The notes under the pieces: generated by a model | What the model saw: the letters and a program-made list of their open reading frames with translations, nothing else | The model's database searches: none | What the model was told of the DNA's origin: nothing | Position numbers and translations under genes: made by a program | Part shown: positions 1-38,494 of the stretch, piece by piece | Layout of the letters: each line of letters starts with the position of its first letter | How positions within the stretch are numbered: the first letter of the stretch is position 1 | NCBI GenBank assembly: GCA_031291075.1 | Contig: JARLJS010000268.1 | Span: 1-38,494 of the forward strand | Origin: Nevskia sp. | Lineage (GTDB): Bacteria > Pseudomonadota > Gammaproteobacteria > Nevskiales > Nevskiaceae | Direction of reading: 5' to 3' | Length of the DNA stretch: 38,494 nucleotides

Positions 1-2
1 CA

Positions 3-551
3 CCGGCGCCGGCCGCGCCCCCGGTTGCCGCCGCGCCGGCTCCGGCACCCGCCCCCGCGGCTCCGTCCGCAGCGGACCAGGAGGCGGCCAAGGTGCGCGC
101 CGAGGAGCGCAAGCTGGAGAAGCTCAAGCGTGAGGAAGCTGCGGTGCGTCAGCAGCAGATGGCGCAGGGCCAGGTGCCGGTCCAGGCCGCGCCCGCCGCT
201 CCGCCGCCGCAGCCGGTGTGCCAGGATTGCGGCGTGATCGCCGCGGTCACCGCAGTGAGGAAGACCGGTGAAGCCGGCGCGGTCGGCACCCTGGGCGGCG
301 CCGCCGCCGGCGGCCTGCTCGGCAACCAGTTCGGCCATGGTGGCGGCAAGACCGCGATGACCGTGGTCGGCGTGCTCGGCGGCGCTCTGGCCGGCCGCGA
401 GGTGGAGAAGCAGGTCACCGCCTCCACCGCGTACCAGGTCACCGTGAACATGGACGGCGGCGGCCAGCGCGTGGTCACCGTCAGCAATGCCGACGGACTG
501 GCTTCCGGCACCCGCGTCCACGTCAACGGCAATAGCCTGCAGCCGTACTAA
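3..551 (+). CDS. Glycine-zipper 2TM domain envelope protein, 5' end outside the window
   Basis: The reading frame is already open at the window edge, so the true start lies upstream. The visible part begins with an Ala/Pro-rich stretch, then a charged Lys/Glu/Arg-rich segment likely to be helical, a second Pro-rich linker and a CQDCG (CxxC) motif. Next come two Gly/Ala-rich hydrophobic segments (GTLGGAAAGGLLGNQFG and VVGVLGGALAGREVEKQ), the hallmark of the glycine-zipper 2TM family (Rickettsia 17-kDa antigen-like). The C-terminus is a short beta-rich domain. Family members are outer-membrane or periplasmic proteins with poorly defined roles. The GTG at 93 is in frame but is probably an internal valine, because coding character continues upstream of it. 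A hairpin and a terminator follow. Confidence 0.8.
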   Translation, partial: PAPAAPPVAAAPAPAPAPAAPSAADQEAAKVRAEERKLEKLKREEAAVRQQQMAQGQVPVQAAPAAPPPQPVCQDCGVIAAVTAVRKTGEAGAVGTLGGAAAGGLLGNQFGHGGGKTAMTVVGVLGGALAGREVEKQVTASTAYQVTVNMDGGGQRVVTVSNADGLASGTRVHVNGNSLQPY

Positions 552-561
552 GCGGTGCTTT

Positions 562-588
562 CCTTCTCCCGCTGCTGGCGGGAGAAGG
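562..588. terminator. 11-bp perfect hairpin between convergent genes
   Basis: CCTTCTCCCGC and GCGGGAGAAGG pair perfectly around a 5-nt loop, 10 bases after the stop of the glycine-zipper gene. Neither strand has a clear T-run after it. It may be a processing or 3'-stabilising hairpin, or a small dispersed palindrome, rather than a full terminator. Confidence 0.45.
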
Positions 589-606
589 ATTCCGCAGTGT
601 CACCCG

Positions 607-642
607 AAGGTCTGGGCCGCGCCGCGGCTCAGACCTTTATTC
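607..642 (+). terminator. Rho-independent terminator of the glycine-zipper gene
   Basis: The arms AAGGTCTGGGCCG (607-619) and CGGCTCAGACCTT (625-637) form a 13-bp stem with one G-U wobble. A T-rich TTTATTCTT follows on the plus strand. The right arm contains the stop codon of the convergent MATE gene, so the two 3' ends share this structure. Confidence 0.6.
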
Positions 643-2002
643 TTGCCCAGCGCCGTCCGCGCCACAGCGAAATCAGGATCAGGGTCTGCGCGGCACGGTA
701 GGTGGTCATTGCGCCCCAGATCGGGGTCAGGCCCAGGCTGAGCGCCACCCCCAGCAGGTAGGCCAGCGGCAGGAACAAGCCCCACTGCAGGCCCACCGAC
801 ACCAGCATCACCGGGCGGCTCGCGCCCACGCCCAGCAGCGCCTGCATCAGGATGAAGCCGAGCCCGTCGAGCGTCACGCCCAAGCCGATCAGGCGCAGCG
901 GCAGCCGGCCGATCCCGGTCAACTGCGCGGTTGTCTGGGTGTCGTGACCGAAGAACATCCCCAGCACCGCGTCGGTGAGCAGCAGCATCGGCAGGGCCAT
1001 GCCCGCGTAGACCCACCAGCTCGCCCTGAACACGTCCCAGGCCCAGCGGTAGGCGTCCTCGGGCTCGTGCCGGCCCAGCGCCTGGCCGCAGAACGTGGCC
1101 GCCGCCAGGCCGAAGCCCATGCCGGGCAGGATCGCGGTGAGCGTGATGTTCACCAGCACGTTGGTGACCGCCAGCTCGGCGGTGCCGATATGGCCGATGA
1201 TCCAGAACAGCACCACGAAGCCGGTCGAAAACAGCAACTGCTGCAGGCAGGTCGGCAGGCCCAGCCGGAGCAGGCTGCGCAGCTCCGCCGGTTCCGGCAG
1301 GCGCGCGAAGAAACCCGCATCGCGCGCCTGGAACCAGGCCAGCGAGCAGTAGGCCAGGCTGCCGCAGAGCGTGCTGATCAGGTTGGCCAGGCCGGCGCCG
1401 CGCGCGCCCAGCGCCGGCGCGCCCAGGTGGCCGAAGATCAGCACCCAGTCGAGCGCGATGTTGAGTGCGCACATTCCGCCCAGCGTGCACAGGTAGTACG
1501 TCGTGCGCTTGACCGCGCTCCAGTAGCCGCGGAACGAGAAATTGATGCCGACCGCCGCCACGCCCAGCAAGCGGCACTGCAGGTATTCGCTGCCCTGCCG
1601 CACCACTTCGGGATCGTGGTTGAGCCGCCCGAAGATCCACGGCGCGGCCAGGAACAGTACCAGTGACAGCGGGATGCCGATGGCCAGCGATAGCAGGATG
1701 CCGCCGTTCAGCGGCACCGCGCTTTCGCTATAGCGCCCCTCGCCGCAGCGTCGCGCCGCCGTGGCCTGCACCGCGGCCGACAGCCCGGTGATGGTGGAAA
1801 AGGCCATGAAATGGAGAAAGCTGCCCAGCCCCACGCCGGCCAGCGCGGCCGGTCCCACCCGGCTGACCATGGCCGTGTCCACCAGGTTGAGCACGTTCTG
1901 CGACGACATGGCGCCGATGATCGGCAGTGCCAGGCGCCACACCTCCCAGCTGCGGTGTGCGCCCAGGGCGGCGCGGTCTTCAACGGCGGCGTCGGCGGTC
2001 AT
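629..2002 (-). CDS. MATE family multidrug/sodium efflux transporter
   Basis: This 457-residue polytopic membrane protein has about 12 hydrophobic segments, the usual length and layout for the MATE (NorM/DinF) family. The N-terminal half opens with LALPIIGAMSSQNVLNLVDT, which resembles the MATE first helix, where transport to a flat bilayer-spanning V-shape begins. A second similar half follows, with PGMGFGLAAATFCGQALG as the matching segment. Such transporters export cationic drugs or metabolites in exchange for Na+ or H+; the substrate cannot be read from the sequence. The ATG at 2002 is the natural start. The gene is transcribed away from the unknown gene at 2120, about 120 bases upstream, and ends against the glycine-zipper gene. 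Confidence 0.88.
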   Translation of the reverse strand: MTADAAVEDRAALGAHRSWEVWRLALPIIGAMSSQNVLNLVDTAMVSRVGPAALAGVGLGSFLHFMAFSTITGLSAAVQATAARRCGEGRYSESAVPLNGGILLSLAIGIPLSLVLFLAAPWIFGRLNHDPEVVRQGSEYLQCRLLGVAAVGINFSFRGYWSAVKRTTYYLCTLGGMCALNIALDWVLIFGHLGAPALGARGAGLANLISTLCGSLAYCSLAWFQARDAGFFARLPEPAELRSLLRLGLPTCLQQLLFSTGFVVLFWIIGHIGTAELAVTNVLVNITLTAILPGMGFGLAAATFCGQALGRHEPEDAYRWAWDVFRASWWVYAGMALPMLLLTDAVLGMFFGHDTQTTAQLTGIGRLPLRLIGLGVTLDGLGFILMQALLGVGASRPVMLVSVGLQWGLFLPLAYLLGVALSLGLTPIWGAMTTYRAAQTLILISLWRGRRWARIKV

Positions 2003-2119
2003 CGGCGGACGGTGTGCCTCGCGGGAATGCGTCCGGCCGGTCGGCGGGGACAGCGATCGTTGGTCGGGAAGCAGCGCCGCCGCCGGCGCTGCTGCCTGTT
2101 GGTGTTGGTACGGAGCGGG

Positions 2120-2803
2120 CTACGACCGGGATGCAGTGGGGTCTTCCTCGACCACGTTCACCAGCGCCGCCGCCAGCTGGAACGGCCGGCTGCCGAGCAG
2201 AGCCGCCAGCGCCGGCGGCAGGTGGCGCTTGTCGAACTGCAGCAGCGACACCTGCGCGAAACCCGGGTGCGGGCCCATCGCGCTGCCGGCCCAGGTCTGC
2301 GTCAGCGGTGCGTCCTCGCCGGAAGTGCCGAAGCGGGGCTCGATCCCCAGCGCCTTCAACTGCTCGGTTTCCGGCAGCAGGGCGCCGGCGCCGTCGGCGA
2401 GGTCGGCGGTGGAGGCGCGCAGCTCGATCCAGGAATTGAAGTTGTGGCGCAGCAGCGGCTCGGCCAGAGCCCGCAGCAGCGGGTTGTCGAGCCGGCGCTG
2501 CAGCCACTGGCCGACCCGTTCGGCCGGCAGCTTCTCAGCCGACGGCGCCCCGCGCGGCGCTTCCGCGCCCAGCGCCGGCCCCAGGGCGCTGGCGAAATTG
2601 GCCTGCCAGTGGGCGCGCAGGCGCAGGCGTTCGCCGTCGCCCTGCGGCTCGGACTGCAGCTCCACGTTGAGCCGCCACAGCGGCTTGCCGGGGCGCAGGC
2701 CCGGTATTTCCGCGGACAGCGTAAAGCGCTCGCCGTCGGCCTTGTCGAGCAGACCGGCCCGGCTGCCCGCCGCGAGCAAACGATTTAGGATGGGCAGCTT
2801 CAT
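2120..2803 (-). CDS. Protein of unknown function, 227 residues
   Basis: I do not recognise this protein. It starts MKLPILNRLLAAGSRAGLLD and has no convincing signal peptide, membrane span or metal-binding motif. It looks like a soluble mixed alpha/beta protein, with charged amphipathic segments such as WLQRRLDNPLLRALAEPLLR and a hydrophobic run near the C-terminus (PFQLAAALVNVVEED). Codon usage and GC match the neighbours, and coding character is strong throughout, so I judge it a real gene. It starts 24 bases from the divergent acylphosphatase gene and lies upstream of the MATE gene on the same strand, so co-transcription with the transporter is possible. Confidence 0.65.
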   Translation of the reverse strand: MKLPILNRLLAAGSRAGLLDKADGERFTLSAEIPGLRPGKPLWRLNVELQSEPQGDGERLRLRAHWQANFASALGPALGAEAPRGAPSAEKLPAERVGQWLQRRLDNPLLRALAEPLLRHNFNSWIELRASTADLADGAGALLPETEQLKALGIEPRFGTSGEDAPLTQTWAGSAMGPHPGFAQVSLLQFDKRHLPPALAALLGSRPFQLAAALVNVVEEDPTASRS

Positions 2804-2827
2804 CGCCGAAGGACCCCTGCAACGACC

Positions 2828-3100
2828 ATGCCCTCATCATACCGTTTCGTGGTGACCGGACGCGTACAGGGCGTCGGATTCCGCTATGCGGCCCAGGGCA
2901 AGGCCCTGTTCCTGGGCCTGTGCGGCTGGGTGCGCAACCGCAGCGACGGCGCCGTGGAAGGCGCGGTGAGCGGCGCCGGGCCGGAACTGCAGCAGTTCCG
3001 CGACTGGCTCGCCCACGGCCCGCCCGCGGCGGCGGTAGGTCGCGTGGAGTGGAGCGCGTCCAGCGACGAAACCGGCGAGGGTTTCCTGGTCCTCCGTTGA
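2828..3100 (+). CDS. acyP: Acylphosphatase
   Basis: This small 90-residue protein is the normal size for acylphosphatase, which hydrolyses carboxyl-phosphate bonds of acyl phosphates such as acetyl phosphate or 1,3-bisphosphoglycerate in the cytosol. The phosphate-binding signature GRVQGVGFRY (residues 11-20) carries the catalytic Arg. The second signature, GWVRNRSDGAVEG (about residues 33-45), carries the catalytic Asn. The fold continues to a typical beta-strand C-terminus. It is divergent from the unknown gene at 2120-2803 and is followed by a strong terminator, so it is probably monocistronic. Confidence 0.93.
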   Translation: MPSSYRFVVTGRVQGVGFRYAAQGKALFLGLCGWVRNRSDGAVEGAVSGAGPELQQFRDWLAHGPPAAAVGRVEWSASSDETGEGFLVLR

Positions 3101-3138
3101 AGGACTGCGTCCATGCGCGGAAGTTGCGTTCCGCTTGG

Positions 3139-3188
3139 AACCTATCCCAAGAACGTAGCGCTATGTTCTTGAGATAGGTTCTATTTTT
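3139..3188 (+). terminator. Strong terminator after acyP
   Basis: AACCTATCCCAAGAAC and GTTCTTGAGATAGGTT form a long stem with a single mismatch, followed on the plus strand by CTATTTTT. The T-tract overlaps the stop codon (CTA, TAG on the minus strand) of the convergent dehydrogenase gene, so the plus-strand terminator is packed into that gene's 3' end. Confidence 0.8.
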
Positions 3189-4023
3189 GCTTGCGCAGGA
3201 ACGGCGCCGTGGCCTTCAGCGCCATACGGAAGTACAACTCCGGCGATAGCCGCTTGATCAGGGCGCGCTTGCGGTCGTCACGGTGGGTCAGCACCAGGAA
3301 ACGCTTGTCCCGCACCGCCTGGTAGATGGCGTCGGCCACGTCGGCGGCGGTGATCGGCGCCTTTTCCATCAGGCGCTGCACGATCTTGTCCATCTGCGGC
3401 GCCGGATTGTCGGCGCTCGGCGCCGTTTCCCGGCTGCTGGCCAGCAGGTTGGTCTTGAAGAACGAAGGGCACACCACGCTCACGCCGATGCCGTGCGGAT
3501 CCAGCTCGAAGCGCAGCGTTTCCGACAGCGAGATCACCGCTGCCTTGGCCGCGTTGTAGCTTCCCATCGCCGGCGGATTGGCGATGCCGGCAAAGGAGGC
3601 GATGTTGACGATGTGGCCGCTGCGCTGCGCTGTCAGCAGCGGTAGCACCGCGCGGGTACCGCGCACGCAGCCGAGCAGGTTGATGTTGAGCACCCACTGC
3701 CACTGCTGCAGCGGCGCGTCGGCCACGGTGCCGGCGGTGGCCACCCCGGCGTTGTTCACCAGCAGGTCCAACCCCTGCCATTCGCGGTGCAGGCGTGCCA
3801 CCACCTCGGCGAAGGAGTCCTCGGAGGCCACGTCACACACCGCCGCGAAGCCGCTGCCGCCGGCGGCGCATACCTCGGCCAGGGTTTGTTCCGCCGCCTC
3901 GAGCTTCAGATCGGTGACCGCCACCCGCCAGCCCTCGCTGGCGTAGCGCAGCGCCAGGGCCTTGCCCAGGCCACTGCCGGCGCCGGTGATGAAGGCGCGC
4001 GGCGCTTGCGCGTCGCCGCTCAT
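3181..4023 (-). CDS. Short-chain dehydrogenase/reductase coupled to the desaturase
   Basis: This 280-residue classical SDR has the cofactor loop TGAGSGLG (13-20), NNAG (90-93), a catalytic Ser in NIASFAG (about 143) and the YNAAK pair (Tyr156, Lys160). The substrate is not predictable from sequence. The C-terminal tail is basic and hydrophobic (YFRMALKATAPFLRKQK), which could allow membrane association. I chose the ATG at 4023 because it gives the SDR its usual N-terminus and overlaps the desaturase stop as ATGA, an arrangement typical of translational coupling. The reading frame stays open upstream as an overlapping shadow inside the desaturase gene; that part is not SDR-like. Coupling to an acyl desaturase suggests a fatty-acyl or related lipid substrate, which is inference. 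Confidence 0.88.
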   Translation of the reverse strand: MSGDAQAPRAFITGAGSGLGKALALRYASEGWRVAVTDLKLEAAEQTLAEVCAAGGSGFAAVCDVASEDSFAEVVARLHREWQGLDLLVNNAGVATAGTVADAPLQQWQWVLNINLLGCVRGTRAVLPLLTAQRSGHIVNIASFAGIANPPAMGSYNAAKAAVISLSETLRFELDPHGIGVSVVCPSFFKTNLLASSRETAPSADNPAPQMDKIVQRLMEKAPITAADVADAIYQAVRDKRFLVLTHRDDRKRALIKRLSPELYFRMALKATAPFLRKQK

Positions 4024-4991
4024 GCCTCGAACGTGACCGGCCGCTCGTGGATGAAATCGAAACTGAACACGCGGTGGCTGGCCCTGGCTTCCAGGTAGTC
4101 GGCCATCCGCGCCAGACGCGACGGGATCTTCATCAGCTTGCCCTGGGCCGCGGCGCCTTCCGCTCCCAGCCCGGTGAGGCCGCCGATGTTCCAGAACTCG
4201 AGCAGCTCCTCCACGATCTTCTGGTAGTGGCGTGCACCGTAGATGTCGGCACGGCGCACCACTTCGGACATATGCTCGTAATCGGGGATGGTGTGCCCCG
4301 GCATGGCCAGTGCCGGCATCACCCGCAGCAGCGAATTGAGCGCCAGGTCGGCGTCGCGCCGCAGCACCTCGGCGAAGGTCGCGCGGTAAAAGGCGTAGTG
4401 CCGCGACTCGTCGCCCGAAATATGCGCCAGGATGCGCTGGATCTTGGGCTCGTACTGGGCGCAGGTGCGGCCGGTGTTGGCATGTGCCATCTGCGTGGCC
4501 CGCTCCTGCAGGCTGGTGTAGGCCAGCAGCCGGTAGGGGTCCTGCTCCCAGTCGGGATTGAAGCCGGACTCGATGTAGCGGTACTGCATCCGCTCCAGCG
4601 CGCCCATATCGAAGATGCGGGCGTCCCGCACGTAGTCGCGCATCACGCAACCGTGGCGATCCTCCTCGGCGGTCCACAGGTTGTTCCAGATCGACCAGGG
4701 CGACTCGTTGCCGAGGTGGGTGGCGATCAGGCGGTGGAAGTGCGGCAGACCCTCTTCGGTCAGCAGGTTCAGTGCCAGCGCCACCCGTGCGGCGTCGGGC
4801 AGGCCGCGCGCGGCGTCGCGCGTGCGCGCCAGCTCGGCGTCGTCTTCCACCCCGTTCAGTTCGTTGGGAAACCACAGCTTGCGGCGCTGTAGGTGCTCCG
4901 CGGTCTGCTGCTCGACGAAGGCCTCCATATCGATGAGGACTTCGGTCTGTCCGGGTGTGCCAAAATTGGACTGCCGTGCTGCTCTGCCCAT
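4020..4991 (-). CDS. Soluble diiron acyl-ACP desaturase (DesA/stearoyl-ACP desaturase family)
   Basis: This 323-residue protein carries the diiron ligand set of the fatty-acid desaturase type 2 family: a Glu in LLTEEGLP (79-80), EDRH (Glu110, His113), a Glu in LQER (163) and ESRH (Glu195, His198). These enzymes insert a cis double bond into acyl chains carried on acyl carrier protein, using O2 and reduced ferredoxin; no ferredoxin is seen nearby. I prefer the ATG at 4991. A longer frame starting with GTG at 5057 exists, but a TATAAAAT box at 5064-5071 would place the transcript start near that GTG. The downstream SDR overlaps by four bases. The acyl-length and position specificity cannot be read from sequence. 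Confidence 0.88.
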   Translation of the reverse strand: MGRAARQSNFGTPGQTEVLIDMEAFVEQQTAEHLQRRKLWFPNELNGVEDDAELARTRDAARGLPDAARVALALNLLTEEGLPHFHRLIATHLGNESPWSIWNNLWTAEEDRHGCVMRDYVRDARIFDMGALERMQYRYIESGFNPDWEQDPYRLLAYTSLQERATQMAHANTGRTCAQYEPKIQRILAHISGDESRHYAFYRATFAEVLRRDADLALNSLLRVMPALAMPGHTIPDYEHMSEVVRRADIYGARHYQKIVEELLEFWNIGGLTGLGAEGAAAQGKLMKIPSRLARMADYLEARASHRVFSFDFIHERPVTFEA

Positions 4992-5063
4992 AGTGTGTTG
5001 GACGATTCCTGATAAGGCGACCGCTGTCCCTATCCTTGAGACTACGGACTTTGCCACGCTCTC

Positions 5064-5071
5064 ATTTTATA
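5064..5071 (-). promoter_or_regulatory. Candidate -10 box for the desaturase-SDR operon
   Basis: The minus strand reads TATAAAAT, AT-rich in otherwise GC-rich DNA, 72 bases upstream of the preferred desaturase start. I could not find a good -35 hexamer at 16-18 bases, so an activator or another sigma factor may be involved. The box supports the downstream ATG start. Confidence 0.35.
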
Positions 5072-5117
5072 CGGAAACGGAGCACGGTGCGGTTGCTGCA
5101 ACTTTGATGCCGCCGGA

Positions 5118-5669
5118 TCAACCGGCCATCCTTCTGATTAGCGTAAGGAATTCCGTCCGCGTGCGGGGGTCTTCGCGGAATACGCCCAGCATCATCGAAG
5201 TGGTCATCGACGAGTTCTGCTTTTCCACCCCTCTCATCATTGCGCACAAATGTTTAGCTTCGATGACGACCGCCACGCCGCGCGCGGCGGTCACCTCCTG
5301 GATGCAGTTGCCGATCTGCTGGGTCAGGTTCTCCTGGATCTGCAGCCGCCGCGCGAACATATCGACGATGCGCGGAATCTTGGATAATCCCAGCACCTTG
5401 CCGTTCGGGATATAGGCCACGTGGGCCCGGCCCAGGAACGGCAGCAGGTGGTGCTCGCACAGGGAATACAGTTCGATATCCTTGACGATCACCATTTCAT
5501 TGTTGGTGGTGGAAAATATTGCGTTGTTGACGATCTTGTGCACGTCCTGGCGGTACCCTTGCGTCAGGAATTCCATCGCCCTGGCGGCGCGGTGCGGCGT
5601 GCGCAGCAGACCCTCGCGCGAGGGATCTTCGCCGAGGGCTTGAATGATCGCGCGGTAATGGTCTTCCAC
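5118..5669 (-). CDS. folE: GTP cyclohydrolase I
   Basis: This 183-residue protein converts GTP to 7,8-dihydroneopterin triphosphate, the first step of tetrahydrofolate and pterin synthesis. The zinc and active-site segment [10 protein letters not shown] is present, as is the second zinc ligand region [19 protein letters not shown]. The N-terminal [14 protein letters not shown] helix and [18 protein letters not shown] are strongly conserved features of the family. A good ribosome binding site (AAAGAGGAGC) sits just before the ATG at 5669. The gene is divergent from parB, with 75 bases between the starts, and is followed by the desaturase operon on the same strand. Confidence 0.96.
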
Positions 5670-5744
5670 GGTGCTCCTCTTTATCTAGTTCAGCGATCCA
5701 GTGACCGATTATTTCACAGTCATGACCGGGACCCGGGTTCCGGT

Positions 5745-6527
5745 ATGAACCGCCGCCAGGAAGTGCTGCAGGTCCCCATCGACCTGATCCAGCCCGGCCG
5801 CACCCAGGCGCGGCGCCGGTTCGACCCGCAGGCGTTGGCCGAGCTGGCCGAGTCGATCCGCGAGTCCGGCGTGGTGCAGCCGGTGGTGCTGCGCAGCCAG
5901 GGCCGCAGCTACGAGCTGCTGGCCGGCGAGCGCCGCTGGCGTGCGGCGCAGCAGGCCGGGCTGCACGAAATCCCGGCGCTGCTGCGCGACGACCTGTCCG
6001 ACACCGAAGCCTACGTCCTCGGTCTCATTGAAAACCTGCAGCGCGAGTCGCTGTCGCCGATCGAAACCGCCGAGGGCCTGCGCCGCCTCGGCGAGACCTT
6101 CGACCTGCGCCACGAGGACATCGGCGCACGCATCGGCAAGTCGCGCACCTACGTCACCAACCACCTGCGCCTGCTGGCCCTCGCGCCCGCCGTGCAGGCC
6201 CTGGTCGACGAAGGCGGGCTGTCGCTGGGCCACGCCAAGGTGCTGGCCGGCCTGCCGGTGGAGCGACAGCAGAGCTGGGCCGAGATCATCCTGCGCGAAC
6301 GCCTGTCCGTGCGCGCCTTCGAGCAGCGCCTGGCGCAGAAGCACGGCAAGCGCACGCCGCGCGGTGGCGACGACTGGCAGCGCCTGGCGCAGAAGCTGTC
6401 CGATCACCTGGGCTATCCCGCCAGCTTCAAGCCGGGTGTGAAGGGTGCGGGCGAACTGCGTCTGCGCTTCCACAGCCTGGACGAACTGGACGGCCTGCTC
6501 GAGCGCATCGGCTACCGCGAGAACTGA
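5745..6527 (+). CDS. ParB/Spo0J-family DNA-binding protein without a ParA partner
   Basis: The 260-residue protein has the ParB N-terminal nuclease-like fold: VPIDLIQPGRTQARRRFD, then the CTP/DNA clamp motif GERRWRA (61-67), then ENLQR (96-100). A helix-turn-helix follows around residues 125-145 (DIGARIGKSRTYVTNHLRLL). Canonical ParB loads on parS and works with the ParA ATPase in chromosome or plasmid segregation. No parA is in the window and I saw no parS-like palindrome, so this may be a second, Noc-like or regulatory paralogue. The ATG at 5745 begins the conserved domain; an upstream in-frame extension lies inside folE and is not ParB-like. The C-terminal domain is short, consistent with dimerisation. 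Confidence 0.85.
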   Translation: MNRRQEVLQVPIDLIQPGRTQARRRFDPQALAELAESIRESGVVQPVVLRSQGRSYELLAGERRWRAAQQAGLHEIPALLRDDLSDTEAYVLGLIENLQRESLSPIETAEGLRRLGETFDLRHEDIGARIGKSRTYVTNHLRLLALAPAVQALVDEGGLSLGHAKVLAGLPVERQQSWAEIILRERLSVRAFEQRLAQKHGKRTPRGGDDWQRLAQKLSDHLGYPASFKPGVKGAGELRLRFHSLDELDGLLERIGYREN

Positions 6528-6649
6528 CCGGTGCTGCCGATGGTCAGGTTAGGCGCAGCCTCCTGGCACGAGTTCTGTTAGAAGCACGAAGCGCGTCGCC
6601 GTGCGACGCCGGTCCCGGTTTCCAGGATAATTACGGTTCCGATCGAAGC

Positions 6650-7252
6650 ATGCCCACGCCTCACCCGATGAAAGCACCCGTCCGCCTCGGTCTCTGCACC
6701 GTCATGCTGTTGTTGAGTGCCTGCGCCGGCGCGCCGCCGAACCCCAATCCGCGCGCGGCCGAGCCGCTCAAGCTCGCACCCGCGGTGGATCTGCAGCGCT
6801 TCATGGGGCGGTGGTACGTGGTCGCCAACATCCCGTACTTCGCCGAGCGCGGCTATGTCGGCAGCTACGTCGAATACGCCGTCCGCGACGACGGCGACAT
6901 CGACGACCTGTACTTCGGCCGCAAGGGCGGCTTCAGCCAGCCGCTCGAAAAGAAAACGCTGAAGGACTGGGTGGTGCAGGGCAGCAACAACGCCGAGTGG
7001 CGCTCCTCGCCGTTCTGGCCGCTGTCGTTCAGCTACCTCATCCTGTACATCGATCCCGACTATCGCTACGCGCTGATCGGTTATCCCGACCGGCGCTGGG
7101 GCTGGGTGTTCGCGCGCTCGCCCGACATCGAGGATCCCACCTACCAGCAACTGCTGGCACGCCTGGACAGCCTGGGTTACGACACCTCGCGTTTCCGCCG
7201 CGTCCCGCAGAAGGTCGAGCAGCTAGGGCTGCAAGGATTTCAGACGCCATGA
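6650..7252 (+). CDS. blc: Outer-membrane lipocalin (Blc-like lipoprotein)
   Basis: This 200-residue protein has a lipoprotein signal peptide ending in the lipobox LSAC (Cys25), so the mature protein is lipid-anchored. Pos+2 is Ala, which fits outer-membrane sorting. The lipocalin signature GRWYVVA lies at 53-59. Later barrel strands include LKDWVVQGSNNAEWRSSPF and YALIGYPDRRWGWVFAR. Blc-type lipocalins bind lysophospholipids or fatty acids and are envelope-stress or stationary-phase proteins. The ATG at 6668 is an alternative start that gives a more compact signal peptide (MKAPVRLGLCTVMLLLSAC); neither start has a strong Shine-Dalgarno. The stop overlaps the next gene as ATGA. Confidence 0.9.
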   Translation: MPTPHPMKAPVRLGLCTVMLLLSACAGAPPNPNPRAAEPLKLAPAVDLQRFMGRWYVVANIPYFAERGYVGSYVEYAVRDDGDIDDLYFGRKGGFSQPLEKKTLKDWVVQGSNNAEWRSSPFWPLSFSYLILYIDPDYRYALIGYPDRRWGWVFARSPDIEDPTYQQLLARLDSLGYDTSRFRRVPQKVEQLGLQGFQTP

Positions 7253-7995
7253 CGGCAATACCTCTACAGGGCCCGGCGCCGCCGCTGCAGGTGGTGGAAC
7301 GGGTCAGCAAGCAGGCACGCAGCATCCGCATCGAGGTCCGGCCCGACGGCGAGGTGCGCCTGGTGATCCCGCGCGACGTGCCCAAGCGCGCCGCCTATGA
7401 CTTCCTGCGCAGCCGCGACGAGTGGATCCGCCGCAAGATCCTGGAGCTCAACTCGCGCAGCGCCGCCGAGCCGAGCCGCCCGCCGCTGCGCTGGGACGGC
7501 AGCGACACCATCCCCCTGTACGGCATGGAGACCGCGGTGGAGCTCGTGCCTGCGCGCCTGGCGCGGCCGCGCGTGCGTTTCGACGGCGGCATCGGCCTGT
7601 ACTGCTCGCAGGCGGCGCGCAGCCATCCGGCGGTGCTCACCAACACCTTGCGGGCCGCCCTGCGCGAACTGGCGCGCGAACAGGCGCGCCGCCTGTTGGA
7701 GCAGGAGGCGGTGCGGCTCGGCGTCGATTTCCGCGGCCCGCGCATCGCCGACCAGAAATCGCTATGGGGCAGCTGCACCCCCAACGGCGCCATCAGCCTC
7801 AACTGGCGCCTGGTGATGGCGCCGCCGGAAGTGTTCCGCTACGTGGTGGTTCACGAGCTGTGCCACCGCATCCGTCTCGACCATTCGCGCCAGTTCTGGC
7901 TGCTGGTGACCCGCCAGATGCCCGACAGCAGCACCTGGCGCAGCTGGCTGCGGCAGCACGGCGCATCCCTGCACAGCGTCCTCCCCAAACGCTAA
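7249..7995 (+). CDS. YgjP/DUF45-type zinc metallohydrolase
   Basis: The 248-residue protein belongs to the YgjP-like (DUF45, WLM-related) metallopeptidase family. It shows the family signature QKSLWGSCTPNGAISLNWRL, the zinc motif HELCH (202-206) and the third-ligand region LDHSRQFW (His212). Biological substrates are not established for most members. Translation probably couples to the lipocalin through the ATGA overlap. The N-terminal half (residues 20-70) carries the usual beta-hairpin and the RRKI helix of the family. No signal peptide is visible, so it is probably cytoplasmic. Confidence 0.88.
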   Translation: MTAIPLQGPAPPLQVVERVSKQARSIRIEVRPDGEVRLVIPRDVPKRAAYDFLRSRDEWIRRKILELNSRSAAEPSRPPLRWDGSDTIPLYGMETAVELVPARLARPRVRFDGGIGLYCSQAARSHPAVLTNTLRAALRELAREQARRLLEQEAVRLGVDFRGPRIADQKSLWGSCTPNGAISLNWRLVMAPPEVFRYVVVHELCHRIRLDHSRQFWLLVTRQMPDSSTWRSWLRQHGASLHSVLPKR

Positions 7996-8105
7996 GCGCT
8001 TGTTTTCGGACGATGTTCCGATAACCTCAAAATGGGAGTTGTGTCCTGGCCGGGACGCCGGTAATGTCATCCTCCCTGCTCGATACGAAGCGGAGGAGAA
8101 ATTCG

Positions 8106-8507
8106 ATGGGCACGCTGGACTCTCTGCGGGTCAGAGACTATATGAGCACCAAGCTCGTCACCTTCACGCCGGACATGGAGGTGATGCGCGCGGTCAACCT
8201 GCTGGTGCAGCACGGCATTGCAGGCGCACCGGTGGTGGACAAGTCCGGCAAGCTCGTCGGCATGTTCTCGGAGCGCGACTGCCTCAACGTGGCGCTGGTG
8301 GCCTCGCAGGACACCTGCATCGCAGGCCCGGTGAGCCAGTTCATGAGCACCAAGGTGGTGACCGTCGACCCGGACATGAACCTGACCCAGCTGGCCAGCA
8401 TGTTCCTGAGCCAGTCCTTCCGGCGCTACCCGGTGCTGGAGGACGGCAAGCTGGTCGGCCAGATCTCGCGTTCCGACGTGATGCGGGCGATCAACCAGCT
8501 CTGTTGA
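8106..8507 (+). CDS. CBS-pair domain protein
   Basis: This 133-residue protein is essentially two CBS motifs and nothing else: the first covers about residues 9-65 (VRDYMSTKLVTFTPDM to VGMFSERDC), the second about 76-133 (VSQFMSTKVVTVDPDM to VGQISRSDVM). CBS pairs bind adenine nucleotides and sense energy status. With no effector domain here, the partner is unknown. I chose the ATG at 8106 because GGAGGAG sits 7 bases before it; a longer frame from 8064 has no ribosome binding site. It is convergent with citrate synthase, and a shared hairpin separates them. Confidence 0.88.
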   Translation: MGTLDSLRVRDYMSTKLVTFTPDMEVMRAVNLLVQHGIAGAPVVDKSGKLVGMFSERDCLNVALVASQDTCIAGPVSQFMSTKVVTVDPDMNLTQLASMFLSQSFRRYPVLEDGKLVGQISRSDVMRAINQLC

Positions 8508-8517
8508 GAAGCCGTTT

Positions 8518-8554
8518 GCAGGCCGGGAGTTCGCTACGCTTGATCCCAGCCTGC
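8518..8554. terminator. Hairpin between convergent CBS gene and gltA
   Basis: GCAGGCCGGGA (8518-8528) pairs with TCCCAGCCTGC (8544-8554) with one mismatch around a 15-base loop. No T-run follows on either strand. Its position between two convergent stops fits a bidirectional 3'-end structure. Confidence 0.45.
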
Positions 8555-8564
8555 CGTGTGGCCC

Positions 8565-9857
<1,293 letters not shown>

Positions 9858-9976
9858 GACCTCATTCTCCGTGAATTTCGCTGGTATCGGCTGCGGCACT
9901 GCCGCAACGACCTGCGAACACTGTCCGCGACGGTCCGGTCCGGGCGTGGGCGGGCGGTGGGCTGCGATGTCCGCCA

Positions 9977-10006
9977 AGCATAACGAGTTTTCATTGTGCA
10001 CCGCCA
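9977..10006 (-). promoter_or_regulatory. Candidate promoter of gltA
   Basis: On the minus strand TGGCGG and TATGCT are 18 bases apart, about 120 bases upstream of the gltA start, in the only AT-rich patch of the 280-base gap between rpmE and gltA. The -35 is a poor match, so this is tentative. Apart from this and the rpmE terminator I see nothing else in that gap. Confidence 0.3.
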
Positions 10007-10080
10007 GATGGATGAGGCGTCAGATGTCACGCCGGCAAGGCGTCGGATGGCCGCTCCAGCGGGGCGAAGCGTGAAAATGC

Positions 10081-10117
10081 GCGCCAAAACGCAAACGGCC
10101 GCCCGGAGGCGGCCGTT
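10081..10117 (-). terminator. Terminator after rpmE
   Basis: AACGGCCGCC (10094-10103) and GGCGGCCGTT (10108-10117) form a perfect 10-bp stem with a 4-base loop. On the minus strand it is followed by TGCGTTTTGG, a short T-run. It lies 20 bases after the rpmE stop. Confidence 0.7.
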
Positions 10118-10136
10118 CAAGGCAAACTTACTGCGA

Positions 10137-10343
10137 TCAGGCGGCTTTGGTATAGCGCTTCTTGAATTTGTCGATGCGGCCGCCGGTGTCGAGCACCTTC
10201 TGCTTGCCGGTATAAAAGGGATGGCACTTGGAGCAGACTTCGATCTGCAGATCGTGGCCGACCGTGGAACGGGTCTTGAAGGTGTTCCCGCAGCTGCAGC
10301 TCACGCTGATTTCCGCATAGGTGGGATGGATGTCGGCTTTCAT
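10137..10343 (-). CDS. rpmE: 50S ribosomal protein L31, zinc-binding form
   Basis: This 68-residue protein is the zinc-ribbon (C+) type of bL31. Its four zinc ligands are Cys16, Cys18 (CSC), Cys37 and Cys40 (CSKC). The conserved HPFYTGKQK follows. L31 bridges the subunits on the large ribosomal subunit. In many bacteria the zinc form is replaced by a zinc-free paralogue under zinc starvation; no such paralogue is in the window. A dedicated terminator follows and the gene appears monocistronic. Confidence 0.97.
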
Positions 10344-10449
10344 GTTCGAGTCTCGGCAAATCGCGCCTGAAATACAATAGGCGCGGAAAGGGGCGGAATT
10401 CTAGCGGACTCGACCCTTTCGGGCAAGTTGGAGGCGGATACGGCCGGTG

Positions 10450-10638
10450 TCAGGGACTCTCGGCCTCGACCTCGACCCCGTAATCGCTGCCGTCGTCGGC
10501 CACCCACAGCCGCACCGTCATCGGCCGGCAGCACACCGGGCAGTCCTCGGTATAAGTCTGCGAACCGGCGCTCAGGTCCAGGCTGAGCTCGATCGTCTCC
10601 CAGCAGGCCGGGCAGGTCACCTCCGCCTGCTCGATCAC
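10450..10638 (-). CDS. Small CPxCG-type cysteine-rich protein
   Basis: This 62-residue protein belongs to the CPxCG-motif cysteine-rich family, known from genomes and without a settled function. It has two Cys pairs, CPAC near residue 9 and CPVC near residue 34, able to form a zinc ribbon. They are followed by the family segment RPMTVRLWV. Typical members read CPxCG in the first knuckle; here the residue after the second Cys is Trp. The start is a GTG at 10638, overlapping the hemW stop as GTGA, so translation is probably coupled. The Glu/Asp-rich C-terminus (DDGSDYGVEVEAESP) is usual. Confidence 0.8.
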   Translation of the reverse strand: MIEQAEVTCPACWETIELSLDLSAGSQTYTEDCPVCCRPMTVRLWVADDGSDYGVEVEAESP

Positions 10639-11876
10639 AGGAACTCCCGCAGCAGTGCGTTCAGGTGGGCGCGGCCCAGGGCGCTGGCGCGCACCGCGCC
10701 GGGCTCCTCCTCGATCAGGCCCTTGGCGCGGGCACGGCGCAGCGCCGGCTCCAGCGCCGCGGCGCCCAGGCCGGTGCGCTGTTCGAAGCGGGCCAGTTCG
10801 AAGCCCCGGTTCAGCCGCAGGGCGTTCATGGCGAACTCGAACGGCAACTCGGCATCCGGTACCCGCCGCTCCTCCTGCACGGCGGCGGCGCTGCCGGCGG
10901 CCTGCAGGTAAGTGCGCGGGTGCTTGTGACGGGCGCGCCGCACGATGCCGCCGCCGCTGCGCTTGCCGTGGGCCCCGGCGCCGATGCCGAGGTAGTCGCC
11001 GAACTCCCAGTAATTGCGGTTGTGCCGGCATTCCCGGCCCGGCCGTGCGTAGGCGGAAACCTCGTACTGGGCGTAGCCGTGCTGCCCCAGCAGTGCCTGT
11101 CCCGACTGCTGCATGGTCCAGGCGGCCTCGTCGTCCGGCAGCGCCGGCGGATGTGCGGCGAATTCGGTGTTCGGCTCCAGCGTCAACTGGTAGTAGGACA
11201 GGTGTTCCGGACCCAGCCGGACAGCCTCGAGCAAGTCCGCCTCGGCCTGCGCCGGCGTCTGCTGCGGCAGGGCGAACATCAGGTCCAGGTTGATGTTGTC
11301 GAAGCCGGCGCGGCGCGCGCTGTCATAGGCGGCCACCGCCTCCTCCGGCCCGTGGATGCGGCCGAGTCGCTGCAGTTGCGCCGCGTCGAGGCTCTGCACC
11401 CCGATCGACAGGCGGTTGACCCCGGCGGCGCGGTACTCGCGGAAGTTGCCCGCGTCGGCCGTGCCGGGGTTGGCCTCCAGCGTGATCTCGATGTCCGCCG
11501 CGAAGTCCAGGCGCGCCGCCGCCGCTTCCAGCAGGCGGCCGATGGCGCGGCCGGAAAACAGGCTGGGGGTGCCGCCGCCGCAGAAGATGCTTGCGAGAGG
11601 CGGGAGGCGGATGTCGGGGGGCGGGAGGCGGGAGGCGGGAGGCGAAAAAGCCAGCTCGTAGTCGAGGTCGCGGATCAGGGCATCGACGTAGGCGTCTTCG
11701 TCCAACTCGCCGCGCGCGGCGTGCGAATTGAAGTCGCAGTACGGGCACTTACGCACGCACCAGGGAAAATGGATGTACAGGGAAAGAGGTAGCTCACCAA
11801 CGAGGCCGCTCCCGGCTTCCAAACGCCTCCCGCCTCGCGCGTCCCGCCTCCCGAAATCCGCCTCACGCAGCATCAT
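10635..11876 (-). CDS. hemW: HemW, radical SAM heme chaperone
   Basis: The 413-residue protein has the radical SAM cluster motif CVRKCPYC (Cys40, 44, 47), GGGTPS (100-105) and the HemN-like C-terminal domain. HemW binds heme and an Fe4S4 cluster and is thought to deliver heme to respiratory enzymes; it was long misnamed a coproporphyrinogen oxidase. Two regions are odd. The first 30 residues and the loop at residues 77-95 (FSPPASRLPPPDIRLPPLA) are encoded by heptanucleotide arrays and make the protein longer than usual. The start is uncertain: two adjacent ATGs (11876, 11873) lie inside the rdgB 3' end with no ribosome binding site, and a TTG at 11822 would remove most of the repeat-encoded leader. 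Confidence 0.9.
   Translation of the reverse strand: MMLREADFGRRDARGGRRLEAGSGLVGELPLSLYIHFPWCVRKCPYCDFNSHAARGELDEDAYVDALIRDLDYELAFSPPASRLPPPDIRLPPLASIFCGGGTPSLFSGRAIGRLLEAAAARLDFAADIEITLEANPGTADAGNFREYRAAGVNRLSIGVQSLDAAQLQRLGRIHGPEEAVAAYDSARRAGFDNINLDLMFALPQQTPAQAEADLLEAVRLGPEHLSYYQLTLEPNTEFAAHPPALPDDEAAWTMQQSGQALLGQHGYAQYEVSAYARPGRECRHNRNYWEFGDYLGIGAGAHGKRSGGGIVRRARHKHPRTYLQAAGSAAAVQEERRVPDAELPFEFAMNALRLNRGFELARFEQRTGLGAAALEPALRRARAKGLIEEEPGAVRASALGRAHLNALLREFL
11593..11648 (+). repeat. Heptanucleotide array inside hemW (array B)
   Basis: The plus strand runs in strict 7-base register: GAGAGGC, GGGAGGC, GGATGTC, GGGGGGC, then GGGAGGC three times. It lies within the hemW coding sequence and encodes a Pro/Leu/Arg-rich loop without breaking the frame. 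It is in inverted orientation to the array at the hemW start and shares the unusual GGATNTC variant with it. Confidence 0.85.
11820..11868 (-). repeat. Heptanucleotide array at the rdgB/hemW junction (array A)
   Basis: The minus strand reads GTGAGGC, GGATTTC, GGGAGGC, GGGACGC, GCGAGGC, GGGAGGC, then a decayed unit. The first unit contains the TGA stop codon of rdgB, and the rest encodes the atypical N-terminal leader of hemW. Confidence 0.85.
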
Positions 11877-12462
11877 GGATCATCGAATAAAGGTGCCGTG
11901 CCGCCTTGCCGCGGTGGCTGACGCGGTTCTTCACCTCGGCTTCCAGCTCGGCGGCGCTGCACTTCAGGTCCGGCACGAAGAACAGCGGGTCGTAGCCGAA
12001 GCCGTGGGCGCCGCGCGGATTGTGCAGGATGGTGCCGCGCCAGCTCCCCATGGCGATCACCGGGGTGGCGTCTTCCGGCTGGCGCAGGTACACCATCACG
12101 CAGACGAAGCGCGCGCCGCGGCGGTCGTCGGGCACGCGCTTGAGCGCGGCCAGCAGCTTCTGGTTGTTGTCGGCGTCGCTGGCCTCGTCGCCGGCGTAGC
12201 GGGCGGAGCGCACGCCCGGGGCGCCGTCCAGCGCCGTCACTTCCAGCCCGGAGTCGTCGGCGATCGCCGGCAACCCCGATACCAGCGCGGCCTGGCGCGC
12301 CTTCAACAGAGCGTTTTCGACGAAGGTCGGCGCGGTCTCCTCGGCGGCATCGTCGCAGAACTCGCCGATCGAGCGCAGCTTCCAGCCCAGCGGCGCGAAC
12401 AGCGCCTGCAGCTCGGCCAGCTTGCCATCGTTGCGGCTGGCGAGGACGACCTCGGTGGCCAT
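11863..12462 (-). CDS. rdgB: RdgB/HAM1 non-canonical purine NTP pyrophosphatase (XTP/dITP)
   Basis: The 199-residue enzyme hydrolyses dITP, XTP and similar deaminated purine triphosphates to the monophosphate, keeping them out of DNA and RNA. The N-terminal LASRNDGKLAEL matches the substrate-binding motif SxNxxK. Family landmarks include ADDSGLEV, GVRSARYAG and HGFGYDPLFFVP. The start ATG at 12462 is 10 bases after the rph stop. The stop TGA lies inside the first unit of heptamer array A, and the last residues overlap the annotated hemW start. The rph-rdgB-hemW order is a widely conserved gammaproteobacterial operon. Confidence 0.97.
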   Translation of the reverse strand: MATEVVLASRNDGKLAELQALFAPLGWKLRSIGEFCDDAAEETAPTFVENALLKARQAALVSGLPAIADDSGLEVTALDGAPGVRSARYAGDEASDADNNQKLLAALKRVPDDRRGARFVCVMVYLRQPEDATPVIAMGSWRGTILHNPRGAHGFGYDPLFFVPDLKCSAAELEAEVKNRVSHRGKAARHLYSMIHDAA

Positions 12463-12472
12463 TTGCTGTCCC

Positions 12473-13198
<726 letters not shown>

Positions 13199-13256
13199 AG
13201 GTATTCGCAAATGGAAGGGGCCATGCCGGCAACGATTACCGGGCGCGGCCGCGACT

Positions 13257-13865
13257 TCATGTCTGTGTGGTCTGGGGACTCAGTATACCCCTCAGCCAGC
13301 GCCGCCAAGGCAGCCGCAGGGCCAGCAGCGCCAGCAACACCGCCAGGTAGCTCAGCGGCTCGGTTTCGTCTTTCTTCACCAGCCAGACGAAATGCAGGCT
13401 CGCCAGCAGCGCGGCCGGATAGATCAGCCGGTGCAGGGTTTTCCAGCGGCGCTTGAGGCGGCGCTGCCAGCCATCGGTGGAGGTGACCGCCAGCGGCAGC
13501 AGGAACAGCCAGCAGCCGAAGCCGAGCGTGATGTAGGTGCGCTTGACCAGGTCCTCGCCCAGCTTGGGCAGCGACAGGCTGAGGTCGAACACCAGGTAGG
13601 CGGCAAAATGCAGGCACATGTAGAAGTACGCGAACAGCCCCAGCGTACGCCGCAGCTGCAGCGGCTCCGGCCTGCCGCTAAGGCTGCGCAGCGGCGTCAT
13701 CGCCAATGTCGCCAGCAGCAGCTGCAGGGCGCGCAGCCCGGTGGCGTGCTCCAGCGTCTCCACCGGATTGGGGCCCAGCTGGCCATGCCAGGTGCGCCAG
13801 GCCAGCAGCGCGAGCGGGTACAGGCAGAGCGCCCACAGCAGGGCCTTGAGCCAGCGCAGGCGCAT
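13257..13865 (-). CDS. msrQ: MsrQ, heme-binding membrane subunit of the periplasmic methionine sulfoxide reductase
   Basis: The 202-residue protein has about six membrane segments and belongs to the ferric-reductase-like domain family (YedZ). Conserved His residues for heme lie in [12 protein letters not shown] and in [18 protein letters not shown]. MsrQ passes electrons from the quinone pool to MsrP. The ATG at 13865 shares one base with the msrP stop (TGATG), so translation is coupled. The frame stays open into msrP but that part is a shadow. The 3' end has the Arg-rich cytoplasmic tail usual in the family. Confidence 0.93.
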
Positions 13866-14836
13866 CAGAAATACGTCCGCAGGTCCATGCCCGTATAGAG
13901 CGAGGCCACCTCCGGGTAGCCGTTGAACATCAGCGTCGGCCGCTTGAACAGCTCGCCCAGGCGGCGCTCGCGGGCCTGGCTCCAACGCGGGTGATCGACC
14001 TTGGGATTGACGTTGGCGTAGAAGCCATACTCGTCCGGCGCGGACACGCTCCAGGTGGTGCGCGGAGCCTGCTCGGTGAACTCGATGCGCACGATCGACT
14101 TGATGCTCTTGAAGCCGTACTTCCAGGGCAGGGTCAGGCGCAGCGGCGCGCCGTTCTGGTTGGGCAGCGGCTTGCCGTACAGGCCCAGCGAGAGGAAGGC
14201 CAGGGGGTGCATGGCCTCGTCGATGCGCAGGCCCTCGCGATAGGGCCACGGCAGCACACCGCCCGCCTGCGGCATCTGCTTGGGATCATAGAGGGTGGTG
14301 AAGGCGACGTACTTCGCCTTCGAGGTCGGCTTGAAGCGCGCCAGGAACGGTCCGAGGGGAAAGCCGTCCCAGGGCACCACGATGCTCCAGCCCTCCACGC
14401 AGCGGTGCCGGTAGACGCGTTCCTCCAGCGGGAACAGCTTGAGCAGGTCGTCGATGCCGACCCGCCCCGGCGCCTCGCATTCGCCCTCCACCGCCACCGT
14501 CCAGGGGCGCGGCCGCAGGGTGCCGGCGTACTGCGCCGGCTCCGACTTGTCGGTGCCGAATTCGTAGTAATTGTTGTAGTGCGTCACATCCTCGTAGGAG
14601 GTCGGGGTTTCGCCGCCGGCCATCTCCGTTTTCCGGGCCAGCTTGAGATCGGCGCCGGCACCCACAGATTGACCGGAAGGTGCTGCAGACTCCGCGGCCC
14701 GGCCGCAGGCCGCGGCCGCCAGGCCGGCGGCGCCCAGGCCCAGCTGGGCCAGGAAACGGCGGCGGCCGTGGTAGACCGTCTCCGGGGTGATCTCGGAAGG
14801 CAGGATCGGGTGTGACGGCGATTTACGGATCAACAT
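13865..14836 (-). CDS. msrP: MsrP, molybdopterin-dependent periplasmic methionine sulfoxide reductase
   Basis: The 323-residue enzyme repairs oxidised methionines in periplasmic proteins. A twin-arginine signal (RRRFLAQLG, 25-33) followed by a hydrophobic stretch sends the folded molybdoenzyme to the periplasm by Tat. The molybdenum-coordinating Cys is visible in [10 protein letters not shown] (Cys146). The substrate-side landmarks [20 protein letters not shown] and [15 protein letters not shown] match YedY/MsrP. It is the first gene of msrPQ and is divergent from sufE across a gap with several symmetric sites. Confidence 0.96.
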
Positions 14837-14856
14837 GGCGATGTGGGCCTGGTTGT

Positions 14857-14903
14857 TTGAACAGTCCGGCCATGGATGGCCGGTGGCTTGAACAGGATGT
14901 TCA
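14857..14903. promoter_or_regulatory. Cluster of symmetric sites between msrP and sufE
   Basis: TTGAACAG occurs twice as direct repeats 31 bases apart (14857 and 14888). The second lies in a perfect palindrome, TGAACAGGATGTTCA (14889-14903). Between them is a perfect 18-base palindrome, CCGGCCATGGATGGCCGG (14866-14883). This looks like an operator region for one or both divergent genes. I cannot name the regulator. Confidence 0.45.
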
Positions 14904-14962
14904 CTCTGACCGCACCATACACCGGCGGTTCGCGGCTACCATAGAGGCCTGTACGCCGGAAC

Positions 14963-15418
14963 ATGAATTGCGGACGCGTGGACATGCAACTAGAGGAATT
15001 GGCAGACACTTTCGAGATGCTCGGCGACTGGGAGGAGCGCTACCGCTACCTCATCGACCTGGGCCGCAAGCTGCCGCCCCTGCCCGAATCCGAGCACACC
15101 GAGGCCAACAAGGTGCGCGGCTGCATGAGCCAGGTGTGGATGACCGCCCAGGCCGACCCCGGACCGCCGCTCAAGCTGCGCTTCCGCGGCGATTCCGACG
15201 CCCACATCGTCAAGGGCCTGATCGCGGTGCTGTTCATACTGTACTCGGACCGTAGTCCGCGCGAGATCCTGGATACCGACATCGGCGGCGCCTTCGCGCG
15301 GCTCGGCCTGGAGGGCCATCTCACCATGAACCGGCGCAACGGCTTCTACGCCATGGTCGAGCGCATCAGGAACATTGCCGCCGCCGCCGTCCCCGAATCC
15401 GCAACATCAAGCTCGTAG
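14963..15418 (+). CDS. sufE: SufE-family sulfur acceptor
   Basis: The 151-residue protein takes persulfide sulfur from a cysteine desulfurase and passes it on for Fe-S cluster assembly. The acceptor Cys is in VRGCMSQVW (Cys54), and the family segment ELADTFEMLGDWEERYRYLI precedes it. No sufS or other suf gene is next to it, so this could be a CsdE-like SufE paralogue working with a desulfurase elsewhere. A start at 14984 (MQLEELADT) is also plausible and removes seven residues. It is divergent from msrP. Confidence 0.93.
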   Translation: MNCGRVDMQLEELADTFEMLGDWEERYRYLIDLGRKLPPLPESEHTEANKVRGCMSQVWMTAQADPGPPLKLRFRGDSDAHIVKGLIAVLFILYSDRSPREILDTDIGGAFARLGLEGHLTMNRRNGFYAMVERIRNIAAAAVPESATSSS

Positions 15419-15455
15419 GATGTAAACGAACCGGTCCAGGTCAAAGGGGGCGAAC

Positions 15456-16418
15456 GTGGCTATCGGCGGCGTGGTTGCACTGGTGGTGCTGGTATTGGCG
15501 GTGGTGACCGTGGCCAAGGCGGTGGTGACCGTGCCGCAGGGGCGCGAATACACCGTGCAGCGCTTCGGCAAGTACGAAAAGACGCTGAAGCCGGGCCTGC
15601 ACATCCTGATGCCGTACATCGAAGGCGTCGGCAAGAAGCTGTCGGTGATGGAGCAGGTGCTGGACGTGCCGAGCCAGGAGGTCATCACCAAGGACAACGC
15701 CATGGTCGGGGTCGACGGCGTGGTGTTCTACCAGGTGCTGGACTCGGCCAAGGCCGCCTACGAAGTGCAGAACCTGGAATACGCCATCCTCAACCTGACC
15801 ATGACCAACCTGCGCACGGTGATGGGCTCGATGGACCTGGACGAGCTGCTGTCGCAGCGCGACCACATCAACTCACGCCTGCTGACGGTGGTGGATCAGG
15901 CCACCTCGCCCTGGGGCGTCAAGCTCACCCGCATCGAGATCAAGGACATCCGCCCGCCGGTGGACCTGGTCGATTCGATGGCGCGGCAGATGAAGGCCGA
16001 GCGCGACAAGCGCGCCGCCATCCTGGAGGCGGAAGGGCTGCGCCAGGCGGCGATTCTCAAGGCCGAAGGCGAACGCCAGGCGCAGATCCTGCACGCCGAG
16101 GGCGAGAAACAGCAACGCATCCTCGAGGCCGAGGGCGCGCGCGAGGCCGCCTTCCGCGCCGCCGAGGCGCGTGAGCGCCAGGCCCAGGCGGAAGCTCAGG
16201 CGACCAAGGTGGTGTCCGAGGCGATCGCGGCGGGCAGCGTGCAGGCGATCAACTACTTCGTGGCGCAGAAGTACGTCGACGCCCTGTCCCTGATCGCCGC
16301 CAGCCCCAACCAGAAGCTGGTGCTGATGCCGCTGGAGGCCGGCAACGTCATCGGCGCCCTCGGCGGCATCGCCGAGCTGACCCGGGAAGCCCTGCTCAAA
16401 CAGGGCAAGAGCGCGTGA
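15456..16418 (+). CDS. SPFH/Band 7 membrane scaffold (QmcA/stomatin-like)
   Basis: This 320-residue protein starts with one membrane anchor ([20 protein letters not shown]), followed by the SPFH domain from about residue 25 ([19 protein letters not shown]). Then comes a long heptad-like coiled coil rich in AEG repeats (about 180-245, [18 protein letters not shown]). Such proteins oligomerise into rings at the membrane and are partnered by NfeD proteins. The start is GTG at 15456 behind AAAGGGGG. The stop overlaps nfeD by four bases (GTGA), confirming the pair. It belongs to the QmcA/YbbK branch, with a short C-terminus. Confidence 0.93.
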
Positions 16419-16852
16419 CCCTGTCGTCGGCGCACCACTGGCTATGGTGGGTGGCCGGGCTGGCCCTGATGGCGCTGGAGGCGTTCTTTCCGGGGGCGTT
16501 TTTCCTGTGGATCGGCATCGCCGCGCTGCTGGTCGGTGGCGTGTCGTGGCTGCTGCCGGGGCTCGGCGGCCTGACCCAGATGGCCCTGTTCGCCGTCGTC
16601 GCCATCGGTTCGATCCTGGCCTGGCGGCGCTGGCGCGGCGGACGACAGGTCGTGGATAGCGGGCTGAACGATCGTGCCAGGCACTATCTCGGCCGTACGT
16701 TCACCCTGGATGCGCCGATCGTCAACGGCGTCGGCCAAATGCGCGTGGATGATGGACAATGGCGCATCTCCGGCGCCGACCTGCCCGTGGCCAGCCGGGT
16801 GCGCGTGGTGGCGGTGGAAGGCACCGTCCTGAAAGTGGAGAAGGCCGATTAA
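16415..16852 (+). CDS. NfeD-family partner of the SPFH protein
   Basis: The 145-residue protein has two to three membrane segments in the first 70 residues ([21 protein letters not shown] and onwards) and a C-terminal OB-fold domain (about 90-145). This is the short NfeD1b/YbbL type, which lacks the N-terminal serine-protease domain. NfeD proteins sit with SPFH partners in membrane microdomains. The GTG start at 16415 overlaps the SPFH stop, which favours coupled synthesis. Its stop TAA is followed after 49 bases by the likely GTG start of the TrhA gene. Confidence 0.9.
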
Positions 16853-16901
16853 CTCGAGCACCGACATCCGTGTCCAGGCTCCTGCCTCGCCGGCCGAACG
16901 C

Positions 16902-17549
16902 GTGCGGGAGACCATCTACACCTTCGGCGAGGAACTGGCGCACGGCCTCACCCACGGCATCGGCGCCCTGCTCGCCATCGCCGGGCTGACCATTCTGGTG
17001 GCCAAGGCCGCGGTGGGCGGCCACACCCGCGACATCGTCGCCGGCTCGATCTTCGGCAGCGCGCTGGTCCTGATGTATACCGCCAGCACCCTGTTCCACA
17101 GCATCCCGCTGCCCGCCACCAAGCGCGTGCTGCGGATCATCGACCACTGCCTGATCTACGTGCTGATCGCCGGCACCTACACCCCGTTCACCCTGCTGGC
17201 CCTGCGCGGCGGCCTGGGCTGGGGCCTGTTCGGCTTCACCTGGGGGCTGGCCCTGGTCGGCACCGTGTTCAAGATCTTCACCACCGGCCGTTTCGAGGCC
17301 CTGTCGCTGCTGATCTACCTGCTGATGGGCTGGTGCGGCCTGGTAGCCGTCAAGCCGCTGCTCCACGCCATGTCCCCCGGCGGGCTGTGGCTGCTGCTGG
17401 CGGGCGGCCTGTGCTACAGCTTCGGCGTGATCTTCTACGCCTGGGAGCGGCTGCGCTACCACCACGCGATCTGGCACGGTTTCGTGCTGGCGGGCAGTAT
17501 CTGCCACTACCTGTCCGTGCTGTTCTACGTCATCCCGGGTCCTCCTTAG
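16902..17549 (+). CDS. trhA: TrhA/hemolysin III family membrane protein (PAQR superfamily)
   Basis: The 215-residue protein has seven hydrophobic segments and the family motifs EELAHGLTHGIGALL, YTASTLFHS and DHCLIYVLIAGTYTPF. A His-rich site near the C-terminus (YHHAIWHGFVLAG) could bind zinc with an earlier His. TrhA proteins are linked to membrane-energy homeostasis in bacteria; the older name hemolysin III is historical. The GTG start at 16902 has no good ribosome binding site. The frame is open upstream to an ATT at 16848 that overlaps the nfeD stop and sits behind GGAGAAGG; see findings. Confidence 0.9.
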   Translation: MRETIYTFGEELAHGLTHGIGALLAIAGLTILVAKAAVGGHTRDIVAGSIFGSALVLMYTASTLFHSIPLPATKRVLRIIDHCLIYVLIAGTYTPFTLLALRGGLGWGLFGFTWGLALVGTVFKIFTTGRFEALSLLIYLLMGWCGLVAVKPLLHAMSPGGLWLLLAGGLCYSFGVIFYAWERLRYHHAIWHGFVLAGSICHYLSVLFYVIPGPP

Positions 17550-17552
17550 GTT

Positions 17553-17568
17553 CCCAGGCCGGCCTGGG
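17553..17568. terminator. Perfect 16-base palindrome after trhA
   Basis: CCCAGGCCGGCCTGGG lies four bases past the trhA stop. It has no T-run and no loop-forming spacer, so it could be a weak terminator or a protein-binding site. The remaining 105 bases before the next gene show nothing else clear. Confidence 0.35.
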
Positions 17569-17673
17569 CGGTCCATCCCAGCGTGGACACGGCCCGTCCC
17601 AGAGCGATGGCCCCGGCCGGCGCGATTGACGGAGACTCCACCGCAGCCGGACCCCGGCTGACGGAGAACGCCG

Positions 17674-17943
17674 ATGAACCTCACCAACCGCTTCACCCCC
17701 GTGCCCGCCGCCGCCGCCCTGCTGTTGCACGCCGCGCTGCTCGCCGGCTTCGGACAGATCAGCACCCGCGGCGAACGGCTGCTCGCCCAGGCCGAGGCGA
17801 CGCAGTTCACCGCTGCAGCGGCTGCCCGCCGGTCCGCGCCCCTGGACGCCGCCGCCCGCGCCAGCCATGCCCCCCTGCTGCAGGACCTGCACCGCTGGCT
17901 GCACGGGGCGGGAAAGCGCGCGGACCGGCCGGGACCGGTCTAA
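17674..17943 (+). CDS. Small exported or membrane-anchored protein, unknown function
   Basis: I do not recognise this 89-residue protein. It begins MNLTNRFTPVPAAAALLLHA with a hydrophobic stretch (about 11-27) that could be a signal peptide or an anchor, followed by an Ala-rich, charged tail. A clear ribosome binding site (GGAGAACGCCG) precedes the ATG, which is the main reason I accept it. It precedes the LytS-like kinase gene by 36 bases, on the same strand, so co-transcription is likely. The 3' end has a short imperfect inverted repeat (GACCGG and CCGGTC) before the kinase start. Confidence 0.55.
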   Translation: MNLTNRFTPVPAAAALLLHAALLAGFGQISTRGERLLAQAEATQFTAAAAARRSAPLDAAARASHAPLLQDLHRWLHGAGKRADRPGPV

Positions 17944-17979
17944 ACTGATTTCGGGTAACAGATCCAGGGCATTGCTGAA

Positions 17980-19089
17980 TTGAACGCAGCCACGCTGTCC
18001 CGCAAGGCGCTGGAAGCGCCGTCCGCATCCGCCATCCGGCCGAAGTTGGCGCGCTGGCGCGCGGTCGGGCTGGTGCTGCTGTTCTGGTTCGGCTTTTTCG
18101 GGCTGATCCTGCCCGCCGATATCATCGAGGACATGCAGATGGCCGGCGGCGCCAACCTCGGCCGCGACGTGTTCGGCAACATGTTCGCCGCCCTGGCCTG
18201 GAGCGTGGTATCGCCCCTGATCCTGTGGCTGACGCAGCGCTACCCGGTGGAGGGCGAGCGGCGCTGGCGCAATGCCGGCCTGCAGGTCGCCGCCGGGCTG
18301 AGCATCACGGTGGCCCTGGTCACCGTATCCCACCTGGCCGTGCAATCCCTGTTCGGCGACCGCATTGGCGGCCACGTGCACTGGACCTTGCACCAGATCG
18401 TGCTGGTCAACACGGCCTACCTGCTGTTCATCTACCTGGCCTTCGTCGCCATCGTGCACGCCATGCGCCTGCTGCGCCGTTCCGAGGAGCGCGAGCGCCT
18501 GCTCAACCAGGCCCAGGTGCAGGCGCTCAAGGCCCAGCTCAACCCGCACTTCCTCTACAACACGCTCAACGCCGTGTCCGAGTTCGCCTACAAGGACGCG
18601 GCCATCGCCGAGCGCCTGATCACCATGCTCAGCGACCTGCTGCGGCTGTCCTTCGCCGGCGGCGACGCGCCCAAGGTGCCGCTGTCGGACGAGCTGGCGT
18701 TCTCCCGCCGCTACCTCGACATCCAGCAGCTCCTGCTGGAGGACCGCCTGCAGGTGCGCTACGCCATCGACCCGGCGGCGCTGGACGCGCAGGTGCCCAA
18801 CTTCGTGCTGCAGCCGCTGGTGGAGAACGCGGTGGTGCACGGCATCTCGCGGCGCGCCGCCAGCGGCCATATCGAGCTGGGTGCCAGCATCGCCGACGGC
18901 GAGCTCAAGCTGTGGGTGAGCGACGACGGCCCCGGCATGTCGAAGCCTTCCAGCCGGCGGCATGGCATCGGCCTGTCGCACACCCGCGCCCGCCTCGCCC
19001 AGCTCTACGGCGAGCGGCAGCAGCTGGAGCTGGACTCGCCGCCCGGCGGCGGCTTCACCGCCAGCCTGACGCTACCCTGCGAGCGCTGA
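17980..19089 (+). CDS. LytS-type membrane sensor histidine kinase
   Basis: This 369-residue protein has four predicted membrane spans in the first 165 residues, no extracytoplasmic domain of note, and a short coiled linker. The His-kinase domain of the LytS/YehU (PF06580) class follows: the phospho-acceptor is His190 in QLNPHFLYNTLN, the N-box is PLVENAVVHG (279-288), and the G-boxes are DDGPGM (315-320) and GIGL (329-332). The start is TTG at 17980. No better ATG lies nearby without losing the first membrane span. It overlaps the response regulator start as TGATG. Confidence 0.9.
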   Translation: MNAATLSRKALEAPSASAIRPKLARWRAVGLVLLFWFGFFGLILPADIIEDMQMAGGANLGRDVFGNMFAALAWSVVSPLILWLTQRYPVEGERRWRNAGLQVAAGLSITVALVTVSHLAVQSLFGDRIGGHVHWTLHQIVLVNTAYLLFIYLAFVAIVHAMRLLRRSEERERLLNQAQVQALKAQLNPHFLYNTLNAVSEFAYKDAAIAERLITMLSDLLRLSFAGGDAPKVPLSDELAFSRRYLDIQQLLLEDRLQVRYAIDPAALDAQVPNFVLQPLVENAVVHGISRRAASGHIELGASIADGELKLWVSDDGPGMSKPSSRRHGIGLSHTRARLAQLYGERQQLELDSPPGGGFTASLTLPCER

Positions 19090-19853
19090 TGGCGCCGATC
19101 CGGACCCTCATCGTCGACGACATGCCGCCAGCGCGCCGGCGCATCCGCCGGCAGCTGGAGCGGGCCGCGGACTTCGAGGTCGTCGGCGAGTGCGGCGACG
19201 GCGCCTCCGCCATCGGCAGCATCAAGAGCCTGCGGCCCGACCTGGTGTTCCTGGACGTGCAGATGCCGGAGGTCGACGGCTTCGGCGTGGTCGCCGCGCT
19301 GGAGCCGGAAAACCGCCCCGCCATCCTGTTTGTCACCGCCCACGACGAGCATGCGCTGCGCGCTTTCGAAGTGCACGCCCTCGATTACCTGCTCAAGCCG
19401 TTCGACGTCGAGCGCTTCGACCATGCCCTGCAGCGGGCGCGCGACCAGCTGCGCCTGCGCGACCAGTCCATCGACCAGCGCCTGGACGCCCTGCTGGCGC
19501 AGCTCAGGCCGGAGTCGCGCTGGCTACGGCGGGTGGCGGTGAAGACCCGCGGCCGCACCCGCGTGGTGGCGGTGGACGACATCGACTGGATCGGCGCCGA
19601 GGGCAACTACCTCAGCCTGCACGCCGGCGGCGAGGCGCACCTCATCCGCGAGACCATGAGCGCCTTCGAGCGCCAGCTCGACCCGGAACGCTTCGTGCGC
19701 ATCCACCGCTCCACCATCGTCAACCTGGACCGTGTGCGCGAGCTGACGCCGTTGTTCAACGCCGATCACAGCGTGCTGCTGAAGGACGGCACCGAGCTGA
19801 CGCTGTCGCGCAGCTATCATGACAAGCTGAAGGCGCTGTTGGGCGACATCTGA
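19089..19853 (+). CDS. LytTR-family response regulator
   Basis: The 254-residue protein has an N-terminal receiver domain with acidic pair Asp10/Asp11, phospho-acceptor Asp56 (VFLDVQMP), Thr82 and Lys102 (LLKPF). A C-terminal LytTR DNA-binding domain (about 150-254) follows, with VDDIDWIGAEGNYLSLH and FVRIHRSTIVNLDRV. LytTR domains bind imperfect direct repeats upstream of their targets. It is coupled to the kinase by a one-base overlap. The TGA stop at 19851-19853 lies two bases before the first heptamer of the repeat element, and the frame is open into the upstream gene only as a shadow. Confidence 0.93.
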   Translation: MAPIRTLIVDDMPPARRRIRRQLERAADFEVVGECGDGASAIGSIKSLRPDLVFLDVQMPEVDGFGVVAALEPENRPAILFVTAHDEHALRAFEVHALDYLLKPFDVERFDHALQRARDQLRLRDQSIDQRLDALLAQLRPESRWLRRVAVKTRGRTRVVAVDDIDWIGAEGNYLSLHAGGEAHLIRETMSAFERQLDPERFVRIHRSTIVNLDRVRELTPLFNADHSVLLKDGTELTLSRSYHDKLKALLGDI

Positions 19854-19855
19854 AG

Positions 19856-19956
19856 GTGAGGAGTGAGGGGTGAGGGGACAAGAAAAAAGCGCTTGTCCCC
19901 TCACAGCCCGCGCAGCGGGCGACCTCACCCCTCACCCCTCACCCCTCACCCCTCAC
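19856..19956. repeat. Dispersed repeat element 1: heptamers, core palindrome and GNA hairpin
   Basis: In order on the plus strand: GTGAGGA, GTGAGGG, GTGAGGG (19856-19876); a 13-bp perfect inverted repeat GTGAGGGGACAAG / CTTGTCCCCTCAC (19870-19882 and 19892-19904) around AAAAAAGCG; a hairpin GCCCGC-GCA-GCGGGC (19906-19920); GACCTCAC; then four CCCTCAC heptamers. It fills the gap between two convergent genes and its right end encodes the last residues and stop of the antiporter. Confidence 0.9.
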
Positions 19957-21120
19957 TGCAAACAGCGGCCTCAAGAACGGCGGCGCGATCAACGTAGTGG
20001 CGCAGGCCATGAACAGCACCGCGCCGAACAGCGGTTCCGGGATCACCCCGGCGGCCAGGCCGATCTGGGCCACCACGATGCCCACCTCGCCGCGCGGCAC
20101 CATGCCCATGCCCACCTGCAGCGCGCCGCGCGGCCCGAGGCCCCAGGCCCCGGCGCCGCAGCCGATCAGCTTGGAGGCGACCGCCACCACCGTCATCAGC
20201 AGCGCCAGCTCCAGGGTGTTGGCGTCGGTGAACACCTGCAGGTCGAGCTGCATGCCGATGTTGACCAGGAAGAAGGGCACCAGGAACTCGGTGGCGCCGC
20301 GCACCTGCTGGTGCAGGCCGTGGTTGTGCTCCACCGCCTCGGCCAGGGCCAGGCCGGCGAGGAAGGCGCCGATGATCGCTGCCACGCCGATGTAGACCGC
20401 CGCCAGGGCCAGGCCGAAGCACAGCACGATGGCGATGACGAAGTCCGCGTTACCGGCGCGCAGGCGCCGGAAGTGCGGCGCCGCGCGGGTCAGCACCGGC
20501 GCGCCGAAGAACGTCACGGCGGCGACGAAGCCCACCGCCAGCGCGGCGGTGAGGCCGATCTCGGCCAGGTTCACGCTGCCCTTGGCTGCGCTGGAGACCG
20601 CTGCCAGCACCAGCAGGCCCAGGATGTCGTCGATCACCGCCGCGCCCAGGATGATGCGCGCGGCATGGGAGTCGAGCAGGTTCATGTCGCCCAGCACCCG
20701 CGCGGTGATGCCGACGCTGGTGGCGACCATGGCGGTGCCGATGAACAGCGCCTCGATCGGGCGGCCGCCGTCGAACAGCAGCATCAGCAGGTAGCCGCCG
20801 GCCAGCGGCACCAGCACGCCCAGCACCGCCACCACCAGCGCGGTGCGGCCGACCCGGAAGATCGCCGACGGCTTGGTTTCCAGGCCGACGTTGAAGAGCA
20901 GGAAGATCACACCCAGTTCGGCCAGCACGTGGGAGGTTTCCGAAGGCGCCACCCAGCGCAGCACCTGCGGCCCGATCAGCACCCCGGCGAAGATCTCGCC
21001 GACCACGGTCGGCTGGCGCAGGCGCGCGAAGATTTCCGCCAGCAGCTTGGCGCCGGCGAGCATGACGAACAGCTCCACCAGCAGCTGGGCGCCATGGGCC
21101 TCCGTGGCGGGCGCGGACAT
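19939..21120 (-). CDS. CPA2-family cation:proton antiporter
   Basis: The 393-residue protein is made of about 12 membrane segments with the Kef/NapA-type layout. A TM near residues 40-52 (VVGEIFAGVLIGP), LGVIFLLFNVGLE (69-81) and the ion-site pair Asp164-Asp165 in GAAVIDDILGLL fit the family. It lacks the C-terminal TrkA-N/RCK domain of KefB/C, so gating by nucleotide or glutathione is not expected. It probably exchanges Na+ or K+ for H+. The last residues (VRGEG) and the TGA stop are read from the heptamer array of repeat element 1, so the native C-terminus may have been altered by the repeat. It is followed downstream only by the convergent LytTR gene. Confidence 0.9.
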   Translation of the reverse strand: MSAPATEAHGAQLLVELFVMLAGAKLLAEIFARLRQPTVVGEIFAGVLIGPQVLRWVAPSETSHVLAELGVIFLLFNVGLETKPSAIFRVGRTALVVAVLGVLVPLAGGYLLMLLFDGGRPIEALFIGTAMVATSVGITARVLGDMNLLDSHAARIILGAAVIDDILGLLVLAAVSSAAKGSVNLAEIGLTAALAVGFVAAVTFFGAPVLTRAAPHFRRLRAGNADFVIAIVLCFGLALAAVYIGVAAIIGAFLAGLALAEAVEHNHGLHQQVRGATEFLVPFFLVNIGMQLDLQVFTDANTLELALLMTVVAVASKLIGCGAGAWGLGPRGALQVGMGMVPRGEVGIVVAQIGLAAGVIPEPLFGAVLFMACATTLIAPPFLRPLFAVRGEG

Positions 21121-21141
21121 GTGTGCCTAGGCCACGTGTAC

Positions 21142-21783
21142 TTAGGTAAAGGGATAGCGGTGGACCTGCACCCCGGCGCCCGACCGCAGCGCCAGCACGA
21201 GCATGGCGGCCGCGACCTCCTCCGCCCGCACCGGCCGGTAGCGGGCCAGCGGGCCGGCGCACAGCGGCGCCAGCAGCGGCGACACGATCTGCGCCGCGGC
21301 TTCCGCCGGGCGCGACTCGGCCCGGGCGCCCAGCAGCAGCGAAGGTTGCAGGATATGCACCGTCGGGTAGCCCAGGGCGGCCACATCGCGCTCCATGTGA
21401 GCCTTCACCCGTGAGTAGAAGGCCGGCGAGGTGGCCGACGCGCCGATGGCCGAGACCACCACGAACCGGCTCGCCCCGGCGCCGCGCGCCGCCCGCGCCA
21501 GGTCCACCACCATGCCGTGATCCACCCGCTCCAGCCCGGCCTTGCCGGACTTGGCGGTGGTGGTGCCCAGGCAGCAGAACACGTCGTCCACCGCCAGCAG
21601 GCTGCCGAGCGTCTGCGGCTGCTCCAGGTCGTTCTGCGGGTTGACCAGCTTGGGGTGGGCCAGGTCCAGGGGACGGCGCGTGACCGCGACGACGCGGCCG
21701 TACTCCGGGCTGTCCAACAGCTTCTGCAGCAGGAACCGGCCGATGAGGCCGGTGCTGCCGGCGATGAGGGCGGTACGGGCCAT
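21142..21783 (-). CDS. Rossmann-fold NAD(P)-binding oxidoreductase (HTATIP2/YtfG-like)
   Basis: This 213-residue protein has the nucleotide-binding motif AGSTGLIG (8-15) at its N-terminus and the atypical SDR layout of the HTATIP2-like group: VFCCLGTTTAKSGK, then FVVVSAIGAS and SRVKAHMERDV, where Tyr and Lys (FYSRVK) serve as the catalytic pair. The substrate is unknown. It is 21 bases upstream of the antiporter gene on the same strand, so the two may share a transcript. It is divergent from the thioesterase operon over 93 bases containing a symmetric promoter-like repeat. Confidence 0.82.
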   Translation of the reverse strand: MARTALIAGSTGLIGRFLLQKLLDSPEYGRVVAVTRRPLDLAHPKLVNPQNDLEQPQTLGSLLAVDDVFCCLGTTTAKSGKAGLERVDHGMVVDLARAARGAGASRFVVVSAIGASATSPAFYSRVKAHMERDVAALGYPTVHILQPSLLLGARAESRPAEAAAQIVSPLLAPLCAGPLARYRPVRAEEVAAAMLVLALRSGAGVQVHRYPFT

Positions 21784-21809
21784 GGGGCCTCCGGTGGCGG
21801 GGTCCGCAG

Positions 21810-21846
21810 TTTAACCCGTGGGCGGTGGCGGGCATTGGGTTAAAAT
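21810..21846. promoter_or_regulatory. Symmetric divergent promoter region
   Basis: TTTAACCC (21810-21817) and GGGTTAAA (21837-21844) form a perfect inverted repeat with a 19-base spacer. The plus strand reads TTAAAAT, a good -10, about 30 bases before the thioesterase start, and the minus strand reads GGTTAAAC towards the oxidoreductase. The mirror arrangement fits overlapping divergent promoters or an operator that controls both. Confidence 0.4.
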
Positions 21847-21876
21847 GGCGCCCTTCGCGAAAATCCCTTTCCCCAC

Positions 21877-22332
21877 ATGCCTATCTGGAAACAGCCCGTC
21901 ACCCTGGGCCCCCTCCCCGTGGAGGACGCGCAGTTCCCCATCCCCGGCACCATCGGCGCCCACATCGGTCTGCGTATCACCGAGATCGGCGAGGACTACC
22001 TGCGCGGCACCATGCCGGTGGACGGCCGCACCCGGCAACCCTACGGCCGGCTGCATGGCGGCGCCTCCTGTGTGCTGGCCGAGGAGCTGGGCAGCATCGC
22101 GGCGAGCCTGTGCACCGATCCGTCGCAGGTGTTCACCGTGGGCCTGGAGATCAACGCCAACCACATCCGCGCCGCCACCCAGGGCACGGTCACCGGGACC
22201 GCGCGCCCGCTGCACCTCGGCCGCGCCACCCAGGTCTGGGAGATCCGCATCGAGGACGAGCAGAACCGCCTGGTGTGCATCTCGCGCCTGACCATGGCGG
22301 TGGTGTCGCTCAAGGAGGGACGGCCGGCGTGA
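21877..22332 (+). CDS. Hotdog-fold thioesterase (PaaI/YdiI-like)
   Basis: The 151-residue protein belongs to the hotdog thioesterases, which cleave acyl-CoA or aryl-CoA thioesters. The family signature GRLHGGASCVLAEELGS (57-73) is present, with Glu69 at the position of the catalytic Glu of YdiI. The substrate cannot be fixed; a medium-chain or aromatic acyl-CoA is likely. It overlaps the HIT gene by GTGA. With the SDR and acyl reductase further downstream it could recycle acyl-CoA in the same pathway, which is inference. Confidence 0.9.
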   Translation: MPIWKQPVTLGPLPVEDAQFPIPGTIGAHIGLRITEIGEDYLRGTMPVDGRTRQPYGRLHGGASCVLAEELGSIAASLCTDPSQVFTVGLEINANHIRAATQGTVTGTARPLHLGRATQVWEIRIEDEQNRLVCISRLTMAVVSLKEGRPA

Positions 22333-22766
22333 ACTTCGAGCTGCATGCGCAGCTGGCGCAGGACTGCCATCGGCTCGGGCGGTTCGAGCTGGGGCTGCTG
22401 CTGCTGATGGATGACGCCAGCTATCCCTGGTTCGTGCTGGTGCCGCAGCGCGCCGGCGTGCGCGAGGTGTACGAGCTCGACGCCGCGGACCGCGCCTTGC
22501 TGTGGGAGGAATCGGCGGCGCTGTCGCGCGCCCTGATGGCGGCCTTCCGCGGCGACAAGCTCAACCTGGCGGCGCTGGGCAACGTGGTGCCGCAGCTGCA
22601 CCTGCATCACATCGTGCGCTACGCCGGCGACCCGGCATGGCCGGCGCCGGTGTGGGGACGCCACCCGCCGCGCCCCTATACCGCCGCGGAGCTGGAGCGG
22701 CGCCGTGCGGCGCTGCTGCCGCATCTTCCCGCCGGCTTCACGGCGGCTTACGCTGCCCCGGGCTGA
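22329..22766 (+). CDS. HIT-domain protein (histidine triad hydrolase or nucleotidyltransferase)
   Basis: The 145-residue protein has a HIT motif near residues 89-95, QLHLHHIV, in which the first His of the triad is Gln, as is common in the branch with PQLHxH. Such proteins hydrolyse or transfer nucleotide groups, for example AMP-lysine or diadenosine polyphosphates; the substrate here is not clear. A GTG start at 22329 overlaps the thioesterase stop and begins the conserved protein at MNFELHAQLAQDCHRLGRF. The last 40 residues are a Pro/Arg-rich tail. It probably shares its transcript with the thioesterase. Confidence 0.85.
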   Translation: MNFELHAQLAQDCHRLGRFELGLLLLMDDASYPWFVLVPQRAGVREVYELDAADRALLWEESAALSRALMAAFRGDKLNLAALGNVVPQLHLHHIVRYAGDPAWPAPVWGRHPPRPYTAAELERRRAALLPHLPAGFTAAYAAPG

Positions 22767-22809
22767 GACCGGCAGGCAGTCGTCTATTTATCTATCAGGA
22801 ATTCGAAGT

Positions 22810-23637
22810 ATGCAGACAGTCGCGGACAAGAAAGTGCTGATCACCGGCGCCGCCATGGGCATGGGCAAGATCTACGCCCAGCTCTCGGTGCGGGAGGGTG
22901 CGGCGGCGGTGGTGCTGTGGGACATCAACCGGGACGAGCTGGACAAGACCGTGGCCGAGCTGCGCGCCGCCGGCGGCCGCGTGCATCCCTACGTGGTCGA
23001 CGTGTCCAGCCTCGAGGCCATCACCGAGGCCGCGGCGCAGGTGCGCCGCGAGGTCGGCAACCCGGACATCCTGTTCAACAACGCCGGCGTGGTGCGCGGC
23101 AAGTTCTTCTGGGAGCACGACCCGGTCAAGGACATCGCCTTCACCATGTCGATCAACGCCATGGCGCCGATGTACGTGGCCCGCGAGTTCCTGCCGGCGA
23201 TGATCGAGAACAGGGGCAGCGAGCAGCGCCTGGTCAACGTCGCCTCCGCCGCCGGCCTGGTCTCCAACCCGCGCATGAGCGTCTACTGCGCCAGCAAGTG
23301 GAGCTGCACCGGCTGGAGCGACTCGGTGCGGCTGGAGCTGGAGCACGCCGGCCACACCCACGTGCGCGTCACCACCGTCAACCCGACTTACATCTCCACC
23401 GGCATGTTCGAGGGTGCCAAGACGATGCTGCTCACCCCCCTGCTCACGCCGGAATACGTTACCGAGCGGGTGTGGAAGGCGATGAAGCTGGGCCGGCCGC
23501 GCCTGATCATGCCCTGGACCGTGTACATCTCCAATGCCCTGAAGGGGCTGCTGCCGATACGCTTGTTCGATTGGGTGGCACACCACATCTTCGGCATCTA
23601 CAAGACCATGGACGAGTTCAAGGGCCGCCCGCACTAA
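22810..23637 (+). CDS. Short-chain dehydrogenase/reductase upstream of the acyl reductase
   Basis: The 275-residue classical SDR has the cofactor loop TGAAMGMG (12-19), NNAG and the YCASK catalytic pair. AGGAATTCGAAGT precedes the ATG at 22810 as a ribosome binding site. It differs from the SDRs at 3181 and 29167, so the window has at least three separate SDR lineages besides the acyl reductase. The C-terminal half contains a basic, hydrophobic region (PWTVYISNALKGLLPIRLFDWVAHHIFG) that resembles a membrane-associating helix. Its position before a fatty acyl reductase, 149 bases upstream, suggests a lipid alcohol or aldehyde substrate; this is inference. Confidence 0.87.
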   Translation: MQTVADKKVLITGAAMGMGKIYAQLSVREGAAAVVLWDINRDELDKTVAELRAAGGRVHPYVVDVSSLEAITEAAAQVRREVGNPDILFNNAGVVRGKFFWEHDPVKDIAFTMSINAMAPMYVAREFLPAMIENRGSEQRLVNVASAAGLVSNPRMSVYCASKWSCTGWSDSVRLELEHAGHTHVRVTTVNPTYISTGMFEGAKTMLLTPLLTPEYVTERVWKAMKLGRPRLIMPWTVYISNALKGLLPIRLFDWVAHHIFGIYKTMDEFKGRPH

Positions 23638-23731
23638 GCCGGGCGAGCCGTGCCGACGACGACAGGAATGTCGCGCGGATATGCTAGTTTGTGCAAGCCC
23701 GTATCCGTGGCGGATAGGGGCTGGTGCAGGG

Positions 23732-23751
23732 CTGCCGGGCGGATCCGGCAG
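23732..23751. promoter_or_regulatory. Hairpin in the leader of the fatty acyl reductase gene
   Basis: CTGCCGG and CCGGCAG form a perfect 7-bp stem, 35 bases upstream of the ATG. A second small hairpin, TATCCG-TGG-CGGATA, lies just before it (23702-23716). They could affect mRNA stability or translation. A TATGCT box at 23680-23685 is a possible -10 but has no clear -35. Confidence 0.3.
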
Positions 23752-23786
23752 GAATGCGGAAACATAACAGAGCAGGAGCCATAACA

Positions 23787-25781
23787 ATGAATTACTTCGT
23801 CACCGGCGCCACCGGTTTCATCGGCCGGTTCCTGGTCGAACGTCTCGCCGCGCGCCCGGACGCCAGGATCCATGTGCTGGTGCGGGAATCCTCGCAGGAG
23901 AAGTTCGACGCCCTGCTCGAGCGGCTCGGCGATCACGGCGACAAGCTGATCCCGGTCTACGGCGACATCGCCGTCCCCGGCCTGATCGACGCGGCCGAGG
24001 CGAAGAAGCTCAAGGGCAAGATCGACCATGTGTTCCACCTCGCCGCCGTCTATGACATGAACATGGACGACGACACCGCCGACCGCGTCAACACCGGCGG
24101 CACCCGCAACGTGGTGGAGTTCGTCAACGAGCTGGGCGGCAAGGTGCGCCTGCACCACATGAGCTCGGTGGCCGTGGCCGGCGGCGACTTCGTCGGCAAG
24201 TTCACCGAGGACATGTTCGACGAGGGCCAGTCCACTCGCCATCCCTACTACCGCACCAAGTTCCAGGCCGAGAAGATCGTCCGCGAGGAATCCAAGGTGC
24301 CGTTCCGGATCTACCGTCCGGGCGCGGTGGTCGGCTCCTCCGTGACCGGCGAGATCGACAAGATCGACGGACCCTACTATTTCTTCAAGGCGATCCAGAA
24401 GATCAGCCACCGCGTGCCGAAGTGGGTGCCGCTGCTCGGCATCGAGGGCGGCCGCGTGCCGATCGTGCCGGTGGACTACGTGGCCGCCGCCACCGACGCC
24501 ATCGCCCACAAGGACGGCCTCGACGGACAGTGCTTCTGCCTGATCCAGTCGCATTCCCCCACCGTGGGCGAACTGCTCGGCGCCTTCCTCGCCGCCGCCC
24601 ACGGCCCGGAGTTCGCCCGCAAGCTGGAGCTGCCGGTGGTCCCGGGCTCGCTGCGCGCCATCACCGGCCGCATCGGCGGCGCGGTGCCGGATGCCGTCAA
24701 GAAACAGCTGTCCAGGACCATCGGCGTACCGGTGTCGGTGCTCGGCTACGTCATCAACCGCGCGGTGTTCGAAGACAAGAACGCCCGCGCCGCGCTGCGC
24801 GGCAGCGGCATCAAGTGCGCGGACATCGCCGACTACGCGCCGGTGCTGTGGCAGTTCTGGGAACAGCAGCTGGACCTCGATTTCAAGGCTTCGCCGCGCC
24901 TGGTGCGGCGCCTGGCCGGCAAGGTGGTGCTGATCACCGGCGCCTCCTCGGGCATCGGCTTCACCACCGCCAAGAAGCTGGCGGCGGCCGGGGCCAAGGT
25001 GGTGCTGGTGGCGCGCACCCAGGAGAAGCTGGAGGAAACCCAGAAGATCATCGAGAAGCTCGGCGGCGAAGCCTTCGTCTACCCCTGCGACCTCAACGAC
25101 CTGAAGGCGATCGACGCCATGGTCGCGGCCGTGCTGCGCGATTTCGGCCACGTCGACGTACTGATCAACAACGCCGGCCGCTCCATCCGCCGCGCCGTGG
25201 CCGAGTCCTACGACCGCTTCCACGACTACGAGCGCACCATGCAGCTCAACTACTTCGGCGCCGTGCGGCTGATCATGGCGCTGCTGCCGAGCATGCAGCA
25301 CCGCAAGAGCGGCCACATCATCAACATCAGCTCGATCGGCGTGCTCGCCAACGCGGCGCGCTTCTCCGCCTACGTCGCCAGCAAGTCGGCGCTCGATGCC
25401 TTCACCCGCTGCCTGTCGGCCGAGGTCAAGGCCAAGAACATCCACACCACCGCGATCTACATGCCGCTGGTGCGCACGCCGATGATCGCGCCGACCAAGA
25501 TCTACAGCTATGTCCCGACCTGGTCTCCGGACGACGCCGCCGACACGGTGATCAAGGCGATCCTGGAGCGGCCCAAGAGCGTCGCCACCACCCTGGGCAC
25601 CGCGGCCTCGATCAGCTATGCGCTATGGCCCAAGGTCAACGACTACATCCTGTCCAAGGGCTTCCAGCTGTTCCCCTCGTCCACCGCGGCGCGCAGCGCC
25701 AAGGACAAGGACGCGCCGGCGCTGAAGCCGACCCTGGAGCAGGTGGTGTTCGCCAACGTGTTCAAGGGCGAGCACTGGTAA
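23787..25781 (+). CDS. Two-domain fatty acyl-CoA/ACP reductase to fatty alcohol (FAR-like)
   Basis: This 664-residue protein joins an N-terminal extended-SDR reductase to a C-terminal classical SDR. Domain one has TGATGFIG (6-13), a catalytic Tyr154/Lys158 pair in YYRTK, and the FAR-like PFRIYRPGAVVGSS. Domain two has TGASSGIG (384-391), NNAG (461-464), Ser515-516 and YVASK (Tyr529, Lys533). The layout and length match the Marinobacter-type bifunctional reductase, where acyl-CoA is reduced to aldehyde and then alcohol for wax ester synthesis; this match is from memory of the family, not a computed alignment. AGGAGCC precedes the ATG at 23787. No wax ester synthase is in the window. Confidence 0.85.
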   Translation: MNYFVTGATGFIGRFLVERLAARPDARIHVLVRESSQEKFDALLERLGDHGDKLIPVYGDIAVPGLIDAAEAKKLKGKIDHVFHLAAVYDMNMDDDTADRVNTGGTRNVVEFVNELGGKVRLHHMSSVAVAGGDFVGKFTEDMFDEGQSTRHPYYRTKFQAEKIVREESKVPFRIYRPGAVVGSSVTGEIDKIDGPYYFFKAIQKISHRVPKWVPLLGIEGGRVPIVPVDYVAAATDAIAHKDGLDGQCFCLIQSHSPTVGELLGAFLAAAHGPEFARKLELPVVPGSLRAITGRIGGAVPDAVKKQLSRTIGVPVSVLGYVINRAVFEDKNARAALRGSGIKCADIADYAPVLWQFWEQQLDLDFKASPRLVRRLAGKVVLITGASSGIGFTTAKKLAAAGAKVVLVARTQEKLEETQKIIEKLGGEAFVYPCDLNDLKAIDAMVAAVLRDFGHVDVLINNAGRSIRRAVAESYDRFHDYERTMQLNYFGAVRLIMALLPSMQHRKSGHIINISSIGVLANAARFSAYVASKSALDAFTRCLSAEVKAKNIHTTAIYMPLVRTPMIAPTKIYSYVPTWSPDDAADTVIKAILERPKSVATTLGTAASISYALWPKVNDYILSKGFQLFPSSTAARSAKDKDAPALKPTLEQVVFANVFKGEHW

Positions 25782-25804
25782 AGGCGGCTTGCGGGAACAA
25801 CGGC

Positions 25805-25850
25805 TTCCAGTTCCGGGGAAGCCTGTTCCTGCTTCTCCCGGAAACTGGAA
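25805..25850. terminator. Long hairpin between convergent acyl reductase and esterase genes
   Basis: TTCCAGTTCCGGGGAAGC (25805-25822) pairs with GCTTCTCCCGGAAACTGGAA (25831-25850), giving 18 base pairs with two single-base bulges and an 8-base loop. It is between two convergent stops, so it could end both transcripts. The plus side continues with CTTCTTGATCTT, a weak T-run. Confidence 0.6.
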
Positions 25851-25864
25851 ACTGCTTCTTGATC

Positions 25865-27037
25865 TTAAAGGGAGAACGGCGACTCGAAATCCCATATCTC
25901 GATCGTGGCGTCGAGGTTCTGCGTGGTCCTGCCCACGTAGAAGGTGTAACCGCTGTAGGCCGAGCCGGGCCAGGTGTGGCCGCCGTGGTTCACCGTATAT
26001 AGCCGCGCCGCCGCGTCCGCCGGGCAGCCGGTGAACTCGGTGCGGGCGATGCTGGTGCCGTCGTTGACCACCAGCGGCAGGACGCTGGTCTCCGTCTGGT
26101 TCGCGGCACAGTGGTTCTGCGTGGCCCAGAATGCGGTGGCCACCGCGGCCGAGTCCACCGTGGGCTCGCCGCCGTAGGGCACCAGCAGGTCGGAGGTCCC
26201 ATCCATGAAGGCAACGGCCATGGGGTGGGTCGGCCGGCAGATGCTCTGCAACGAGCTGCGCAGGGTTGCCGCCACCGCGACGAAGCCGGCGAGCTTGTCG
26301 GAGGCCTGGCAGGCCAGGCGTTCGGCCATGAAGCCGCCGCCGGAGTAGCCGGAGGCGTAGACACGCTGCCGGTCGACCCCGTCCACCGCGACCGCGTGGT
26401 CGATCAGCGCCGACAGGAAACCGACGTCGTCGGTGCTGTTGTAGGACGAGGGATCCTCGTTCCAGTCGCCGTTCTTACCCTGCGGCAGGTAGACCCACAC
26501 GCCGTACTGCTCCGCCAGCCGCCCGGCCCGGACCAGGTTGGCCATGCCCGCCGAGTTCATGCCGTGGGCGTGCAGGATCAGCAGCGCCGGCGCGCCGGGG
26601 AGGGCGCGTAGCGGGCGGATCAGGATGTAGGTGCGCTGCTGTTTCTGCCAAGTGATGCTGCCGCTGACCGTGGTGGTCTGCGGCGTGGCGTCGACGTAAC
26701 CGGGGCTGGCTTGGTCGAGCGCCAGCGCCATGCCGCCGATGCCCTGCTGCAGGCTGGCGTCCAGCGCCGTGCCGGTCTGCTGGCCGGCCGCGGCGAAAGC
26801 CGCCTGGGTCTGCTGCTGGATCTGCTGCATCGCAGCCGCCGTCTGCTGCGACGATTGTTGCAGCGCGGCGATACCTTGGGAGAATCCCTGCATTAGTCCG
26901 CTGCCGTCGCCGGCCAGGGCCGGCGTTGCGCCCAGGACCACGGTGGCTGCCGCGGCCAGGGCCGGGACTACACGGGCTGTTCCTGAGAAATGAAACAGGC
27001 GCCGGCAACGGCGCGCAAAAAGCGAGGCGCTACGCAT
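25865..27037 (-). CDS. Secreted PHB-depolymerase-like esterase with a Gln-rich N-terminal segment
   Basis: This 390-residue protein has a Sec signal peptide (about 22-42, ending TPALA). A Gln/Ala-rich segment (43-120) follows, which looks helical, then an alpha/beta hydrolase domain from about 135. The nucleophile is Ser232 in GYSGGG. The oxyanion region is HAHGMNSAGMANL (156-168), and the catalytic His is probably in NHGGHTWPG. It resembles the extracellular PHB/feruloyl esterase (LpqC) family; the polymer or ester cleaved is uncertain. I chose the ATG at 27037, with AGGGAG eight bases upstream, over a longer frame with no secretion logic. The segment 43-120 is unusual for the family. Confidence 0.85.
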   Translation of the reverse strand: MRSASLFARRCRRLFHFSGTARVVPALAAAATVVLGATPALAGDGSGLMQGFSQGIAALQQSSQQTAAAMQQIQQQTQAAFAAAGQQTGTALDASLQQGIGGMALALDQASPGYVDATPQTTTVSGSITWQKQQRTYILIRPLRALPGAPALLILHAHGMNSAGMANLVRAGRLAEQYGVWVYLPQGKNGDWNEDPSSYNSTDDVGFLSALIDHAVAVDGVDRQRVYASGYSGGGFMAERLACQASDKLAGFVAVAATLRSSLQSICRPTHPMAVAFMDGTSDLLVPYGGEPTVDSAAVATAFWATQNHCAANQTETSVLPLVVNDGTSIARTEFTGCPADAAARLYTVNHGGHTWPGSAYSGYTFYVGRTTQNLDATIEIWDFESPFSL

Positions 27038-27221
27038 AAATGAAACTCCCTTGAGCCTGCAACTATCGACATCCTTGTTGAGCTTATTTTGCCTCAAAAT
27101 CGCCAATGCAAGATGCGAACCAGGTCTCAGGGCGCGGCTTTCGAGCCGATCTGGCGCCAAATTTCGTCAAAAAGTGTCGCGGACGCGAGGATTTCGCGTC
27201 AGTTCCGGCTTTGGATCCGGT

Positions 27222-28295
27222 TCAGGCGGACTTGGCGAGGCGGGCTTGCCGCTGCCTGACACTAGCGGCCAGGCCGCGCAGCAGCTCGATCGTGTCGTCC
27301 CAGTGGATGCAGGCGTCGGTCACGCTCTGGCCGTAGGTCATGGTGTCGCGCGGGCCGATGTCCTGGCGGCCTTCCACCAGGTTGCTCTCGATCATCACGC
27401 CGATGATGCGCGAGTCGCCGCCGGCGACCTGGTGGCCGACATCCTGCGACACGGCCAGCTGGCGCTTGTGCTGCTTCTGGCTGTTGGCGTGGCTGAAATC
27501 GATCATCACCTGCGGTTCCATGCCGGCCTTGATCAGCGCGGCGCAGGCCGCTTCCACCGACTTGGCGTCGTAGTTCACGCCGGTGCTGCCACCGCGCAGG
27601 ATGATGTGGGTGTCGTGGTTGCCGCGGGTCTCGAAGATCGCGGTGGCGCCGGTGCGGGTCAGGGACAGGAAGCGGTGCGGGTTGCGCGCCGACTGGACGG
27701 CATCCACCGCCACTTTCACGCTGCCGTCGGTGCCGTTCTTGAAGCCCACCGGGCAGGACAGGCCGCTGGCCATCTCGCGGTGCAGCTGCGATTCGGTGGT
27801 GCGCGCGCCGATCGCGCCCCAGCTCACCAGGTCGGCGATGTACTGCGGCGTCAGGATATCGAGGAATTCCACGCCGGCCGGCAGGCCGAGTTCGTTCAGG
27901 TCCAAAAGCAGCTTGCGCGCCAGGCGCAGGCCGCGGTTGATGTCGTAGCTGTCGTCCAGGCCGGGGTCGTTGATCAGGCCCTTCCAGCCGACGGTGGTGC
28001 GCGGCTTCTCGAAATACACGCGCATCAGGATCTGCAGCTGCCCCGCCAGCTGCTCGCGCAGTGGCTTCAGCCGCCTGCCGTAGTCCAGGGCCGCCTGCGG
28101 GTCGTGGATGGAGCAAGGGCCCACGATCACCAGCAGGCGATCGTCGCGGCCGCTCAGGATGTCCTGCACGCCGCTCCGCCCGGCGATCACCGACTGGGCG
28201 GCGGTCTCGCTCATCGGCAGCTCCTGCTGCACTTCGGCGGCGGTGGAGACGGGGCGGATCGAGGCAATCCGCAGGTTTTCGGTAACCGTGGTCAT
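27222..28295 (-). CDS. 3-deoxy-7-phosphoheptulonate (DAHP) synthase, class I
   Basis: The 357-residue enzyme condenses phosphoenolpyruvate and erythrose 4-phosphate, the first step of aromatic amino acid synthesis. Landmarks include VIVGPCSIHDP with the metal-binding Cys61, RVYFEKPRTTVGWKGLINDP, GARTTESQLHREMASGLSCPVGFKNGT, and the metal-ligand segment IDFSHANSQKQ. It is a type-I AroF/G/H enzyme; I cannot say which amino acid inhibits it. No attenuator-like leader peptide precedes the ATG at 28295. The gap of about 180 bases to the downstream esterase gene contains no obvious strong promoter. Confidence 0.96.
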   Translation of the reverse strand: MTTVTENLRIASIRPVSTAAEVQQELPMSETAAQSVIAGRSGVQDILSGRDDRLLVIVGPCSIHDPQAALDYGRRLKPLREQLAGQLQILMRVYFEKPRTTVGWKGLINDPGLDDSYDINRGLRLARKLLLDLNELGLPAGVEFLDILTPQYIADLVSWGAIGARTTESQLHREMASGLSCPVGFKNGTDGSVKVAVDAVQSARNPHRFLSLTRTGATAIFETRGNHDTHIILRGGSTGVNYDAKSVEAACAALIKAGMEPQVMIDFSHANSQKQHKRQLAVSQDVGHQVAGGDSRIIGVMIESNLVEGRQDIGPRDTMTYGQSVTDACIHWDDTIELLRGLAASVRQRQARLAKSA

Positions 28296-28345
28296 GGCAA
28301 AAGGTTCATCGACAGCTACAGCGGAGCGCGGATGCTACCAGACCC

Positions 28346-28368
28346 CCGCTCCGGTCTCCACGGAGCGG
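28346..28368 (-). terminator. Hairpin downstream of the pirin gene
   Basis: CCGCTCCG (28346-28353) and CGGAGCGG (28361-28368) pair perfectly with a 7-base loop, one base past the pirin stop on the minus strand. No T-run follows, so termination efficiency is uncertain. Confidence 0.45.
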
Positions 28369-28369
28369 C

Positions 28370-29074
28370 TCAGGCGGCCGGCAGCTCGAAAAGCAGCAGC
28401 TCGGCCGGGCTTTCGGCGCTAAGTTCCAGAATCGATTCGCTTTCCAGCATCGCGGCAGCGCCAGCGTCGAGTGTTCCGGAGGCGGTTTTGACCACCCCCC
28501 GGGCCACGTGGAGATAGTGCCGCCGCCCGGCCCGCAGCTCCCGCCGCAGCGTCTGACCGGCGGCCGGCCACGCCACCCACAGGCGTGCGTCCTGCTGCAG
28601 CCGCAGCGGCGCGTTTTCTCCCTCCGGCGCGGCCGCCAGGGCGAAACCGGCGCGCAGCGCCTCGCGGTCGAGCGCCTTCTGCTGGTAGCCGGGCGCTATC
28701 CCGGTCCGGTCCGGCACGATCCAGATCTGCAGGAAGTGCACCGGCGCGGTCTGCGAATCGTTCATCTCGCTGTGCGAAATGCCGCGGCCGGCGCTCATCA
28801 GCTGCACCTCGCCGGGCCGGATCACCGAGCCGCCGCCGGTGGAATCGCGGTGCCGCAGGGCGCCCTCCAGCACGTAGGAGATGATCTCCATGTCGTGGTG
28901 CGAATGCGGCGGAAAGCCCGCGCCGGCCACCACCCGGTCCTCGTTGATCACGCGCAGCGGGCCGTAGCCCATCCAGTGGGGGTCGTGGTAGTCGGCGAAG
29001 GAGAAGCTGTGCCAGCTGTCGAGCCAGCCGCGCTCGGCGTGGCCGCGTTCCCCGGCCGGACGGATGGTGATCAT
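28370..29074 (-). CDS. Pirin-family bicupin protein
   Basis: The 234-residue protein has the pirin metal site: His57 and His59 in PHSHHDME, His101 and Glu103 in SHSEMN. The first cupin is therefore intact; the second is less conserved, as usual. Some bacterial pirins (YhhW) have quercetin 2,3-dioxygenase activity, while others act as redox-related regulators; the role here is unknown. It is the first gene after the YdfG gene on this strand, 92 bases apart, and upstream of the DAHP synthase gene. Confidence 0.92.
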   Translation of the reverse strand: MITIRPAGERGHAERGWLDSWHSFSFADYHDPHWMGYGPLRVINEDRVVAGAGFPPHSHHDMEIISYVLEGALRHRDSTGGGSVIRPGEVQLMSAGRGISHSEMNDSQTAPVHFLQIWIVPDRTGIAPGYQQKALDREALRAGFALAAAPEGENAPLRLQQDARLWVAWPAAGQTLRRELRAGRRHYLHVARGVVKTASGTLDAGAAAMLESESILELSAESPAELLLFELPAA

Positions 29075-29166
29075 GCGGGTCTCCGTGAGCTAGGGTCGAA
29101 CCTCGACGCCCGGGACATCATGACAAGGCTGCGCCCGGATGCAAGCCGAAAAGCGGCCGCCGGAAC

Positions 29167-29910
29167 TCAACCCCGCTTCACCGCGAACGGCGAGAACGCC
29201 TGGCAGGCCGGCATCAGGGAGATGGTGTTGATGTTGACGTGGGCCGGCCGGCTGACGATCCAGTGGACCGTATCGGCGATGTCCTGGGCGGTCAGTGGCT
29301 GGATGCCGGTGTACACCGCCTTGGCCCTGTCGGCATCTCCGTCGAAGCGCACCAGGGAGAATTCGGTGTCGGCCATGCCGGGCTCGACCTCGCTCACCCG
29401 CACGCCGGTGCCGATGAGGTCGGCCTTGAGGTTCAGGCTGAACTGGCGCACGAAGGCCTTGCTGCCGCCGTAGGCGTTACCGCCCGGGTAGGGCCACTCG
29501 CCGGCCACCGAGCCGATATTGACGACATGGCCACGGTTGCGCGCCACCATGCCCGGCAACAGCGCGCGCGTGCAGTACATCAAGCCCTTGATGTTGGTGT
29601 CGACCATCCGTTCCCACTGATCCAGGTCGGCGCGATGGGCCGGCTCCAGGCCCAGGGCGAGGCCGGCATTGTTTACCAGCACGTCGACTTCGGCGAAATC
29701 CGGCGGCAGGCCGGCGACGCAGCCCTCCACGGCCGCGCGGTCGCGCACGTCGAGTTCCAGGGGCAACAACCCTGGGCCCAAATCCTGGCGTAACTGTTGC
29801 AGGCGGTCCAGCCGCCGGGCCGTGGCCACCACCCTGGCGCCGTCCGCGATAAAGCGCCGCGCGATGGCGGCGCCGAAGCCGGAGGAGGCTCCGGTAACGA
29901 AGATGATCAT
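29167..29910 (-). CDS. ydfG: YdfG-like 3-hydroxy acid/malonic semialdehyde dehydrogenase
   Basis: The 247-residue classical SDR closely follows the YdfG family pattern: TGASSGFG (6-13), NNAGLALGLEPAH, MVDTNIKGLMYCTRALLPGM, GHVVNIGSVAGEWPYPGGNAYGG, then PAHVNINTISLMP near the end. YdfG oxidises L-allo-threonine and 3-hydroxypropionate-type substrates and reduces malonic semialdehyde with NADP. The ATG at 29910 begins exactly where the family begins. No Shine-Dalgarno precedes it; instead TAAAAT lies only six bases upstream, which suggests a leaderless transcript (see findings). Repeat element 2 abuts this promoter. Confidence 0.93.
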   Translation of the reverse strand: MIIFVTGASSGFGAAIARRFIADGARVVATARRLDRLQQLRQDLGPGLLPLELDVRDRAAVEGCVAGLPPDFAEVDVLVNNAGLALGLEPAHRADLDQWERMVDTNIKGLMYCTRALLPGMVARNRGHVVNIGSVAGEWPYPGGNAYGGSKAFVRQFSLNLKADLIGTGVRVSEVEPGMADTEFSLVRFDGDADRAKAVYTGIQPLTAQDIADTVHWIVSRPAHVNINTISLMPACQAFSPFAVKRG

Positions 29911-29916
29911 GGCGGC

Positions 29917-29922
29917 ATTTTA
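29917..29922 (-). promoter_or_regulatory. Candidate -10 of ydfG, at the edge of repeat element 2
   Basis: The minus strand reads TAAAAT six bases before the ydfG ATG. The transcript would start at or next to the A of the start codon. No -35 is recognisable, because the expected position falls inside the first hairpin of the repeat. Confidence 0.4.
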
Positions 29923-29924
29923 AC

Positions 29925-30107
29925 GTGAGGTCGGGCGGCTTCGCCGCCTGTGAGGTCGCTCCCCGGCTGCGCCGGTCGCTGTGAGGAGTGAGGAGTGAGG
30001 AGTGAGGGGGAAAAGCTTGTCCCCTTTTCAGGCCCGAAGGGCCGACCTCACTCCTTATAGGGCGCGCAGCGCCCGACCTCACAGCAGCGCAAAGCGCTGC
30101 GACCTCA
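29925..30107. repeat. Dispersed repeat element 2: GTGAGGTC blocks with variable hairpins, overall palindromic
   Basis: On the plus strand: GTGAGGTC at 29925 and 29950, each followed by a small hairpin (GGCGGC-TTC-GCCGCC; CCGGC-TGC-GCCGG); three GTGAGGA and one GTGAGGG (29981-30008); a core related to that of element 1, AAAAGCTTGTCCCC; then three hairpins each followed directly by GACCTCA(C): GGCCC-GAA-GGGCC, GGGCGC-GCA-GCGCCC, GCAGCGC-AAA-GCGCTGC. The whole is a large imperfect palindrome of about 180 bases. The last unit holds the stop codon of tetR. Confidence 0.9.
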
Positions 30108-30722
30108 GGCCTGCGGCGTGGCCAGCCCGTGCGACACCATCCGCATCACGTCGTCGATGACCTGGCGATCCGGCAGCTTGCCCTGCCACAGGCACCAGTG
30201 CATGCCCAGGAAGTGACCGATCCCCATCAGGGCCCAGGCGCGCGCGTCGGTGTCGCCCGGGGCGATCTCGCCGCGCCGCACGGCTTCGCCGAGGCCTTCG
30301 CTGTAACCCTTGGCCAGCCGCTCGTAGTACTCGCGGAACACCGCTTCGTCGACGAACTGCGCTTCCTGCACGATGCGGTACAGCCCGGGGTGCTTCTGGG
30401 TGAATTCCAGGAACGCCTGCAGGCTCTGGCGTTCCGCCTCGAGCCGGTCGGCGGCGTCGGTGGCGGCCCCGGCCATCTGCTTGCGCAGCTTGCGGCCGAT
30501 CTCGCGCACCAGCGTGATGAAGATTTCTTCCTTGCTGTGGAAGTAGAGGTAAAACGTACCCTGGCCGACACCGGCACGGGTGGTGATAGAGCTAACGGAA
30601 GCCGCGTGGAAGCCCTTGCCGCCGAACTCCTCCTCCGCGGCGGCGAGCAGCTTGCGGCGCGTGGCCTCGCCGCGCGCCGTCACCGGCACCAGCTCTTTGA
30701 GTACCTGGGCGTTCGGCATCAT
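30105..30722 (-). CDS. TetR-family transcriptional regulator
   Basis: The 205-residue protein has an N-terminal helix-turn-helix (about residues 20-65) with EEFGGKGFHAASVSSITTRAGVGQGTFYLYFHSKEEIF, of which ITTRAGVGQGTFYLYF is the classic TetR pattern, and a ligand-binding C-terminal domain. I chose the ATG pair at 30722/30719 behind AGGAG; a longer frame reaching 30869 adds a stretch without TetR character. The regulated genes are not known: candidates are the adjacent ydfG-pirin genes, the patatin gene, or itself. The stop TGA lies in the last GACCTCA unit of repeat element 2. The 187 bases upstream hold an AT-rich promoter-like stretch but no clear operator. Confidence 0.88.
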   Translation of the reverse strand: MMPNAQVLKELVPVTARGEATRRKLLAAAEEEFGGKGFHAASVSSITTRAGVGQGTFYLYFHSKEEIFITLVREIGRKLRKQMAGAATDAADRLEAERQSLQAFLEFTQKHPGLYRIVQEAQFVDEAVFREYYERLAKGYSEGLGEAVRRGEIAPGDTDARAWALMGIGHFLGMHWCLWQGKLPDRQVIDDVMRMVSHGLATPQA

Positions 30723-30909
30723 GGCCGGGCCGACTCCTGATTTTTTCTCGGAAAGCACGAGTCTGAGCTTAATTGATGGATACCCTGAAGTGGCGGCCAT
30801 GGTGCGCGCCGGCCGAGACGGCACGCGGCTTTTCCGATACACGGTGGTTCCCGGCGGAATATCGGTCAAGCCCGGTTGACGTCCGGGCCAGCTGCCGGCC
30901 GCGGCGCGG

Positions 30910-32403
30910 TCAGGACACAGCCTGCAGCCGCGAGCCCGGATGGCGGGTGCCGGTGGCCGGGGTGCGTCGCAGGCCGTTGTCCTTGAGCCAGGCCAGGCAG
31001 TCCTCGAACGCTCGCGAAATGCGGGTCTGGGTGCGGATGCGCTCGATTTTCGGCCAGGTGGCGCGCTCGCCCTCGCGGAGGTAGCGCTGCAGGTCCCCGG
31101 CGGTGAGGTTGGAGAACATCCGCATCAGCTGGCCGGGGGTCTGCCGCGGCAGGATGCTGACGTCGCCGCTGTAGCGCTGCTGCAGGATGTCGTTGAGCGC
31201 GTCGACGATGCGGCCGCCGGGGTGGCTGCTGCTGTACTGGTGCGCCACCTTGAGGGCCTCGCGCCCGGTGACCGAGGCCAGCTCGCGCGCGAACCGCACC
31301 AGGCCGCGCTTGGGCGAGGATTGTTCGCGCATGAATGGCACCACGTGAGGGTTGGTCTGGCTGACGATGTAGTGGTTGACATTGTGCAGGCGCGCCAGCC
31401 GCAGCATCGGCAGGTCGTTGGCGATGGAGCCATCGACCCAGCGCTTGCTGCGCATATACGGTACCGTGTCGCCGCTGTAGTCCAGTGCCTCCAGCATCAC
31501 CGGCGGGAACACGCCGGGAACGGCGCAGGATGCCATCACCGCACTGCGCACCACCACGTTGGGTGCGGTCAGGTAGTTGAGCAGGCGCGCCTGCTGGTTG
31601 GGTTCGGCCGGCGACACGGTGACGCCGAGGATGCGGCGGGTGCGCTCGAACGATTCCAGGAAGCTGCCGGCGTGGACGTTGCGGTTGAGGCAGTCCTGCA
31701 GGAGGCCCGGGTCCATCAGCGACTTGTGCTTTAGCGCCTGCCGCAGGCTGACGCCCTGGAATGCCTGCACGTTGAGATTGTGCGGGTCGAAGATCTGCGG
31801 CAGCTCCTCGTCGGTGCGGGTGCAGGCCATGGCGGCGATGATCGAGCCGGCGGACGACCCCGAGATCACCCGCGGCAGGATGCCGGCCTCGAACATGGCC
31901 TTGATCACGCCGAGGTGGAACATCCCCAGCGTGGCTCCGCCCGACAGCAGCAGGGCGGAGCGCCCGAAGCTGGTGCCGGTGCGCTTGAAAAAGAGCACCT
32001 TTTCGGCGGCGCTGAAATCCGGGAAGTCGCCGACGCAGATGTAGTCGAGGCAGCGCGCCGCCTCCTCCACATAGTCCTCGATCAACTGCTTGGTGCCGAC
32101 CCGGCTATAGCAATAGAGCAGGGGGTTGGCGGTGTTGCCGAGATTGCCGTGCAGCCCTTCGGCGAGATCGTGCGTCAGCCGGCGCACGTCGCCGGCCCGG
32201 CGCAGCTCGCGCATCTGGGCCAGGCGCTCGCGGATCAGCAGGTAGTCGAAGTCGTCGCTCACTTCGTCCTGCTTCCACGATTCGCCCCCTTCCAGGTGGT
32301 CCAGCTCGGCCGCGATCTCGCGCCAGGTGGCGTAATCGGGCGCTTCTTCCAGGTCCTTCAACCGGTTGGCAATCAGCTTCTTGGGCGAGGTTGCGGTGCG
32401 CAT
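30910..32403 (-). CDS. Patatin-like lipase with DUF3336 (TGL/SDP1-type)
   Basis: The 497-residue protein has an N-terminal DUF3336 region (about 1-140) followed by a patatin domain: oxyanion loop SGGATLG (154-160), nucleophile Ser184 in GSSAG, and the dyad Asp324 in VDGSI. This architecture is shared with yeast TGL3/4/5 and plant SDP1 triacylglycerol lipases. Bacterial members are thought to act on storage or membrane lipids. No signal peptide is visible, so it is probably cytoplasmic and acts on lipid droplets or membranes. It is divergent from the mprF operon across 136 bases. Confidence 0.92.
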   Translation of the reverse strand: MRTATSPKKLIANRLKDLEEAPDYATWREIAAELDHLEGGESWKQDEVSDDFDYLLIRERLAQMRELRRAGDVRRLTHDLAEGLHGNLGNTANPLLYCYSRVGTKQLIEDYVEEAARCLDYICVGDFPDFSAAEKVLFFKRTGTSFGRSALLLSGGATLGMFHLGVIKAMFEAGILPRVISGSSAGSIIAAMACTRTDEELPQIFDPHNLNVQAFQGVSLRQALKHKSLMDPGLLQDCLNRNVHAGSFLESFERTRRILGVTVSPAEPNQQARLLNYLTAPNVVVRSAVMASCAVPGVFPPVMLEALDYSGDTVPYMRSKRWVDGSIANDLPMLRLARLHNVNHYIVSQTNPHVVPFMREQSSPKRGLVRFARELASVTGREALKVAHQYSSSHPGGRIVDALNDILQQRYSGDVSILPRQTPGQLMRMFSNLTAGDLQRYLREGERATWPKIERIRTQTRISRAFEDCLAWLKDNGLRRTPATGTRHPGSRLQAVS

Positions 32404-32508
32404 ACGGTCGGCAGTTTAGCCGGTGGCGGGGCCGCGGGCGCGGCGTTTCCCCGCCACCGCCCGGCCAGGGGTGAATTTCCCTGTCAAAACAATGCCGCCC
32501 GCGCCCGT

Positions 32509-32514
32509 TACAAT
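32509..32514 (+). promoter_or_regulatory. Candidate -10 for the mprF-virJ operon
   Basis: TACAAT, within TTACAATG, lies 25 bases before the first gene's ATG, in the GC-rich divergent gap. A possible -35 (TGTCAA, 32482-32487) is 21 bases away, which is too far for a standard sigma-70 promoter, so this is tentative. On the opposite strand TTGACA is a perfect -35 hexamer facing the lipase gene but has no -10 partner. Confidence 0.3.
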
Positions 32515-32539
32515 GTAGGTTCACCCGACATTCCAACTA

Positions 32540-33466
32540 ATGAAAGCCGTCCGCGACTACAAGTCCCTGCTGCTCACCGCGTTGACCCTTGCCATCTTCG
32601 GTGTCGCCCTGTGGGTTCTGCACCACAGCCTGGCGAAGCTCCGGCTGGCCGACGTGATGGTCAGCGTCACCGCCGAGCCCTGGCGGAAAGTGGCGGCCTG
32701 CGCGTTCTTCACCTGTTGCAGCTACGCCATGCTGACCCTGTACGACCATCTGGCCTTGCAGGCGGTGGAGCACCCGTTGCCGTGGCGCCGGGTGGCGCCG
32801 ATCTCGTTCACGGCCTTTGCCATCGGACACAGCGCCGGGCTGTCCTGGCTGTCGGGCGGTTCGGTGCGTTACCGCGGCTACTCCAGGGAAGGCCTCAGCG
32901 TGATCGAGATCGCCGGCGTGGTGGGGCTGGTCTCCGGCACCTTCGCGCTCGGCATCGGCACCCTGCTGGGCCTGTCGCTGCTGCTCGAATCGCACCAGGC
33001 GGCGCGCGCCCTGCACCTGGACCACGGCTCGCATGCCCGGCTGCTGGCGGCGGTCATCTTCTGCCTCATCCTCGGCTACCTGCTGCTGACCCACCGCGTC
33101 CGCCACCCCGTGCGCATCCGCGGCCGCGAATTCCGCCTGCCGCCGCTGCATATCGGCGTGGCGCAGATCGTGGTCGCCGGGGTCGACCTGTGCTTCGCCG
33201 CCGCCACTCTCTACGTGCTGTTGCCGGACTCCATCTCCCTGCATTTCTTCGGCTTCGTCGGCCTCTACGTGCTGGCGATCCAGTCCGGCGTGATCAGCAA
33301 CGTGCCCGGCGGCGTCGGCGTGTTCGAGTCGGTGCTGATCGAGCTGTTGCCGGGCGGCGCCACCGCCGAACTGGTCAGCGCCGTGCTGCTGTACCGGTTC
33401 ATCTACTACTTCATCCCGCTGGTGCTCGGGGTTGGCCTGCTGGCCGCCCGCGAGGCATGGCGATGA
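32540..33466 (+). CDS. MprF N-terminal half: lysyl-phosphatidylglycerol flippase-like membrane protein
   Basis: The 308-residue protein has about eight membrane segments and matches the UPF0104/LPG_synthase_TM half of MprF, which flips aminoacyl-phosphatidylglycerol to the outer leaflet. Family-like stretches include HSAGLSWLSGGSVRYRGYSREGLS and LAIQSGVISNVPGGVGVFESVLIELLPGGA. In most bacteria this half is fused to the synthase half. Here the stop TGA overlaps the next start as ATGA in another frame, so the two halves are separate but coupled. Its ATG at 32540 is supported by a downstream MKAVRDYKSLLLTA start. Confidence 0.88.
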   Translation: MKAVRDYKSLLLTALTLAIFGVALWVLHHSLAKLRLADVMVSVTAEPWRKVAACAFFTCCSYAMLTLYDHLALQAVEHPLPWRRVAPISFTAFAIGHSAGLSWLSGGSVRYRGYSREGLSVIEIAGVVGLVSGTFALGIGTLLGLSLLLESHQAARALHLDHGSHARLLAAVIFCLILGYLLLTHRVRHPVRIRGREFRLPPLHIGVAQIVVAGVDLCFAAATLYVLLPDSISLHFFGFVGLYVLAIQSGVISNVPGGVGVFESVLIELLPGGATAELVSAVLLYRFIYYFIPLVLGVGLLAAREAWR

Positions 33467-35106
33467 CCCGCTGGCGGCACCTGCGGCGCGTTGCTGATGC
33501 GCTGCGGCCGTGGGTCGAGCGTTTCGCGCCACAGGTCGCCGGTGGCGGCGTGTTCCTGGCCGGCGTGGTGCTGCTGCTGTCCGGCGCCACCCCGGAGATC
33601 GACAGCCGCATGGAGTGGCTGCGCGGCATCGTGCCGGACCCGGTGCTGGAGCTGTCGCACCTGGCGGGCAGCGCCGCCGGCGTCGGCCTGCTGATCCTGG
33701 CGCGCGGCCTGTACCAGCGGCTCGATGGCGCCTGGTGGACCACCATGGTGCTGCTCGCCGCCGGCATCGCCGCCTCCCTGCTCAAGGGCCTGGACTACGA
33801 GGAGGCCACCCTGCTGTCGGCGGTGGCGCTGGGCCTGTGGCTGACGCGGGACCGTTTCTACCGCCGCGCCTCGCTGCTGGACCTGCGCTCCTCGCGCGCC
33901 TGGATCGTGGGCGTGGTGCTGGTCGTGGGTACGGCGGTGTGGGTATCGATCGTGTCCTACCGCGACGTGCAGTACGCCCACGAGCTGTGGTGGCAGTTCG
34001 CCTTCGACGACGACGCCCCGCGCGTGATGCGCGCCGGCCTGCTCACCATCCTGCTCGCCGCCGGCTTCGTGCTGTGGCAGCTGCTCAGCCCGCGGCGCGA
34101 AGCGCCGTCCCTGCCGGACGCCGCCGCCCTGGCCCGGGCCGACGCCATCGCCATGAGCAGCCAGGACACGCTGGCCTACCTGGCCCTGCTCGGCGACAAG
34201 CAGCTGCTGTTCGCCGAGGCCGGCGATGCCTTCATCATGTACCAGCGTTCCGGCCGCTCGATGGTCGCCCTGGGTGACCCCGCCGGCAACCCGGCGCGCT
34301 TCGAGGAGCTTTGCTGGAAGTTCCGCGAGCTGTGCGACCGCAATTCGAGCTGGCCGGTGTTCTACCAGGTGAGCTCGGAGCGGCTGCCGCTATACCTCGA
34401 CCTTGGCCTGGAGCTGGCCAAGCTGGGCGAGGAGGCGCGTGTGCTGTTGCCGGAATTCTCGTTGGAGGGCTCCAGGCGCAGCAGCCTGCGCAACGAGTAC
34501 CGCCGCGGCCCCAAGGACGGCGCCAGCTTTGCCATGCTCACGCCGCCGGAAGTGACCGCGCAGCTGGGCCGCCTGCAGGAGGTGTCGGACCAGTGGCTGC
34601 GCAGCAAGGCCACGGCGGAGAAGGGTTTCTCGGTCGGCCGCTTCGACGCCGACTATCTGCGCCGCTTCCCCTGCGGCTGCGTCTACCGCAACGGCAACAT
34701 CGTCGCCTTCACCAATCTGTGGCTGTCGCGCACCCGCGACGAGTTCTCCATCGACCTCATGCGCTACGGCGACGACGCCCCGCGCGGCGTGATGGACTAC
34801 CTGTTCGTCGAGCTGATGCTGTGGGGCAAGCGCGAGGGCTACCGCTGGTTCAACCTCGGCATGGCGCCGCTGGCCGGGCTGGAGAACCACCCGCTGGCAC
34901 CGTTCTGGCACAAGCTTGGCCGCATCGTCCACCGCTACGGTGAAACCTTCTATAACTTCGAAGGTCTGCGCCGGTACAAGGAAAAGTTCGGGCCGCAGTG
35001 GCGGCCGCGCTACATGGCCTCGCCCGGCGGGCTGGTGCTGCCGCGGGTGCTGCTCGATACCGCGGCGCTGATCGCCGGCGGCGTCAGGGAAGTGGTGTTG
35101 AAATGA
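33463..35106 (+). CDS. MprF C-terminal half: lysyl-phosphatidylglycerol synthase (DUF2156) with membrane segments
   Basis: The 547-residue protein starts with about six membrane segments (to roughly residue 210) and continues with the cytosolic GNAT-like DUF2156 domain (about 220-540) that transfers an aminoacyl group from tRNA to phosphatidylglycerol. Domain landmarks include DKQLLFAEAGDAFIMYQRSG, DPAGNPARFEELCWKFRELC, FNLGMAPLAGLE and FYNFEGLRRYKEKFGPQW. The amino acid added (Lys, Ala or Arg) cannot be told from sequence. It overlaps the first half by ATGA; an ATG two codons upstream (33457) is in frame too. The summed length of the two halves (855) equals a normal fused MprF. It overlaps virJ by ATGA. 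Confidence 0.92.
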   Translation: MTRWRHLRRVADALRPWVERFAPQVAGGGVFLAGVVLLLSGATPEIDSRMEWLRGIVPDPVLELSHLAGSAAGVGLLILARGLYQRLDGAWWTTMVLLAAGIAASLLKGLDYEEATLLSAVALGLWLTRDRFYRRASLLDLRSSRAWIVGVVLVVGTAVWVSIVSYRDVQYAHELWWQFAFDDDAPRVMRAGLLTILLAAGFVLWQLLSPRREAPSLPDAAALARADAIAMSSQDTLAYLALLGDKQLLFAEAGDAFIMYQRSGRSMVALGDPAGNPARFEELCWKFRELCDRNSSWPVFYQVSSERLPLYLDLGLELAKLGEEARVLLPEFSLEGSRRSSLRNEYRRGPKDGASFAMLTPPEVTAQLGRLQEVSDQWLRSKATAEKGFSVGRFDADYLRRFPCGCVYRNGNIVAFTNLWLSRTRDEFSIDLMRYGDDAPRGVMDYLFVELMLWGKREGYRWFNLGMAPLAGLENHPLAPFWHKLGRIVHRYGETFYNFEGLRRYKEKFGPQWRPRYMASPGGLVLPRVLLDTAALIAGGVREVVLK

Positions 35107-36779
35107 GCAAGCTGCTGCTCGCGGTGTTGCTGCTCCTGGCTCCGGCCTGGCCCATTGCGGCCGCCGCGGAGAAAGCCGTCCAGGTGCCCGCCGCCCTGCC
35201 GCCCAATGCCGAACGGCTCAGCCATGGCCGCTTCGAGGACCTGGTGGCGTACCGGCCTGCCGGCGAGGCCGGCGGTTTCGTGCTGTTGCTATCCGGCGAC
35301 AACGGCTGGGACGGGGCCGCGGCGGATCTGGCGCAGGCGCTGGCGCGGAAGGGCGCGCTGGTGGTGGGCATCGACACGCCACGCTTCTTCGCCACCCTGG
35401 AGCACGACGGCGGCGACTGCGAATTCAGCGACGGCGACCTGGAGAACCTCAGCCACTTCGTGCAGGCCTACTACCGGCTGCCCACTTACCTCGCGCCGAT
35501 CCTGGTCGGCTATGGTCCCGGCGCCACGTTCGCCTACGCCAACCTGGTGCAGGCGCCGAAGGACACCTTCGGCGGCGCGCTGGCGCTGGGCTTCTGCCCG
35601 CAGCTCGACCTGGCCAAGCCGATGTGCAAGGGCTCGGGGCTGGAGTACAAGCGGCGGGCCGACGGCAAGGGCGTGGAATTCCTGCCGGCACCGGCGCTGT
35701 CCAACCCGGCCACGTTCCTGCAGGGCGGCAACGACACCCTTTGCGGCGGGCAGGCCACGGCGGGATTCCTGTCGCGGACCCAGGGCGCCACCCTGGTCGC
35801 ACTGCCGGGGGTCGATCATGGCTTCGGCGATCCCGGCCTGTGGCAGCCGCAACTGCTGGACGCCTACGCCAGGCTGGCGCAGACGCTCAAGCCGGTGGCC
35901 TTGCCGGCGCCGCCGGCCAGCCTCAACGGGCTGCCGGTGATCGAGCAGCCGGTGAAGGCGGGCGTGCCGCAGACTGAAGCCTTCGCCCTGTTGATGAGCG
36001 GCGACGGCGGTTGGGCGGGCCTGGACCAGGATGTGGCCGCGGCGCTCACCGCCCACGGCATTCCGGTGGTGGGCCTGGATTCCCTGCGCTACTACTGGAC
36101 CCCGCGCACGCCGGACTCGGCCGCGGCCGACGTCGACCGCATCGTGCGTTACTACCTCGCCCACTGGGGCAAGAGCAAGGTGCTGCTGGTGGGCTATTCG
36201 CAGGGGGCGGACGTGCTGCCCTTCATCCTCAACCGCCTGCCGCCCGCCACCCGCCGGCAGGTGGCATTGGGCGCGGTGATGGGTCTGTCGGAGCATGCCC
36301 TGTTCGAGTTCCATCTCGGCAACTGGGTCGACGCCAACCAGGACCAGGGCCTGCCCACGCTGCCGGAGATGCAGCGCGCCGGCGACACGTCGATGCTGTG
36401 TATCTACGGTGCCGAGGAAACCGATACCCTATGCCCGAAGCTTGACCCGCAGCATGTCCATCTGGTCAAGCTCGTGGGTGGGCACCACTTCGGCGGCGAC
36501 TACGAGCGCCTGGCGCGCGAGATCCTCGAGGCGGCCAAGCTGCCGGTGACGGAGGTGGCGGCGACGTCCAGCACTGCAGGCGCGCCGCAGGCCTCAGGCC
36601 CGTCCGGCCCTACCAACCAAGAGGAACCCACCATGCTCACCGTTCACGTCATGCTGATGCCCCTGTTGTCGCTGATCGCCGGCATCCTCATCCTGGTCAT
36701 GCCGCGGCTGCTCAACTACATCGTGGCGATCTACCTGATCGTGATCGGCATCCTGGGGTTGGTGCACGTGCACCTGTAG
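35103..36779 (+). CDS. AcvB/VirJ-type hydrolase fused in frame to a DUF3096-like tail
   Basis: This 558-residue secreted protein has a signal peptide (about 1-22, LLLLAPAWPIAAAA) and two related alpha/beta hydrolase domains (about 45-265 and 290-480). Only the second has a nucleophile, Ser366 in VGYSQG; the first has Gly at this place (VGYGPG, 136-140), so it is probably not catalytic. His461/462 (GGHHFGG) could complete the triad. AcvB/VirJ proteins hydrolyse lysyl-phosphatidylglycerol and occur beside mprF/lpiA, as here. After residue 480 comes a Ser/Thr/Pro/Ala linker, then a hydrophobic tail from residue 511 that resembles a stand-alone DUF3096 protein. The ATG at 35103 overlaps the previous stop (ATGA). 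Confidence 0.88.
   Translation: MSKLLLAVLLLLAPAWPIAAAAEKAVQVPAALPPNAERLSHGRFEDLVAYRPAGEAGGFVLLLSGDNGWDGAAADLAQALARKGALVVGIDTPRFFATLEHDGGDCEFSDGDLENLSHFVQAYYRLPTYLAPILVGYGPGATFAYANLVQAPKDTFGGALALGFCPQLDLAKPMCKGSGLEYKRRADGKGVEFLPAPALSNPATFLQGGNDTLCGGQATAGFLSRTQGATLVALPGVDHGFGDPGLWQPQLLDAYARLAQTLKPVALPAPPASLNGLPVIEQPVKAGVPQTEAFALLMSGDGGWAGLDQDVAAALTAHGIPVVGLDSLRYYWTPRTPDSAAADVDRIVRYYLAHWGKSKVLLVGYSQGADVLPFILNRLPPATRRQVALGAVMGLSEHALFEFHLGNWVDANQDQGLPTLPEMQRAGDTSMLCIYGAEETDTLCPKLDPQHVHLVKLVGGHHFGGDYERLAREILEAAKLPVTEVAATSSTAGAPQASGPSGPTNQEEPTMLTVHVMLMPLLSLIAGILILVMPRLLNYIVAIYLIVIGILGLVHVHL
36633..36779 (+). CDS. Possible independent DUF3096-like small membrane protein
   Basis: The last 48 codons of the virJ frame start with their own ATG behind AAGAGGAACCCACC, a ribosome-binding-site-like stretch. 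They encode MLTVHVMLMPLLSLIAGILI followed by LVMPRLLNYIVAIYLIVIGI, the usual content of a separate DUF3096 protein with two membrane spans. No stop separates it from virJ. It may be made as a fusion, independently, or both. Confidence 0.45.
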   Translation: MLTVHVMLMPLLSLIAGILILVMPRLLNYIVAIYLIVIGILGLVHVHL

Positions 36780-36796
36780 CAGGCGGCCAATTCGGC

Positions 36797-36864
36797 TGGG
36801 TTGAAGCGCAGCGAAACCCGGCGGAATCCTGCCGCGATGCCGGGATTCGCTGCGCTTCAACCCA
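36797..36864. repeat. REP-like palindrome between convergent genes
   Basis: Two 26-base arms (36797-36822 and 36839-36864) pair with one mismatch around a 16-base loop; the left arm contains TTGAAGCGCAGCGAAACC and the right arm its mirror, GGGATTCGCTGCGCTTCAAC. Palindromes of this kind are dispersed repeats in many gamma- and betaproteobacteria. Placed between the virJ and mltD stops, it could also terminate both transcripts. Confidence 0.7.
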
Positions 36865-36880
36865 ACCTGCGCCCTGCTTC

Positions 36881-38494
36881 CTAATTGCCCGGAATCTTCA
36901 GCTCGCTGCCAACCCGCAGGCGGTCGGAGTGGCCCAGGCCGTTGAGCCGGCGCAGGGATTCGACCGAGGTGCGGTATTGCTTGGCGATACCCCCAAGGGT
37001 CTGGCCGGAGCGCACCTTGTGCGTGCGCAGCCGGCCCTTCTTCTCCACCGCCGCTTCGGAGTGGGCGGCGGTCTTCACCACGTGAGCCTCGGGCGTCTCG
37101 GCCGAGGCCACCACGGTGGCCGGCGCGTCATGTGGCGGGATGCGCAGCAGTGTGCCGGCGCGCACGCGCGAGTTGCTGCCAAGACCGTTGGCGGCACGGA
37201 TGGCCTGCTGACTCACGCCGTAGCGGTGCGCGAGCTTGGCGATCGAGTCGCCGCGGCCGACGCGGCACAGGGTGTAGTACTGGCGCTGGTGCTCCAGCCG
37301 CTGGTCCGGTCCGAGCGAGGCGTAGGCCAGCTTGAAGCGGTCGGCGGCGCCGGCCGGCACGCGGATCAGGTGGCCGGGCGGCACGAACAGCCGGCCGTCC
37401 AGCACCTCGTCGTTGTAGGCCGGGTTGAGCATGCGGAAGGTGTCGAGATCGGTCCCGCTGAGCCGGCGCAAGGTGTCGTAGGACACGTAGTCGCGCGTTT
37501 CCACCGTCTCGAACTGGGCCGGCGCGTCGCGCTGGATGTCGCCGAAATACTTGCGCCAGTCGCGTTCCACGTCGCTGGCGGCGAGGAACTCGGCGTAGAA
37601 GTTGCGCGAGGCGAAGCCGAAGCGCTCGCCGTTGTAACGTCGCAGCATGTCATCCAGCGTCGAGCCGCCGACCTCCGCCAGCGCGTGCGACACGCCGCCA
37701 CGGCCATAGTTGTAGGCGGTGACCGCCAGCGGCCAGCTCTGCAGCGCCTGGTAGTCGTCACGCAGGTGGCGCGCCGCGGCGTCGGTGGAGAACCAGGGGT
37801 CGCGACGGTCGTCGGCGATCTGGTCGAACCGCATGTAGATGCGCGCCGACGCGGGCATGAACTGCCACAGGCCGGCGGCGCCGACCTTGGAATAGGCGTG
37901 CAGGTTGAAGGACGATTCCACCAGCGGCAGCCGGGTCAGCCGGGTCGGCAGGCCGTAGGAGGCGAAGATCTGCTCCATCTGCCCCAGGTAGCGGCCCGAC
38001 ACCTGCAATGCGTGCGCGGTGCGTTCGCGCAGGCCGCGCTGCACGCGGAACGTGCCGATGGCTTCGCGGAAACGGCGCGGGTCGCGGCTGTCGGAGAACA
38101 TCTGATAGATCCGGCGCTCCTCCGCGTCCATCTTCTCCGGGGTTGCCTGCAGGGCGTCGACCCGCTTGAGCAGCTCGTCGACATGCTGCTTGGCGCGCGT
38201 TTCCTCGCGGCCCTTGAGCAGGCTGAGCTGCATCGCGTCGAGCGATTCGGCGTCCTGGCTGAAGTCCAGCACCGTGTAGACCTTGCGCACGTCGTCTATC
38301 GAATGGACGACGCTCTGGTTTTCCGAGTACTCGGCGAACACCTTGGTCCAGAAATCGACCTGCGGCTTTAGAATTGCGAGATGCGGGAAATTGGGGTCGT
38401 CGTGCGCCGGCAGCACGGCGGCCTGCGCCGCCAGTTCCGCCGCGCGCGCCGTGGCGGGGTTCGGTGCCGCAGCCTGCGTCGACGCGGCCGGCGC
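36881..38494 (-). CDS. mltD: MltD-like lytic transglycosylase with LysM repeats, 5' end outside the window
   Basis: The frame runs off the window, so the N-terminus is missing. The visible part has an Ala/Pro-rich start, then a helical region and a lytic transglycosylase (SLT family) domain. The catalytic Glu is in LPLVESSFN (residue 167 if counted from the in-frame GTG at 38416), followed by AYSKVGAAGLWQFMPASA and a typical AYNYGRGGVSHAL. Three LysM-like segments follow: a degenerate one (DYVSYDTLRRLSGTDLDTF) and two clearer ones (CRVGRGDSIAKLAHRYGVS; HKVRSGQTLGGIAKQYRTS). It would cut peptidoglycan glycan strands with anhydro-sugar formation, probably in the periplasm. The GTG at 38416 is probably not the start. 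Confidence 0.93.
   Translation of the reverse strand, partial: APAASTQAAAPNPATARAAELAAQAAVLPAHDDPNFPHLAILKPQVDFWTKVFAEYSENQSVVHSIDDVRKVYTVLDFSQDAESLDAMQLSLLKGREETRAKQHVDELLKRVDALQATPEKMDAEERRIYQMFSDSRDPRRFREAIGTFRVQRGLRERTAHALQVSGRYLGQMEQIFASYGLPTRLTRLPLVESSFNLHAYSKVGAAGLWQFMPASARIYMRFDQIADDRRDPWFSTDAAARHLRDDYQALQSWPLAVTAYNYGRGGVSHALAEVGGSTLDDMLRRYNGERFGFASRNFYAEFLAASDVERDWRKYFGDIQRDAPAQFETVETRDYVSYDTLRRLSGTDLDTFRMLNPAYNDEVLDGRLFVPPGHLIRVPAGAADRFKLAYASLGPDQRLEHQRQYYTLCRVGRGDSIAKLAHRYGVSQQAIRAANGLGSNSRVRAGTLLRIPPHDAPATVVASAETPEAHVVKTAAHSEAAVEKKGRLRTHKVRSGQTLGGIAKQYRTSVESLRRLNGLGHSDRLRVGSELKIPGN

Follow-up and report, generated by a model that had tools for sequence, protein, structure and literature searches.

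Positions 29925-30107 of the window (the whole stretch of DNA analysed here, 38,494 nucleotides from Nevskia sp.) hold one copy of a palindromic repeat whose grammar is common to dozens of sites in two genera, most copies lying at gene ends. Judging from sequence comparison, we would class it as a hairpin-bearing variant of the inverted heptad-repeat, REP-like elements. We give roughly an even chance to the fuller reading that it is a dispersed, non-coding and non-autonomous palindromic element of the inverted heptad-repeat class, and that this variant of the class has acquired exchangeable hairpin modules. The copy at 29925-30107 (element A) and a second copy in the window (element B) are built as follows.

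29925-30107, no strand: whole element A, a palindromic heptad/hairpin element (inverted repeat; predicted folds)
29925-29932, plus strand: outer block GTGAGGTC of the left arm (block enrichment)
29934-29948, plus strand: hairpin GGCGGC-TTC-GCCGCC (letters; predicted fold)
29950-29957, plus strand: block GTGAGGTC (block enrichment)
29958-29979, plus strand: longer hairpin GC-TCC-CCGGC-TGC-GCCGG-TC-GC with an internal loop, GA/GGA on the other strand (letters, module pattern)
29981-30008, plus strand: four GTGAGGR heptads (letters, tandem-repeat result)
30005-30029, no strand: central palindrome around GGGGAAAAGC/TTGTCCCC (inverted-repeat result)
30031-30043, minus strand: right-arm hairpin GGCCC-GAA-GGGCC (letters)
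30044-30051, minus strand: block, GACCTCAC on the plus strand (block enrichment)
30060-30074, minus strand: hairpin GGGCGC-GCA-GCGCCC (letters)
30075-30082, minus strand: block, GACCTCAC on the plus strand (block enrichment)
30084-30100, minus strand: hairpin GCAGCGC-AAA-GCGCTGC (letters)
30101-30107, minus strand: terminal block TGAGGTC, whose TGA is the stop codon of a TetR-type gene at 30105-30869 (letters, Pfam)
19856-19956, no strand: element B, with heptads, a core hairpin GGGGACAAG..CTTGTCCCC, a hairpin module at 19906-19928 and four heptads

The original prediction had described five perfect hairpins at this place, each beside a constant block, and its account of the letters is accurate. 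The stems have 6, 5, 5, 6 and 7 bp, the loops in the orientation hairpin-GACCTCAC are GAA, GCA, GAA, GCA and AAA, and the spacers between hairpin and block measure 1, 5, 0, 0 and 0 nt; the sixth hairpin it had listed, at 19906-19920 in element B, is likewise present with loop GCA and spacer 0. The 5-nt spacer is filled by an outer GC stem of 2 bp together with one side of the TCC/TC internal loop. Unnoticed in that account, the block itself is part of a heptad series (GTGAGGA, 3.9 units at 29981-30007), and element A in its entirety forms an inverted repeat around a central palindrome; a 13-nt inverted repeat was found in this copy. Predicted folds are strong, with z-scores of -7.1 (DNA) and -7.7 (RNA) for element A and -7.2 for element B.

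Both elements also reach into the genes beside them. The last block of element A, again unremarked in the original prediction, supplies the stop TGA (30105-30107, minus strand) of the TetR-type gene, and we take the terminal block to coincide with the native stop at this site because the TetR homologue in the relative G003 stops at the corresponding TGA. A Na/H exchanger-type gene stops within element B (stop at 19939-19941). Since GTGAGGR heptads repeat at a 7-nt spacing, they place TGA in all three frames. The Pfam matches beside element A are adh_short and TetR_N, and Rfam gave no match at gathering score in the window. A HemN-like radical SAM gene (10635-11876, minus strand) has in its open frame, at 11595-11853, a third inverted heptad array, whose units are of a different type (GGGAGGC/GAGAGGC); the left array is read in frame within the Radical_SAM domain match.

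Within the window GACCTCAC occurs 5 times against 1.12 expected, a count reached in 0 of 100 shuffles, and in the window's own genome (G000, 5.65 Mb) 266 times against 133 for the reversed pattern. No element was present at ten other GACCTCAC sites (L121-L130), so the 8-mer alone is not diagnostic. A module pattern blind to the hairpin, GTGAGGTCG-N8..24-GTGAGG, gave 85 matches in G000 versus 0 in the reversed control; six of the 85 count an overlapping match a second time, and two, on contig C259, look like coding sequence. With a cluster defined by at least four GTGAGG/CCTCAC hexamers, a non-exhaustive search found 43 element clusters, far more than the two copies that would have told against a family of hairpins beside the block. 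One of them (L072 2241) is half an element, split by an insert of ~365 bp, and a degenerate last block, such as that of the window copy, leads to underestimated cluster ends. Split elements were considered as autonomous ancestors, and by eye neither this insert nor an expanded arm (L082) held anything recognisable. Separately, poly-C/G runs at contig ends of G000 (L062:2580-2677, L063:2690-2770) resemble assembly artefacts.

The grammar, derived from 34 stretches around module matches, consists of inverted heptad arms, modules and a central palindrome, and a composite element spans ~80-190 bp. The left arm is a series of GTGAGGA/GTGAGGG heptads, variable in number between elements, and the right arm is its mirror image. 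In places the heptad purine is swapped for TC-hairpin-T, giving the module GTGAGG(T/G)C-hairpin-T and hence GTGAGGTC-hairpin-T-GTGAGG. As a rule the centre reads GRGACAAGC-loop-GCTTGTCYC, where the palindrome GACAAGC..GCTTGTC encloses a loop that varies. In the predicted folds arm pairs with arm, and the hairpins form side branches around the central hairpin; an element of the second genus reaches a z-score of -13.1, and all four folds computed lie between -7.1 and -13.1. What had been proposed as a new REP-like family is thus repeated, extragenic and hairpin-bearing with a constant block, as claimed, while the idea of a simple REP gives way to a module of a heptad-armed palindrome. Copies in G000 are not homogeneous with terminal inverted repeats as MITEs would be: the best of 903 pairs reaches an identity of 0.88 over the whole element and the median is 0.64. 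There are no near-identical copies, and recent copying is therefore not seen.

Hairpins next to the block are far more frequent than chance provides, as the original prediction required. A perfect stem of at least 5 bp is found in 62 of 94 modules of G000 (mean of 1.9 and maximum of 6 in 200 shuffles) and in 28 of 53 modules of the second genus (shuffled mean 0.8, maximum 3), and the 94 modules contain 73 distinct inner sequences. Covariation was scored in the 29 distinct modules of the commonest length. Here 87.9% of cells pair, 28 cells are changed on both sides versus 12.4 in shuffles (0 of 500 shuffles), and the covariation score of 0.42 drops to at most 0.14 when the partner is slid by 1-3 columns. 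Two of five measures are not above shuffles (double-change pairs, 4 vs 3.6; further pair types, 6 vs 6.1), and kinship may inflate these scores, because related sequences can score above shuffles even when no structure is present. Stems do change on both sides while pairing is kept; the step from there to selection on structure, which had been taken as indicated, is not secure because replication template switching can both create perfect stems and mend them, according to the available text of PMC8794818.

The strand on which the hairpins fold leaves a trace of its own. The predicted GNA-loop signature holds up: loops read TNC on the block strand, hence GNA on the other, in 25 of the 29 distinct modules, and a C-G pair closes the loop in 27. 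Mismatches are likewise biased on the block strand, with 19 pyrimidine-pyrimidine, 0 purine-purine and 8 other cases among 17 distinct imperfect stems of G000, and 18, 2 and 5 among 11 of the second genus, after exclusion of imperfect stems that had under four pairs or whose innermost pair was open. Pyrimidine-pyrimidine on the block strand means purine-purine on the GNA strand, often as tandem G-A (GCGAGC-GNA-GCGAGC). d(GCGNAGC) hairpins are known for their unusual stability, as are tandem sheared G-A pairs. The bias points to the hairpin-GACCTCAC strand as the one that would fold. The independent events are fewer than these counts, since 8 of the 17 stems of G000 are of the GCTCGC type, and the asymmetry may rest on few ancestral hairpins.

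Gene ends are the preferred address. By codon-usage gene calls made in this analysis, 36 of the 43 clusters in G000 lie between co-directional genes, 5 between convergent and 1 between divergent ones, and 1 is uncalled on one side; the other adjacent gene pairs at the same loci are 84 tandem, 12 convergent and 12 divergent. All clusters except the divergent one (42 of 43) face at least one gene 3' end. The end of the element lies within -20 to +12 bp for 35 of the 47 gene 3' ends that face one, and 15 of the 47 have the TGA within the terminal GTGAGG as their stop codon. The stop codons facing elements are TGA in 38 cases, TAA in 6 and TAG in 3, and the 38 gene starts that face an element do so at a median distance of 25.5 bp.

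The distribution of the element is narrow and patchy. In a collection described as 84,980 species, which may leave out the window's own genome, the strict module pattern gave 13 stretches in three assemblies (matched by coordinates): Nevskiaceae GW715_bin.28 (G036, the second genus), MOSS_genome_mining.1, labelled Verrucomicrobia (G001), and Salinisphaeraceae CPC72 (G052). Modules with block GTGAGGKC occur in 4 of 85 genomes of the order (33 in G000, 38 in G036, 2 in G001 and 1 in G052), and the GTGAGGNC pattern occurs in 1 of 369 genomes sampled from the class, namely G000. Triple GTGAGGR heptads were present in 6 of the 85 genomes; of the stretches inspected, those in G008, G019, G030 and G062 had no hairpin module and that in G001 had one. 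A phage or plasmid origin was dropped, as viral contigs had no match to the strict module pattern and plasmids none to the window element. As a side observation, in L108 of G001 a GTAG-type REP pair is inserted within the core of a GTGAGG element.

In G036 the design is fixed. All ten elements inspected (L110-L119), a subset given that other contigs of this genome hold further modules, consist of three hairpins, a core and three hairpins. Outer hairpins measure 15-18 nt, middle ones 18-24 and inner ones 13-21; automatic parsing recovered 59 of the 60, and L110, where one had been missed, was reassigned by eye. Two of these elements, L115 and L117, lie at different sites on different contigs. 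Their arms (outer plus middle hairpin) are identical crosswise at 64/65 and 64/66 positions, against 56/66 and 56/65 for same-side arms, whereas the core segment matches at 91/107 positions (85%) in the same orientation vs 75/107 reversed. The flanks agree at 181-192 of 300 positions in a gapped alignment, which was taken as background without a control. The simplest reading of these sequences would be dispersal of the element followed by inversion of the core segment.

At matching sites in relatives the element is mostly missing. The site between the TetR and SDR genes lacks it in all ten relatives compared; by eye, G003 and G007 have a terminator-like hairpin there and G001 has a GTAG REP pair. 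Eight more sites were compared in four genomes; of the 32 site-genome pairs, 21 yielded both flanks, and the GTGAGG element was absent from 20 of these, the sole exception being the L072 site in G001. In some of these niches the inverted array present differs in repeat sequence from species to species, as the following three sites show. The secD-secF gap is empty in G003 and G007 (~27-28 bp) and holds GAGAGGC heptads in G011 and, by coordinates, in G001. Beside a Peptidase_M17 gene (L079) there is no array in G007 or G011, GTGATTA-like heptads stand in G001, and CGCAAAGC octads in G003. At the gap-pgk site G011 has inverted CGGGAAT heptads, G003 related units and G007 a terminator-like hairpin. 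The remaining pairs had other sequence or no array.

GAGAGGC-type arrays are frequent in G001 and G011, with 67 and 36 overlapping matches, and scarce in G000, with 6. Among the matches listed by a scan for inverted tandem arrays at 76 loci of relatives, periods 5 and 6 account for 71 and 104, coding-like in character, periods 7 and 8 for 7 each (one of either period looks coding) and period 9 for 0; these figures give no rate, because the loci were picked for matching element sites and periods 5-6 are noisy. Inverted octad arrays of CGCAAAGG/CGCAAAGC with CTCGCGCAAAG ends were seen in G003 and G001 (L145:3732-3850, L204:1650-1760, L211:940-1040) and look like an 8-nt analogue of the heptad elements. 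In G003, at the site matching L097, a CGTCATTCCCGCG..CGGGAATGACG palindrome pair (L212) occupies the same kind of gap. Quadruplex-type G tracts were looked at in the letters as well: GTGAGGG runs give GGGG and GTGAGGA runs only GG, and the arrays found at one site, GTGATTA-like and CGCAAAGC, do not fit a quadruplex as unifying cause.

These comparisons bear on whether the element has moved at all. Heptad microsatellites could grow in place by slippage, with template switching at replication forks making the arms and the perfect hairpins, and the variable heptad numbers and the 7- and 8-mer arrays with a different repeat that relatives have at some of these sites would suit such a process, as would the creation of perfect stems by switching in what is available of PMC8794818. 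We nevertheless hold an immobile origin to be unlikely: the same blocks, module grammar and core recur at 43 sites and one element pair is common to two contigs (L115/L117), which together call for copying, and plain switching is not expected to yield a strand-biased loop orientation and mismatch type.

If elements were copied, a mobiliser is called for, and the original prediction had named a Y1-type transposase encoded elsewhere, with the block as guide. Such a REPIN-like element, moved in trans by a RAYT/Y1 enzyme that reads block and hairpin on single-stranded DNA, would agree with the order of block then hairpin, the inverted pairs and the GNA-loop hairpins, and Y1 matches are present in all four module-bearing genomes (G000, G001, G036 and G052). 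PF01797 has four matches in G000, three of them over cut-off, and all four sit between GTAGG..CCTAC repeats, that is, GTAG-type REPs; the Y1 matches of G001 (one) and G036 (one, below cut-off) do so too. The full module is absent from all 12 Y1 loci of five genomes, where genes with the same block at their ends had been looked for. Near the Y1 gene of G001 a lone GACCTCAC follows a decayed-looking hairpin (L186:2022), an ambiguous remnant that would favour the RAYT account, and near that of G036 there is GTGAGGGC with no hairpin (L187:2262); an estimate from the reversed-pattern density expects ~1 chance GACCTCAC across the 12 loci. The strict module pattern has no hit in G007, a genome with 3 Y1 matches. 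PMC3116915, as far as its available text goes, found RAYTs next to the REP that belongs to them in the genomes it examined. Since the Y1 matches lie between GTAG REPs and not beside the GTGAGG(T/G)C block, mobilisation by RAYTs is not supported; on these sequences the hypothesis appears weakened, and we rate it quite unlikely. In L060 a Y1/RAYT gene with GTAG REPs lies between two ~60-bp copies of the preceding gene's end (~1288-1347 and 2002-2069), as if this 3' end had been duplicated upon insertion.

We consider it improbable that selection maintains the elements site by site as domesticated bidirectional terminators or as signals for 3'-end processing: position, strong predicted folds and the terminator-like hairpins seen by eye at some of the same places in G003, G007 and G001 speak for it, but at least two sites lie between genes that are usually co-transcribed (gap-pgk and secD-secF, pairs that Pfam supports as flanking elements), no T-run was noticed by eye after the arms, and the sites are mostly not common to the species compared.

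Among known systems, the closest are the inverted GGGAATC heptads of Xanthomonas and the REPs/REPINs, as far as the available text of the sources goes. The Xanthomonas heptads (Rehm et al. 2015, PMC4692102) are inverted and intergenic, with convergent pairs in 70 and 75 cases, favour gaps between aligned ORFs, are rare between divergent ORFs, and lie within 50 bp of a stop codon or overlap it; they were studied as quadruplex-forming sequences, with their role left open. Our element shares the tandem 7-nt units in inverted pairs, the aligned-ORF gaps, the stop codons and the rarity of divergent settings (36/5/1 of 43), but its heptad sequence differs, and hairpin modules are not mentioned in the part of that paper available. 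Likewise, the TAACTGA heptads of Beggiatoaceae (PMC4679880) provide stops in three frames, and some overlap the stop codons of upstream genes, as here; unlike the GTGAGGR element they are direct repeats (one inverted case), and the available text mentions no hairpin modules.

The likeness to GTAG/CGTC REPs and REPINs, in the portions of PMC3733652 and PMC3116915 available, extends to an extragenic position mostly downstream of coding regions, a hairpin with an unpaired tag, inverted pairs, and alternative complementary stems, which in GTAG REPs define sub-families (PMC3733652). Unlike in these REPs, the tag here is GTGAGG(T/G)C, there are up to three hairpins per arm, and heptads are present. 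The element is a short extragenic palindrome in many copies, as a REP should be; a GTAG- or CGTC-type tag at the hairpin foot is missing, with GTAG-type REPs coexisting in G000, and so is a RAYT gene flanked by the same repeat. It would work like a REP/BIME and fits the inverted heptad repeats by most of the features tested, and fails on the REP tag and the RAYT gene. Literature searches on the heptad string, on GTGAGGTC and on Nevskia REPs returned only unrelated papers, and in the literature searched we found no description of heptad arms combined with variable hairpin modules.

Under the preferred reading of a dispersed, non-autonomous palindrome, past copying would have spread whole elements to new sites, probably by machinery other than the resident RAYTs, and arms would later recombine, inverting the core. 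The hairpins would diversify, aided by replication template switching, and would be screened for the ability of the GNA strand to fold stably as a single strand. As it abuts the stop codon, the element would be expected in the transcript of the upstream gene, where the predicted branched RNA may protect or process the 3' end. A role of this kind at 3' ends has been proposed for REP/BIMEs.

More tentatively, these elements could belong to a hitherto unrecognised superfamily of mobile palindromes in which lineage-specific 7- or 8-mer arms re-colonise the same gene-end sites with different repeats, the Nevskiaceae adding interchangeable hairpin cassettes in a fixed three-core-three design that would be read as single-stranded DNA by non-RAYT machinery. 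The sites compared suggest that the inverted arrangement and the position at gene ends can be retained even where the repeat sequences are not the same. To inverted heptad repeats the elements described here add strongly covarying hairpins, whose strand-biased mismatches predict which strand folds, and the three-core-three elements with an inverted core offer a handle on the spread and recombination of such repeats.
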